Below, piece by piece: positions 1-64,000 of a stretch of DNA of 64,000 nt (position 1 is its first letter; each line of letters starts with the position of its first letter). The notes below the pieces were generated by a model. The model had not been told where the DNA came from. It ran no database searches and saw only the letters and a list, made by a program, of their open reading frames with translations. The position numbers and the translations under genes are program-made. Origin of the DNA: Cheiracanthium punctorium (lineage: Eukaryota; Arthropoda; Arachnida; Araneae; Cheiracanthiidae); contig JAWZYV010000772.1 of the NCBI GenBank assembly GCA_038373885.1, positions 248,001 to 312,000 of the forward strand, read 5' to 3'.

Positions 1-800
1 TTGCCGAAATTTTTAATGCAGTCTCCAAAAGTTGTATTTATATTCATGCAATTTAGTTAACTCTTTAAAAGAACTCAAATGCTATGTCTTTTCATTCCGA
101 TGTAAAGTAAGCTATCATGAATGTCTATTATATATACTTATTTTACTATACTGTGCTTGAATTTGATTAATGTTTCGAAATTGTCACTGAAACCGTAGTG
201 TATTGAAATAATTTTGAGTGCTTCTGTAACAGAGCTATAAATTTTGGAGATACTCTTTCTGGTGAAAAATATTATTTTATAAATAATTACGTATATCAAT
301 TTGTTTTGTTTGAAATATACTTACCCCTCCAAAATACACTTAAAAATGATTTTCCATAGACCAAAAGGTATCGGAATTGTTTTATGTGTTCTTGTGTGTA
401 AAAGAACCATAAATTATACATACTCTCTTTCTGATGATTAATATTATTTTATAAACCTCAATAGCATATATCAATTTTATTTGTATTAGATATACGTCTC
501 CAAAATCCCCTTTAACCAATAACTTCCTGTACAGCGTGATGCATTTGAATTCTTTTGAGAGCTCCTGTAGAAGAACTATTCACTTTCAATGGGGTACAGG
601 ATATAGTACATGGCAATAACATAAATAATTTTCGTAGAAATCTACGAGTACTTAGTGCAGCTAGTTCAAGAACAGATAGACAAAAATCATAAACATTTCC
701 AACTTGTTGGAAAGATATTTTAAATATTAGCTGAGTTGAAACAATTCTCCTAAGAACCTCCAAAAGTGTAAAAACTAGTTTACCTTTCAATGAAATACCA
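1..800 (+). repeat. Diverged tandem array of the 'core' repeat (about 3 units)
   Basis: Three degenerate units about 170 bp apart each carry the core seen at many other loci, here near 190-240, 365-412 and 535-590. The core reads roughly GTAATGTATTGAATT, then TTTTGAGTG, then CCTGTAAAAGAACTAT. No gene is supported; the 92-residue minus-strand ORF at 512-790 only crosses the repeat. Confidence 0.6.
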
Positions 801-1495
801 TATTTAAGAGAATTTTGTTAGGAACTACGCAGAAAAAAAAAGACTTTTAATCAATTAAATAGTTTTAATGAATTAACTAAATTTTGTTAATTTAAAAAAG
901 TTTTTGTTTATTTAGCTTATTTAATAAAATCAATAAAATATTTTGTTGATTCAATTTATTTATTTTGTCAATTTTTGCTAAATTTACTTAATAAAAGTGT
1001 TAACCTTTTTTTTTTTTTTTTCTATGTACTGTGTAAAATTTATCTTATCTGCATTCAAAACCAAGAAATCAAGCATTTTTTTAACATTAAATTTAATTTT
1101 TTTAAAAATCTATGGTCTTCATGCTTCCTTACTTCGGAACCAAAATTTTTAGTTATTTCCGAATGTGCGCTGCTAAGTGAAAATATATATACTTTGTTAT
1201 TTGATAGTCTAGAAAATAGAAAATGTGAAACTACTGCTGCCATCTGTTGTAAATTCTTGGATCTATTTCTTTCATTTTATTTTCATGGAAGAGCAAACAC
1301 TATTTTATATTGCTGTACAGTGGCTTCTAGCTAATAGTTACCCAATATTATTTTACTTTTAGGTTATAATATGCGTTCATTGATTTTTGTAGAATTATTT
1401 TCTTTTATTCAGCATACCTGAATAAAAATTAACAGATTTCGCTTATTATTTTGTGTTAGATATCTTGAAGAAAATGCATTATACAGAATTATACA
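801..1495. other. AT-rich DNA, nothing recognised
   Basis: Very AT-rich sequence with a poly-T run near 1005-1021. The ORFs here (for example 975-1334, 119 codons) have low-complexity Phe/Leu/Ile/Cys-rich translations and no domain, so they are read as chance. Confidence 0.5.
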
Positions 1496-1865
1496 TCTTC
1501 TCTACTTATTATAAAAGATGTCTGTGGGTTTGCGTGTGTGTGTGCGTGCCTGTCGGCTGCGTTACGGACAAACGCCTGCACATAGAATTACCAAATTTGG
1601 TACTCAGGAAGTTCTAAACATGAAATTATGCACCTCGAAGCGATTTTTTCAAAATTCGACCTAAAAATTTTTTATTGTATGTTTTATGCGATTTTTGGCA
1701 TTTTTTCTCACCTAATTCGTAATAACGTCGGTAATTATGCTCGCAGAAAAACGGCATTTGTATCATCCGATAGAGGAAAAAAATTTTCTTTTAAAAACAG
1801 TTTGTTCTGAATATGTAGCATAATTTGCAGATTTTTAGGAATTTTTAAACTATCTTTTTGATTAT
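1496..1865 (+). mobile_element. Helitron-like 5' end (plus orientation)
   Basis: The segment starts with TC after an A and continues TCTCTACTTATTATAAAAG (from 1499), then a GT-rich stretch and a CACCTCGAAGC motif. The same approximately 350 bp, diverged, recurs in inverse orientation at 20370-20714, where it begins a complete Helitron-like element. An A|TC start followed by CTACTnATTATAAA is typical of arthropod Helitrons. No matching CTAG 3' end was found, so this copy is truncated or runs into the array that follows. Confidence 0.6.
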
Positions 1866-2195
1866 TTTTTTAGTAGGGCAAAGATTTCTTTTACTTTATG
1901 GCCTATGGGGGAAAATTCTTGAAAGTGCGCTAGCGTTTAAACGGTACATTCGATTGAGCTCAAATTGGGCATATATGTTATAAGCCACCATCTTAAGACC
2001 GGTATTGATTTTGATGTGTATAGGACTTATAATTTTCCTACAGGGCTACGACAAAGATTTCTTTTACATTATCGCCTATGGGGGAAATTCTTGAAAGTGC
2101 GCTAGCGTTTAAACGGTGCATTCGATTGAGCTTCAATTTGGTATATATGTTGTAATCACTCATCGATTAAAATTTATTTAAATGCTTGGTAATGA
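1866..2195 (+). repeat. 172-bp tandem repeat, two units
   Basis: Two units, anchored at CTTGAAAG (1918 and 2090; period 172), each contain a phrase around ATTATGGCCTATGG and the motif GCATTCGATTGAGCTCAAAT. The same family forms a five-unit array at 48280-49175 and an inverse array at 27170-28400. The sequence just downstream (TTCGGAA..TCGAGTGGAGTCAC, near 2210) is also found after the 48-49 kb array, so the shared unit is longer than the array. Confidence 0.8.
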
Positions 2196-2267
2196 TCTTA
2201 ATCATAAGTGTTCGGAAAGTCGAGTGGAGTCACTCCAGATTTTCTCAACCTTGTGAAGGTGATCGCT

Positions 2268-2505
2268 GTTTTTTTCTTTATAGTGTTTTATATTGAGGCA
2301 AGTCTACACGAAGGGCAACTGTCTACAGGGAAGGACCTTGGGCAGAGGGCTTTTTAAGGAGTTCTAAGGCATATTCTCGTTTCATCTATAGAAAAACTCA
2401 CAAAACTCCAAATCGTTAGATCGACAGCTGCTCGGTAGGACCGAACGCGGGACCTTCACATTTAAAACATCTACCATTTTCAGTGTCCAATCCACTTGGC
2501 CATCG
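2268..2505 (-). mobile_element. tRNA-derived SINE (copy 1)
   Basis: Read on the minus strand, the head starts near 2505 with a tRNA-like A box (TGGCCAAGTGG) and a B-box-like GCGTTCGGTCC at 2438-2448, spaced as in a Leu/Ser-type tRNA. A body of about 150 bp follows and ends in an A-rich tail (T run at 2268-2275 on the plus strand). The body block around TTTTCTATAGATGAAACGAG and CCTTAGAACTCC matches the SINE copies at 11935-12172 and 26225-26385. Confidence 0.7.
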
Positions 2506-3499
2506 TATATCCCTTTCTTTTTAATATAGAATCTGTGTTTATTCTCTTCACATACCGGCTTTACGAAGACATAAAGGCAAATATTTTCCTTCCGTGTCTT
2601 TCCTTACTTCCCCGCATTGATATTTGAATGCCTTCTGAGCAAATCGTAAACGTGTGCGAAACTAAGCACACTTGAGCTGCCTTTACCGTAGCGTTTTCTC
2701 AACGATGATAGTGAATATGTTCAACAATGGCTTAACCCTTTCAGACCCTGTGTCCACAATTAAGTATGGATGTTCTAATTTGTGCACATTAGAAAAAAGC
2801 AATTACCCTCGAAAACTGAAAAAATCTGGATTATTTATTTATTTTTTAGTTACAAATTTAATATCAGATCTCTTTATCAGAAGAAAAATTATTTATATCA
2901 AAGAGAAATGATTTAATGAGGTCTGAAAGGATTCAGAGGGGATTAACCCCCCCCCCCCATACACACACACACTTGCTGCGTACGCTACTACCCAAGCTTG
3001 CATAGAAATTTTGCCATTCGTACATTAAACGCAGTTTTAGCGCAATGTGCATTTTAAACGTTTTCTCATCATGTACAAATTTATTGCAGTCCTAACTAAA
3101 ACACTTGCAATATACAAATCGGCGGATGGCCAGCATTTTTGTGCCGCAGTCTGCTAGATTTAGTTTGTTCATCGCGTCTTTGATGCTTTTAAAAAGAAAT
3201 GGCGAAGCTGAATACGTGATTCAGATTCCCCTTTCAATATCAACTTCATTTTCGTCGATTAATTTCAGTATAAAAACTGACCATGATATGTTTTTCACAG
3301 GAATGGTTCGAACAATTAAAGGCTGGACGAATCGATGCATCTATCCAATATGAATCTAAAAAATTGTTTTATTATTTGAAATCGCAACGACAAAACGGTT
3401 GCCTGTGTAAGAACAATGTCTGATGTTCCACTTACGACAGCCCTTTTGCATAAGCATGACAAGGGCCTCAGATCGTATATATAGGAGCCTTTGCCCGAA
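2506..3499. other. No gene; C-run and CA microsatellite at 2945-2974
   Basis: AT-rich sequence with a poly-C run followed by a short (AC)n tract. ORFs of 79-83 codons here show no domain and are not supported as genes. Confidence 0.4.
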
Positions 3500-3998
3500 C
3501 CATGGCTCCCTGAGATACCATACCAAGTACCGGCTGTCCGAAAAGGGATTTTGGGTACGAACAAAATTTCGCACCTTCGCCGATTTGGTTCTACTACCTG
3601 ACGCTATCACTGTTGCCAACTCTGCAGGAGAAAAAGTGGCTCAAATCAAAGTTAAAAGTAGCCAGAATGGCTAAAAATGTTTTCAAGCTGAGAAAAAATA
3701 AATAAAATTGTAACCGGAAATGAAAGTCCAAATGACTTAAAAAGCATCTGCAGACAAACATATTTCAGCAGTACAAGCACTTAAATGTAATCGGCAAAGA
3801 ATTTTTTTTTTCTCAGCCTGAAAACATTTTTAGCCATTTCTGGCTACTTTGATTTGAGCCACTTTTTCTCCGGCAGAGTTGACAACAGTGATAAGTTCGG
3901 GTAGTAGGGCCAAATTGGCGAAGGAGCGAAACTTTGCTTGTACGCAAGACCGGAGCTTTTCGAACAGCCTGTACTTTGTATCTCAGGGAGCTGTTATC
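3500..3998. mobile_element. Foldback element with arms of about 190 bp
   Basis: The segment 3503-3697 is repeated in inverse orientation at 3806-3995, separated by about 105 bp. Landmarks are CTCCCTGAGATAC, CTTCGCC, GAGAAAAAGTGGCTCAAATC and GCTAAAAATGTTTTCA, each found in mirror image. The left arm has one short internal duplication (AAAGT..AGT) that the right arm lacks. The overlapping ORFs on both strands are shadows of the arms. Confidence 0.8.
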
Positions 3999-3999
3999 T

Positions 4000-6800
4000 G
4001 AACCAGCTTCCTCGCGTGATTTCATAGTGATCATTGAGCTACTCATTCATTTAAAAACAAACATCTAAAGAGTTATGACGTTATTACCTATCCGTTCCAA
4101 TTTATTCGTATCTCAAGGAATCAATTTCGGTCACTATGGACTAGATGACAAAGAGTCTATTCTAGCCAACTTCTCGATTAACTCAATTTTTCCGAGATCA
4201 CGTAAAGAGAAATTATTGCCATAGCTTGAGCAAAAGAAATCAAAACATAGCTTGACTGTTTTCTTGATTTGCCGATATTGCTATAAAAAAAAAAGCGGGA
4301 GTAGATCCCATCAGCTTTCAGTTTGTACGCTTCCCTTCATGCGATATATAAAGAAAAGGCTCATGTGGTAATGGAATTGGTATGATTACCCGAATTGATA
4401 AATCACAATTATGAATTTTCCCTAGGTTTTCAATGCGGAATTATCCATCAGGTCCTTCTAAAACCTATTTGGGTGAAGAGATGTGTCTTTAAATCTTCAT
4501 TTGCACTGATGCCTATGCTTCGGAGGTGTACCATAATGCTAATTCAGTGTGCTGTCCAGTTGTAATAAGCCTTATTAATTGAAAAAAATCACGATTAGTA
4601 ATGTTAAAAATTGCTAAAAAGGAAATTGGTTTATAAAGGGGAGATTATAAAATGATGGTGAAATCAGAAAAAATGACTTTCCCTTAATATTCATGAGCTG
4701 GTGATTAGACATAAAAGCACGGAAATGATACCCGAAATTCCTAAGAAAATATTGCCTTAGAACAACACCACTCCAAAAGAGTTCTAAAACTTCAACAAGT
4801 AGAGAGAGCCGTAAATATGCGAAGCTTTTAATCCATATTTCATTGCACGAAAATCCCGGCTCACTTAGGAAACGAAATCCGTTTCACAGGTATCCGCTGA
4901 TTTAATATGTTTATTACCCAATATTCCTTTGGCAGGAGAGCGGGAAACTTGTTGGTAAGTCCGTGATTGATATTTATGCCACCTGGCGAAGGATTTGTTA
5001 ATTAACAATTCCGGAACAGTTTTCCCACACAGATTGATAGGAAGGAACATAATGAGGCTTCGAGGCCCGGGGAAGTGGATTAAAAATGCAAAGGCGTGAA
5101 ACACGTAGTATCTCGTAATCAAAGGATGAGAAGACATTAAACATCTTCTTCGAAACGAATAAAGGATGCATACGACTTCCGAAATAACTTTGAGATTTTC
5201 GTTCTCTCTCTCTCTCTCTCTTTCTCTCTCCAAGCCCCCCCCCCTCCTTTTTTTTCCTTTCCAAAGAGAGAGGAAGAGAGAGAGCCCAGCGTGTGTTAAT
5301 GAGATCTAAAATTTTAACGGCCCACTGCATTTGCAACTCTCTGAGAAATGAAGTGGAGGGCTAATTCGAGTTCCAGGAGGAAAACTGGAAGAGTTTGCGA
5401 AGGGGGGGGGGGTATGGAAGGGGGGTCTCTTTTCCCTTTTAATGCTAATCCCGCTTTATCTGTCGGCGATCCAAGACGGCGAAGAAATTGATGGACAATA
5501 CCCGATCGTAAAAAATGAATGGTATTCGGAGGAATTTCGGGCGAAGATATCCATTTAAGCAAATTTCCAATTAAAAACTTGACTAATGAAAGCGAGTTTA
5601 TTTGGTGCGGGCGGGCCGGGGCTTTAATCGTTCTTTTGGTGGGATTTGACTCAAGAAAGACCTAAATAATTTACGAGGCTGCCTAATTACAAGTGAAAAC
5701 AAAATCTTAAGAGCGCATTCCGAGGAGAGGGGATAAAGTAGGCTTTTCTGTTTTAACCCTCAAAGCAAAGAGAATATTTATAAAGTGACGACAACACCCT
5801 GGGTAGAAAAGTTTGTTGTGGGGCGCAAATCCTTTTAGAGGCGATACCTTCGCCCTAATCGATTCGTTAGTTAGGCATTCTCTACATTCCTGCGATCGTA
5901 ACTGTGGGGCATGATATCTCTTTAAATATTTTCATTCGATATTTTATAGTTTTAATTATACCTGGACGTTGATTATGTACATAAATATCCTCGCAACTGG
6001 GGAAAAGTTTGTTTCCCTTCATTATCAACAGCGGTTTGCAAAGTCTTAAAAGAAGCGAGGGGGTTTTGCACAGAAGAGAAAGCGAACCCTTTTAACTCCC
6101 TCATTCCGTTTTATTATCTGTTAGTCCCGTATGCTCTTCCTTTATAGCTGTGATAATATATTTAACAGCGAGCGCAAGAGAGAAAACTCCTCAGTTGAGG
6201 GTGAATAATTAGCCAGAGCAATTAACGAATGCGAAGTCAGACGCTGGTACCGCTGCCAGAGGGCATAAAACATTTAATTAATATCGTAAAATCACATTTA
6301 TAGCTCGGAAACAGTCGGAATAGTTGAGGACCACATGGACTCCACGGTCGGACGACATCGTAAATTCACCCACCACCCCCAACCCCCGGCTCTCTTTTAG
6401 CACTTCGATTGCCGTTGCGATTCTGTTGGGGGGTTATTACCGGGGAGGGGGGGGGAGAGAGATTGCATGGTGATTATTCATGGTCTCGTTCAACAGCTTG
6501 CATAAATCAAGGAGAAGTTTGTGGGTGTCCACATAAAACAAAAGTAATGCCCGTCTTTTATTAGGGCAATGGCCGTAACCTGAAACCTAGGATTGTTTGA
6601 AAAATTTTTAAACATGATCATTCCCGGTTATGACCACCCAGTTTGTTCACATATAAAATGGAGCAAGCTTTAACGGCGCCTCCATCTATGTGGAGGGTTT
6701 GGTTTGTCTCCGAAAGAAATGCTTCACTGGAGATGTATGATTGCGGAAGGCGCTCAAACATGAGTGCAATCGATTTGCAATCTCTCACAATATCTTTCAG
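4000..6800. other. Gene-free, less AT-rich block; possible regulatory DNA
   Basis: No recognised repeat family and no domain-bearing ORF. The stretch 4850-6500 is visibly less AT-rich than its surroundings. It contains a pyrimidine tract at 5201-5230 followed by C/T runs and a purine tract at 5264-5283, a G run near 5402-5411, and several TAATTA/ATTAAT-type motifs. It could be an enhancer-bearing stretch of a large intron or intergenic region; that is inference only. Confidence 0.3.
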
Positions 6801-7069
6801 GTACAAACTGGGTTAATCATATGATATACGAATCTTTTACTGGGTGATAATATTTGGCGTACGCTTATGTATATTGTAAATGCAGAGTTATGATCTTATC
6901 CCAGTTATGAATTCTCTACTGAGGAGTCACTCTCTTTAAAATTAAACAATTTTTTCAAAACAGAAAATATTCAAAGAAGCATTACACATTCACATATTTT
7001 AGATTTCATATAAAGCGTCGATGTCCAATCACAACTTTTTATTTAACAGATGTACAACTTCGCTTAAAC

Positions 7070-7095
7070 AGTTTTTTTTTTTTTTTTTTTTTTTT
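7070..7095. repeat. Poly-T run
   Basis: Uninterrupted T tract of about 25 bases followed by CCTCC. Confidence 0.9.
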
Positions 7096-7267
7096 CCTCC
7101 GAAATTCGAGGTTTTATTCTAAAAGATTGGACTTACATTTATGATTGAAAATATTGTCCATCAATGTATATTACTTTCTTTCACCTTTCACACGATTCTT
7201 CATTAAATAATGCCTCCAGTTCTGCAGCTTAAAGAAACCTTCTCTCTCCCACCACTATGCCATTCTT

Positions 7268-7693
7268 CAGTGGCGCACTCAAGATTTTAGTTTGGGGGGG
7301 GGGGCTAAAAATACTGATGAACTCGGCTATAGTGGCCTCGATTATAGTAAAAACTCTTTTACATCATCAAAATATTTTGTACCACTTCCTCATTGAACGC
7401 AAGCCGACTGTCAACGTAACTCGCCATAGAACCATAAATACTGATTTTTTTCAATGACGTTGCAATAGGGTTTAACTGTACTTCATACACCAACTGTAAC
7501 TATTGATTTAAAAACCAACGCCTTTTTTGTAAATATTTTAGAAATAATTTGAAGACAATTTTTAAAAATAAATAGTAATATTTATTTTTTAAATACAAGA
7601 CAATATTTTCAATTTTTAAAGCTTTTCAGAGCTAACTCCAGTTTTTAGGGGGGGTCTTTAGCCGCCATAGCCCCCTCCGTGGGTGAGCCTATG
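7268..7693. mobile_element. Non-autonomous hAT-like element (CAGTGGCG ends)
   Basis: The left end CAGTGGCGCACTCA and the inverse of the right end CATAGGCTCACCCA form an imperfect terminal inverted repeat. Just inside each end is a G-rich tract (G run near 7295; GGGGGGG near 7648), typical of these short elements. Flanks CCATTCTT and TCGGTCTT agree at 5 of 8 positions, a weak target-site duplication. No coding capacity. Confidence 0.55.
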
Positions 7694-8058
7694 TCGGTCT
7701 TCAAGATGAAAATCGCCGTTATGGAAGCGTTAAAACCACTCGCGGCCGGTTTTTTTCACTTATTTAGCGGTCTCACCATAAATATCTAAAAGCATTCGTT
7801 CAGCCTCAGCCACGTAGTTTTTCATATGCAAGCAGAAAATTAAAACTTCCCTTAAATTACGAGAATTCGTCTCGTAACCTGAAATTTTTAATAGAGAACA
7901 ACTTTATGATACAGACACAAATCGACTAATGCTTCTATGGGGTTATGTTAACGAATACACTATATTATTGAATGACGCCTGATCTATTTATTTTCACCAT
8001 TACTTCCTGCTGAAGCCATCCATAATAAAACGGCAAAAGCAAACTTGTAAACCTAATT

Positions 8059-8362
8059 TTAACCCTTTGAGGCGCAACCCTTTCCCAATGCTGAAAAAAG
8101 GGCACCCATTGCCATCGCTCGTCTTAACTACCAGCAAGATGGCGGACGATCGAAACGTTCATCGCGTGCCACAGATCTAGATACCCTTTTTCTGACGCAG
8201 CTGGCTGTGCGGCACAGCCAGCTGCGTCAAAAAAGGGTCTCTAAATCTGTGGCATGCAATGAACGTTTCGATCGTCCGCCATCTTGCTGGTAGTTAAGAC
8301 GAGCGATGGCAACGTGTGCCCTTTTTTCAGCATTGGGAAAGGGTTTCGCCTCAAAGGGTTAA
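8059..8362. mobile_element. piggyBac-type MITE, near-perfect palindrome
   Basis: The two arms of about 150 bp are nearly perfect inverse copies centred at 8211 (GCAGCTGGCTGTGC / GCACAGCCAGCTGC). The element begins TTAA-CCCTTTGAGGCG (8059) and ends CGCCTCAAAGGG-TTAA (8362), so it has TTAA target sites and CCC ends, the piggyBac hallmark. It has no room for a transposase. A second, decayed copy lies at about 51310-51696. Confidence 0.85.
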
Positions 8363-11300
8363 AGTTGGTTTCTTGTTTTTGCCCGGTTGTTGCACTAACA
8401 GCACGAAATGTACACTAGCCTCTACGTTCTTTTTCAGGTCAATAAATTTTACTCAAGTTGTTCCAAAATAGCAATGAATCATTCTGAATAGAGTAAGTCA
8501 AGTGTATCAGTTTTAGTGGAAGATTACCCTGAGGTACATGTAGCAAATTCGAGCAACTTGGAAATTTCAAAACAGTAGAATGATAGTTTAGTATAACAGG
8601 TTAATAGTATGAACACACATTTCTCTGAGGTGATTTTTCGGATAAACATTTCTAAAGCTACAAAATGAGTTAATCTTAGAAATAACTTAAATATACATAT
8701 ATGTTCAATTGAAGAATGAGCTGTGTTTGACTGTAAATGATTTTATTTATCAAGAGTTATTAGTGATAGTAGCATGTATACAATGGCATTCAATTCTGAA
8801 TTTGAAACAAGAACAGAAAGTCTACTTCTCTTATATGGACATAATGATAATAAGTTTGTGCGTTGTACTATTAGGGTTAAAAAATAATTTTTTTTTTGGA
8901 AAGGGGGGAGGGGGGGGGTATTTCAAAGGATAAGTATTTTTTTTCTCTTCAAACATTTATATGTATTGTGTCTTTAAAAGTGGGTTACAAATTCTGTTAA
9001 AAATCGGGTAAAACTGGAAAAGGATTTACACAAAATAGTTGTCGTGTAAAAAATTGCTACAGTAAAGTTAGTTAAATTTCTAATAATTGCTTTAAAATCA
9101 ACTTTTTTTTCAGGAAAAACTCAATTAAAGTTGCTAAATACAAATGTATGGGAATTCTTTTGTGCACCTCTATTTAAAATAATAATAATAATCTTACAAA
9201 TGCTACGCACATTACTTCTTTCATAATCGTTTTACCAACTTAAATTACGTTAAAATATATACTTATATTTATAGAAGCTACACTGGCAGACAATCATACA
9301 GATAGAGAGTTAAATGAACTCTAGCAACATGAATATTTTAAAGAAAAGTTTTATCAAAATATGCAAGTTTCCCTTTGTATGAATCGAACAATACCATTAA
9401 AACACTCTGCAAATAATTACTGATCATAGAAATTATATCTGAATCTTTCTTCGTAACCCAGTGAACTAGAAATGCTGTTTTTACTATTGTGAACAGGAAG
9501 CATGCTATTGAAAATTCAGTGACATACACTACTTTTGTTTTGTTTGAAATGTAATAACGTCATAAACTAACATTAAACAAATATTGATAATAAACTGCAA
9601 TTTTTTTATGAAAAAGATATTTAAATACTAAACAATCTGAAGTTATGTTATAATAAATATCAATAACTTATATAACACAGATATAGTGTAAAAACTTTCA
9701 AAATAAATTCGTGTCGATACAAGTATATTTATGATAGTTAGAAAGATGAGAGACAGGAGAACTGATACGAAAAACGCTTTTCAGCTTCATTGAAAAGTGT
9801 TAATAGCTGCAATAAAAAAATAAATATAACGATCTCAATTACTGTTACGGCTAAGTTGGTAAATGGTAACGTATACGGTCTTATTCATTAAAAAACCTCT
9901 GTCCCAATGTCTCACGAACATTGCCTGTACATGTCGTTTTTCAGCAAGGAAAGTGTAACGGCTGAATAAAAAAGTACTCCTGAAATTAGGCGGAAATCTT
10001 GTAAATGTCAAACCAGAAAAACCATAGAAAATGCATTACTATGTGATTTACCCAAGTCTTTAGTGAACAAATGCAATAGAATAAGTTCGTTTGCATTAGT
10101 TCAGTTGCTTTTAAAGATCTATATCCTCGAACTTTAACTATTTCAGTCCCAGTGAAATCACATCATTTACCATTTAAAAAAAAAAAAAATTCATATTCAA
10201 TTATTTTCTGCTGTTTTATCATGAATGCAAAATGGATTACTCTACTAATTTCATATTATTAGAATAAAAAATAAATTTTTAACTCAAAGGGTTAGAAACT
10301 TTTTGCATATTCCATGTCTTACGGAACTCAGCAGCCAATAAGTATAATCATGCATGCCTCCTTTTTGTTAAAATATTATTTTTATTTATTTTAAAATGTG
10401 TAAGAGTGCCTTGATAATCGCAATATATTTTTAAATAATTGTAATACAGAACAAAATTTAAGTATACTTAGAGCTCAGTTTGAGATTGCTTCAGAAAAAA
10501 AAAATTAATTAATGCCTCTGTCTTGAGTTTCGGATACTAGCATTTATCTGGCTATTAATTTTGGTGTTCTTAGCTTCAAGGATATATTAAAAATCTTCAT
10601 CATTACCAATTGTACTTTAGTAGCCTTAACATCGACTAACTGTCTTTTGTACGCGCGTCTAAGGTGTGTTGAGCTGCAAGATAACTACTCAGTTTCTTTA
10701 TGTAAAGTTTTGGAACTCACATTTATTTATTTAGAAGATCATGGTTACGATTTTTACTTGAAGAAGAAAAAAAAAGTATCTTTGCAGTTTTTATTAAATA
10801 ATATATTTATAAGAAATTACCATAATATCTAATCCATGCAATTTCCCCGTTGTTTCCTAGAATCAAACAAGCCTAAGTTACCCGACCACAGACGGGTTTC
10901 TGGTACACAGGCTCGACAGGCTATCATATGCGAAATGCAAAAAAAAATATTACAAATTGAATGTCCTTTCTAAGTTTATTAATACCGCTCAACTATTTTC
11001 CTTCCTCAAATGTAAACCCAAATTTTAAAAAATCAGCATCTCTATATAAATTTTTGGTTGTTTTCTGACGTCCTATTTATGCGAAAAAACTATGTCAGTA
11101 AGAAAAACCAAAGAATCTGATTGGATGCTAATACAGCGCTTTATTTTTCAAAAAATAAGCAACAACTTTTAGTTATCATCATCATAAAGAAAAAAATTCA
11201 TACACATTCATGCATAAAATAATTTGAAATTAAATCTGACGAACTATCATGTGCATAATTTCACAGCGTAACTTTATTGAGTCACTTAGGCATTTCTTAA

Positions 11301-11600
11301 ATATTTTATTTATGCATTATGAAATCATTCCAATTAAGAAATTCGCGTGGGTTTTTTTTTCAATACTATTATAAAAGTTCTGGGAATATTTGTAATGCTT
11401 TTCTTTGAACTAATTTTTATGGAAAGCTTTTTACTTGTTTCAAATGAATATAGTTTACTTGTTTCAAATGAAGTATAATGCATGGTAGTATACTTCATTT
11501 AAAATAAGAGAATATGCAGAGTTACTAAATTTAGATTTTTTTCAGGCATTTGGCGAATAGAGACAGTTATGACAGTATTTGCGAACTGTTTTGTAAAAGA
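8363..11600. other. AT-rich DNA, nothing recognised
   Basis: Long AT-rich stretch with short homopolymers (for example T and G runs at 8889-8918). ORFs of 61-74 codons show no domain. No inverted repeat or array was recognised. Confidence 0.4.
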
Positions 11601-11609
11601 AATATTTTT

Positions 11610-12330
11610 GCTATATGCATGAATTTTAGTCTATGTTAATCAGGAATAGAGCAGCTTTCTATTAGTGAAAAAGTTTTAGAATCGGTTCTGTAGTTACAGA
11701 GATACCCAGAGAGCGTAATGTATTAGAATTATTTTGAGTGTTCCTGTAAAGGAACTATTTACGCTACATGCATGAATTTTAGCCTATAATACTCAAGAAT
11801 AGTGTAGCTTACTATCAGTAAAAAAAAAGTTTAGGAATCGGTTCAGTACTTACAGAGATGCACAGCGCGTAATGTAATTCTTATTAGCATCCCTGTAAAA
11901 GAACTATCTGTGATATATGCATATAACACTTAGGATGCCACCAGTATCTAAGAAGTTCTGCTCTCAAAACTGCAAGACGGGAGATGCCAGGTTCAAACCC
12001 CGATCGCGCCTGTCGACCTAGCCGCTCCCAGTTATCCGGGGTTTTCTAAAAAACCTCGCGTAAATACGGGCTAGGATCCCTTAGAAAGTCCCCCACAGAG
12101 GAATATCCCCTAGCCATATAGGCCTAGGACCCTAGTGCAGTCAATCGGTCTTAATCCAAAAACAAACAAACAATAATACTCAGGAATAATGTAACTTTCA
12201 ATCAGTGAAAAAAGTTTTAGAATCGGTTTAGTAGCTACAAAATTCCCATAGAGCGCAATGCATTAGAATTATTTTGAGTGTCTTTGTAAAAGAATTATTT
12301 ATGCTATATGCTTGAAAGGCTGCCTGTATG
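11610..12330 (+). repeat. Core tandem repeat array, three units, split by a SINE
   Basis: Units begin near 11617 and 11769 (GCATGAATTTTAG) and a third resumes at about 12173. Each contains GAATCGGTT, then a core such as GAGCGTAATGTATTAGAATT followed by GTTCCTGTAAAGGAACTAT. Cores fall at about 11710-11765, 11865-11912 and 12249-12303. The third unit is interrupted by the SINE at 11935-12172. Confidence 0.75.
11935..12172 (+). mobile_element. tRNA-derived SINE (copy 2) inserted in the core array
   Basis: A B-box-like GGTTCAAACCCC follows a tRNA-like head. The body holds GGGGTTTTCTAAAAAACC and CCCTTAGAAAGTCCC, and the tail is (AAAC)n at 12157-12172. The interrupted array resumes immediately after the tail, so the insertion is later than the array. 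The A box is degenerate. Confidence 0.7.
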
Positions 12331-12344
12331 TTAATCCAGGGCAT

Positions 12345-12436
12345 AAGCTATTTTCATTATCCGTTCAACCATTTTTGTGTGATTCAGTCAAAAAAATCCA
12401 AACACACAAACGTACACATTTATATTATTGGTAGGA
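12345..12436 (-). mobile_element. Helitron 5' end (minus orientation)
   Basis: On the minus strand the sequence starts after an A with TCCTACCAATAATATAAATG at 12436 and continues into a GT-rich leader and a diverged 'CACGC..CCGNNTGA'-type block. This matches the usual arthropod Helitron start. The 3' end was not found; the core array lies directly inward. Confidence 0.55.
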
Positions 12437-12480
12437 TTTGGAAATTTATGAACTTTAAGAAACACATCTGGACTTTTCTT

Positions 12481-12652
12481 GGTACTTACGTATTATCCCG
12501 GCGGTCATTCCCGCCAAACTGTTTTTTCGTCAAATGAGTTGCCAAACTGTTGCCAATCGTATTCAAAACCATTAATAATTTCATGTGCCCGGCATTTATT
12601 TCGGCAAAAAATCGCTTGTCTTGGCGGACCGCCGGGATAATACGTAAATACC
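12481..12652. mobile_element. 172-bp hAT-type MITE, copy 1 (GGTACTTACG ends)
   Basis: Ends GGTACTTACGTATTATCCCG and its inverse give terminal repeats of about 28 bp reaching GGCGGTC/GACCGCC. Flanks CTTTTCTT and CTTTTTCT resemble an 8-bp duplication (6 of 8). Copies of almost the same length lie at 43038-43208 and 43850-44021. Confidence 0.8.
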
Positions 12653-13273
12653 CTTTTTCTTTACTTAAGCTTTTTAATTTGGCCTAAAATCAGCATAATT
12701 TCCATGTTTTTCAAATGCATGTGATTTTGCAAATAGAATTTCTGCTTTATTTTAAAAGCATAAATCATTTTGTGCGGGCGATAAAACGGCTTTTAATTAA
12801 TAGTTAGAAAAGTAGTTAAAATTTCAAAATTCTGAGCCTCAGGTGCACTTTATCGAAGTTAGGGGCTCACTCATGCTCAAATTTTCAAAGCTCTGCTTTC
12901 TGTAGATTTGTCTGGAGAACATACATTTTTATTATTACAGATAGATAGATTTGGCATAAAACTGGCTTAATTTCCATGCTATTTAATGTTTTTCAGATGC
13001 ACGCGCTTCTTTGTTGAAGTAATAGCATTCTTGTTAGCTCAAAACATGAATCATTTGATACGGGCGAAACTCGCCAAGCATGGCAACGTAAAAACGGTTT
13101 TAATTAATAATTAAAAATATAAAATTCTAAGTAGCCTATAACCATCTCCAGGGTCCCATCTATATCTAAACCAAAATGCATCCTAATCGATTCAGCGGTT
13201 TAGGCGTGAAAGCGTCATAAACAAAGAAACAAACAAACAAACTCACTTTCGCATTTATAATATTAGTTAGGAT
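12653..13273 (-). mobile_element. Helitron 5' region (minus orientation)
   Basis: The minus strand begins after an A at 13273 with TCCTAACTAATATTATAAAT, then a GTTT-rich leader and a CACGCCTAAACCGCTGAATC motif. This closely fits the 5' terminus of arthropod Helitrons. The 3' CTAG end was not located on the low-coordinate side, which is broken up by the MITE and by the other Helitron start at 12436. Confidence 0.6.
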
Positions 13274-14543
13274 CATTCTGTGTGTAACACAAAAAAAAAG
13301 GTAAAAACAAAGACAGGAAATAAAATGTGTACTTCTAATAAAAAAAAATGATACATGCGTGGTGTATATAGATAACACGCTTTTCGAAGTCGAGAAAAAA
13401 ATCACAAACCAAAATATTATAATGATAAAAGAGGATATAGATATATTCACTTTAATATGGCAAGACAAAATTCAAAAATATGAAAAAGTGAATTTAACTG
13501 AATTACAAAGGCTCATTATATTTCACATTTCACAAAATTTATAAAAATGTTTAGTTTTTCACACTTCCAGGGCCATTAAACTACACGCTGCAGCCATGCT
13601 ATTTCGATCACACATTTCTGAGCTGAAACCTAATTACAGCCAAAGGCGCTAAATCATATCTTTGATAAATCAGATAAAACTCGCCAACTTCCTAAAGCGA
13701 AAAGTATCCGTTATATATTACGGTTAAATTAAAGCACTTACTTTTCTCGCCAAATTTAATCAAAATTCAATAAGAGTTCATTTCTGGGAGCTTTATGGCC
13801 GGATGCGCTTGGCGAAGTTTATCGTCTTGCCTTTTCCTGCAGAGCTAATTCGTTCAGTGGGGTTGAGGTGATACATTTATCATAGCTGAAATTTTAAGTA
13901 CAAGCTGTAATTTTTATGAGTTTAGCGAGTTATGATCATGGCGTGAATGAGATATATGTCGTAATGCTATTGCGGAGTCAAAATTCCTGCATTTTTATTG
14001 TCGAATTCATTAAAATGGGAGATGCCGCTTCCAGATATTTTGACGCTGTTGCGGTTGTTTGTTATTTTTGCTTGCTAGTACATTTTAATTGCAACATATT
14101 ACTAAAAATGAATATATACAACTATCAAGCATTTTTCATTTTGACGAATTTTTATGTGTTTTGGTGTAACTGGAGTATAAACGTAGATTTACATACAATG
14201 AGAGGATTTTTTTTTTTCATTTTTACTGTAGACACCTGTACAACGTTTTATTGTTGGGTTGTACTTAAACTCAACAAATATTTAACATGTATCGTGTATC
14301 GGCTGCATGTTATGCAGATAAATACATAACATACATCGGTTGCATTTATTTGGTCCATTCTCAAAATATTACAACAAGAGATTTCATAAGAATAAACTTT
14401 TTCATCAAATCCTGTAACTTCAATAATAAAAAATTATGCCTTCATAATAATAACAACTGATCCTGCACTGAAAAAAGATTAAGTTCTTTTAAATTAAATT
14501 TGAGTCAAAATCTAGTGACATTTATTTAAATGAAAAATAATAG
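13274..14543. other. AT-rich DNA, nothing recognised
   Basis: Contains the 137-codon ORF 13916-14329. Its translation is rich in Phe, Cys, Ile and Asn with no domain, no plausible signal-peptide or membrane architecture and no conserved motif, so it is not called a gene. Confidence 0.4.
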
Positions 14544-14869
14544 ACAAAGGTTGGATGTTTTGAAACTCATGAACAAAAAATTTAAGGGGTGGTAGTCAAG
14601 ACAGTTCAGAATCATTTAGCAATGTGGGGTCGGAAACGTCGTCCTCATGTCCCAGCTAATAATAATTTTGGAGTAATAGTGAACTTTCCGATCATTGTCA
14701 AAAGGTAATGTATTTTTCATAGAAAGACTTGACTAAAATTAAATATTAGCAGGATTGATTACTAAAGTAGGGATTATACATTGATTAAGATTGATTGTTA
14801 AATTGATTATTAGTGTGTTCATTCACGCCACCCCTAAATTTTTGCGATGAGTTTTGAAACACCCTTTGT
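14544..14869. mobile_element. MITE with terminal repeats of about 40 bp, Tc1/mariner-like
   Basis: The left end ACAAAGG..TGTTTTGAAACTCAT and the inverse of the right end ACAAAGGGTGTTTCAAAACT are clear inverse copies; both continue to AAATTTAGGGGTGG. The approximately 326-bp interior has no ORF. The GGGTGTTTCAAAAC style of end resembles Tc1/mariner-type MITEs; the target site is not clean. Confidence 0.65.
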
Positions 14870-16950
14870 AGCTAATTTACTGGAAAATGCCAGTTTTTTA
14901 CTGGTATGACAGTAAGTTATTGAAACATTTAAGATCAAATATGGTTTCATTGCTGTCAAAAATCACTGAAGTTTCCAAAACTACAATAAATTTAATTTTG
15001 GGGGTAAATTATTAAAAACAAACTCGTGTTTACGTGCACGGACCATTAGTTATCTATAGCTTTATGGATTTCGTAGTTTTATCAGCTGATAGTTAAAATA
15101 AAAACAAAATAAGCAGAAATAGTTTATGCAGATTACCTGTTTATTCATTAACATTGTTGTATATGAAGATAAATTCAAGGTTCATACGGATCCTGGATGT
15201 GCTAAAGCTCTGAACTTTTGAAATAGTAGGACATTTTAGGACAATGTTTCAAAAGTTCGGAATATTAGCAAATTAAGGGCCCGTACGAGTCCTGTAAATT
15301 TCAAACAGCCCTGGCATTGCTGATAAAAACAGTTGGTGCAAAATTGTCTAATTCGTAGTTTTACTGCAGTTGGAAGTTAATAATTTGACACCTGAAATTT
15401 CTAATTTCTTAAAAATAAATCTGAGAAGCTTTTGACACAATATATTGCCGTTGCTGCGAACAACAGTAATTTTTTTAATCTAAGTGAATGAAGCTGAAAT
15501 AGAATTTGTTTAGCAAAGTCTTAATATTTACACTTTTTTACTACACTAGTAAAAATCAAGACCAATTTAATATTTAAATTTAAATATTTTTAACTACGAT
15601 TCTCAATTTTAACGATGTTTCCATATTTTATTTTCATACATTATTAAATCATGAATACAGCTCAAGATATATTAAACGGAATTCATTAGTCAACAGTTAC
15701 CCGAAATGTCATGAGATACTTTTAATATATTTTTAGTCAGTTGATTTTTGCTAAATTTTTAATCTATCGCAAACTCTGTATTAAGTGTAATAATGTCAAT
15801 TTTTATACATCAAAAATATTTGAGATGATTGAGTCCATTTTTAAACTTCAATAATGAACATACAACATTTATTCTTAGCAAAATATCTTTTTAAGTCAAT
15901 ATGTTATTATTTTTGCATTACAGTCTCATTGTGTGTATAATTTAAGTTCATGCACATATTTTTATTTCAGCATTTTGAGATTTTTGGATTCTTCAACTGT
16001 TTTGCAATTTTTGGCAAACTTATGGTTGTAAAATAAGACATATTCGAGGAGGAAACTGTTATTTAAAATTATTTGTTTAGATCAATAAATATAGTTTAAA
16101 ATTATTTATTATCCCTTTTATACTGACTAACTAACCGTGACGCCTTTCATACAAGTTACAACCTTAAAAAATATAACCCGATAATTTATAACAATTTACA
16201 TTTTTTTTTATAATAAAAGCCTAACCCATCATTCAAAAATGTCTTAGTATCTTAAGTTTAAAAAAATACTCGAGTTTCATTGATCGATGGTATTGCTAAA
16301 AGCTTAGTGACTTAAATAACGTCTTGGAAAAATTTGCTTCGAAAAATTCATATGTATAAATGAGAAAATTAACAAGTGGATTAACGCAAGCATTTTAATA
16401 AACTATTCTGAAAAAAAAAACTTGATATAAAATTTCTGCTAGATAATTTGGTTTTAAGGAGCTTTATATTTGAAAAAAGATTTTGTAGCAACAAATTTTA
16501 AATAATACATTTTTATATCACACAAGAATATCGAAATTAAAAATAGCAATAATTAATTGGGTTATAATTTGTATTAATGTAAACGTGCAAGAAAAAATTT
16601 TCCTACAAAGGCAAAGATATAAACCTTCAAAAATAATCCGTCTCACCTCAAAGTGAAGGTATTCAGAAAATCACCAGTATGAGGACACAGAATTGAAACT
16701 AAATTATGAAAAGAGCATCACTAAGAAGAAAATGCAAGTCTATATAGACTGGTATTTTACCCATCAAAACAATACTAATGGCGATTTTTACCTGAGTAAA
16801 AGTATAAAAATGATCATAAAACACAAATCAGGCAATATTGTTTATAGTATCTAAATTTAAAAGACACTAAATTTTACAAATGAAGAAGAAAAACGAACTT
16901 CTGGTGCTGCCATCTGCTAAAAGAAGTGGGCACTTTGTATGGAAATATTC
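14870..16950. other. AT-rich DNA with one short stem-loop (15211-15262)
   Basis: The only structure recognised is an inverse pair TCTGAACTTTTGAAA / TTTCAAAAGTTCGGA with a loop of about 22 bases. The rest is AT-rich and unremarkable. Confidence 0.4.
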
Positions 16951-16954
16951 AATA

Positions 16955-18190
16955 CTAGCTGAAGTACCCGTCCTCGACGGGTTAGTGAATGAAAATTTCC
17001 AAAAAGCAAGAACTTTCGTCAGCATTGTAGGAGTACACAGAATGGATGTAGTATGCTGCCAAAGTAAAGAAAACGAAGTTATACTTTTCATGTATTGTTA
17101 AAATATTACAGGTTAGAGAGTAACTAAGTATTATCATTTCATTCGCTTTAGTCGTAATTATGTGATGCGTGAACGAATATTTACGCATATTGAAATAATT
17201 TTCGCAAAATCTCAAAATTTAATCAACATTTTTGAAAAATTTGAAGCCTAGAATTTAAGTTGAGGGACAACCTATCCTGTCACCCAAATTCGTTTCATTC
17301 CCTGCAGCCTTTATTTCGTGATGCTGGAACACAAATTTTCAGCATTTTAAAACGATTTTCGAAAAATCTCAAAATGTAAGCAAAATATTTTAAAAATTCC
17401 TCTCTCTCTCAACGCCTATAAATTAAGATTAGCAACTACCTATCATATCACTCAATTTCGTATCATTCGTATTAGTCGTTATTACGTGATGTTTGAAGAA
17501 ATATAAACGTATTTTGAGAGAATTTTCACAAAATCTCAAAATCTAAAAAAAATGTTTAAAAAATTGGACTCCTATAGTTTATGTTGAGCAACCATCTATC
17601 GTGTGACCAAATTTCATGTCATTCGCTTTAGTCGTTATTACGTAATACGGGAACAAAGATTCACTCAGTTTTAAACGATTTTCACAAAATCTCGAAATCT
17701 GATGGATTTTTTTTAATTAGATGCTTATAGTTTAAGGTGAGTGACCACCTATCATTTCACCATATATCATTTTTTCACCTTTGCAGTTATTACGTGATGC
17801 TTGAACACAAATTTACGCAGTTTGAAAGGATTTTCGCAAAATCTCAAAATCCAATCAGAATTTTTTTAAAATTGGACGCTTATGTTTTAAGTTGAGTGAC
17901 CACCTATCATGACACCCAATTTCATATCATTCGCTTCAGTCGTGTTTGCGTGATGCTTGAACACAAATTTACGTAGTTTGAAACGATTTTCGCAAAATCT
18001 CAAAATCCAATCAAGATTTTTTTAAAGTTCGACGCCTATGTTTTAAGTTGAGTGACCACCTATCATGTCACTCAATTTCATATCATTCGCTTCAGTCGTT
18101 TTTACGTGATGCTTGAACACAAATTTACGCAGTTTGAAAGGATTTTCGAAAAATCCAAAATCAACAAGATAAAATTGATATGTTTTAGTT
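16955..18190 (-). mobile_element. Helitron 3' end containing a 156-bp tandem array
   Basis: On the minus strand the element ends CTAG (16955-16958) before a T. It is preceded by 8 nt and a perfect 6-bp hairpin CCCGTC-GAG-GACGGG (16966-16980), the classic Helitron 3' signature. Seven tandem units (17131-18190) lie just inside. No 5' TC end was found before the next Helitron at 18584. Confidence 0.65.
17131..18190 (+). repeat. Seven-unit tandem array, period about 156 bp
   Basis: The phrase TCATTCGCTTTAGTCG recurs near 17139, 17295, 17463, 17619, 17767, 17927 and 18083 (spacings 156, 168, 156, 148, 160, 156). Each unit also carries a TTACGTGATGC-like block, GATTTTCGCAAAATCTCAAA and GTTGAGTGACCACCTATCAT. 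Related single units in inverse orientation occur near 34990-35165 and 36980-37060. Confidence 0.9.
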
Positions 18191-18583
18191 GAGTGAGATA
18201 TCATGCCCCAATTTTATATTCCCGCGTTTTCGTATCTTGACAAATTCGCATTGAACGATTCAACGAAACAATGATTTTTTAAATTCACCCATGTAAGTGG
18301 TGACCACCATATAAAATTCTAAGTTATGTTTTATGAGCTTACATCAAGATTGTAGATAAAAGATCCATTGATTCAGTAAGCGAATTAGATATAAAAGCAT
18401 TGGGGTTTTAAAACGAGTTTTGCTTCCATGGAAAGATTAATTAAATAATTTCCTTATTTATTATTTTTAGTTCATAGAAAAATCACAAACGAATTTTCAA
18501 ATATTTACTTCGCTTTACATATATTTATTGTTAATATTCTATGAGTTTCAACTTTAAACCAAGACACGATTCTTTATTTTAAA

Positions 18584-20714
18584 CTAGCTGTGTGCCCGTT
18601 CTTCGCAGGGCAGGAAACGAAAGTTTGCCTTACATGCGCAATTCGAACTAATTCCAGTCATTTGGAATCTAAAAAAAAAGCAAAATTATTTGACTCTAAA
18701 GTTTGCATCATGAGTACTAACCTGGCATCATTGAAATATTATGACTCAAAAAACTACGTAAGTGTCATTCGCGATCAAAAAATTGAAAAGCTTAACGGTC
18801 TGCAGAGAGCTCCTGACTTTCAAATGTTTTATTTCTACATCATACTGTTTTTTAGGTTCAAGCTCTAGCATTAAATACTTCAGACCCTATATGAAATTTA
18901 CAACCGTTATTTTTAAATAGCTGCACACAATTCTTCATACGGGAAGAAGTGAATATTTTACTAAAATCATATCTGCATGTGAAAAAACAAAAGTTCATTT
19001 TTTAAAAATTTCAAGTAATCTCCTCTGTTGAAATTACTGCAGGATATACTAACGCAAAGTAGAATTACTTATCGTTTATTGGTTGTAAGACAACCCTTGG
19101 AAAAGGATAAACAGGACACTTTTAATTTCATGAAATATTTATGACGTGGTATATTGTGATTTATACATATTATCCTTATAAATCTACTAATACTACTTAT
19201 TACGTATATCAATACTATCTATATTCGCTTCTCTTTCTTCAAGGCTCGATTAAAAGAAACAGCTTAGCTTATTTGACACCAATGGGATCCTTTTATTCTA
19301 TGGCGATTCTTTGCAATTTACGCATTAGCATAAACAATAATCATTTCACATAATGGTTGCCATTAACGAAGCTCTCTATACATATTTAATTTATGCATAG
19401 TTTTGTAAGATTGGCGTATTTTAGCACCGCAAAACATCTCATCTCAACGTGGTGGAAAATACAAAAGCGGTGCCATTTTAAATATCCATATATCCAATAC
19501 AGCGATATCTTATAAATCCTCTTCTGTCTCCTGAAAAACATCAAACTGTGTAATCTCGAGGAACTATTTAGAATCGCTTTAATTGTGACAGAATGCAGTT
19601 GCAGAGTTTGCAAATTTCACGCATTGTTTTAATTTATGGCGTCACTGTTTAACTTACCCCGGTTGGTTGGGGGAGCTAATTTAGATATTTCGCACAGTAG
19701 TTTTCAAACGGTATCATATTAAAACTTACAAAGAAATTGAAAAAAATTTTATTTATAAAGGACCCTTATGTTAAGGAACCCCAACGTTAAAATAAAACTA
19801 TATACGCAACATGCATATGTTAGACAACCTATAAACATTCTTAAATAAGCAACGGATTAAAATGCCACTAATAATAATAATAATCGTGAATTTCTTAGTT
19901 TATTTCTATAGAAAGTTTTAATCAAAATATCGCCTCCTTGTGTTAAAGAAAGAGCAGGGATAAATGCGTTAAAATTGCGGCGTAACTTTTACGTATCTTA
20001 AAGCATTTTACATCATATAGATCCTCACTTGCGAATTGAAAATCCGGTACATATTTAAAACCTCTATCGATAAGTTGAAAAAAAAAAACTTTTTTCTAAT
20101 CCTTTCTGTGGCAGCGCAACAAAATTATCTCGTGCCATGATTTATTAATGCAATGGCAAAGCAATCAGCGTTGATGCTATTAAATTCTAAACATTATGTT
20201 ACAATAAAATTCGTAAAAAAAATCATCTAATTTTCATAATTTTTTCTTCTTCATTTTAAAATAAGGGAGAAAAGAATGTTTCACGATTTGTCAAAATATC
20301 AAAAAGTTATGACGGATAAAATTCAAGATGCGACAGTTTAAAATTATTTTACGAAAAAATTCGCCGAAACAGATGCTTTGTATAAAAATTCCTAAAAATC
20401 GGTAAATTATGTTACGTATTCAGAACAAACTGTTTTTAAAAGAAATTTTTTTCCTCTATCCGTGACACAAATGCTGCGAGCGTAATTTCCGCCGTTATTA
20501 CGAAATAAGTGAGAAAAAGTTGCAAAAATCGCATAAAACATTAAAAAAAAAAATTAGATCGGATTTTGAAAAAAATGCTTCGAGGTGCACAACTTCATGT
20601 TTAGAACTGCCCGATCACCAAATTTGGTGTTTCTAGGTGTAGCAGTTTGCCCGTAACGCCGCCGACACACCAACACACCCACCCACACACATCTTCTTTT
20701 ATAATAAGTAGAGA
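18584..20714 (-). mobile_element. Complete non-autonomous Helitron-like element (2131 bp)
   Basis: On the minus strand it starts at 20714 as A|TCTCTACTTATTATAAAAG and ends at 18584 as ..CACACAG-CTAG|T, i.e. inserted between A and T. A GCCC..GGGC hairpin lies just before the CTAG, degenerate compared with the one at 16955. There is no Rep/helicase coding sequence, so it is non-autonomous. Its first approximately 350 bp match 1496-1865. It contains a copy of the dispersed GGCGTATTTAGCACC repeat at 19330-19460. Confidence 0.65.
19330..19460 (+). repeat. Dispersed repeat, copy 1 (GGCGTATTTAGCACC family)
   Basis: Contains GGTTGCCATTAA and GATTGGCGTATTTTAGCACC in the order seen at 44640-44740, 45045-45135 and 62281-62360, and in inverse at 50095-50215. 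Confidence 0.6.
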
Positions 20715-23700
20715 TTTAAACTCGGAATCGTCCGCTTCATGAATAACTCCTGTAGGGCTATAGCCCCCCTGCCCCCAAATTGAAACGGAATTACACTAGA
20801 TAGAACAGAGTTTCGATGCTTAGTTAAAAACTGCGTGTCTAAAAATCGGTTGCTTTGAAATTTGAATTTTCTTTTTTGATTTACTACATTGATTTTTGCA
20901 ATTGACCTCAATCAATGGTTTTTAACATTTTCGTTCCCAGGCTACAGGTATTTTCAAAACCGTCCCAAGGAATCGTCCGAAATTTCGTCTCCCCCTTGAA
21001 ACGTTTCGGTTTATTTTAAGGATGATCAGTAATCAAGTTGTTCTCGACTTTTCCTTACATACGTGAATAGCTCGTTGTTAGAACGGGTTATGGCAAGTTG
21101 GCATGGCAAGCACAAAGAACAACGTTTGAGCGATGATGTCCATTCACCGTCTGCAAAGTCGTAAAAAGGTGAGCTAACATTACATATAATTCAGTATTAA
21201 ACATAAGCAGTCTTTGCGCGCGCCTTGTGCGGTGCGCGTCTCGGATTCTGTACTGATATGTACCTGATGCTGGATAAAATATGATTGATGTACATAGGAA
21301 TGGGGGAGTGTAACATAGACATCAAGTGACTAGGAATCCCAAGTGATTATCTCTTGTACCATTGTGAAAGGTTCTTTTGTTCCGCCGTTTGGATTTTCAG
21401 GGGTATTAAGAAAGAATACTATTACTATGGCTAATTTTCCTTATCTGATTTTCAAACATTTCCTGTTCATACAAAAGTACACCCGTTTTGAACGTTTAAA
21501 AATGAAGGAAGAATTTCTTGGAAGTACTGCAGTCCTTTATAAGCAGGCTTCAAAAGCTTAAACCATTGAAATTGCTATCGTCGCTTGGTCGTTTTTTTCG
21601 GGTGAAGCGCTACTGTGTGATACATTTGTTCTCTGTCTAGCTCCGTTCGTGTGTAGAATTTAATTTAAATGCAGATATTATAGATTCAAGAAAGCGGTCA
21701 TCGAGTCGTAATATCGGTGATTATTTTATGAAAATTCCGAAAAATGATAAATTGTCTAGTGAGAGTGAAAGCGCAAATCATTAGGAAGAAATCGTAAATT
21801 CACAGCCCAGAACAAGCTATTTCAAAAGAAACAGCACTCATGAAATATACATACATCACTATCAGGCAGCTTGTAAAAATGTGCATAATTAGAAGGAATA
21901 CAAGGATATCATTATGGAAAAAAGAGGCATGATTTAAATTAATTTTTTTCAGATTGTTTTTCCTATGAAGTGTAAGTCCTAGCAGGTTCGAGTATTTTAT
22001 TTTATCAGAAATTCGCACACCTTTCTCAAAATTCAGTTACGTAATACTATAGGTAGCCAGAAAAATAAAATATACAGGCGACATGTAAAAAATCGTGCCA
22101 AATGTCAACAAGCTTGATAACTGAACCCAAAATATTGAATACCAATAAATTAGCAACCCTCTTTACCCAATCCCAGATCCGCCACTGATTACAATGAACG
22201 TTTGTAAACTCTCAGCCCAAACTTTTATTTTAATAACTGAACACTCTACTATTTCTATTTGTTCGAATGGCAGTGTTTTTGTTCGGACTCTAACATCAGC
22301 AAATACGCTTAATCTTTCCAAAATTTTATAGATTAGAATGACATTTTTCCTATTCAAAGTGCTGCCTGCATAATTTAAAGTTCTTTTAAGGGGTTTTTTA
22401 AGTTAAGATTCTCAAGGATATTCGAGAATGGAATTAAAGCTTACTACAAGGATATTTATCGATCGTGGAAAAATAAAGTTTAAAAACTTTATTTTTTATA
22501 ATTTTCTTTTAAAAAAGACTTATTTGAGATAACATAAAATAGTTAATAAAACTTACAAGCATTTATAAGTTGACAAATGTAACAAATACATCTATATTTT
22601 TATGTGTATCAAACGTGTCAATAAACTGAATGCGTTTGGAGATTTCGTGGAAAATATTAATTTGGAATTTTGAAGCTGTTTATATCAAAGCCCATTACTC
22701 TTTATATCAAAGCCACCCTTCGCGATTGTCGCAAATATCGGAGAGCTGAATACCACGGTGGAGGTCTTATCGTGAGACTCTGGGTAGCATTTATGTACGC
22801 CCCCTCCCCTCACTTCCTCCTAAAGAAAAAAGTGGCCAGTTAAATCTGGCGACCATTTTGCTTCAGCAAATCCCTGCTCAAGTCCCTTTTACGCAGATGC
22901 AACTAAACAAAAAAATTTATAAGATCTAAAATCTCTCTGGGATTTAAAATAAATTAATAAATAATGAATTGCAATTTCAAACCACATCCCATATTTTAAA
23001 TATTTTACTAGAGCAAAATGAAATGCATTGCAGTGTAAAATTTTACATTCTATCTTGAAAACTGATAAAAGTATCGGTTTAGACTATGTCTAATTACCGT
23101 TTCGTCTTCCTTGGTAGTTCAAGTAATCTCTGTATGATAAGAGATACTTTATAAAAGGAGAGAGGATGTGTAAGTTAGCGCAGAAAAACTTCGTCCAAAA
23201 GACAAGTTCAAGGCTTAATTTCCATAGAAGCTCACTAGAGCTCAGCTTCTGTACTTCTTTTTACAGAATGGATTTTTTACATACTAGGCAAAACCCATCG
23301 GAGCTCATAAATACTGCGCCCTGGAGCCCACCAGTACATTAACTCGAAGTTTTCGCCCAACCCGATTTTAGTGGGCAGACCAGTCGGGGCTCGTTTCACC
23401 TCAAACCGATCTCAGAGTCCTAACAAATTTGGGGTCTTTAACTGTGTACTATTTAGATTTCTTCATGCTAATTTCAGACTATATCATTTCATTTCTCTGT
23501 TCTGTGAAATAATGAAAATGTCCAACTACTATTACATAAGAAAATCTTTGAATAATCATTATTTTAATAGAATGTACTGCCGACTCACGATTGCAGGGGT
23601 AGCGGGGGTTTACAGTACGCCATTGAGTATGAGAATAAGCTCTAGAGAATATTAGGGTTCTGGCACTATTTTTTTTTATAGAAATTACGCCCTGGACAAA

Positions 23701-23833
23701 TGCGCAATTGTTACTACAAAGCTAGAAACTCGTTAAATAATCAGCAAAATTTCATTAACATAAAAACTCCATGTTTCGTTTTATTAAAAATATCCAGTTC
23801 ACATTAACTGCACAGTTTTACGCCATCAATAGG
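20715..23833. other. AT-rich DNA; one possible hAT end
   Basis: No gene. The sequence GATCCGCCACTGA at 22177-22189 is the inverse of a CAGTGGCGGATC-type hAT terminus, but the partner end was not found. ORFs of 64-94 codons have no recognisable domain. Confidence 0.35.
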
Positions 23834-24142
23834 CTACTCGCTTAATTCAAAGGAGCAAAAATAACGTTCAAAAAAGGAGAGAAAGGAAAAATTGTCTGTT
23901 TCGACCTTTTTACATTGAAACCCACTGTATTAGCTCAAAAATGTTCTTTAAGTACTCCTTTTCCAAGAAATCCACGTCCCGCTTCCTGTTTACCAAAATA
24001 CTGATAACGTTCGCTCCGAATATTTCGCTCCGTTCAGTGATCAAAAAAAAGCTCCTCTAGGTGAAGTGCACTTTCAAGTACGGAAAGGAGCAAAAATTCG
24101 CTCCATTTGATCGAATTTCGCTCGTATGAATTAAGCGTGTAT
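23834..24142. mobile_element. MITE-like element with GCTTAATTCA ends
   Basis: The left end CTCGCTTAATTCA..GGAGCAAAA and the inverse of the right end CACGCTTAATTCAT.CGAGCGAAA are imperfect inverse repeats of about 25-30 bp. Several GGAGC/GCTCC words repeat inside. Target duplication not resolved. Confidence 0.5.
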
Positions 24143-26224
24143 AAGGCATAATTTGACAAGCTCTGCATCTTCTGTTTTAATAATAAAACTATAAAAAAGA
24201 AGCCTCAGCTAATGCTGCCAAGAGGAACATTTAGGCTTTCTAGCGCAGTCCCAGAGTTATTCAGTTTAGAATCCCATCAGAAAGGGAAGGACTGAAAAAA
24301 TTCTCAGAAACTTTTAACGACTCCTCTAGAGAGTGCTTACTCGTACAGATTTAGCGTAAATGTTGAATTTACACAGATGCGAACGGTGGACTAGAACCGA
24401 TTCCAGAATCCCCGCTTTCTGAGCCTTCGTGACCAATATTATTTATAGAACTCATAATATGCATTTGTTATCCATAAATCACTAACATTTCCCTAATGGT
24501 CTGGCACATATTAAACTCTCTCCTCGGCTATAAAAAAAAATATCCCGCTTTCACAAACGCCTCGGAATGCACACCGTATTCTTAATAAAATATACCGGCT
24601 CATAAAGATCCGAAAATATATCAGGGCTTCTCTTAGAAGAATGTTTATCATATCAACTCCCTTAAAAACTTTCCGCCGAAAATGGCATTCGTGTTATTTT
24701 TATGAAAAGAAAATTATAACAGGTACTTAACTGATATCGAAACAAAGAAGCGCGTGGAGAAAAAAATTCGCAGGCCATAATTTCAAGTGCCATTACCCTT
24801 TCACTCCCGACAAACTCATTCATTAGTGAATTTTAATCTAGCCCCGGTGGATACAGTTAGCTCCAAGAAACAAACCCTCTTCACTTCATACCAGATAGCT
24901 TAAATTGACCCCGGAGGACTACGAAACGATTTAACTAAAACGCGCGCAAACTTTATCTCTCTCTGCTCAAAACTGTCCCAGGTGCGCGGGCGTTTTTTAA
25001 CCCCAACCCCCTCCCAAACACGCGCGCACGCACACACACACACACACCGAAGACTTCTTGATAGACTTCACCTGAGATGCGATAATGCCCGGGCGCAAAA
25101 ATTAAAATTGCGGCGCCGGGAAGAAAAAAGAAATGAAAAAAGAAAGCACTACTACATACACACACACACAAGCAAAACTTTTCTGCTTGTTATAAATCAT
25201 CTGCGATATGTGATTACATTTCTTTTTTGGAGTGCAAAACGCATTAGTACCGCTTGGAATAGCGAATGCGCAACTGGGAGAGTTATAAACGAGCTTATTA
25301 TTTTATATTTGGAGCAGAAAGCAGTCATAAACATTAGCTTATCGATTCTTTAATGAGAGGCAAGCGCGGTCCACCTTTTAATGACTAGCGTCCATCATGG
25401 CAGAGACTCTCTCCTCTTCCTCCCTGTATTGTCGCCCCATCCTGAGGGAGCTTATTAGTTCCGCGCGGGTGGCAACCTTCATTTACATGAGCCCACTGAA
25501 AAGTTGGAGATCTATTTATTAGAAGGAGGGGACGGGGGTGGGGGACTGTTGGGGGGGAGTGTGCGTGGGAGGTTTCTCATTGGCATTGTTGTGGAACGGT
25601 GAGTTAACCGGTGTTCGCTGTTGCAGCTGATGATTTAGAGCGGCGATGCTGTTCGCACAGTTGAACAAAAAAGCGTTATTGCTTTCTCGGTTCCCATTTC
25701 CAGCAAAAATGGGGGGCCTTCCGCAATACACGCGACGTCTCGTGTTTGAAGGTTCGGAGAGATGCACCTTCACGGATTCTCGATAAGCCGACGATAGCCG
25801 GGATCGACTACCCAGTACAGAGCCGGTTCCTTAACCCTTCGCGTAACAGCTGTTGCAGGTCTGCCAGTGGCGTATCTAGAGTATGGCAAGTAGAGCGAGT
25901 GTCAAGAGCAGCATTTGAAAGGGGGACGCAGATTTCCAATGCAAAATCGACGCAATGAAAGAAGAATTTAGCTTGTTCGCTCCCATCGCTACAAAGACTG
26001 GATGACATGGATTCTACCTTCAGTAATCATCGTTCCTTCTCGGAATGGATCTTTGAATTCCCCTACTGCAGAACAGCGCATGCGCTTGCTTTCAAAAACT
26101 GGCCCGCAACAGGAACATTCAAAGACTCATGCCGAGAAGCAACAGTGATAAGGAAGGGAAAGTCACTTCCTCGTAGCAGTGGGAGCGTGTGTGATTATGG
26201 CAACGCTACACTAGGGCGATCTGC
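24143..26224. other. Gene-free, less AT-rich block with CA microsatellites
   Basis: From about 24500 the base composition becomes more balanced and no transposon signature is seen. (CA)n tracts lie at 25025-25048 and 25157-25171. ORFs such as 24982-25353 are low-complexity His/Thr/Arg readings of the microsatellites. A hAT-type CAGTGGCGTATCTAG at 25866-25880 has no partner. Possible regulatory or exon-flanking DNA, unproven. Confidence 0.3.
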
Positions 26225-26385
26225 CAAGGGGGGGGGGGGGGTGCCTTGGTAGGAGGACTTTCTAAGGGGTTCAAACGCGTATTCACGTTACATCTGGAGA
26301 AAACCTACAGGTTAAAGTCAATAAGGTCCAGCTGGCCCTACTGCAGCCCAGTGGGACCACTTGCTCACAAAATCTAGTCTGCAAC
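26225..26385 (-). mobile_element. SINE fragment (copy 3), central domain
   Basis: On the minus strand this contains GGTTTTCTCCAGATGTAACG, AATACG and CCCCTTAGAAAGTCCTCC, the body block shared with the SINEs at 2268-2505 and 11935-12172. The tRNA-like head is not clear. A G run at 26229-26241 marks one side. Confidence 0.55.
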
Positions 26386-27169
26386 AGAAGTATTCGGAGA
26401 CCCAACCCAGGAAGCAACGATGGGTACAGAAAGAAGAACCGCTGTCATCGCTGCTTTGCACCAATGGGAAGGAACTCATTAAAGTCGTTAAGATACTAAA
26501 GAATTAATTTTTGATCACTGCCCTCAGAAATTGAATTTATGAGAGTTTCTTTGCTAGTATATCTAACTTTCACGACAGAAACCAATTTAAGTGGTCATTT
26601 TAAAAGAAATTTTAATAATTATACAAACGAGGACTGGTGTACATTCTTATAAAGAGAACGATCGCAGTTTTCGTGTGTACCATGGACACTACTTCACCTG
26701 CCTCTAAGATTTGCAGAATACACAGTTAGCCCACATAGGAAACTCCCAAACTTTTTCAAGTTGCACCAGCGATAATATCCTATCTGGCAATATCTCAAAC
26801 GAGTCCATCATACAGCATCTCAAATATTTTAGTTACAGTTCAACAAAAATACCGTTTGCCTTCCCGTCAAACATAATTAGCGAATTATATACAACGCCAA
26901 CATAACCCACCGCTAATGAATAAACGGGCTAGCATTCAGCCAGCACAACCACATCAGGCAGTCAGACATATGTGCCAATCAGCTCGCTCCCAATATCAAT
27001 CCGAACGCTTCATCAATCGCTCATCATCGAATTATCAATCCGAACGCGATTTTCTTTTACGCTTTCTTCTTCATCACGGAGTTCCTCATTTGCATATGCA
27101 GCAGTCATATTGCTTATCTGAAAAACCATGGAGGAAGGTTGGAGACTCTGTGACCGATTGCCTCCGATA
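26386..27169. other. Nothing recognised
   Basis: Moderately AT-rich sequence. Short ORFs (64 and 99 codons) have no domain. ATCAATCCGAACGC is repeated twice near 26996 and 27035. Confidence 0.35.
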
Positions 27170-28400
27170 TCAACAATACCAAAATCTATGCAATTTGTGT
27201 GTCAGTGACCTATAGTATACGCACCCAATTTTCACTTAATCGAATGCACCATTTAGACACTAGCACACTTTAAACGATTTGCATCTATAGGCCGTGATGT
27301 ATAAGAACTTATTTATTGCAGCCCTGTGAACAAACTATCATCTCTGCACACACCAAAATTTATGCATGTCATAAGACCTTGATTTAAATTATACATACCC
27401 AATTTACTCTAACTCGAATATACCGTTCAGACCAGGGATTTCCAACTTACAAATGTTCACGGGCAGCAACGATTGAATACACCTGTCTAGTGACGGGCCG
27501 CAACGTAATCTGGTACTTGGTCGAGTTATTTTTAGGGTTTTGGGAGATTAAAGACATTCATCAAAAACTGGCTAACTTCCACCAAATTATAAAAACAAGA
27601 ATTATCAAGAACAAGAATTAAATTACAATTCCAGAAAAGGTGGATAGTTTTGAACATTACCATCTATGATGGGATGGACAAGGTAACAACCAAACCCAAG
27701 TCTATAACCAGAGAGATGGTGTGCTAACTAACATACAATATGAAACGGCAAAATGACTAAAAGTTAAAGGCAAACTTTAAAATTACAAGAGGGGGGAAAT
27801 TAATGTTAAAGCACACAAAATGTTCAGTGATAATTGGGTCTGTAGGCTGCAGCTCCTAAATAAGGAATGTTTAGATCAAGCTCTGTTGTTGAGTCTCGGG
27901 AGATGGAGAAAAGAAGTTTCCGAGAGGCGTCTCCTATCCTTGAGAAAAGTAAGTATACGGACGTGAAAAGCGAGGGGAGGTGAGTAATAGAACACAATGT
28001 GGACGCACTAAATTTCATGGAAACCAAGGAAGATCAAATTTATTCGCAAATGAAAAGTGTTTGAAATGGCATGGATTTTCACAAAAACTTATTTTCCTAA
28101 AATTAAAGCATCTAATTTCATGTTACAAATTAATTTCCAGCTAAGCTTCGCGGGCCACAAAAATGACATTGAGGGTGGCGTGCGGCTCGCGGACCGCCAG
28201 TTGCACCAACCAGGACCCCTGGTTTAGACGCTAGCTCACTTTCAAGAATTTCCATCTATAAGCCTTAATGTAAAAGAATTCTTTTTTGTAACCCTGTAAA
28301 AAACTAAGTCTTATACACACCAAAATCAATACCGATCGTGCGAAGGTGATCTATAATATATGTACCAAATTTGAGCTCAATCGAATCTTTTGGGAGATAT
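27170..28400 (-). repeat. 172-bp tandem repeat, about three units, split by a hAT element
   Basis: Inverse orientation of the family at 1866-2195 and 48280-49175. Landmarks are ACACCAAAAT..AT near 27351 and 28316 and a diverged copy at 27178, AATCGAAT, GACGCTAGC and CCTGTAAAAAACTA. The middle unit is interrupted at 27432 and resumes at 28222. Confidence 0.8.
27433..28221. mobile_element. Non-autonomous hAT element (789 bp)
   Basis: Begins CAGGGATTTCCAAC and ends with the inverse of CAGGGGTCCTGGTTGG. It is flanked by GTTCAGAC (27425-27432) and GTTTAGAC (28222-28229), an 8-bp duplication differing at one base. Both sub-ends contain GCGGGCC-type words. No transposase ORF. The flanks rejoin to restore a unit of the 172-bp repeat. 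Confidence 0.8.
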
Positions 28401-30202
28401 CGCGTTCATTCACACACACACCAATACATATATGCATATATCACTGTAAAAATAACATAAATGAATTCAGAAGACCTCAAAACAGCTAAATGCATCATAA
28501 TCTGAAAGTCGAAACTTTTGAAAAACACTAGTTTCACTGCAGCATACATTTACAGGCACACATTTACAGGCATATGATACTTCACCTAAATGGAATGTAA
28601 CTTTTTATGAGTTTGATTCAAAAGTCTATAGTAATTTTACTTTAAAATAAAAAAAAATCCTTTTACAGAAAAATATCTAGAAATAATCTGATATACATTC
28701 GATAATGAGTTGTTCTGATTTTATATTTATTCTAAATCAAAAAGTTTTTCATTCCGAAGATTAAAAGTTACAGCCTGAAAAAAGACCTGGCTTTATTAAA
28801 AAATAATTTATGTTTAATTCAAACATGAATGAATATAGAAAACGATACTAAAATACATGTAAAAATTGTTAATATGGATAGAATATTTAATGTAAGTAGT
28901 TATAATTTAGAAAATAATTTTTGTAAAAGGCAAATAAAATTATCCACTATTTCAATCAGCTTTATACCTTACCTGCACATTACATCGGGCTTAAATTTAA
29001 CTTGCATATTTGCTGATATCGCTCATAAACAGCTTGTACTGATTTAGTTATAAATACTTATATTACGGGAAAAACAAACTTTATTCAATTAACAATTGAA
29101 GCTAATAAAAGCATTTCTGTCTAAAAATTAGAATACTGAATAAATACTAAATGAAATTTTTTTAATTTAAAATATAAACATAAAATACCAAACAGACAGA
29201 ATAAATCAATCAGCCATAAACAAGCTGATTGTAATGAGTATTTTTGATCGATAGCTGTAACATCGAAGAGAGAGAGCAAGTATTCCTCTTACCTATAACA
29301 TCTTATGTGTGTTTTTTACAAAGTTTTTTATTTACTTTAGTGAGAGATGCTAGTTATACATTATGTACGCTAAAAGCAGTTTAAAGATAACGGCTAAACG
29401 GTGCACTCAAAACCATATTAAACTCTGTGAAAAATGCAAAAACTTTGCCCTAGACAGAGCAATTTTACAGGATGAGGAAAAAAATTCTAAGAAGCACATT
29501 TTCGTTATGGATTAGTATAAAAATTATTATGTTGTAAGCTTTTGAATATTAGAGGCAAGATTATTAATAAATATAATATCCTGTTGCCACCTTATTTTGA
29601 CCACACTTGTAATTACCAGTTCTAATAATTACTTTAAACAGGTGAAAGGAAATTTCAAGATTTTAAAGACATTTTACTTATATGTGTATATTCCAGATAA
29701 ATCATTGCAAGTATTCATGATAATTTTTATTTTTCTCAATTTTATATTCTAAATATTCATAGAATTTCACGAATCCATTCCTGTTTGTGAATAATATGCA
29801 AAAGAAAGGAAACCAATGATGAGACATAACAATTCTTGTTTCACAAACAGCCTTTCAACAACTTGTCATCGAAGAAAACTTTTAACTTAATGGCTGTTCT
29901 TTTACAAATTCATGCACATTTTGTGCAATTTTTCGAATAAACAAATTGCAACAGAGATTTGAAAACAAGTCATAATACCTATATACAAGCTGCACAGGGC
30001 ACGTTAATAAATAGTGCCTGACATTGACATTTTTGTGCCAGGGGCACTTTTCAAATATTGTTACCCTCTATATAAATGTGACTCAAATTTTGTGTGCCTA
30101 TATATAGGTACTCCATTTTGTTGCCGTATTTCTGCATGTTACCCAAGGGATATGTTTCAAGTGCACATGCGATAATCAGGGCCTGATTATAGATGAAAAA
30201 TC
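28401..30202. other. AT-rich DNA, nothing recognised
   Basis: CA-rich tract at 28412-28423, then AT-rich sequence without arrays or inverted repeats that I could recognise. Confidence 0.4.
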
Positions 30203-30271
30203 TATGATAACTACACAGAGGAGAATTCTTAATTGCATGCAATTTATTCCTAAATGTGATAATTTCCGTAA
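30203..30271 (+). repeat. Direct repeat, copy 1
   Basis: About 69 bp including GAGAATTCTTAATTGCATGC and TTATTCCTAAATGTGATAAT, almost identical to 31185-31260. Confidence 0.8.
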
Positions 30272-31184
30272 AATGATTCCGCATTTGCGAATACTTTTCT
30301 GAAAATTGAATAGGTTGCTTATAATAATTCTTAATAGAATTTTTAAAGAAACGTACTGTGTTCTTTTAAATCTCTGAAGAGAAATTTGCTTTTTTATTGA
30401 ACTGTTCGAAAGTTATACTGCATGAGTTGTTTCTTCAAAGAATTGCCTCAGTTTATTCCTCAAAAAACTCAACCAGTTCTTCCAGAACTCCTCTTTTATA
30501 ATTCGTTATGTTACCTGATGATCATACATGTATATATCCATGTATGTATTCGTGTAAAAATGATTTTTCTGTGTTTGCTGTATTCCGTTTCATTTTGTTG
30601 TTAATCCCCACAACCTCTCCCTCTTTATTAGGAGCAGTGTTCCTTATTCCATTTCACTCCATTTCATGGACGACGTTTGGCGGGAGATAACGCGACAACA
30701 ACAAGGACCTGAAACCCATTTGATTATCAACCTCGTTCTTTATGGAGGGAGTTTCCCCTGTATTTTTTTTCCCTCTCATCTTCTACTCGGTTACTGTCCC
30801 TTTTTGTTTTTCTTCTTTTGTTTCGAACTGCACAAAACCTCGAATGCATTCTAAGATAAGAAAATATCCTGTGTTTTACCGTTGCCATTCCCTGACGTGA
30901 AATTTGCATGCGATGTTAACTCCAGATAAGATTGTCGTAGGTTGGGTTTCAGTAATAGTAACTTTTGGAAACGTTTCATGCTTGGTTCTATGGTGCTTTT
31001 AGATTTTTGAGTCCTGTGCTTCGCATGTTGTTAGTGAAATGTAACAGCATTTATCGTTGTTTCTTATTAAGACCGATTACCTACATGTGGGGTATAAGAC
31101 ACGTAATGTATTACCTAAGAAAAGATCTTTTCAAGAGGAACAGACTCGTCTTTAAGTTATATATATGAATAAACTCCCTAAATA

Positions 31185-31260
31185 TATGATAACTGTAAAG
31201 TATTCGGAAGAGAATTCTTAATTGCATGCAATTTATTCCTAAATGTGATAATTTCTGTAA
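31185..31260 (+). repeat. Direct repeat, copy 2
   Basis: Second copy of the 30203-30271 sequence about 980 bp away in the same orientation. It has a few extra bases (GTAAAGTATTCGGA) near the start. Confidence 0.8.
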
Positions 31261-31897
31261 GATTATCACATTTCACGAGATAATAGAAGAATAACAATTG
31301 CATGAAATAATAAGATAACTGCATTATCATTAAGTTCCCCAAAAATACATATTTAAAGGTTTGAATGGAAAAAATACAAACATTTGAGGCATCTTCAATA
31401 ACAAAAGTAAATTTTAGCGCAATTTTACTCCTAAAATTCTTTGATTTAGAAATTTAAATACATCCTCGTTTTAAAGTCATTCTATGCACCTATAATGACT
31501 TCAAAGCGAGCATGTATTTAAAAGTTAAAGAATGAAACATTTTTTGGCTTTTCAATTGGCTGTGGAATTTCGCGAACTTCAAATCCTTGGTCGTCAGCCT
31601 TGATTATGTTCCAAGTGGCTCTAGTCAAAAACGTTGAAAAGTTTTTCTTTTCCTGATGGACCACGGCTTCCTAGCCCGTACAGTTTTAGTAAATCTGAAT
31701 GCGTTGACACCGGCCATGAAAGCCTACATTGCTGCATCAGTTACCCTATAACTAAACATTTTGAGAAAACATTTCAGTTTTCATACTCGAACTACATTCA
31801 TATAAAACCGCGCAATGTTCAAGAGTGGTTTTTCAGTCTCCAACAAGAATTCATTATTTTCATACGTCGATTCCGTATTTATCCAGCCAAGGGTCTA

Positions 31898-32062
31898 TTA
31901 GGGGTGGATGCGATACGAGACGAGACGGAGAATTTCAGTTGCTATAAGAGACAAGACAGCCCTTATTTTCATTTCTATATTAATTTTGCGAGACGAGACA
32001 AAACTTTGCTACTGTTTTGATAGACGAGGAAGACCTTCTTTTCATTTCGCACCCACCCCTAA
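31898..32062. mobile_element. Small MITE with GCGATACGAGACGAGAC motif
   Basis: Ends TTAGGGGTGGATGCGA and the inverse of its partner TTAGGGGTGGGTGCGA. The GAGACGAGAC words inside link it to the 51031-52585 element. The ORFs over it (31634-32020, 31908-32162) are not credible genes. Confidence 0.65.
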
Positions 32063-32499
32063 GTTCTGTGGATTATATATAGTTTTTTTAAGAAATGCCA
32101 GAATCTTCCAAATAAAGGGAAGATTCTGTTTTCAAGCTCATAAGTGTAAGTTTTTTGGCTAGTAATATCATTTTGAATACTTTTTATTTATAGGTCTGTT
32201 GAGTTTTATTTATAGATGAGTTTATAGGTGCGTGTTACTGAAAATGTGTGCCGGATTATAGAGAATTTTCGAAATGCTAATTATTTGCATATTATGAAGA
32301 AAATAATGAAAAAAGAAATGACAAACAAGTGGGAATATATTCAATCCCCAAGATTTTAAAATGTTACTTCCTTTTGCGAAATTATTCAGAGAAATATCAA
32401 TTCGAAAATATTAATTCAAGAATCAATATTTCCTTTATTGTGAATTCCTAATTTTTAGACACTTTCCAGCTAGGTCAAAACGTGTTTATGTTTTCGGTT

Positions 32500-32760
32500 T
32501 GTCTGATTGTCTGGCCGTGTTCTAACTGCCGTAAATTTGCATCGATTGCTACGAAATTTATACATGTTATTCCTATGTACTGTATTATGTCATCTATTGC
32601 AAATGGTGTTTGTAAAATTCCTAGTTCTTTCACAGGAGCATTCAAAAGAATTCCAATACATAAAACTTAATGCGCAGTCATTCTTTAAAGGGTATTTTGG
32701 AGATATTTGGCCACTTCAAACAAAAAAATAGATACATATATTATTAAGGATTATAAAATA
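32500..32760 (-). repeat. Core repeat units, left part of a Helitron-split array
   Basis: In inverse orientation, TGTATTGGAATTCTTTTGAA followed by GCTCCTGTGAAAGAACT (32618-32655) gives the core. The array continues beyond the Helitron at 34300. Confidence 0.6.
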
Positions 32761-32894
32761 TATGTTACTAGCCGCCTCTGGCGACCAGTTGGTTCGCCAT
32801 CTTAATAAATCTTGTGTTTCTCACTTTTTTCCTTGGCACTGAAATTGAAATCTCTCAGATTCTGAATGGAATTTAAAAATAAGGTGGTTAGAAA

Positions 32895-33049
32895 CAGGGG
32901 TGGCCCATGGGTAAGTGGCGCCCCCTGCTGACGTAAAAAAGACGCCCCCCTTTTATACTCTACTTAGTTTTTGAGTTCGACATGACGCTCCTTCGAAGCC
33001 GCCGCCCCAATGCGATGGTTACCTTGCTTACCATATCGGGCCGCCCCTG
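32895..33049. mobile_element. 155-bp hAT MITE inside the Helitron
   Basis: Ends CAGGGGTGGCCC and the inverse of GGGCCGCCCCTG. Flanks GTTAGAAA and GTGAGAAA agree at 7 of 8 positions. It inserted into, or travelled with, the surrounding Helitron. Confidence 0.8.
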
Positions 33050-33134
33050 GTGAGAAAAATTAAATGGTTTAGTGGTAAAAACCTGCAAAAAGGTACAAAT
33101 TATTTTCGTCCTATATCAATTCTAAAGAGCTTCT

Positions 33135-33910
33135 ATATATATTGGCCTTTATCAAAAAACTGAAAGGAAAAAAAGTAAGAAAATCTGAAACACTTTCAGA
33201 TTTTAAATACGCACTATAGTGCTATACTATATTAAAAGCGTATTATAATCCATGGGTCGTCCCAATTTTCTTTCCTTATCCCATTAAGTTGGAAAGTATA
33301 TCATTATTCATGAGTGTGATTAAACAAAAATAAAATTGATATTTCCAACATCCTTTTTCTGGATATAACACATTAGAAATAGATGGGGAAAAGCTGCGCA
33401 GAAAAATGCACAATTTGAACTGAATCAAAGTTTCCACAACTTATTCAGATGCATTCATAATCCAGGTAGCAGACGATAAATTGCGCCAAGCGCTAGAATC
33501 ACATCTTCTCAAAATCGCATATCAACCCTTTTATTTTTCGCCAAATTAAAAAGTTGCATATTTATTTTCGGAAATTTTCCAAATCCTATATATATTCCTT
33601 AGATATATTGGCCGTTATCAAAAAAAAGAAAGGAAAAAATATAGTAAGAAAATCTGAAACACTTTCAGATTTTAAATACGCACTAAAGTGCTACATATTA
33701 AAAGCGTATCATAATCCATGCGTCTTCTTTATTTTCTTTCCTTATTCCATTAAGTTGGAAAGTGTATCATTATTCATGAGTGTGATTAAACAAATTTAAA
33801 ATTGATATTTCTAACATCCTTTTTCTGGATATAATACATTAGAAGTAGAAGGAAAAAAAGACGCGCAGAAAAATGCATAATTCGAACTGAATGAAATTTT
33901 CAAAAACTTA
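33135..33910. repeat. Two-copy tandem duplication, period about 465 bp
   Basis: About 310 bp beginning near ATTGGCC (33141 and 33606) occurs twice in direct orientation. Both copies contain ATCTGAAACACTTTCAGATT (itself a hairpin), GTTGGAAAGT..ATCATTATTC and TCCTTTTTCTGGATATAA. They differ by scattered substitutions and small indels. Confidence 0.85.
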
Positions 33911-34299
33911 ATTTTTTGTTTGTTTGTGCAACATGTTTTCTTGATTTGTGTGCTTGGCCCGAATTCTTATAAATCCACGTCAGAAGGAAAAACTTATTCA
34001 GGTGTATTCTTTATCCAAGCGTAACAATAAAAGGAATTTTTTAGTTAAAAACTGCATATTCTATAAGTATGTGCCATCTGTCGACGGCTTTGCAAAATAA
34101 AAATTCTTATATTCTTTACCTTTATAAAAGTTTTTTTTTATATTACAGGAAGTGTTTTTTTGAGGGATGAAAAGTAGCCTGTTTTTTAATGTAGGACTAA
34201 CTGTTTTTATTCTATATTTCATCCAAATCTGTCAAACCGTTTCAGCGTGAAAGAGTAACAAACATACACACATTGACATTTATATTAGTATGATAATTA

Positions 34300-34700
34300 A
34301 GGATTATAGTAATGTTATTCGTCTGAAATAGTGTCTGTAGTCTTTAAAGTTCTTCTACAGAAGCACTTAAAAGATTTCCAGTATATTATGCTTTATAAGC
34401 AGCCATTCTTTAAAGCATACTTGTGTGAATACACATTAAAACCTCTTAAAAAGTCATCTGCCTTAGGTACCCCCTCTTAGGCAAATAGCCCTTATGTATG
34501 CCTTAACACAGTCAACAACATCAAAGCGAATTTTAGAGATATTCGTCTATTTCAAACAAAACAAAACTGTTATGTGTTATTAAAATTAACAAAATAATGC
34601 TCTCCATCAAAAATATATATAGTATCTCTAGCACTTGTAGTACATTTACAAGAATATTTAAAAGCATTTCAATGCATTCGGTCTATTGCAGTTTAGAGCA
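34300..34700 (-). repeat. Core repeat units, right part of the Helitron-split array
   Basis: Inverse cores at 34346-34395 and 34640-34695 (for example AAATCTTTTAAGTGCTTCTG on the minus strand). Confidence 0.6.
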
Positions 34701-34989
34701 AAAGTACATTAGTACAGATATGCAGGTTTTTTGAGGTTATCTTCAAAATCTCCTCAGGTTGGATGACGATTCGCCGCAAAATTTGGTACCAAAAAAAAAA
34801 GTGTCGGAAAACTTTTTTAAGTCAAACCGTTTGGCATGATTTATCTTTTTGTTTACTTCTCACACAGATTTAATATCTGTGTAATCAAAATTAGACTTTT
34901 TCTGTACATTACTTGGAATTCAAACAATTTTTCGTTTCTGTCCGTTTCAAGCACCTGGGAACCCAGTACGACCGTCAAAAAAAAAGTTT

Positions 34990-35165
34990 TTCGTTCTGTC
35001 CGTGACGCTTTTTTTTTTCTCGCGCATCACGTGAAAAGGACAGAAACAGATGAAATGAAATTTTGTGGCATGATAGGAGGTCACTCAAAGAATAGGCATC
35101 GAATTTTTAAAAAAAAAACTGATCAGATTTTGAGATTTTGCGAAAATAAAAAAAAATTATGTGGA
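34990..35165 (-). repeat. Single unit of the 156-bp repeat, inverse orientation
   Basis: The minus strand reads CGCAAAATCTCAAAATCTGA, then GATGCCTATTCTTTGAGTGA, then TTTTCACGTGATGC, matching units of 17131-18190. The 119-codon ORF 34836-35195 runs across it and is not a gene. Confidence 0.7.
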
Positions 35166-35229
35166 CAACACATGATTTCCTTGCACGTCTATTAAATCAA
35201 AAATATTTTCGGCGCACTTCATCTAAACT

Positions 35230-35880
35230 TATTTTGTTTGAAAGAGATAAAATACAGCAGTAATAGTAAGGTTTAGCGATTTCTAGCGAATATTTCGATA
35301 TCACCAATCTGAGTTCAATTTGAAAGATTTCCTTCTGACACTTTATTTGGCGATATTTCACCAAAAGCCGACAAGCTTGAGATACTTTGCAAGATTTTGG
35401 AGATATACAAAACAAAGTAGTAATTGACCACAGACTTTCAATGAATTGAATGCATCCATACACCTTAATGTATTTAAAGTCATTTGGCTGACCCTGTAAA
35501 TAAATTACCCGGTCAATTGCACTCAAAAAAGATAATGAAAACATTAGATATTACAATAGTTCTAAATACAAAAGTTCAAAATTCTGCGGGTTAAAGTTTT
35601 AGAGCTATGCAAAATACGAAATAATTTTTGGCGTCAAATTTGCCGATATTTCGGTGAAACTCGCCAAGGTCGACGACATATGCCGAGATTTTAAGAATAG
35701 ACCAAACCATGACTGACTATCGCCAAATTTTGTGATATTTCTCCAAAACTCTCCAAGGAAGATAACAAATGGCGATATGTTGGACATGGACCAAATAACT
35801 GACTATCGCCAAATTTAGCGATATTTTGGTAAAACTCGCTACGGTCGGCCACAAAAATGGCGAGTTTTTGGGCATGGACC
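35230..35880. repeat. Minisatellite of about 88 bp units with 'CGCCAAATTT' phrase
   Basis: Units anchored at 35631, 35721 and 35807 (GCGTCAAATTTG, CGCCAAATTTTG, CGCCAAATTTAG) each continue into GATATTT..AAACTC..CAAGG and GACCAAA. A diverged unit is visible near 35345. The minus-strand ORFs 35605-36007 are translations of this repeat. Confidence 0.75.
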
Positions 35881-35899
35881 AAACAATGACAGACAGCAG

Positions 35900-36708
35900 A
35901 TGTAATATATTGAAGATGTCCATAGGCTTTAATGTACTGAAATTCTTTTGGGTGGTCTTGTATATAAACTCTCCAGTAGATCCTAACCAAAAATCGACAT
36001 GCACCACTAGATCTTACAGCATTCTTATATATGAAATTTCAACATTCTGCAACTAATAGTTTTTGAGATTTGAGAGTTAAATACGTACACGCGTACACTA
36101 AAAGTCGCCAAGCTTGGCAACCTTTGGTGTAATTCTTGCGGGAGGCACGTGACCGTGGTCGAACCATTACCTAACTATAGGGTAGGACGATATTGTGCTT
36201 GAAATGGATGCATGTCCCTAAAATTGTCATTAACCGAAAGGAAATCTTTAGAGTGTTCCTGTAGCAGAACTATAAATGATAAAGGCATTTTTTTTATTTT
36301 GTAACCCTTAACAGCATTGTACATCACTTCTGAGTCGTTTGAAATAGCCTAATACCTCTAAAATACGCTTTAATGAATTTCGGCCCTTAGAGCGTAATGT
36401 ATTTAGAATCTTTTGGGCGGCCTCGCAAATAAAGTATCCAGTCGAATGGAACCGAAAGAGGAGGTGCACAACTAGATGTTACAACAATCCTAAATATAAA
36501 GTTTCAACATTCTGCGTCTCATAGTTTTTGAGATATGAGAGTTTAATGAATTTCGGCCCATAGAGCGTAATGTATTTCGAATCTTTTGGGCGGCCCTGTA
36601 GATAAACTATCCAGTCGAATGGTACCACATGGGGAGGTGCACAACTAGATGTTAGCACAATCCTAAATATAAAATTTCAACTTTCTACGTTTTTGAGATA
36701 TGCGAGTT
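35900..36708 (+). repeat. Core tandem repeat array (about four units)
   Basis: Cores near 35915-35975, 36225-36275, 36395-36440 and 36560-36612. The last two units are 173 bp apart (TAATGAATTTCGGCCC at 36371 and 36544) and read AGAGCGTAATGTATTT, GAATCTTTTGGGCGGCC, then TAAACTATCCAGTCGAATGG. A diverged unit also lies at 35438-35510. Confidence 0.8.
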
Positions 36709-36750
36709 ACATACATACATACATACATACTTACGTACGTACGTACGTAC
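36709..36750. repeat. (CATA)n-(CGTA)n microsatellite
   Basis: Pure ACAT repeats change into ACGT repeats directly after the last core repeat unit. Confidence 0.9.
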
Positions 36751-37899
36751 AGACGGCATGGAAAAACTGGTCAAAATAGACTCTCAGTTGGTCAAAATGA
36801 GTTGCAGATGTATTTATATGGTCGTGCATGCTATGAGATGCATCGAAAAAATTCTTAAAACTAAATTTAGAGGTAGTCAAAATCGGTTTTTTAATCGAAA
36901 TTTGGCCCCCGAAATTTTTCGGGATCACATTACTTCCTTATACTCCGTACAAGGAAGTAAAAATGGTTTCAAAATGCAGAAATTTTTGTTCGAGCCCATC
37001 ATAACGACTGAAACAAATGAAATTAAATTTCGTGATATGATAGATGGTCATTACGTGTTTGTCCGGGGCCGTCGCTATTAGCAACGGGCCTGCTCGTGAA
37101 TTGCCACCAAGAAAATTGAGTTTATCATTGAGGCCTGTTTTCCAGATTAGCGCTGTTCTATTTTATTATTATAAGTATTATAAATATTTTATTATTTTAT
37201 TATTTTAAAACAGTTTTTTTATAGTTTAGTCGTACTAAGAACTTTAGATGTAGATAATCATTTTGTGAAGATTGAGCCATTTTTTTTATGGTAATTTATC
37301 ATAAAATTCGAACATTTTGCTCTGAATGTAAAGGTAAGTGTAATCTTGTATAATTTATTTAGAAGTTCTAAAAATATGTATGTAAATCAAATTTAGTGAA
37401 TTAATATTCATGTGCTGTTTATAAATTATTTTCATCTGAAATCGTACTACTTGAGTAGTTATTATATAATAAATAAGCGTGTCTTTGTAATACTAGTTAG
37501 ACGATGTTGTCTATTTAATTTTTCAGTCGAAAATAATGTTATTTATCAGTTAGATATGTGCATTGATTGTACGATTTAGACATGTGTAGCCAGCTTTCAG
37601 TGCAGAAGTACAGTAAATTATAAATTATTAATTTTGTATATGTATACGTGGAAACTTCAAATGCAGTTAATATTTTGTACAAGAGTTCATTATGTTCAAT
37701 TCCAAAGTTCGATTGAGATAGCGACAAAAGAATAACTTTTACATAATACTTGGAATTGCTATAATAAAGAATAATTAAATAAGAAAGCGTTTATTTTTGG
37801 TTTGCTACAGTATTTAGTGCAGCTTTTGAAGAGGTATCCTGAAATTTCTTGAGTCCTTGAGCTGCTGGTTTATCTCTGTATTCAAAGGCCATTAAGCAG

Positions 37900-37901
<2 letters not shown>

Positions 37902-37944
<43 letters not shown>
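37902..37944. repeat. Poly-T run of 43 bases
   Basis: Uninterrupted T tract immediately outside the pogo-like element. Confidence 0.95.
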
Positions 37945-37946
<2 letters not shown>

Positions 37947-38455
37947 CTACAAACTTAATACAGTGAAACTTCTTGGAGCGACCACCCTCCGCTCCTCGAA
38001 ACATCGGTCGTTAAGAGAGGTGGTCGCTTAAAGAAGTATAAACATTTGGTAGCCGAGAAAGAAAAGTGCTAAAATATATTGTTTGTTTTGTTATTTATGT
38101 AGTTTCATAATAAATTGCATGAGTAATTATGTAAAAAAATTTTAAATTTTGATCAAATATTTAGGAATTTCAGATTGTTTCAGATTGTTTCATTCTTTAT
38201 TCTCGCTTCGAGTGTACTTCACTCTCTGCTGCATCTTTTATATATATATATATATATCTGCCAAAACAGCATTTATTCCGATATCTCCATGTATTCTGAA
38301 TTTGTCACAACAAAATCTATTTGCTTTTTAGGTTTTCCCACAACCAAAAGTAACCACCAAATTTCTCTTCGAATTTCTTTTTTCGTGTGATTCGAACACA
38401 CCAGTGAGCTTCCAGTAGTAAAATCACTCGTTTCTTAGACATGTTTCTTCTCTAA

Positions 38456-40997
38456 CGTACAAGCAGTGCCGATCCTAGCGGGTGGCAAGATGGTGCACCG
38501 CACGTGGGCGGCCAAACTTAAGGGGCGGCGAAATGATTAGAACTATTAAACTTTTAATTGAGACAGAATTTATGTCTGAAAGTGAAAATTTTAAATTTTC
38601 TACAAGTGAAACTGGTAGAGGATTTAGTTATTCGTATTTTTACAAGTAATTGAAAAATGGTGAAAAAGTTAGACGAACTTGGCTTTTATATTCTGTTTCA
38701 TTAGATACCGCATTTTGCTCTTCATGCGAAATATTTGGAGGGTCCGAAGGTGAAAATATTCAGCTTATTAGTGTTGGTTATAGGGATTGGCAACATTGCT
38801 CTGACTATTTTTCTAGACACGAGAATAGTGCAAAACATATGAAATGTGTTAAGACTTTTTGGGAACTCAAAACACGGCTAAGCAACAATAGCACAATAGA
38901 TAGAGAACAACAAAACTTTTCTTTGGAAAAGAAACGATGGAGAGCAATTATCGAACGAATGATTGCTATTGTGCAATATTTGGCTAGCCAGAACTTAGCT
39001 TTTAGAGGTAGTAATTCAAACCTATACGAAAAAAACAATTGAAACTTTTTAAAAGCGGTGGAAATGATAGCCAAATTCGATCCTGTTTTACTTGAACCTA
39101 TAAATAACGTCCAAAACTCTAAGGATAAGAATAACCGCTTGCCCTATTATTTAGGTCAACATTTTCAAAATGAAATTATTGCACTTTTAGCTGATTCTAC
39201 TAAAAACAGATTATAAAAATAATACAGAAATCCAGATATTTTTCTGTTATATTGGACAGCACACCGGACATTAGCCACACTGAACAAATTACCTTTATAA
39301 TTCGATGCGTGAACATGTCAGATATCAAATCAGTCATTTCCGAATATTTTGTTGGATTTTACCCAATTAAGGATACTACAGGGGAAGGTTTGTTCAATTT
39401 TGTGTTAGATGATGTACTTCCTAGTTTAAATCTAGATGATGTACTTCCTAGTTTAAATCTAGATGTTCAAAACATTCAGGGACAAGGATACGATAATGGC
39501 GCCAACATGCGCGGAAAAAATATAGGTCTGCAAAAGACTATTAGATAATCCTAGGGTATTTTTTACACCATGCGCGGCACATTATTCAAACTTAGAAATT
39601 AACGACGCTGCTAAATCAAGTGGAGAGATTGCAATTTTTTTTATGTTATTCAAGAATTATACAATTATTTTTCAGCTTCGATATACAGATGGAATATTTT
39701 AAAGAATACAATTACAAACTTTTATTTAAAGCCGCTAAACGATACTCGCAGGGAGAGTCGAATACTGACATTACGACCATTGCAAACATAGATCTTAAAA
39801 ATATCCTCGTTGCGTTGAATCAACTTTCATGTGAAGCAAAAGATCGTGTAGCAAAGCTAAAAGCTAAATCTCTAACGGAAACAATTTGTTCATTCAAATT
39901 TATACGTTCAGTAATGATTTGGCACGATTTGCTAGAAAGAATAAATATTGTTTCAAAAATGTGGCAGCAATCGAACATAGATTTAACAGAATGTGTCGAA
40001 GCATTAAGAAATTTAAAAACATATTTAATTTTGAAAAGAAATGACGAAAGCTTTGTCACATTTATCAATCAATCGTCTATTATTGCACAGAAAATTAATG
40101 TAGAACCCGAATTTCCTGAAATTCGTGAAAGAAAAAAACCTCGTACGTTTCTCTACGAATCACATGATGAAAATGTTACAGACTCTGAAAAAAAGTTTAA
40201 GATTAATTTTTATTCTCAAATTTTGGATATTTCCATTAATTCAGTAGGTGAACGTTTCGATTTGGTGGAAAGCTTTTTCTCAACATTCAGCTTATTACTA
40301 ACCTTTAACTCTGAAGATAGTGACAATTTGAAAAAAAAGTTGTATGGATTTGGACATTAAACTACAAATAAATAAAGATGGAAAAATAGAAAGGGACTTA
40401 GACGGTATAGAATTGCACAGTGAAATGCAGATGCAATTCTATGTTTTCGAGATCTATTTCCAAATATTTGCCGGTTAAAGCCATTAGAAATTTTGGAATC
40501 ATATATTAAGTCAAGATTTAACATCATATTTTCCCAATTTATCTATAGCACTCAGAATATTTTTGACTATACCAATCTGTGTTGCTTCAGGTGAAAGAAG
40601 CTTTTCAAAATTAAGTTTGATTAAAAATTACTTAAGATCTACAATCTCACAAGAAATGCTTACGAATGTGGCTATTGTTTCAATTGAAAGTGACATCTGT
40701 GAGGCGATAGACATTTCAAGTGTTATAGATGAATTTGCATGTAAGAAAGCTCGAAAAATATTGTTATAATTTTTTGAAAGATCAGAAAAACTTATTGTAG
40801 TTGTAGATTGTATTTTTCTGAAAATAAAATACGAACTTGATTTTCATCCATTCCATACTTTTTACACTTCCATACATTTTAAAAAAAGTGTTTGATAGTA
40901 ATTTATTTAAACATTTTGTTGGTTTGTAAGAAAAGGGGCGGCCACTTTTAATTTGTACGTGGGCGGCCGAAGGTCTAGGATCGGTACTGCGTACAAG
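38456..40997 (+). mobile_element. hAT transposon (ZMYM1-like), with perfect 8-bp target duplication
   Basis: Begins CAGTGCCGATCCTAG at 38464 and ends CTAGGATCGGTACTG at 40989. Both sides are flanked by CGTACAAG (38456-38463 and 40990-40997), an exact 8-bp target duplication. GGGCGGCC words lie just inside both ends. It carries one decayed transposase gene on the plus strand. Element length 2526 bp. Confidence 0.93.
38580..40769 (+). pseudogene. hAT transposase, ZMYM1/TTF-zinc-finger type, broken
   Basis: Fragments appear in order but in different frames. (a) 38580-39042: a TTF-type zinc-finger region with RTWLLYS, FCSSCEIFGG and HENSAKHMKC, interrupted by a stop at about 38647. (b) 39045-39215: FLKAVEMIAKFDPVL and YYLGQHFQNEIIALLADS. 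(c) about 39220-39548: ILDSTPDISHTEQ with the first catalytic Asp, and GQGYDNGANM with the second. (d) about 39540-39640: NPRVFFTPCAAHYSNLEIND. (e) 39620-40360: helical region ending near a lost acidic residue. (f) 40563-40769: the C-terminal dimerisation motif ASGERSFSKLSLIKNYLRST. At least four frameshifts or stops make it inactive. A 27-bp in-frame tandem duplication at 39408-39461 repeats DDVLPSLNL. Family placement is by motif reading, and I am confident of it. Confidence 0.9.
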
Positions 40998-41657
40998 ATT
41001 TGTACGTAATGTGTACTTGTACTTGCACTGCTGTCGATTTGCAGTAGAGCGACTGGTTTATAATGTGGTTTTTATTTACTTTACTTCCGGTAAAATGCAA
41101 GAAAATGTTCGGACAGGGAACTGGGACCGGTCACTTATAGAGGGTTGTGTGGTGTCTTCTAGAGGCTCTTTTAACATTAACTAGATAGCGTAAAAAATCG
41201 GTGCCTTAAAAAATTTGTCGTTGCAGGGGGGGGGGGGGGGTCACTAAATAGAAGTGGTCGCTCATAGAAGTTTGAGTGTATACAACAATGCAAGTACGAA
41301 AACATTGTCTTCAAGCACCAGTTAGTAATCACTTTTTTAAAAAAAGATATTGGAATTTTCGTGGTATTTCCTAGCATGGTTTTCTAAAATTTAATACTTT
41401 TCTTTGGAAGAAAAAAAATATATGGAATTATAAACGAAAATTATAAATCCTTTTAATTTCGGGAATGTTAAAATTTTCAATACATAAGCTTAGCATGAAA
41501 ACAACGCGTTTGGCCATGCTATGTTACGTGATTCTTAATCCTTTTGATTTCTTACATCTTCCCTTAAAGTTCGTACTACTATTTATGGGACACATTTTAT
41601 TGAGTGATTTATTCTAAATGTTTCTCGTTAAGTTAATTTACATTATTTTTAAGTTAG

Positions 41658-41747
41658 ATGCCAAAGGAATGCAGTACACCAGGTTGTACTTCTAACTATA
41701 GTAAACATTCGCCAAATATCCACGTCTTACAAAAGATTAAAAATTAA
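41658..41747 (+). pseudogene. THAP-type zinc-finger N-terminus (relic)
   Basis: The ATG-started reading MPKECSTPGCTSNYSK continues for 29 codons before a stop. It has the first Cys pair (C-x4-C), the S-N-Y and the spacing of the first strand of THAP domains, but no following FP, W or C-x2-H part. It lies within the 37065-42667 transposon, about 1 kb from its right end, so it could be the remains of that element's transposase or a captured exon. Too short to be functional. Confidence 0.5.
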
Positions 41748-42026
41748 ATATTGTAGCAGTACTTAAATGATGTATATGCGAATTGTAAATATCAAATATC
41801 TTCATTTCTATTCCAGCACCTCTTCATATATTCTGTTAATATATTAACTGGACAAAATTTACGCAAATTTGATAACTGTTACGCAATTTGATAGCTGTTA
41901 GTTAATTTTATTTAAAAAGTGGTTATGGTTGTAACTGGTTTTAAAATGTGAAACTTAAATATTCAGTATAAAGAATTTCATAAAAATATTTGTATAAATA
42001 AACTTTATCATTTATGAATATGTATA

Positions 42027-42349
42027 CCTTAATGCAGCGGTTCTCAAACTTTTTAACGTCGCGCCCCCCAACAAAAGCTAACTTACAGTGGCGCCCCCCC
42101 CCTTACATTTTTCATCATACATTCAGTTTTTTAATGTTTAACAATTAACATTTAGTCGAATTTTCTACAAAATAATGTTATCAGTAAAGTTCGAATGTAC
42201 ATTTTAAGCGAAAATGGATAGATTTTTGAGTAAAAATGAGAATAAATAAGATCATTTTTTTAAAGACATGCATCATTACTTGCTCTTTGGTTTTTCTTGC
42301 ACCCCCCTTGGGGTTCGCTCCCTACAGGTTGAGAAACGCTGCCTTAATG
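42027..42349. mobile_element. hAT MITE with perfect 8-bp target duplication
   Basis: The 307-bp element (42035-42341) starts CAGCGGTTCTCAAAC and ends with the inverse of CAGCGTTTCTCAAC. CCTTAATG flanks both sides (42027-42034 and 42342-42349). C-runs and GGGG words sit inside the ends (GCGCCCCCC). No coding capacity. Confidence 0.9.
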
Positions 42350-42667
42350 TATAATAAAAATCAGCTTAATTTGTTTAATGTATATTAAAAATCAAGCCAA
42401 AATAATGAATCATGAGAGTAAGCACTACTTTGTTTTTCCTTCAAATTACACACATCTGTTTGCTTTAATGTCCACATGTATCATAGTAAAGAAACTAATA
42501 AAATTAGTAGCACAATTATGACATAAAGCTACATTAAATAACGTTTCAAAGCCTTGGAAAGCTTAAAAAATGCTTGATGTATACGTGAAAACGAGAGCAT
42601 CCGTAGGCCTCTTTGTATGACTAATCGAAATACACGTGCAGGCCCGTTACAAATAGCGAAGGCCCTG

Positions 42668-43037
42668 GTTTCTCAAGCACATATGAACCATTGAGAACAA
42701 ATAAATATAGTTTAGATGCAACAAATAGATGGTTCCATTATCTCGGGGAGAAAATTGAAACAAAGACCCCCAGTAAGATGAGGGGGGGAGTGTCGTATTT
42801 GGCTGGTTATCCCCCTGTACTACATTTTGCAATGGAAATATCAAATGCCCTCTGTTTTCCCTTGTGGCAATTCTACAATATTTACTATAGTTAAATTACC
42901 ATTTGTATAATAATTGCTGACATTAAATATGAAATAAACGAAATCCTCAGAAGTTTGATGCAGTAATGAATCAGTAATTTATAACTGCATATGTATATTT
43001 ATTATTTATCATTCCTAATTTTGAAATATGAATTTCG
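42668..43037. other. Nothing recognised
   Basis: AT-rich sequence; overlapping ORFs of 65-67 codons on both strands have no domain. Confidence 0.4.
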
Positions 43038-43208
43038 GGGTAATTATGTAATTCCGGCGGTCATCCCCGCCAAATTATTTTTTCGTGAAATATGCTGGCA
43101 AACTCTTGTCAATCGTATTCGGAACCATCAATAATTTCATGCGTCCGGCATTTATCTTGGCGAAAAATCGCTCGTCTTGGCGGACTGCCGGGATAATACG
43201 TAAGTACC
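43038..43208. mobile_element. 172-bp hAT-type MITE, copy 2
   Basis: Same family as 12481-12652 and 43850-44021. The right end GATAATACGTAAGTACC is intact; the left end is decayed (GGGTAATTATGTAATTCCGG). Confidence 0.8.
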
Positions 43209-43767
43209 GACTTTTGCAAAGCATTAGTCGTGCAATTTTTACAATGTCAGACAGAGCCGAACGGTATTATGTAGAACACTGATTTTATTAACCTAATCGC
43301 CAAAACTGTCGCCAAACCTCCTTACGCTGTTAAGTGAGAAAAGCACACGATAACTTCACTCCCATTGGAAACTATTTTGAGCCATGACGGAACCAAGACT
43401 CCAACCGTCAACTCATCACATGACAGGTATGAATGCTTCACTTAAGTGTTGCCTTAGCTACCTGCACTTATTTCTTCTCTATTTCATAAGAGATATGAAG
43501 CGAATGAAATACAGCGTGGTGTAAATGGATAAGAGCTTAGATTTTATAATGCTGGAACAGGAGATGAACTATTCCCTCGATCCTACAAGCTTCTCCCCCC
43601 CCCCCCACACACACACAAAAAAATAGCAGTACCCCCAATACCTAAAAGCATGCCTAGTCACGCCAATACCGCTACTAGGAAATATACCAGTACTATGCAG
43701 TTAACCACTAGAAATATTTCAACGCGGCAACGAAAGGATGGTAATTGCCCAAACCTTTCGACATTTC
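43209..43767. other. No gene; C-run/CA tract at 43594-43618
   Basis: Nothing recognised apart from the poly-C and (CA)n tract. ORF 43650-44009 is a chance reading that continues into the MITEs. Confidence 0.4.
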
Positions 43768-44142
43768 CTATAAAGTACATATGGGCACCCGCGGGCCGGA
43801 TGTGGCCCGCCCTCACTGTTGATCCAGCCCGCGGAACATATCAAAACACGGTACTTACGTATTATCCCGGCGGTCATTCCCGCCAAAAAAATTTTTCGTC
43901 AAATTTGCTCGTAAACTGTTGCCAATTGTATTCCAAACCATCAATAATTTCTTGTGTCCGGCATTTATCTTGGAGAAAAATCGCTCGTCTTGGCGGACCG
44001 CCGGGATAATACGTAAGTACCCAAAACAGTATATAAACTACTCAAAATCCCATATAAATCCCAATTATACGGCCGGCGACTTCGCGAACATCCTCAAGTT
44101 TGGCCCGCAATTTTCCAAAGGTTGCCCATGCCTGCTATAAAG
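43768..44142. mobile_element. hAT MITE (GGGCA..CC ends) with perfect 8-bp target duplication
   Basis: The element 43776-44134 has ends TACATATGGGCACCC and the inverse of its right end CAGGCATGGGCAACC, with GCGGGCC/GGCCCGC just inside. CTATAAAG flanks it at 43768-43775 and 44135-44142. It hosts the 43850-44021 MITE. Confidence 0.85.
43850..44021. mobile_element. 172-bp hAT-type MITE, copy 3, nested in another MITE
   Basis: Ends GGTACTTACGTATTATCCCG and its inverse. Flanks CAAAACAC and CAAAACAG agree at 7 of 8 positions. It sits inside the 43776-44134 element. Confidence 0.88.
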
Positions 44143-44573
44143 GAAATCCCGGAGTGTCATTTATGTTGTTTTAACGGGATGAAAAAGAATTATTATTGAA
44201 AACCTTTCTATAAATAGAGAAAATAAGCTTGTAAATAGTGTATTTTCAAGCTTTAGAGGTTAAACTCATTATTTTATATTTGTAGTTTGCCAGCAAGAAA
44301 AGTCAAAATTATTCAGCAACAAAGTCAGCTCGAAAAATATTAAAGCAAGCTAAAATATAAAAGGTTACTGAATAAATTTTCGGTCAAGGTATAATTCAAG
44401 ACAAGAAACAAAATCAAGCACGCAGTTAATTAGGGAGAGCAATCTTTATGTGGATTAATTAAAATAAACTTCGCAGCAGCGCTTTTTCAATTACGTCTCT
44501 CATCGAGATCACAAGCAAGAAGTGGAAACAAAACTTCAACACACGGGTAGGAAGGATGAATCGCTTGATCCAA

Positions 44574-44787
44574 TAAAATGCGGGAATAATTCCGTAAGTG
44601 GGGGCAGATTTAGTTGGCCACTTTTTTTTGTTGCCAACGTCTAACCCATTAAGGTTGCCATTAAAACAGTTAAGCATATATTCTAAGCGCAATACTTGCA
44701 GATTGGCGTATTTAGCAACGCGAAAAAGCTTTGGCGACATCTGGCTTGGCGACCTGCCCCCGCTTAGGGAATTATTCCCAATAATGC
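44574..44787. mobile_element. MITE of 198 bp with 26-bp inverted ends
   Basis: 44582-44779: the left end GGGAATAATTCCGTAAGTGG and the inverse of the right end GGGAATAATTCCCTAAGCGG differ at two of 26 positions over the full repeat. Flanks TAAAATGC and AATAATGC agree at 6 of 8. The interior contains TGGCGAC / GTCGCCA-like words and the GGCGTATTTAGCAACGCG segment of the dispersed repeat. A left-end copy lies at 63224-63320. The minus-strand ORF 44459-44866 crosses it and is rejected. Confidence 0.8.
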
Positions 44788-45044
44788 TGTATGAGAGGAG
44801 GGGGGGGGGAGAGGGAACTAAAATTTCAGCAATTAATGCCAAGTTTGTGTAGTGGCAAAGTAACACACATCACTGTTCGATATATCTGAAATTTTTAGAT
44901 AACTACACTCATAACAACTTACCGGTAGCAAAGACACTCAATAGTAAAATAATACACAACATTAATTTTGGAACAGCTTGGATATTTGCCACCTATGGCA
45001 AATTACTCCTTCTTTGGCGATTTGCACATGCTAATCATTCCCTA

Positions 45045-45135
45045 TTAAGGTTGCCATTAAAATAGAGTTCTCCATACATTCTTACGCATAAGCCTTGGCA
45101 GACGGGCGTATTTAACACCGCGAAATATTTCATCA
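45045..45135 (+). repeat. Dispersed repeat, GGCGTATTTAACACCGCG copy
   Basis: Contains AAGGTTGCCATTAAAATAGA and ACGGGCGTATTTAACACCGC, matching 44650-44740, 62281-62360 and 19330-19460. Confidence 0.65.
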
Positions 45136-45224
45136 TCCATTGGGGGACAAATATCCAAACTGCACACAGTCAATCTCTTTAAAAAAGTCTGGAATTATCT
45201 TTCGGATTAGCTGATAAAAGGAAT

Positions 45225-45230
45225 TTTATT
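45225..45230 (-). promoter_or_regulatory. Possible polyadenylation signal for the lysine-rich ORF
   Basis: AATAAA on the minus strand about 240 bases after the ORF stop. In such AT-rich DNA this can occur by chance. Confidence 0.25.
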
Positions 45231-45466
45231 TGAGTTTTTCAAATGCCATTAAAATGACCAGACTTTAACGTTTCCAAAATTAATTTTTAAGTCTTTAAGT
45301 CTAAATTCATAATTTTTTCAGAAACGCTTTACATTTTACAATAAAATCGGCATTATTCTGCAGTTTTCTCTGGTCAAAAATTTCAATTTTAAAAAATATG
45401 TATTTCACTAGAAAAGTTTTTTCTCTATATGTAACTACAAGGAACAGTATATTGCAGAATTTCCCA

Positions 45467-46039
45467 TTATTCTTTCAATCTTTCTTTAACAGCAGCATTT
45501 CCTTCATGCGGGGCTCCTACATTTTGCAAAAGATTTACAGGAACAGCCTGCTGTCCAGTTGTATCATTTGATGGCAAAGTTTTATCGCTCTGTTTAGCAA
45601 GCTTTTGCTTTGGTTGTGAAACTATTTCTTCATTCGTTTCTTTTGCTGGGCGATTTTCGGGTTTCATTTGTGGTGCACACATTACACAGTTACATTTTTT
45701 TCCCACTTTCGGAGCTGTTTTAAGGATTCTTTTCGGTTGATTATATCCAGAAGTCCCTGGTTTTTCGTCTATCTTCTTTTGTGATATTTCAGCTTTCTTC
45801 TTTCGAGTTTTACCTGAATCCATCATAATCTTCTGTAGTTCTTTATTATTAGCTTTCTTAAGCAATTTGGAATTTTTAACGACTTTAATTGTTTTCTTTT
45901 GCAATGTTTTGTTTTTTAAACTTTTCTTGGGGTCAACCTTCGCATTCTTTGAAGTCGCAGAGATTTTCGCAGTAGTTGTCATATTTTTAGCTCTCACTCT
46001 TTCTGCAGCTTTTCGCTGCATTTTAGGTCGAGTACTCAT
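45467..46039 (-). CDS. Lysine-rich basic protein, 190 residues, function unknown
   Basis: An intact ATG-to-stop ORF and the longest convincing host-type ORF after the THAP gene. About 39 of the 190 residues are lysine. It contains many K-K pairs in the first 120 residues, an EKPGTSGYNQPKR stretch near 106-118, a Cys cluster KKCNCVMCAP near 127-136, and a Gln/Pro-rich acidic tail ending in KERLKE. No signal peptide or membrane segment is seen. The composition suggests a nuclear or nucleic-acid-binding protein, but no family is recognised. The start has an A-rich context (TTTAAA before ATG) and an in-frame stop seven codons upstream, and no splice acceptor is seen between them. It may be a single-exon gene, a retrocopy or a terminal exon. 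Confidence 0.6.
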   Translation of the reverse strand: MSTRPKMQRKAAERVRAKNMTTTAKISATSKNAKVDPKKSLKNKTLQKKTIKVVKNSKLLKKANNKELQKIMMDSGKTRKKKAEISQKKIDEKPGTSGYNQPKRILKTAPKVGKKCNCVMCAPQMKPENRPAKETNEEIVSQPKQKLAKQSDKTLPSNDTTGQQAVPVNLLQNVGAPHEGNAAVKERLKE

Positions 46040-46310
46040 TTTAAATATTTTACGAAATTAAAGGAATTAACGAAAATAAGCATCCATTATTAATCGAACG
46101 GCTAAGCTGAAATTATATTTAAAAGAATTAATAGAGTACATTTCGTGCATGTGTTCTTTTTTAGCTCGAGATTGTAAACGATTTTATTTATTTCACGAGT
46201 TCAGTATAACGTGATTTTATTTAAATATAAATGTGCTATTTTTTCTACAATGGGTCTGTTACCAGCAAATGGGAATCTGAGAATTTGTGCAATCTCGTGA
46301 CAACTTTAGA

Positions 46311-46650
46311 GCCCGATTCATGTGTTACGTTTGAGAAGGAAATGAGCATTTGTTTACATCGAAGTTGAGAGGAAGATGGTTTACCAGTGAAATCAAATTC
46401 TGATGTTACCGTCAAAATCCACGAAAAACGCTTTTAAATATGGCACGATTCGCGAGGGCTTTTTAGACATTGCAACTTTATTTACGAGGGTTGCAAATGG
46501 TGGCATGTGGAATTGGCAATCATGCAGTCTGATTGGTCGACGCCTTCGGAATCCCACGATCCCGCGCATCTTGCGAAGATTTCTGGATTTGCGTGTGTTT
46601 TACTTCTCAAATTTTTTCTTCGACAGCACAACACATGAATCGGTTTCTTA
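46311..46650. mobile_element. Possible MITE with CCGATTCATGTGTT ends
   Basis: CCGATTCATGTGTT near 46312 and its inverse AACACATGAATCGG near 46630 delimit about 330 bp. Target duplication is not clear. It lies just upstream of the lysine-rich ORF. Confidence 0.45.
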
Positions 46651-46738
46651 ATGTCAGAGGAAGCCTGTTAACCTGATTTTGCAAACGCAGAACGGGTGAA
46701 AGATCGTATTTTGTAATCTTTGTGAGTGCATTTATCAG

Positions 46739-47205
46739 AGCCGTAACTAGAGTGGCGGCTATGGGTTCTGACCCCTACCATACAGTCTCCCAGCCCTCCA
46801 TAATACTTGCAAAGATTTTTGAAAATTCACTAATAAGTACGAAAGTTTAGTGTAATTACACAATGTGGCAAAAACATAAAAATTCCGCACTTTCCTTAAT
46901 TCCTTACAGTTTAATTTGCAACCCGGGACAGGGATTCCGAGGGGGGAAAGTAAAAAGTTAAAAACTGTAGCCACGCTTAATCCCCGTTTCTTAGACTTGA
47001 ATCGGCAGTAAATCTCAATGAAAAAATTTTTTGATGGAATAAATTGTAAATATTTTAAAAATACGGCAATTTGTGAAACAAGTACTACTCTAGAAGATTG
47101 AAAAAAAACTCCCCTCTCTCTCTCTCTCCGAGTAATATTTAGTCAGCCCCCGAACTAGATTCAAAGCCTAGCCCTACCAAGCATGTCATCTTGGTAACGA
47201 TCCTG
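46739..47205. other. Region with one hAT-like end
   Basis: CAGAGCCGTAACTAGAGTGG at 46737-46756 resembles a CAGTGGCGTAACTAG-type terminus. A convincing partner was not found, although GTAACGATCCTGG near 47195 is a weak candidate. (CT)n tract at 47114-47129. Confidence 0.3.
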
Positions 47206-47559
47206 GCGTTTGTGAAATATTTCCGCATGAAATTAGATTCGCATGGTTTTTGGAAAAAGGACTAAAGAAAATAATAAAATATATTTTATATACACTTATA
47301 TATACCCCCACAGGTTCACAATCCATTATAAAAGTTACACCAAACACTTATAAAACACGAGAACTTTTCTTTTCCAATCACTTCAAATTTAAATAATAAT
47401 CGGTTGTTATTTAAGAGACGACAAACTTTTCAATAGTGGATGACTGTCAAAAATTCTATTCAAATATTATGCAGGCTGTCATTGGATTCAAGAAACCAAA
47501 AAAGAATCGAAAAAATAAGTTACGTGGCTGACTTCGTATATTGGAGTTTTGATCGCGAA

Positions 47560-48240
47560 TATTGGAAAATTCGCTAGTGTAGGACGGCTCAGCGAACGTT
47601 GCTGTGTATGGGCCTCATCAGCAGACGTCAGCTTAATGCACCTATGCTGACTGCTGTTCATCGGCGACGAAGGCTGAAATTTGGACACCAGTATCACAAC
47701 TGGACATCCACTGAGTTGCGGCAGGTGACTTTTTCTGATAAATCACGTTTTATGCCCCATCGGACAGATGGACGTTGGCGGCGTAATACGGCTTGAAACG
47801 TCTGAAAGCAAACACCCTGCAACAATTGCCGGAAAGGTCCAAGCTGGAGGAGGGAGCATTATGGTCTGAAAAATGTTTTCGCGGCAGTCGCTGGGTGCAC
47901 TCATCATTGTGGATGGCACGATGAATCAATAGAAATATGCGCCTCTGCTTGGGGACCATGTCCACCCCTACATACGAATTATTTTTCTTCAGGATGATCG
48001 CATCTACCAACAGGACAGTGCGAGGTGTCGCACTGCTCGCAGTGTACGTGCGTGGTTCGAAGAGCGCCAGGATAAGTTTAGCGTACTCCCCTGAGCAGTA
48101 AACTTCTTGGTTTTAAATCCAATCGAGAATCTGTGGGACCAACTCGATCACGCTGTTCACGTCATGGATCCTCCTCAATCACGTAACTTTGATAAGCTGG
48201 CCTATAGCTTTGAGAAACTAGACGATAGCTCCTAAACCGT
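47560..48240 (+). pseudogene. Tc1-type transposase remnant (IS630/Tc1/mariner)
   Basis: Readable in pieces across frames. LKFGHQYHNWTSTELRQVTF followed by SDKSRF holds the first catalytic Asp region (47675-47755). QQDSARCRTARSVRAWFEE holds the second Asp (about 48007-48065). LNPIENLWDQLDHAVH holds the third acidic residue (about 48113-48160), giving a D..D34E-like layout. Stops and frameshifts interrupt it, and the N-terminal DNA-binding part is missing or unrecognisable. Terminal repeats were not found. The 172-bp array follows within 60 bases. Confidence 0.85.
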
Positions 48241-48279
48241 ACTTTCAATTGAGCACAATTTTTTTTATATATTTTACAG

Positions 48280-49175
48280 ACCACCGTCCCACGGCCGGTA
48301 TTGATTTTGGTGAGTGTAGGACTTATAGCTTTCTTACAGGGTTACAAAAAAAGATTTCATTTACATTATGGCCTATGGACGGAAATTCTTGAAATGGCAG
48401 TAGCGTCTAAACGCTGCATTCAATTGAGCTCAAATTTCGTATATATATTATAGAACACCATCTCATGACAGGTATTGATTTTGGTATGTATAGGACTTAA
48501 CAGTTTTTTTACAGGGCTGTAAAAAATAATTCTTTTACATTATGACCGGACGGAAATTCTTGAAAGGATGCTAGCGTCTAAACGGTACATTCGATTGCGT
48601 GCAAATTGTGTATGTATTATATAGATCACGCTCACATGACCTTCATAGATTTTGGTATGTGTAGAGCCGATAGTTTGTTCAGAGGGCTTCAAAAAATAAT
48701 TCTTATACATTACGGTTTATGGGCTCAAATCATTTAATGTGTGCTAGTGTCTAAATGGTGCATTCGAATAAGTATATATTACAAGCCACTGTCACAGAAC
48801 CTGTACAAATTTTGGTGTGTGTAGGGGCTATATTTTTTGCACAGGGCTAAAAAAAATATAAATAAATAAATAAATTCTAATACATTAAAGCCTATAGACG
48901 AACATTCTTGAAAGGGTGCATTCGACTGAGCTCAAATTAGGTACGCATATTATAGGTCACTGTCTTACATACTGTACAAATTTTGGTGTGTGTAGGGCTT
49001 ACAGTTTTTTACCTGGCTACAAAAAAAGTATTCTTATACATTATGGCCTATACACTGAAATTATCTGAAGTGCACTAGCGTCTGATATATTACATGCGAT
49101 CGAGTTGAATGAAATTTATTCAAATGTTTTGTAAAGATCAAGTGTTCGGAAGATCGAGTGGAGTCACTTCAGATT
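48280..49175 (+). repeat. 172-bp tandem repeat array, five units
   Basis: Anchors at 48388, 48559, 48731, 48907 and 49065 give spacings of 171, 172, 176 and 158. Each unit has a GGTATTGATTTTGGTGTGTA-like block, CAGGGCTACAAAA, ACATTATGGCCTATG and GTGC(ACT)TTCGATTGAGCTCAAA. The array ends in TGTTCGGAAGATCGAGTGGA, also found after the array at 2210. Confidence 0.88.
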
Positions 49176-49551
49176 TTTTTAAGCAATAAATCTTAGTTTT
49201 TTATTTTATTTATTGTTGCTAGAGATGTATTTTAAGATCTTGCAACTGGTTTCTGCGTTGCCGGATTTCTTCTTGTTACCAGAGATTTCACTTTAGAAGC
49301 ATTTGAAACAGTACGTACCTTATTCGGGTATTCGTTTGGAATCTTTTTCTTCCCCCGTGTATCATATGTAAAGAGACTATAGAAGGAATGTGTGACATTT
49401 TTTTTTTTTACTTTCCTATTAATAATATTGCAGATTTTGCCCTTAGAAACTTCAATACCATGCATTTCACAAGGATTTTAATTGCAGAATTATTTCTCTT
49501 CGAAAAGCGCAAAAACATACCTTTCAACCTAAAGCTTATTTACATGCGATA
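49176..49551. other. Nothing recognised
   Basis: AT-rich, with short ORFs on both strands and no domain. Confidence 0.4.
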
Positions 49552-50853
49552 TCTCTCTATTCTAAAAAAAAAGTAAAGGCCGCTGTCGCCGCCGCTGTCA
49601 AAAGCTTGTCAGCGTATCTCCTCCTAAACCGTGGGGATTTGAGTTTCGACTAAGGTGCCCACAGATTCGAAAAATTCCGAGGAACCTGCTAAGCTGAATT
49701 AAATTTCGAAAATCGAATTATTTTAGAAGATATTAATAAAAACTGGAAAAATAAACCGAATGGTTACCAGATTTGGCATAAAATCATTCATTCCTTTGGA
49801 ACAAAGCGTTTCTAAGTATCTAGAATCGCGTGAAATCTACAAACATGAGTTAGAATTACGCCCATTTTACGCCAAAATAAAAACTATATGAAATAAGTAA
49901 CTCAAAATGTGTTACACAAAGTTGACAATTTTCAAATAGTAAGTTCGCTTAGACAACAGGAGTTTAGAATTAGCAATTATTCGTTTTTCCAAAACAGAAT
50001 AACTAATATCTTGAAAATGAAAAATAATTAAAATGCAGATTATTTTAAAGCCGGTTCTCGTCCAGCTGGATTATTTGCTACCAGTAGAAATATTTGACGG
50101 CGTTAACTATGCCATTATAGCAGTTACAGTACACTTTGGATATTTGCTGCGCGACGAGATGGTATAATTCGTGGTGCTAAGTACGCCAATCTGCAAACGA
50201 TTATGTAAATGAAAATATGGATAACGGTTTTCCGGTAACCTTACATGAATAGTAATTATAGGTTGTGAGCATGTGTAAATCGCCAAATAATGAAAAGTCG
50301 CCATTGGTGGCAAGCTATCCTATCAGTTCCGTAGCTTTTATTAACTTTACATGTACGCAAGTCGCCAAATAATGTAAAATCGCAATGGGTGGCAAATTCG
50401 AAGGGTGTCCAATAGGTTTTACATTATTAAAAATACAGCTGAAACAGATGTTCTGATTTTATTATGCTTTAGCTACTAATTAATATAACTTTTGAATGGC
50501 AACATTGAAAATCATTGTGTTTCTGAAGAGTGCAAATAATTTTTCCAGCGATTATAAGCGTAGTACGCACTGCAGGTGTAGTATAGTTCAGGACCCGTAC
50601 AACACGGATTCCCATAACAAAATATCTTCCGTGTTATGAGGGGGAGGGGGTCTACTGTAGTGTGAAGTTTAAATTTTTATGTACCAATGAACATGCAAGA
50701 ACCAAGCAATGCGTAGCTCAGTAACATTCTATCTGATCCAATCTTCGGGTTTTGTCTGTTGAAATTATGTCTTTTTTACGAATAAGCCTGATTAAGGGCC
50801 TAATGCCTCATACGAAAAGCGAGCGTAGCGAGTCTGGGGGCCTTGGCCCCTAG
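49552..50853 (+). mobile_element. Candidate Helitron (1302 bp)
   Basis: Starts after an A with TCTCTCTATTCTAAAAAAAA and a CGCTGTCGCCGCCGCTGTC leader. It ends with a GGGGCC-TT-GGCCCC hairpin running directly into CTAG before a T (50836-50853). The A and T flanks fit Helitron insertion. The hairpin is closer to the CTAG than usual and the pairing of ends is my inference. It contains an inverse copy of the dispersed repeat at 50095-50215. Confidence 0.4.
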
Positions 50854-51309
50854 TTTTGAAAGAAATATAGACTTATGAGTATCAAATGATTTGTCTCATT
50901 TCAAATAATAAGCTGTTGCCAAAAATTTTTATTCCAAAAAGCATTCGCTTTTTAAAAATCATTTATCAAAATTGTTCTTTAAAAAATGTAAATACCCTCT
51001 CTAATGTCGTTTTTTTTTTTTATATGTTAATATTACGGATGAACGCGAAACGAGAGACGAGACTTCTCGCGAACTCGCAATTTTGCGATACGATACCGCA
51101 AGAAGGTACCTCTAAGTGCGAGACGATACCTCTAAATGCGAGACAAGACCGCGAGACGATAACCTCTAACTGAGAGACGAGACCGCGAGACGATACCACC
51201 GGGTGCGGGACGAGACTGTGAGACGATACCTCGGATCAGCTCTCTAGCGAAACCAGTTTTGCGCTAAAACAGAAAAATATTGTTATAGTCAGTACCTCAA
51301 GTATATATA

Positions 51310-51696
51310 CGACATAGATACTTGACGGCAGCTGGCTGTGCTCGGGCACAGCTAGCTGCCGTCAAAAAAGGGTCTCTAGATCTATGGCACGCTATGGTAC
51401 GCCTTCTTGCTGGTAGTTAAGTCGAGCGATGGCAACGGCTGCCCTTTTTTCAGCATCAGGCAATCTATCCAGCTGTTCTCGCATTCTTCCATTTTTCAGC
51501 AGAAGTCAGTGCTGTTAAAAATAATCGTGACCATTTTTTACGGGAAACGACGTGCTAAAAAGTAAAGGATTTTCGTGGAGCTATGTCACCCGCAACTATT
51601 TTTATAGAAATCCAATCTATTCTTCGTGACTGGCAACAGTCAAAACATCAGTGTTTGGTGTTCCCAGAGCGGGAACACTGCGCGTTAAAGGGTTAA
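51310..51696. mobile_element. piggyBac-type MITE, decayed copy 2
   Basis: The central palindrome GCAGCTGGCTGTGC / GCACAGCTAGCTGC (51338-51360) is followed by the right arm (AAAAAAGGGTCTCTAGATCT, GTTAAGTCGAGCGATGGCAA) and ends ..AAAGGG-TTAA (51696). The left arm is mostly lost and the far right carries extra sequence relative to 8059-8362. Confidence 0.7.
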
Positions 51697-51735
51697 TGCA
51701 CTATGCACCTGGGCAACGCCGAGCTACTCAGCTAG
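51697..51735 (+). mobile_element. Helitron 3' end fragment (plus orientation)
   Basis: The CTGGGC-AAC-GCCGAG hairpin (one mismatch), 8 nt (CTACTCAG), then CTAG before T. This is the same ending style as the Helitron end at 16955 on the other strand. Everything upstream has been replaced by the MITE. Confidence 0.5.
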
Positions 51736-52589
51736 TATAGCCTAGGGCAGTGCTTCTCTGTACCATTTATTTTACATAGCTGTGCAGAATTCCAAGCCCA
51801 TCATTCTAACAGTGTATACCGGACAAACAAACTTGATGTATTATAATATATAACTAGATAGTCTAGATGTGGGAATCATTATTCAAAGATATGTCCCCTT
51901 GCACATTTTGCGCCGCGTCGTTGCTGGTCGCTGTCGAATCTACAGCTACGTGAGGCTGTCCTTAGCTCGAATCTAGAGCTTTCAGCCCTTGCCACCCACC
52001 AAACCACCGGACCGTCCGATGCCACAGTCCGGTCCTGTTCTCAAGTACGTCTTGCAACCGATTCCTAGTTCGTGTTAAAAGTGATTTGCAAGGAGATTCC
52101 ATTGCATGCAATTACATTTGATACTTCGCACCCGGAAGTAAATATGCAGCAAGAGCTCATTCAAGGGGATGGCGCAGGGGTAGCGTGTCTCCCACCGAGA
52201 GATATTTTCACTAGATAAAATATATTTCATATCTGACAATGCAGATATGGCTTATTTCATGAAATTCTGATGGTATTTAAGTTTTGCGCCTCCCCCCCAA
52301 AAAAAATTGAAGATCCGTTATTGATACGAAGACAATATGTGAAACAGCGATAAACTGGAGACGACTATACCTAATTTACTTCATACAAGAAAGTAAAAAT
52401 AAAGGCATTTTGTGGGGCAGACAATATGCGTGACGATATCCACGGATGCGAGACGAGATAGCCAGACGTTACCTACAAGGGCGAGAGGAGACCGCGAGAT
52501 AATACTAGTACTTCAATATGACAGTGCGAGACGAAACGAGACCTGAGCTATTTCTCGTCTCGCATGGTCTCGCCTCCATCCCTAGTTAA

Positions 52590-53213
52590 TATTTCGCCCA
52601 GTCAAAACTACTAAAACTAACAATACGAAATTTGGCATGTATATAAGTTTTCTAACATAAAGTGCTGTGGAGTATTTCCCATAAAGCGTAATAGGTGTAC
52701 TCCTGAGTCCCCGCGTTCTGGTTTGCTCTGGTTTACCAATATTTAGTGTAATGATAAGTAGTAAAAAATGCGGCACAAAATTTTCAAAATGCACTTTTCC
52801 CTTTCTCATATTTAAAATGTTCGCGGCATCACCGCCAGGTGAAATCTTAAAATTTACAGCCATGTGTATTGAGAGGATGTAATAATAAGCGTTATCTAAA
52901 TATCAGTCAGAATCAGTATCCGCTTATGTAAATCATTTCTGGGTTTCTCTATATTTAAAACAAATTTTTCTTGTACTAACCATACAGGGTTTAATCTCTA
53001 CATATTTATTATTGATAAATTTACCTGTTAAAAAATATAATGCATTGTTATTTACTTTTTACTTTTTTTAAAACTGATGATGAAAAATCCTGGTTTATTG
53101 AAAACTCTTTCTTGAACTAGAAGTCTAAGCCCGTAGTGGAGGCAATTACAACGGGCGCTAGAAAAAACATTTTAAAATATGTCTACACTCAATATATTTA
53201 ATCTTAAAATAAA
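52590..53213. other. AT-rich DNA, nothing recognised
   Basis: The 93-codon minus-strand ORF 52582-52863 has no domain and overlaps the TTAA element's edge. Confidence 0.4.
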
Positions 53214-53305
53214 TACCGTATATACGCGTGTATAAGCCCCCAACCCTCTTTCAATCCGAATTTTTGTCCAAAAAAAAGTAGGCTTATACACGAGTATATA
53301 CGGTA
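53214..53305. mobile_element. 92-bp TA-flanked palindromic MITE
   Basis: TACCGTATATACGCGTGTAT and the inverse of its right end TACCGTATATACTCGTGTAT differ at one position and continue to AAGCC. This leaves terminal repeats of about 25 bp around a 42-bp centre, fitting a minimal TA-inserting MITE. Confidence 0.8.
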
Positions 53306-53670
53306 AGTTCATATTCAGTTTTTATTATATACACAAATCGAATTTCATGCTCTTCTGGAAACCTAAGGAAACTTTTGACATTCGAAAGATTTCGTTTTGT
53401 TTGCAGAGCCTTTACTTATATCTATGCAGACGATTTATTTGTGTGTGCGTGTGTGTGTGTGGGGGGGGGGACTAAGTAATCTGGAAAAACTATTTTAAAT
53501 TAATTGGAATCCGACTTTCTTTTCAAAGCCTGTTCCAAAGAACTCGAAACCACTCATATAGCTGACGCCTAGAGCGCCGCTTCTGTCCTAGATAGCACAG
53601 TTGTCCATTTTATATCCATTTGTGATCCATCTCGCCCATATTACGTCCATGTCTATAGAAAGACATCCAG

Positions 53671-54647
53671 CCCAGACAGCACATAAGCTTAAATCAAGCC
53701 TGACATTTCTTTGAATTTGACGTATTAATACAAGCTTGACAGTTCAATTCATTTTAAGCTTGCAGCAAGCTTGGAGATAACAAAAAATTGAGTCAGCAAA
53801 TATTTTTCCGCCGAATTTAAGTCATTTGAACTGTCAAGCTTGAATACAACTTGATTACTGCTTGATTTGAAAAGCCACATCCACATAACAAATAATTTAT
53901 CATCATTCATAAATGTACTTGACCATAGAATTTTAAAAAAAATTCTATGTTTCCAAATATTGAAATTCTTCAAAATAAAATACAAATATACTACGAAATT
54001 GATTTCAAATTTAGTCATTTGTCTCGATTTTGGCCAATACTGCCCAACATGAGTGTTGCGATATTGAAAGTTTTAAAACGTGTGCTGCTTTTAAGTTTAT
54101 ATTACGCTTATTTCCCTATTAGCAGAGTCTATAAATCACACATAACATTATTTTAATTTTGATTCATCCGATGGAAAAATAAAAGAAGCGGATCGTCATC
54201 GGCCATTGATCAATCTTGCCAGAAAACGGCGTGACAACCACAACAGTCACTTCAAACTTTAGTCACATCACCGCGAGTCAGATTGGGTGAGTGTTTAGGA
54301 CGGTGGCTTCGCACACCTAAGGTCCCGAGATCGATCCCAGCCGCGGACACAAGACGGAAACAGATTAAAATAACTTGAAATTTCAGCGTAGAGGGGAAAA
54401 TGCGTGAGAAAATATTATATATGGGGCGAGTTCGCCGACGGGCGCCCCATGTATTTAGGAAATTTTTAGTTTGAATTAAGCTTGATACGTCAAGCTCAAT
54501 GCAAGTTGGGCAAGTGTAAACTTGAACACTTGATTCAAGCTTGCATTACGCTTACACGCTTGAAATTTTAAAAGCTTAATTCAAGTTTATTGACTTGATA
54601 AATCAAGCTTACTGCAAGTTTGATGCAAATTTGCTGTGCTGTCTGGG
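53671..54647. mobile_element. Family-1 element (CCCAGACAGCACA ends), 977 bp
   Basis: The terminal 13 bases CCCAGACAGCACA are exactly inverse at the two ends. The interior near both ends is packed with CAAGCTTGA-type words. It contains a tRNA-like module (54272-54346) and a perfect 8-bp GC hairpin ATGGGGCG/CGCCCCAT at 54421-54450. The flanking host sequence rejoins as GACATCC-AG-AAGACATC, suggesting a target duplication of only about 2 bp. Transposon superfamily not recognised. Confidence 0.75.
54272..54346 (+). other. tRNA-like Pol III module inside the family-1 element
   Basis: GGGTGAGTGTTTAGGACGG resembles a D-arm/A box and GAGATCGATCCCAG a T-arm/B box, about 45 nt apart. It is not a folded, intact tRNA. 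It may be a SINE remnant or a resident promoter. Confidence 0.45.
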
Positions 54648-54790
54648 AGAAGACATCTATTTATGAACATAATCTGGAAAATCCAGAAAATGTCCATGAA
54701 TAGACCAAAACTAGACATGGAATTTCCAGAGTAAGTCTTTTTATAGACGTATCCCAGATAATCCATAGTACCTTAGTGAATTGGTAAGAA

Positions 54791-55845
54791 CCCAGATAGC
54801 ACAAACTTGCCCAGAACACGCCTAATCAAGACGTCATATAGACAAGCTGACATGTCCATTAAACATCCAGGATTCGTCCAATTCTCGTCCATTTTACGTC
54901 AGTATGGCTCTATAGGACGCCCATATGACGTCTTATAGACATGCATATGGACGTAATAATGGACGTGTTTGTCTATTTATAGAACTTTTACGGTCGAATC
55001 CTGGACATCAACAAAAACCATTGAATAATTTTTAGCTAATTTTATGTAATGATTAATTTAAATTTACCGTTACATCTTAATAACGAATTTTGTAAAAATA
55101 TTCGTACCTAATTTTTTTAAATCAACCTTTAAGTACTTGCCCCGCTTCAGATTCGAGCCCTTAATCATGGACTTCACAGTAGAGTGTGCTAGCCACTATA
55201 CGCAGAGGAACTTGCTCTGATATGTCAAAATGTTGAAGTAGAGATTTTTTAGTTTCGGACTGGGAACTTAGAAAAAAAATGTGCAGCTATTTGTTTCTGG
55301 ATGTTGAGTCGCTAGAGAATTTTCTTTTTTTGTATGAGGATATGAGTTTCTTTTTACACAATACCGCTTTTATAGGAAATAATAATGCATAAAAAAATAA
55401 AAAGCATTTTAAATTTCAAAAGTTCCCCGAAAAAAAAAAAGAAAAAAACCTCTAGAATTCAAAATGTTTTTAAACTTTTTGGGGGTAAAATGTAATATCA
55501 ATAAAAACATAAAGTATAGTAAATTCATGCGTCGTAAGTACAGGATTGGGTAAAATGAAAACCAATGACAAAAAAGTAACTTTTTCATATTTTGTCCATT
55601 TCTGGACTTATATACACTCATCAATTTTATGTCGTATCACTGACATAGTATGGATCATCTGGAATACGTCCATAAATGGACTGGATATTCTAATTCTAGT
55701 TTTGGTCTATTCATGGACATATTCTGGATTTTCCAGATTATGTCCATAAATAGATGTCTTCTGGATGTCAATGTATAGACATGGATGTATTATGGAGGAA
55801 ATGGATCAGAAATAGACATAAAATGGACAAGTGTGTTATCTTAGA
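54791..55845. mobile_element. Family-2 element, copy A (nearly complete, about 1055 bp)
   Basis: Starts CCCAGATAGCACAAACTTG; the inverse of the right end is CTAAGATAACACACTTGTCC. Both ends are rich in GTCCAT/ATGGAC words. A tRNA-like module lies at 55143-55208 (minus). Copy B (56999-58032) is its inverse-oriented relative, alignable over most of its length. No transposase ORF. Confidence 0.8.
55143..55208 (-). other. tRNA-like module in family-2 copy A
   Basis: The minus strand reads GCGTATAGTGGCTAGCACAC (D-arm/A box) and AAGGGCTCGAATCTG (B box). It is the same module as 57617-57683. Confidence 0.6.
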
Positions 55846-56942
55846 AGCATGGATGAAGATGTCCAAGACTTGATCTAAGTAGGTCCATATATGGGCATTG
55901 ATGTCCAAGACTTGCCCATACTAAGTCCATAAACAGACAAGCACATCCATAATTACGTCTATATCTATGTCTATAAGACGTCATATGGGCGTCAGATAGT
56001 GCCATATTGACGTAAAATGGACGAGAATCCGACGAATCCTGGATGTTTAATGGACATGTTAACTTGTCTATATGTAAGGTGACCATACGTCCTCGAAATT
56101 CGAGGACAGTCCCCAAATATAGATCTTTTTTTTATTTCGTCCGCAAAAATACTTGACTTCTTGGGAACGCGAAAAGTCCCCAAATTTAAAGATTTGTACT
56201 TTTCCCCTGAATGTTTCCGTTTAGTTTATTTCTTTCAGAAAAAAACTGAAGAAATAAAACTACTAAAAGCGCTTTCTACTAAGAGAAACGATGAATTTCG
56301 ATCTCTGAAAACGTTTGTTGTCATTGTGTGTGTAGCGTGTACGACATTCAATAAAGTATTCGACTATGAGCTAAATTTCCCATTTCAGTTTTGTCAATGA
56401 TTAATCACTTTTCACGAAGAATCATGTTTTAAATATGAAATTGACGTACGAAATTTTTCTTGCACTGAAATACTTTTTTTAGAGGGTGTACAAAGTTTCA
56501 TGAAAAATTATCACAATATCAGCCAATGTAAAACGTATGTCTTCTGAAAAATACAAATACTATGCCAAGAGTTAAAGTTTGAATAAATTGCAATATTTCT
56601 AAATGATGTTCCTTTCATACTTCTGGTTTAAATAAATATTTATAAATGAATGAAATACTTCCATTATATTATTAGAAATAAGAATACACAATTGATATAA
56701 AAAGGTATTACAGTTCATTTTTAAGTATCACAGTCAAGATTTAAAGTATGGGTATACTAGTACACATGGTAATATGTTGTGTCCTCGAATAAGTCCTCAA
56801 AAACATTTTCTAGTGTCCCCAAGTTTTCCTTGGATTCGAGAACAATGCTTGATTTGTCCCCAAATTACTGTTTAGAAATATGGTCGCCTTATCTATATGA
56901 CGTCTTCTAGGAGTGTTCTGGACAAGTTTGTGCTCTCTGGGG
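55846..56942. mobile_element. Family-2 element, copy C (one end, split by a hAT element)
   Basis: Contains GTCTATAAGACGTCATATGG, ACGTAAAATGGACGAGAATC and, after the interrupting element, GACAAGTTTGTGCTCTCTGG as its terminus. The insertion at 56075-56891 can be removed exactly. Confidence 0.7.
56067..56899. mobile_element. hAT-type element with TAAGGTGACCA ends, perfect 8-bp duplication
   Basis: The 817-bp element (56075-56891) starts TAAGGTGACCATACGTCC and ends with the inverse of TAAGGCGACCATA. TCTATATG flanks both sides (56067-56074 and 56892-56899). GTCCCCAAAT lies near both ends in mirror sense. The 79-codon ORF inside has no transposase motif. Confidence 0.85.
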
Positions 56943-56998
56943 TTAAATCCGCCACTGCATAGGTGTTTTGCTTAGACAGCGTTTTCCGAAATTCGTAA

Positions 56999-58032
56999 CC
57001 CTGATAACTCGTCCATTTTATGTCTATTTCTGATCCAACTCATCCATAATACATCTATGTCTATACATAGACATCCATAAGACATCTATTTATGGACATA
57101 ATCTGGGAAATCCAGAATATGTCTATGAATAGACCAGAGCTGGAATTAGAATATCCAGAATAAGTTCATTTATGGATGTATTCCAGATGATCCACACTAT
57201 GTCAGTGATGCGACATAAAATGGATGTGTGTATAAGTCCAGAAATAGACAAAATACAGAAAAGTTACTTTTTTGTCATTGATTTTCATTTTACCCAATAC
57301 TAAACTTACGACGCATGAATTTTTTATACTTTATGTTTTTATTGATATTACATTTTACACCAAAAAAGTTTAAAAACATTTTAAATTCTAGAGGGATTTT
57401 TTGGCAGGGAACTTTTGAAATTTAAAATACTTTTTATGTATCATTATTTCCTATAAAAGCTGTATTCTGTAAAACGAAACTCATATCCTCATACAAAAAA
57501 GAAAATTCTCTAGCTACTCAACATCCAAAAAGGAATAGCAGCATATTTTTTTCTGAGTTCCCAGTTCGAAACTAAAAAATCTTTACTTCAACATTTTGAC
57601 GCATCCGAGCAAGTCCCGCTGCGTATAGTGGTTAGCACACTCTATTGTGAAGTCCATGATTAAGGGTTCGAATCTGAAACGGGGCGCGTACTCGAAGGTT
57701 GGTTTGAAAAAAAATAGGTACGAATATTTTTACAAAATTCGTTATTAAGATGTATCGAAAAATTTAAATTAATCGTTACATAAAATTAGCTAAAAATTAT
57801 TAAATGTTTTTTGTTGATGTCCAGGATTCGACCGTAAAAGGTCTATAAATAGACAAACACGTCCATTATTACGTCCATATGCATGTCTATAAGACGTCAT
57901 ATGGGCGTCCTATAGTGCCATATAGACGTAAAATGGACGAGAATTGGACGAATCCTGGATGTTTAATGAACATGTCTGCTTGTCTATATGACGTCTTCTA
58001 GGCGTGTTCTGGACAAGTTTGTGCTATCTGGG
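56999..58032. mobile_element. Family-2 element, copy B (about 1034 bp, inverse of copy A)
   Basis: Starts CCTGATAACTCGTCCATTTT and ends CAAGTTTGTGCTATCTGGG. It matches copy A in inverse orientation through the tRNA-like module, the poly-A/T tracts and the TGGAC-rich ends, with scattered substitutions. Confidence 0.8.
57617..57683 (+). other. tRNA-like module in family-2 copy B
   Basis: GCGTATAGTGGTTAGCACAC has the shape of a D-arm/A box, and AGGGTTCGAATCTG is an almost canonical B box (GGTTCGAATC). The outer CCCG/CGGG could pair like an acceptor stem. The anticodon arm does not fold convincingly, so it is a tRNA-like promoter module and not a tRNA gene. Confidence 0.65.
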
Positions 58033-59409
58033 AACCTATTCGGAGGTAAGACCAACACGTTCTTTTCACCAATCGGTGTGGTTGCGGTATGTGCTACGGC
58101 TGTCTGGCTGGCATAACCGCTATTGTTCCATAAAACCCACTAAAAGGAAACTTTAGATAGGCCTTCTACTGAAACTTACGCGACGCCGACGAACGCCAGG
58201 CAATCTCGACATAGACCTCCTCTCGACCATAGATATAGGAATAGTGAACTAGATTGCGCACAAGGGGAGGAAACTTGTTGCCAGTGCACTTCCGGAGCAG
58301 ACGACACGATAGTGGCAGAAAGACGAAAACGTCGCTGCTTACGACTGCTATGAAACAGCATTAATTTACATTTAAATACAGAATTGATGATTCGTTCAGA
58401 ACCAAATTCAAAGAAAAAACATTTTGTTATGATATTTTGCTAGCTATTTTTAGTTTATTTTTGCTGTTAGATGGTCTAAAAATGTAACACATTAAAATAA
58501 CCGATTAAATGTTTATTTTTGCACACAAGGAAAAAAAAACTTTTTCTGAACAAAGATGTGAACTCAAATTAAGTATCAATTGTGTATTGGAAGTACTACG
58601 GTAAAAGACCGAGGTGTCACAGATCTCGTAAGAGAAAACAACGTTCATATCAAAGGGGGGGGGGGGAGGATTGTGCTTCTTGTTACATTTTAAGAAAATC
58701 ATAATATTGTGGCATAGTTTGGTGATTGAGTTTGGATCTTTCTTTCCCTTGTAAATGTATTTCTAACATTCTTGAGATTCAAATACGCCTTCTTCTCCTT
58801 TTTTTTTTTTTTTTTTTTTTTAGCAAAAAGGCTATACTTGGGAAATTTTATCCCTTTTGAAGTGGGAGTCCAAAACGTGTTTTTTATACGTCCTTTATAT
58901 CTTAAAAAGAAACCGATTTCCAAAAAGTTATAATGTTACATTCTAAAAATATTACAATGTAATAAACTTGGAACCCTAAATGTAAACATCAGTTTTCTAA
59001 AAATTGCCTTTCTAGAACAGTGCATTTTCGCTTATGCACATCCAACAACTTTGTACAGGTAAAAACATGTTAGCTAATATTAATATTTAGGATATTTTAA
59101 ATACCCCCATACGTAGGCTAATTATACATAGGCTAATTCATATTCTATGATAAATAATTTTTAATATACAAAACCAACGTAGGAAATTTAATCTCTTGCT
59201 CGAATACTTTCTTTGGAGGGTGTATTTTATCAATTTCTAAGGCATGAAATATACATATAAAGGCATTATATTAATTACTGTGCACAATAAAAACTTTTTA
59301 AAAGCTTTTGCTGTTTTTTTTCTTTCTTTTCTTTTGAGAGGGGGTGGGGGTGGGGACAATATCCCATTCCCATTATCCCTCCGTAATAAGTACCTCGTTT
59401 AGGACTTAC
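58033..59409. other. Intron or flank of the THAP gene; no exon recognised
   Basis: 58040-58340 is less AT-rich than its surroundings. A G run lies at 58658-58668 and a T run at 58799-58821. ORFs here are low-complexity (for example poly-Lys from the T run). The next THAP-gene exon should lie in this direction but was not identified. Confidence 0.35.
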
Positions 59410-60338
59410 CTTTTTCAAATGCTTTGGAAAATTAAAGATAGTTGGAACTACATCATCTTTTAGCAACTTCCGATCATGATTTGATTCAAAACATTCAGCA
59501 CTGAAGTGTTCTGAACAAATAAATGTATGTATATTAGGAACAAAATTATCTCTTTTTACAGCAGAAATCCATTTATTTGTCAATTCTTTATTAGATAGTG
59601 GAAACCTAAACAATCAGAAAGTTATTAAAATCAGAAAGTCATCTAGAAAAATTAAGTAAAATGACAGTTTGCAGCATCGAAGCATTGCACAAAGCCTGTG
59701 CACTTTTTGTGCACAACATTGCACAAAAAGCATCAGAAATAATCCTCCCATGATAACTTTGCTTGGCATAACTTAACTATTTTATGGCTTTTTAAAAATA
59801 CATTTTATAGTGTACTATTGTTTGTTCAGACAGGGATGTGTAAACTTAAACGTACATTCAATTAAAGCACCGATTTAATAGTATTTCAGTTAATATTAAA
59901 AATTGCGTCACCAGCCAGGTTTTTTTTTTTTTATTAAACTGTGGATTTGATACAACACTACAGAGCTGATAGGTTTATTTTAAAAAAAAGTTAAAATACT
60001 TACCATAAAACACTAACTTAATAAAGCTTAAACAAAAGTATAAAGAAACATAAATAAAGACTTAAACAAACAATCACGTTGAACTAAAAAAAAATGAATT
60101 TAATATTAAAACTAGTAATTTTAAAAGTCGTTAAAAAATGCTCAAATGTGGGAAATCTAGTTAGAATAAATAAGATAAATTCAATATCCCCAATTCAAGA
60201 GTTATTTTTGAAAAATGATAGACAAATTAATCATTTCCTGTAAAATATTATTAATAATTATTCGTAAAAAGTAAATTACGATGCTTTATTTATCTCATTT
60301 TTTATAGTTTAAGTGCCAAGTCTACGATTTAAAAATAA

Positions 60339-60388
<50 letters not shown>

Positions 60389-60667
60389 TACGGTCAAATG
60401 TTTTAGGATTATATTTATATAGAAACATGAATTAAGCAATGTCTACTTTAATTCAAGAAGGATGTGCAATATCTCCTTCAATTACTTTACAAAGTGAACG
60501 AAAAGCATAGGTAAATAGGAAATTTAAAAATACTACTGTTATTGAACATCAATTGGTATTTGATTTTCAATACCACCAATTTCAAGCATTTATTACCTGT
60601 GAAAAGATATAACCTGTTCTTTCCTAAACCTGTTGGTGCAATTATACGCACAGCACGACTTGGGCAT
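59410..60667 (-). CDS. THAP-domain protein, exons 1 and 2 (partial gene)
   Basis: Exon 1 is 60597-60667 (71 nt from ATG, ending CACAG before GTAATAAA). Exon 2 is 59410-59605 (196 nt, after TTGTTTAG, ending AAAAAG before GTAAGTCC). The joined 267 nt encode exactly 89 codons in one frame. Exon 1 begins MPKSCCAYNCTNRF. The junction gives ISFHRFPLSN, the usual THAP junction. Exon 2 has W36, C54-x2-H57 (FICSEHF), DVVPTIFNFP and KHLKK. The zinc ligands C5-x4-C10-x43-C54-x2-H57 fit the C2CH THAP finger, a DNA-binding domain. All invariant residues I can check (P26, W36, F58, P78) are present and nothing is broken. Intron 1 is 991 bp and holds a (TA)n tract. The next exon must start in phase 0 on the low-coordinate side; it was not found. 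It could be a host THAP gene or one derived from a transposase. Confidence 0.85.
60343..60386. repeat. (TA)n microsatellite in THAP intron 1
   Basis: About 22 uninterrupted AT repeats. Confidence 0.95.
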
Positions 60668-61150
60668 GATAACGCTTAAAGTTAATTAAAAATAAATAAG
60701 ATGCTGGACTAGTGGCGAAAATAACCATAAACCATGATCAAGACACTGCTTTCTGCCACTATCATGGGCGATGCCACCGAAGATATTTGGCAACAAGAAA
60801 AACCTCTTACGGATGCGTGATCTAGTTATTCCTATATCTATGCTCTCGACATGACCTCCAAGAATAGAGGCACCAGGGAGACAAAAAACACCTAAAGGGA
60901 ATCTCGGGAATCTCTTTAAACCTACCGCTACTTAAAAACAGCCGACACGTAAGGAGAACAATCTCTTATGCCAATCTCTCGAAGTCTATATCTTAAAAAA
61001 TCTGGAAAAAAATTTGGGACACTTTGAAATTCATCTTAGATGCCTTCCTTCGCCTTTTTTCACATACCTTTCTTCAAAGAAAAATATATTGATAAAATTC
61101 TTGCTTCAAAATGTAACGAGTCAGTTGTCACTCAAATGACGTGTGTAAAA
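60668..61150 (-). promoter_or_regulatory. Likely 5' flank of the THAP gene
   Basis: The sequence upstream of the ATG (higher coordinates) is less AT-rich at 60720-60960 than the surrounding DNA. No TATA box or initiator can be assigned with confidence. Called only from its position next to exon 1. Confidence 0.3.
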
Positions 61151-61152
61151 TA

Positions 61153-61300
61153 AGGTGACCAGATTTTTTATCATAGAATCGGGGACATGTCAACGATTTT
61201 GAAACAAAACTAGGGACATTTATAATAAATGAAATAATTAACAGTAATTAAATTAAAATACAATGCAATAATTAAAAATTGTCAGAATTGTCCCCAAACT
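61153..61300. mobile_element. Left end of a TAAGGTGACCA hAT-type element
   Basis: ATAAGGTGACCAGATTTTTT at 61152, followed by GGGGACAT and later GTCCCCAAAC, resembles the ends of the 56075-56891 element. The other end was not found. Confidence 0.5.
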
Positions 61301-62280
61301 CTATGTGTTTCTCTCCGTTTCACTTTACGGTTGAAGCTTTTGTGAGGCGCAGAGTGATTGTTTATGTTCATTGAAACGTTCTACATTCTCCAGTCTCAAA
61401 AGCTATGCATTAAATTAAATAACATTTAGATTAATGGAATAGATCTCTTTAATTTATTTTAATTATTGAGTTTTATTTAATAAGTTGGCAATAACAATTT
61501 ACATTTTTCAAAGCTACCGCTGTGTTTTGAATCTGGCAATAACTAAAATTGTTTTCAACTCGTTTGTTTGTAATATGGTAAAGGGTATTTAAATTTGCAC
61601 AGTTTTAAAATTCCTGAATATGTCGTCACTTCAAAGAGAAATTCTTAAGAGCAAATTACCTCCTATGTATTCTGGAGGTTCTGGGTATGTTTACTTTATT
61701 ATTAAGCTAAAATGTTTTCATACAGGTCCTGTGCTTACTGATTTGAATTTTGTAAATTTTTTTTTTTTTTAATTGAGAAATCGGTTGCTTTAAAACAGCG
61801 TTTATGTCCATTGATAAAAATTGAAACTCATTCAACTTTTATTTATTTTGTAATCATCATGGTATCATTTCAGTATTAAAATCGTGAACAATCAGTGCGG
61901 ATCTAGGATTGGTTGAAGAGAGCTAATCTGCCGGCAGTGATATAGTCCTAAGAAAAAAAAACAAAAAAAAAACAGGAGAACTTTCACTTTTGGATAAGCT
62001 TAGCTTAAATGTGCACAATCGGGGAAATATTATACGTAAAAACAATAAATAAAAATTAATTCGATCATTAATTGTTATTTACTAGTTGATTAACATTAAC
62101 TGCCTTCTGGTAAAAATAATTAGTTGTTGATTGTAAAACACAGTAATTTTGATAAATCGCGGCTTGAAGAATAACTTTCATTTTGCCAACTGCCATCTTC
62201 AGCAATTTAATGTTAAAGGTTAAGGAATTTTCTTTTGGGTGTGTACTTGACTCCCTGCTTAGTCAGAAATCATTTCCAGT
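61301..62280. other. AT-rich DNA, nothing firm
   Basis: CAGTGCGGATCTAGGATTGG near 61895 resembles the CAGTGCCGATCCTAG end of the hAT at 38464, but is solitary. Confidence 0.35.
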
Positions 62281-62360
62281 TTGCCATTAAAACAGTTCTA
62301 TCTCAATGTATTCTCGTGCATAATCCTTGGCAGATTGGCTTATTTAGCATGGCGGCTTCT
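62281..62360 (+). repeat. Dispersed repeat, GATTGGCTTATTTAGCA copy
   Basis: TTGCCATTAAAACAGTTCTA and CTTGGCAGATTGGCTTATTT match copies at 44640-44740 and 45045-45135. A T run (62399-62420) follows. Confidence 0.6.
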
Positions 62361-63223
62361 TCATCTTTCCATGATAGCAAAAATCCAAGCTCTGTGCCTT
62401 TTTTTTTTTTTTTTTTTTTCCTGACTTAAAACCACAAAATGAAAATTTTAATACATCAAAAAGACTTTCGAGGATTTCCCTTGGGAATGAAAGTGAGGGT
62501 TTTGTAAACTCAAAATGAAAAAGTAAGGAAACATCACTTTTCAACTACAGCACTGCCTACTAGAGATTCAGTAATTTGGATATTAATAATTGTATTTATT
62601 GCCAACATATTAAATGTTTGTTATTTTTCTTTAGTCATCCAAAGTTTAAAAGCTGTACAGCTTTAAAATCAAACAAATCACATTAAAGGAGAAATATATA
62701 AATAAACAGAATGTATCTTGCATCCAGTGGCAGCTCCTCCATATGAGCATCTGAACCCCCAGAGGAAAAACTAAAAATAAACACATTAACAAATTAAATT
62801 TTAAAAAATATTAAGTACACTTCTAGATTTTGGGGGATTTGAAATGTGAGTTTTACTCTTCTCCACCCTCCACTATTATTAAAAATGTTTATTATTGCTA
62901 ACGCACTGTATCATGGTTACTATAGCATAACACTTCATAACTCGCACGTTCGACCGGCCAAATAGCCTTCTGAACCTCTCTCTTTGAAAAGATGCGGAGA
63001 GAGTTGCAGGAGAAGTAAGGTGCTGCTGATATCACTCCATTTGCACATTTTTAATGTGCTCTCAAAGACAATTTTTCTGCCGTTATCTCTTCTGGATTCT
63101 CTCTTGATTTGTTATGTTTGGTTAGTTAATCCATTTTTTTCATTTTCTTCTTTTTTTTAAAATCGTTTTTCACTATAGTATTTTTTAAAAACTAGTGTAA
63201 ATAATTAAGATGGGTGTAAAATA
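62361..63223. other. AT-rich DNA, nothing firm
   Basis: CAGTGGCAGCTCCTCC at 62727 may be a solitary hAT-type end. Confidence 0.35.
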
Positions 63224-63320
63224 GGGAATAATACCGTAAGTGGGTGTCGGTTGAGTTGGCGACTTTTTTTTGTCGCCAACGTCTGACCTTGGCGACTTGC
63301 TTTTCGTGCCAAAAAAGACA
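63224..63320. mobile_element. Left end of the GGGAATAAT MITE family
   Basis: GGGAATAATACCGTAAGTGG followed by TTGGCGACTTTTTTTTGTCG and CCAACGTCTGACC aligns with the left half of 44582-44779. Confidence 0.7.
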
Positions 63321-64000
63321 TAAGCATATTTAGACACATAAAGAAAAAAAATAAACCGCTACAAGAAAACTACAATATACTTATCCAAACACATTAAAAC
63401 ATTAGCAAACATATTTCAAATGCAATTATAAACAAAATGTACATAAACAAAGCAATAGCTCTGGGCACATTAAAAAATAAAGAAACCATAACCTTCAAAA
63501 TATGCAAAATATGTTTCTGCACACAATTACACTGCAAAATTTCCCTTAAAATGTTAAAATAGCAGTTTTAAATTAATAGAATATAAACCGATTACCTCCA
63601 CACACACAACTCCCCACAAACAGCGCAAAAATACTTATATATTGAATCATATTTAACCTGAATAGTGCACGTGATTTCAAGAAAAATATACTGCAAATAT
63701 TTTCATAAAATGTTCAAAACACTATAAATAACAGAAAACCACTATAATAAACAGACTACTTCTTCCCCCCACGGGATTTTTGCAATTTATTACCTTCAAA
63801 ACACACAACATTTACACTATTAATCAGAATAGAATCATCCCTCTTAAAACCTTAAATTTTTTTTTTTCCATCCCAATTCACAAAAAATAACACAACATAC
63901 TAAAATCTGTACATAATTATGAAAACATAAGACCATAAATATTCTCAACTATACACCGGTGTACCATAAAGCAAGGAATAAACATTTAAATAAATTATAC
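63321..64000. other. AT-rich DNA to the window end, nothing recognised
   Basis: A-rich, gene-free sequence with scattered CACA words. Confidence 0.4.

Follow-up and report, generated by a model that had tools for sequence, protein, structure and literature searches.

The window, the whole 64,000-nucleotide stretch of Cheiracanthium punctorium DNA that was analysed, carries a cluster of short DNA transposons, mostly from two families, arranged as follows.

53587-56941, minus strand: copy C, a short-form family-2 element flanked by GT, hosting three nested insertions and without a tRNA-like module
53671-54647, plus strand: family-1 element, complete, 977 bp, flanked by AG
54271-54347, plus strand: tRNA-like module of the family-1 element, in the same place in 10 other aligned copies
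54791-55844, plus strand: copy A, a complete long-form family-2 element flanked by AA
55139-55211, minus strand: tRNA-like module of copy A, 73 nt, read from the sequence
56075-56891, no strand assigned: hAT-like MITE inside copy C, with an 8-bp duplication TCTATATG
56999-58032, minus strand: copy B, a complete long-form family-2 element flanked by AA
57613-57685, plus strand: tRNA-like module of copy B, 73 nt, read from the sequence

An earlier note on this DNA had delimited family 1 at 53671-54647, and this element is real, with perfect ends of 13 bp (CCCAGACAGCACA) and AG on either side. Of the family-2 copies that it listed, A and B are complete (89.6% identity over 1049 columns, the left end of copy B being degenerate, CCCTGATAACTCG), whereas the scattered pieces belong to a single copy C. 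The ends of the latter are CCTAGATAGCACA at 53587 and CCCAGAGAGCACA at 56941, and its four pieces (53587-53670, 54648-54790, 55845-56074 and 56892-56941) are separated by family 1, copy A and an 817-bp hAT-like MITE, which lies outside the families with CCC ends. With the insertions removed by script copy C measures 495 bp, and 458 of 494 aligned columns match L067, an intact 566-bp short-form family-2 element.

Both families end in CCCAGAYAGCACA, and the host genome contains 17,786 exact copies of this 13-mer, compared with 24 of a control 13-mer. Target duplications of 2 bp were found in 36 of 53 end pairs (shuffled mean 8.0, maximum 18) and of 3 bp in 7 other pairs (shuffled mean 1.7), the 53 including two retained pairs in which one end is genuine and the other an internal match by chance (L062, 61-517; L067, 21-399). 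At one locus, L034, an empty site with a TA duplication was identified. Each family has its own words crowded near the ends. The family-1 consensus contains 24 matches to AAGCTTR and its complement, corresponding to 12 palindromic sites that all lie at most 250 bp from an end (mean 0.58 and maximum 7 in 500 shuffles), and the family-2 consensus contains 22 matches to GTCYAT/GTCCAG, 21 of them at most 260 bp from an end (shuffled mean 1.2, maximum 5). The two DNA-transposon families with common ends and different subterminal words proposed in the earlier note are confirmed, and the duplication length that it sought is mostly 2 bp. The elements are about 0.5-1.5 kb long and without a transposase gene; Rfam matches on them, to miRNA and other families, all lay below gathering scores. 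For family 1, 40 of 5838 first-look genome candidates were scored and 10 copies from the top of the list were read, and the 986-bp consensus was built on 11 copies. The family-2 loci come from the best 40 of 1527 candidates, and the alignment of 28 rows omits L001 (the window itself), L017, L024 and L027; with best-scoring candidates used, decayed and truncated copies are under-represented in both samples. The papers listed for the exact end 13-mers and 12-mers look unrelated.

The note further held that each element contains an internal A-box/B-box pair. A module is indeed present in family 1 and in copies A and B, but copy C has none, so the statement does not apply to every member. The box pair alone is weak, being equalled by 6 of 200 random sequences for family 1 and by 9 of 200 for family 2; what speaks for a tRNA origin is how the entire module aligns with tRNAs. 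All 8 module sequences aligned better with tRNAs than any of their 300 shuffles, including those of the family-1 lineage (better than 300 of 300), and against the tRNAs of the host 5 of 5 module sequences beat all shuffles; the L062 module is identical to the host tRNA-Arg(TCT) at 48 of 64 bases. Judged by these alignments, the internal modules are tRNA-derived beyond chance, and the two probably represent separate captures. They lie at 61-69% and 60-67% of the element in the two families, in one orientation, and a T-run follows 114 nt downstream in family 1 and 40 nt downstream in family 2.

The note suggested a resident Pol III promoter; as a functional claim this is unsupported. Neither default ARAGORN nor the Rfam tRNA model RF00005, which had no match in any copy scanned, finds the modules. 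Moreover, conservation is lower in the modules than in the remainder of the element, and the family-1 boxes are often altered: the B arm is changed in 6 of 11 copies, five times by a 6-nt deletion, and the A-box consensus is met in 4 of 11. Among seven hand-picked family-1 types, conservation of box B (0.77) falls below that of its surroundings (0.85 and 0.92), and box A (0.87) is slightly better conserved than the sequence between the boxes (0.80). The family-2 boxes are mostly intact, with GGTTCGAATC in 21 of 28 copies and CGTATAGTGG in 23 of 28. On the sequence evidence the modules are most likely hitchhiking tRNA relics, baggage being more likely than a working promoter, and a working Pol III module is an unlikely alternative.

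Precedent for the latter comes from Helenus, short LTR elements with tRNA-derived sequence whose box motifs are reported as conserved (PMC10886601). By analogy, the elements might keep a putative Pol III/TFIIIC site because it benefits them in the way proposed for Helenus, whether by non-coding transcription, by keeping the donor chromatin open or by insulation, although we regard this as unlikely. It would equally be a long shot that cut-and-paste elements twice independently recruited a putative tRNA-derived Pol III/TFIIIC module in a similar place, aiding mobility or survival, which would make them, just as doubtfully, the DNA-transposon counterpart of Helenus. The mostly intact family-2 boxes, the slightly better conservation of family-1 box A, the downstream T-runs and the similar relative position and single orientation after what were probably two captures fit function. 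Against it stand the lower conservation of the modules compared with the remaining element, the altered family-1 B arms, the erosion of box B where the boxes of Helenus are reported as conserved, and the short family-2 form, which exists without a module. Both systems have captured tRNA-derived sequence within a mobile element other than a SINE; Helenus differs in being an LTR element with boxes reported as conserved, those of family 1 being eroded.

In tRNA-derived SINEs, too, a mobile element multiplies sequence of tRNA origin that retains traces of the boxes, and each module could be such a SINE that landed in an ancestral element. The tRNA-derived head, evident from the module alignments, and the more than 100 bp between the family-1 module and its T-run would be compatible with this, and an ancient event could have shed its tail and duplications. 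However, all 12 family-1 module-only matches read lie inside family 1 with family-1 sequence on both sides, and neither tail nor flanking duplication is seen around the modules. Module queries also gave fewer candidates than whole elements (2316 compared with 5838, and 629 compared with 1527), counts that depend on query length. In contrast to a SINE, the present unit carries inverted repeats together with duplications of 2-3 bp, and at every site read the family-1 module lay within the element. Copies with a variably present tRNA-like part flanked by its own duplications, which the note had named as evidence against its view, were not observed among the family-1 matches read, and in the short family-2 form the entire central part is missing, not the module alone. 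Judged by family 1, the modules are built into the elements and are not free SINEs, and a simple SINE insertion appears improbable.

Regarding the superfamily, which the earlier note did not recognise, plant-type CACTA elements have CACTA/CACTG ends and 3-bp duplications and were rejected, given that the ends here are CCCAG and the commonest duplication is 2 bp. Transposons Related to CACTA (TRC), including SmTRC1 and the Tribolium and Aedes TRCs, are characterized by inverted repeats with a CCC core, by 2-bp duplications and by Transposase_21, and the published Tribolium end, CCCTAGTAGCACC, is similar to CCCAGAYAGCACA (PMC1636069). Spongebob/EnSpm-4N1_HM, placed in TRC by its authors, also combines a CCCAG start, 2-bp duplications and non-autonomous copies; the rest of its end differs (CCCAGCCAACATTGAC), and a tRNA module is unmentioned in the passages seen (PMC4298943). 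A Hydra end published for TRC reads CCCAGCCAAC. The present families show both the CCC core at the inverted-repeat ends and the 2-bp duplications, and Transposase_21 genes occur in the host genome, with 10 matches to the PF02992 profile and 84 in a tnp2 protein search. Since this pairing of CCC ends and 2-bp duplications is the signature published for TRC, the superfamily is probably a known one, TRC, the animal branch of CACTA/EnSpm. Ends of a known superfamily, which the note had set against its own reading, are therefore largely what was found, but a transposase with exactly these ends did not turn up. In contrast to TRC elements, those studied here are about 0.5-1.5 kb in size, carry no transposase gene and, in families 1 and 2, contain tRNA-derived modules.

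The autonomous partner that the note called for was sought through transposase loci and long CCC pairs, but the searches of the host genome yielded no autonomous element bearing these ends. None of seven transposase loci read shows a pair of CCCAGAYAGCACA-type ends, and the borders of one transposase element, delimited by its second copy, are not CCC. Three long CCC end pairs considered as autonomous candidates were family 1 with other insertions. The KDZ profile (PF18758) had no match in the genome and its control was equally silent, so that this result is no evidence of absence. A family-3 exon relic, for which 150 of 571 candidates were scored, had no Pfam match; all four relic loci read share one deletion, and a pattern search for family-3 copies without it gave no match. 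Convergence of another superfamily on CCC ends and duplications of 2-3 bp would fit the lack of a transposase linked to the ends, the relic without a Pfam match and the transposase loci without CCC-type ends, yet it is very improbable when a single genome combines a CCC core, 2-bp duplications and Transposase_21, the combination published for TRC.

We thus favour, with good though not full confidence, the explanation that both families are non-autonomous TRC members and that their modules, relics of captured host tRNA genes, are carried as passengers. Families 1 and 2 would be MITE-type elements mobilized in trans by a TRC transposase, which we infer to recognise the CCC ends together with the adjoining word clusters and to insert the elements at 2-3 bp targets. 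One capture of a host tRNA gene would have occurred in the lineage of family 1, where the module resembles tRNA-Arg, and another in long-form family 2, where it resembles tRNA-Gln/His, and the relics would then have been multiplied passively with the elements.

The data offer a probable answer to the question of which superfamily these elements belong to and indicate that tRNA-derived sequence has been multiplied by DNA transposons and not by SINE retroposition. Among the papers listed on tRNA modules in DNA transposons, none was recognised as describing such a transposon. Sequence of this kind borne by DNA transposons would confuse the annotation of both SINEs and tRNAs. Furthermore, if either module were Pol III-active, cut-and-paste elements would join SINEs and LTR elements as known carriers of captured small-RNA promoters.

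Direct reading of the window resolved the interval 53587-58032 into a nest of transposons, in which members of two short gene-less DNA-transposon families with shared CCC... ends are arranged as follows:

53587-56941, reverse strand: copy C, the outermost element, a short family-2 element with GT flanks
53671-54647: family-1 element, nested within copy C, AG flanks
54791-55844: family-2 copy A, nested within copy C, AA flanks
56075-56891: hAT-like MITE of 817 bp, nested within copy C, duplication TCTATATG
56999-58032, reverse strand: family-2 copy B, just downstream of copy C, AA flanks

After removal of the insertions by script, copy C measures 495 bp; its alignment to L067, an intact 566-bp short form elsewhere in the genome with CCCAGATAGCACA at both ends, has 73 gap positions and 494 aligned columns, of which 458 are identical. 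The hAT-like MITE has TAAGGTGACCATACGTCC ends and an 8-bp duplication, and pieces of the same MITE interrupt a family-2 copy at locus L040 (3455-3950). The window also holds two open frames of 130 and 254 aa (38650-39042 and 39596-40360), which resemble pieces of a hAT-type transposase.

In the 2.53-Gb host assembly, 1527 first-look candidates were obtained with copy A and 5838 with family 1 (40 scored for each), the best listed copies being mostly near full length. Identity to the family's own consensus was 94.9-99.5% for long-form family 2 (28 aligned rows) and 95.6-98.3% for family 1 (11 aligned rows), and exact CCCAGAYAGCACA occurs 17,786 times in the genome versus 24 times for the control pattern read backwards. 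Out of 53 end pairs, 36 had identical 2-bp flanks, seven others identical 3-bp flanks and 10 neither. Shuffling the right flanks 1000 times gave means of 8.0 (2-bp) and 1.7 (3-bp) and maxima of 18 and 7; the 3-bp class is thus weaker evidence. TA is the most frequent duplicated dinucleotide (13/36), and at locus L034 its duplication is directly seen, because the family-3 copy there (1031-2141) lies in another copy whose own sequence gives the empty site. The CCC elements also cluster and nest (27 family-2 loci among L002-L030; window 53587-56941; L034 284-2520; L036; L038), and short family-2 elements contain full ones. A further CCC-element end, one mismatch allowed, stood in the flanks of 10 of the 27 family-2 loci, which are the best-scoring ones and no random sample; exact ends numbered 10 versus 0.56 expected from genome-wide density.

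The CCC families most probably belong to a superfamily of a known kind. Their ends differ from CACTA/CACTG. For TRC (Transposons Related to CACTA), the animal branch of CACTA/EnSpm, the published features are a CCC core and duplications of 2 bp, with the end CCCTAGTAGCACC in a Tribolium member (PMC1636069); the Hydra element Spongebob, placed in TRC, starts with CCCAGCCAAC (PMC4298943), and the Kojima survey groups such elements as CMCT, mostly with CA..TG ends and 2-5 bp duplications (PMC12730594). Transposase_21 genes are present in the host genome. Among six aligned transposases, the eumetazoan motif L/V/I-D-X-L/M-H-X3-L-G, as published in the same TRC source (PMC1636069), was strictly found in three, and its first residue differs in the other three. 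Long open frames at L053, L054 and L056-L059 encode CACTA-type (Transposase_21/DUF4218) transposases of at least two divergent groups. No CCC end pair surrounded the transposase at the seven transposase loci read, and the borders read for one transposase element were not CCC. Three long end pairs were rejected as autonomous candidates, being family 1 with other insertions.

The best lead toward an autonomous partner or its transposase is an exon relic (EWRNVEQEVNDELFLIEAEC...) retained in family 3 (571 candidates in the genome, 150 scored), for which a Pfam search gave no match. Family 3 is an element of about 1.1 kb with the ends common to the CCC families, found at L034 (284-2520), L051 (282-1395), L052 (331-1466) and other loci; over its last 28 bases it agrees at 96% with the end of two family-2 copies (L065 and L066), and the copies read have one common internal deletion. 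In plant Spm, clustered subterminal words are transposase-binding sites, and by analogy those of the CCC elements may serve as putative transposase-binding sites.

In the copies read, the tRNA-like modules are built into the elements and are not a free SINE, a possibility raised by the earlier note. Module position was constant in all 11 aligned family-1 copies, and the module was in place at six of eight other family-1-type loci (L030, L060, L061, L062, L065, L068); L069 retains only the right half of it, and at L014, where a family-2 element has inserted next to it, the module segment falls outside the alignment. A 91-bp module-only query listed 40 loci; at all 12 read, chosen outside the family-1 list, family-1 sequence lay on both sides of the module, in one case reaching only 23 bases beyond it. 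First-look candidates for module versus whole element numbered 2316 versus 5838 (family 1) and 629 versus 1527 (family 2), counts that vary with query length. In the short form of family 2 the entire middle is absent, and the module with it.

An A-box/B-box pair by itself is unremarkable, and neither default ARAGORN nor Rfam (window, 10 family-2, 10 family-1 and 8 further loci) called the modules tRNAs. With the ARAGORN threshold lowered to 70% of its value, the module (600-678) was the sole match in the window's family-1 element; family 2 gave four or five matches, mostly outside the module. In whole-module alignments to 21 human tRNAs, none of 300 shuffles per module equalled the observed score for any of the eight modules aligned. 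When 376 windows spanning the two consensus sequences were scored, the top 12 all cover the modules, as judged from offsets. In the comparison with 11 of the 50 listed host tRNA genes, representing four isotypes only, no shuffle of 300 equalled the observed score for any of 5 modules. The module of L062 matches host tRNA-Arg(TCT) at 48/64 bases, ungapped (score 64 versus a shuffle maximum of 26); the family-1 consensus module scored lower, at 36. The family-2 module, of 73 nt and with an acceptor-like stem of 7 bp in its consensus, is nearest tRNA-Gln, then His, in the human panel, and tRNA-Arg (score 32-36) among the host genes. A single capture shared by both modules appears unlikely, as they score only 16-24 against each other, about the level of shuffled modules against the tRNA panels. 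Tandem tRNA arrays were seen at G000:C8354:181527-185269 (11 matches, 367-bp spacing; one read, tRNA-Arg TCT) and G000:C7444:817-5254 (5 matches, 1091-bp spacing; one read, tRNA-Thr AGT). L012 carries a near-perfect hairpin of some 85 bp (3683-3767) that may be a tiny MITE; its score with a miRNA family was weak and under the gathering score.

The modules are most likely passive captures. That they have a function is improbable, although their relative placement is alike in both families, T-runs follow downstream (114 nt in family 1, 40 nt in family 2), the family-2 boxes are intact in 21/28 and 23/28 copies, and in seven divergent family-1 types box A (mean 0.87) is slightly more conserved than the bases between the boxes (0.80; box B 0.77, flanks 0.85 and 0.92). 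Against this, the family-2 module is less conserved than the rest of the element (0.947 versus 0.969, 10% of equal windows being lower), and the family-1 module falls within the least conserved part (consensus 551-850). The B arm departs from the consensus in 6 of 11 family-1 copies, five through a 6-nt deletion, and the A-box consensus is present in 4 of 11. In contrast to Helenus, short LTR elements bearing tRNA-derived sequence for which box conservation is reported (PMC10886601), family-1 modules have no such box conservation. The CCC families are a real feature of this spider genome, and the tRNA passengers are what is new over the most probably known superfamily, of moderate significance unless the modules turn out to be transcribed.
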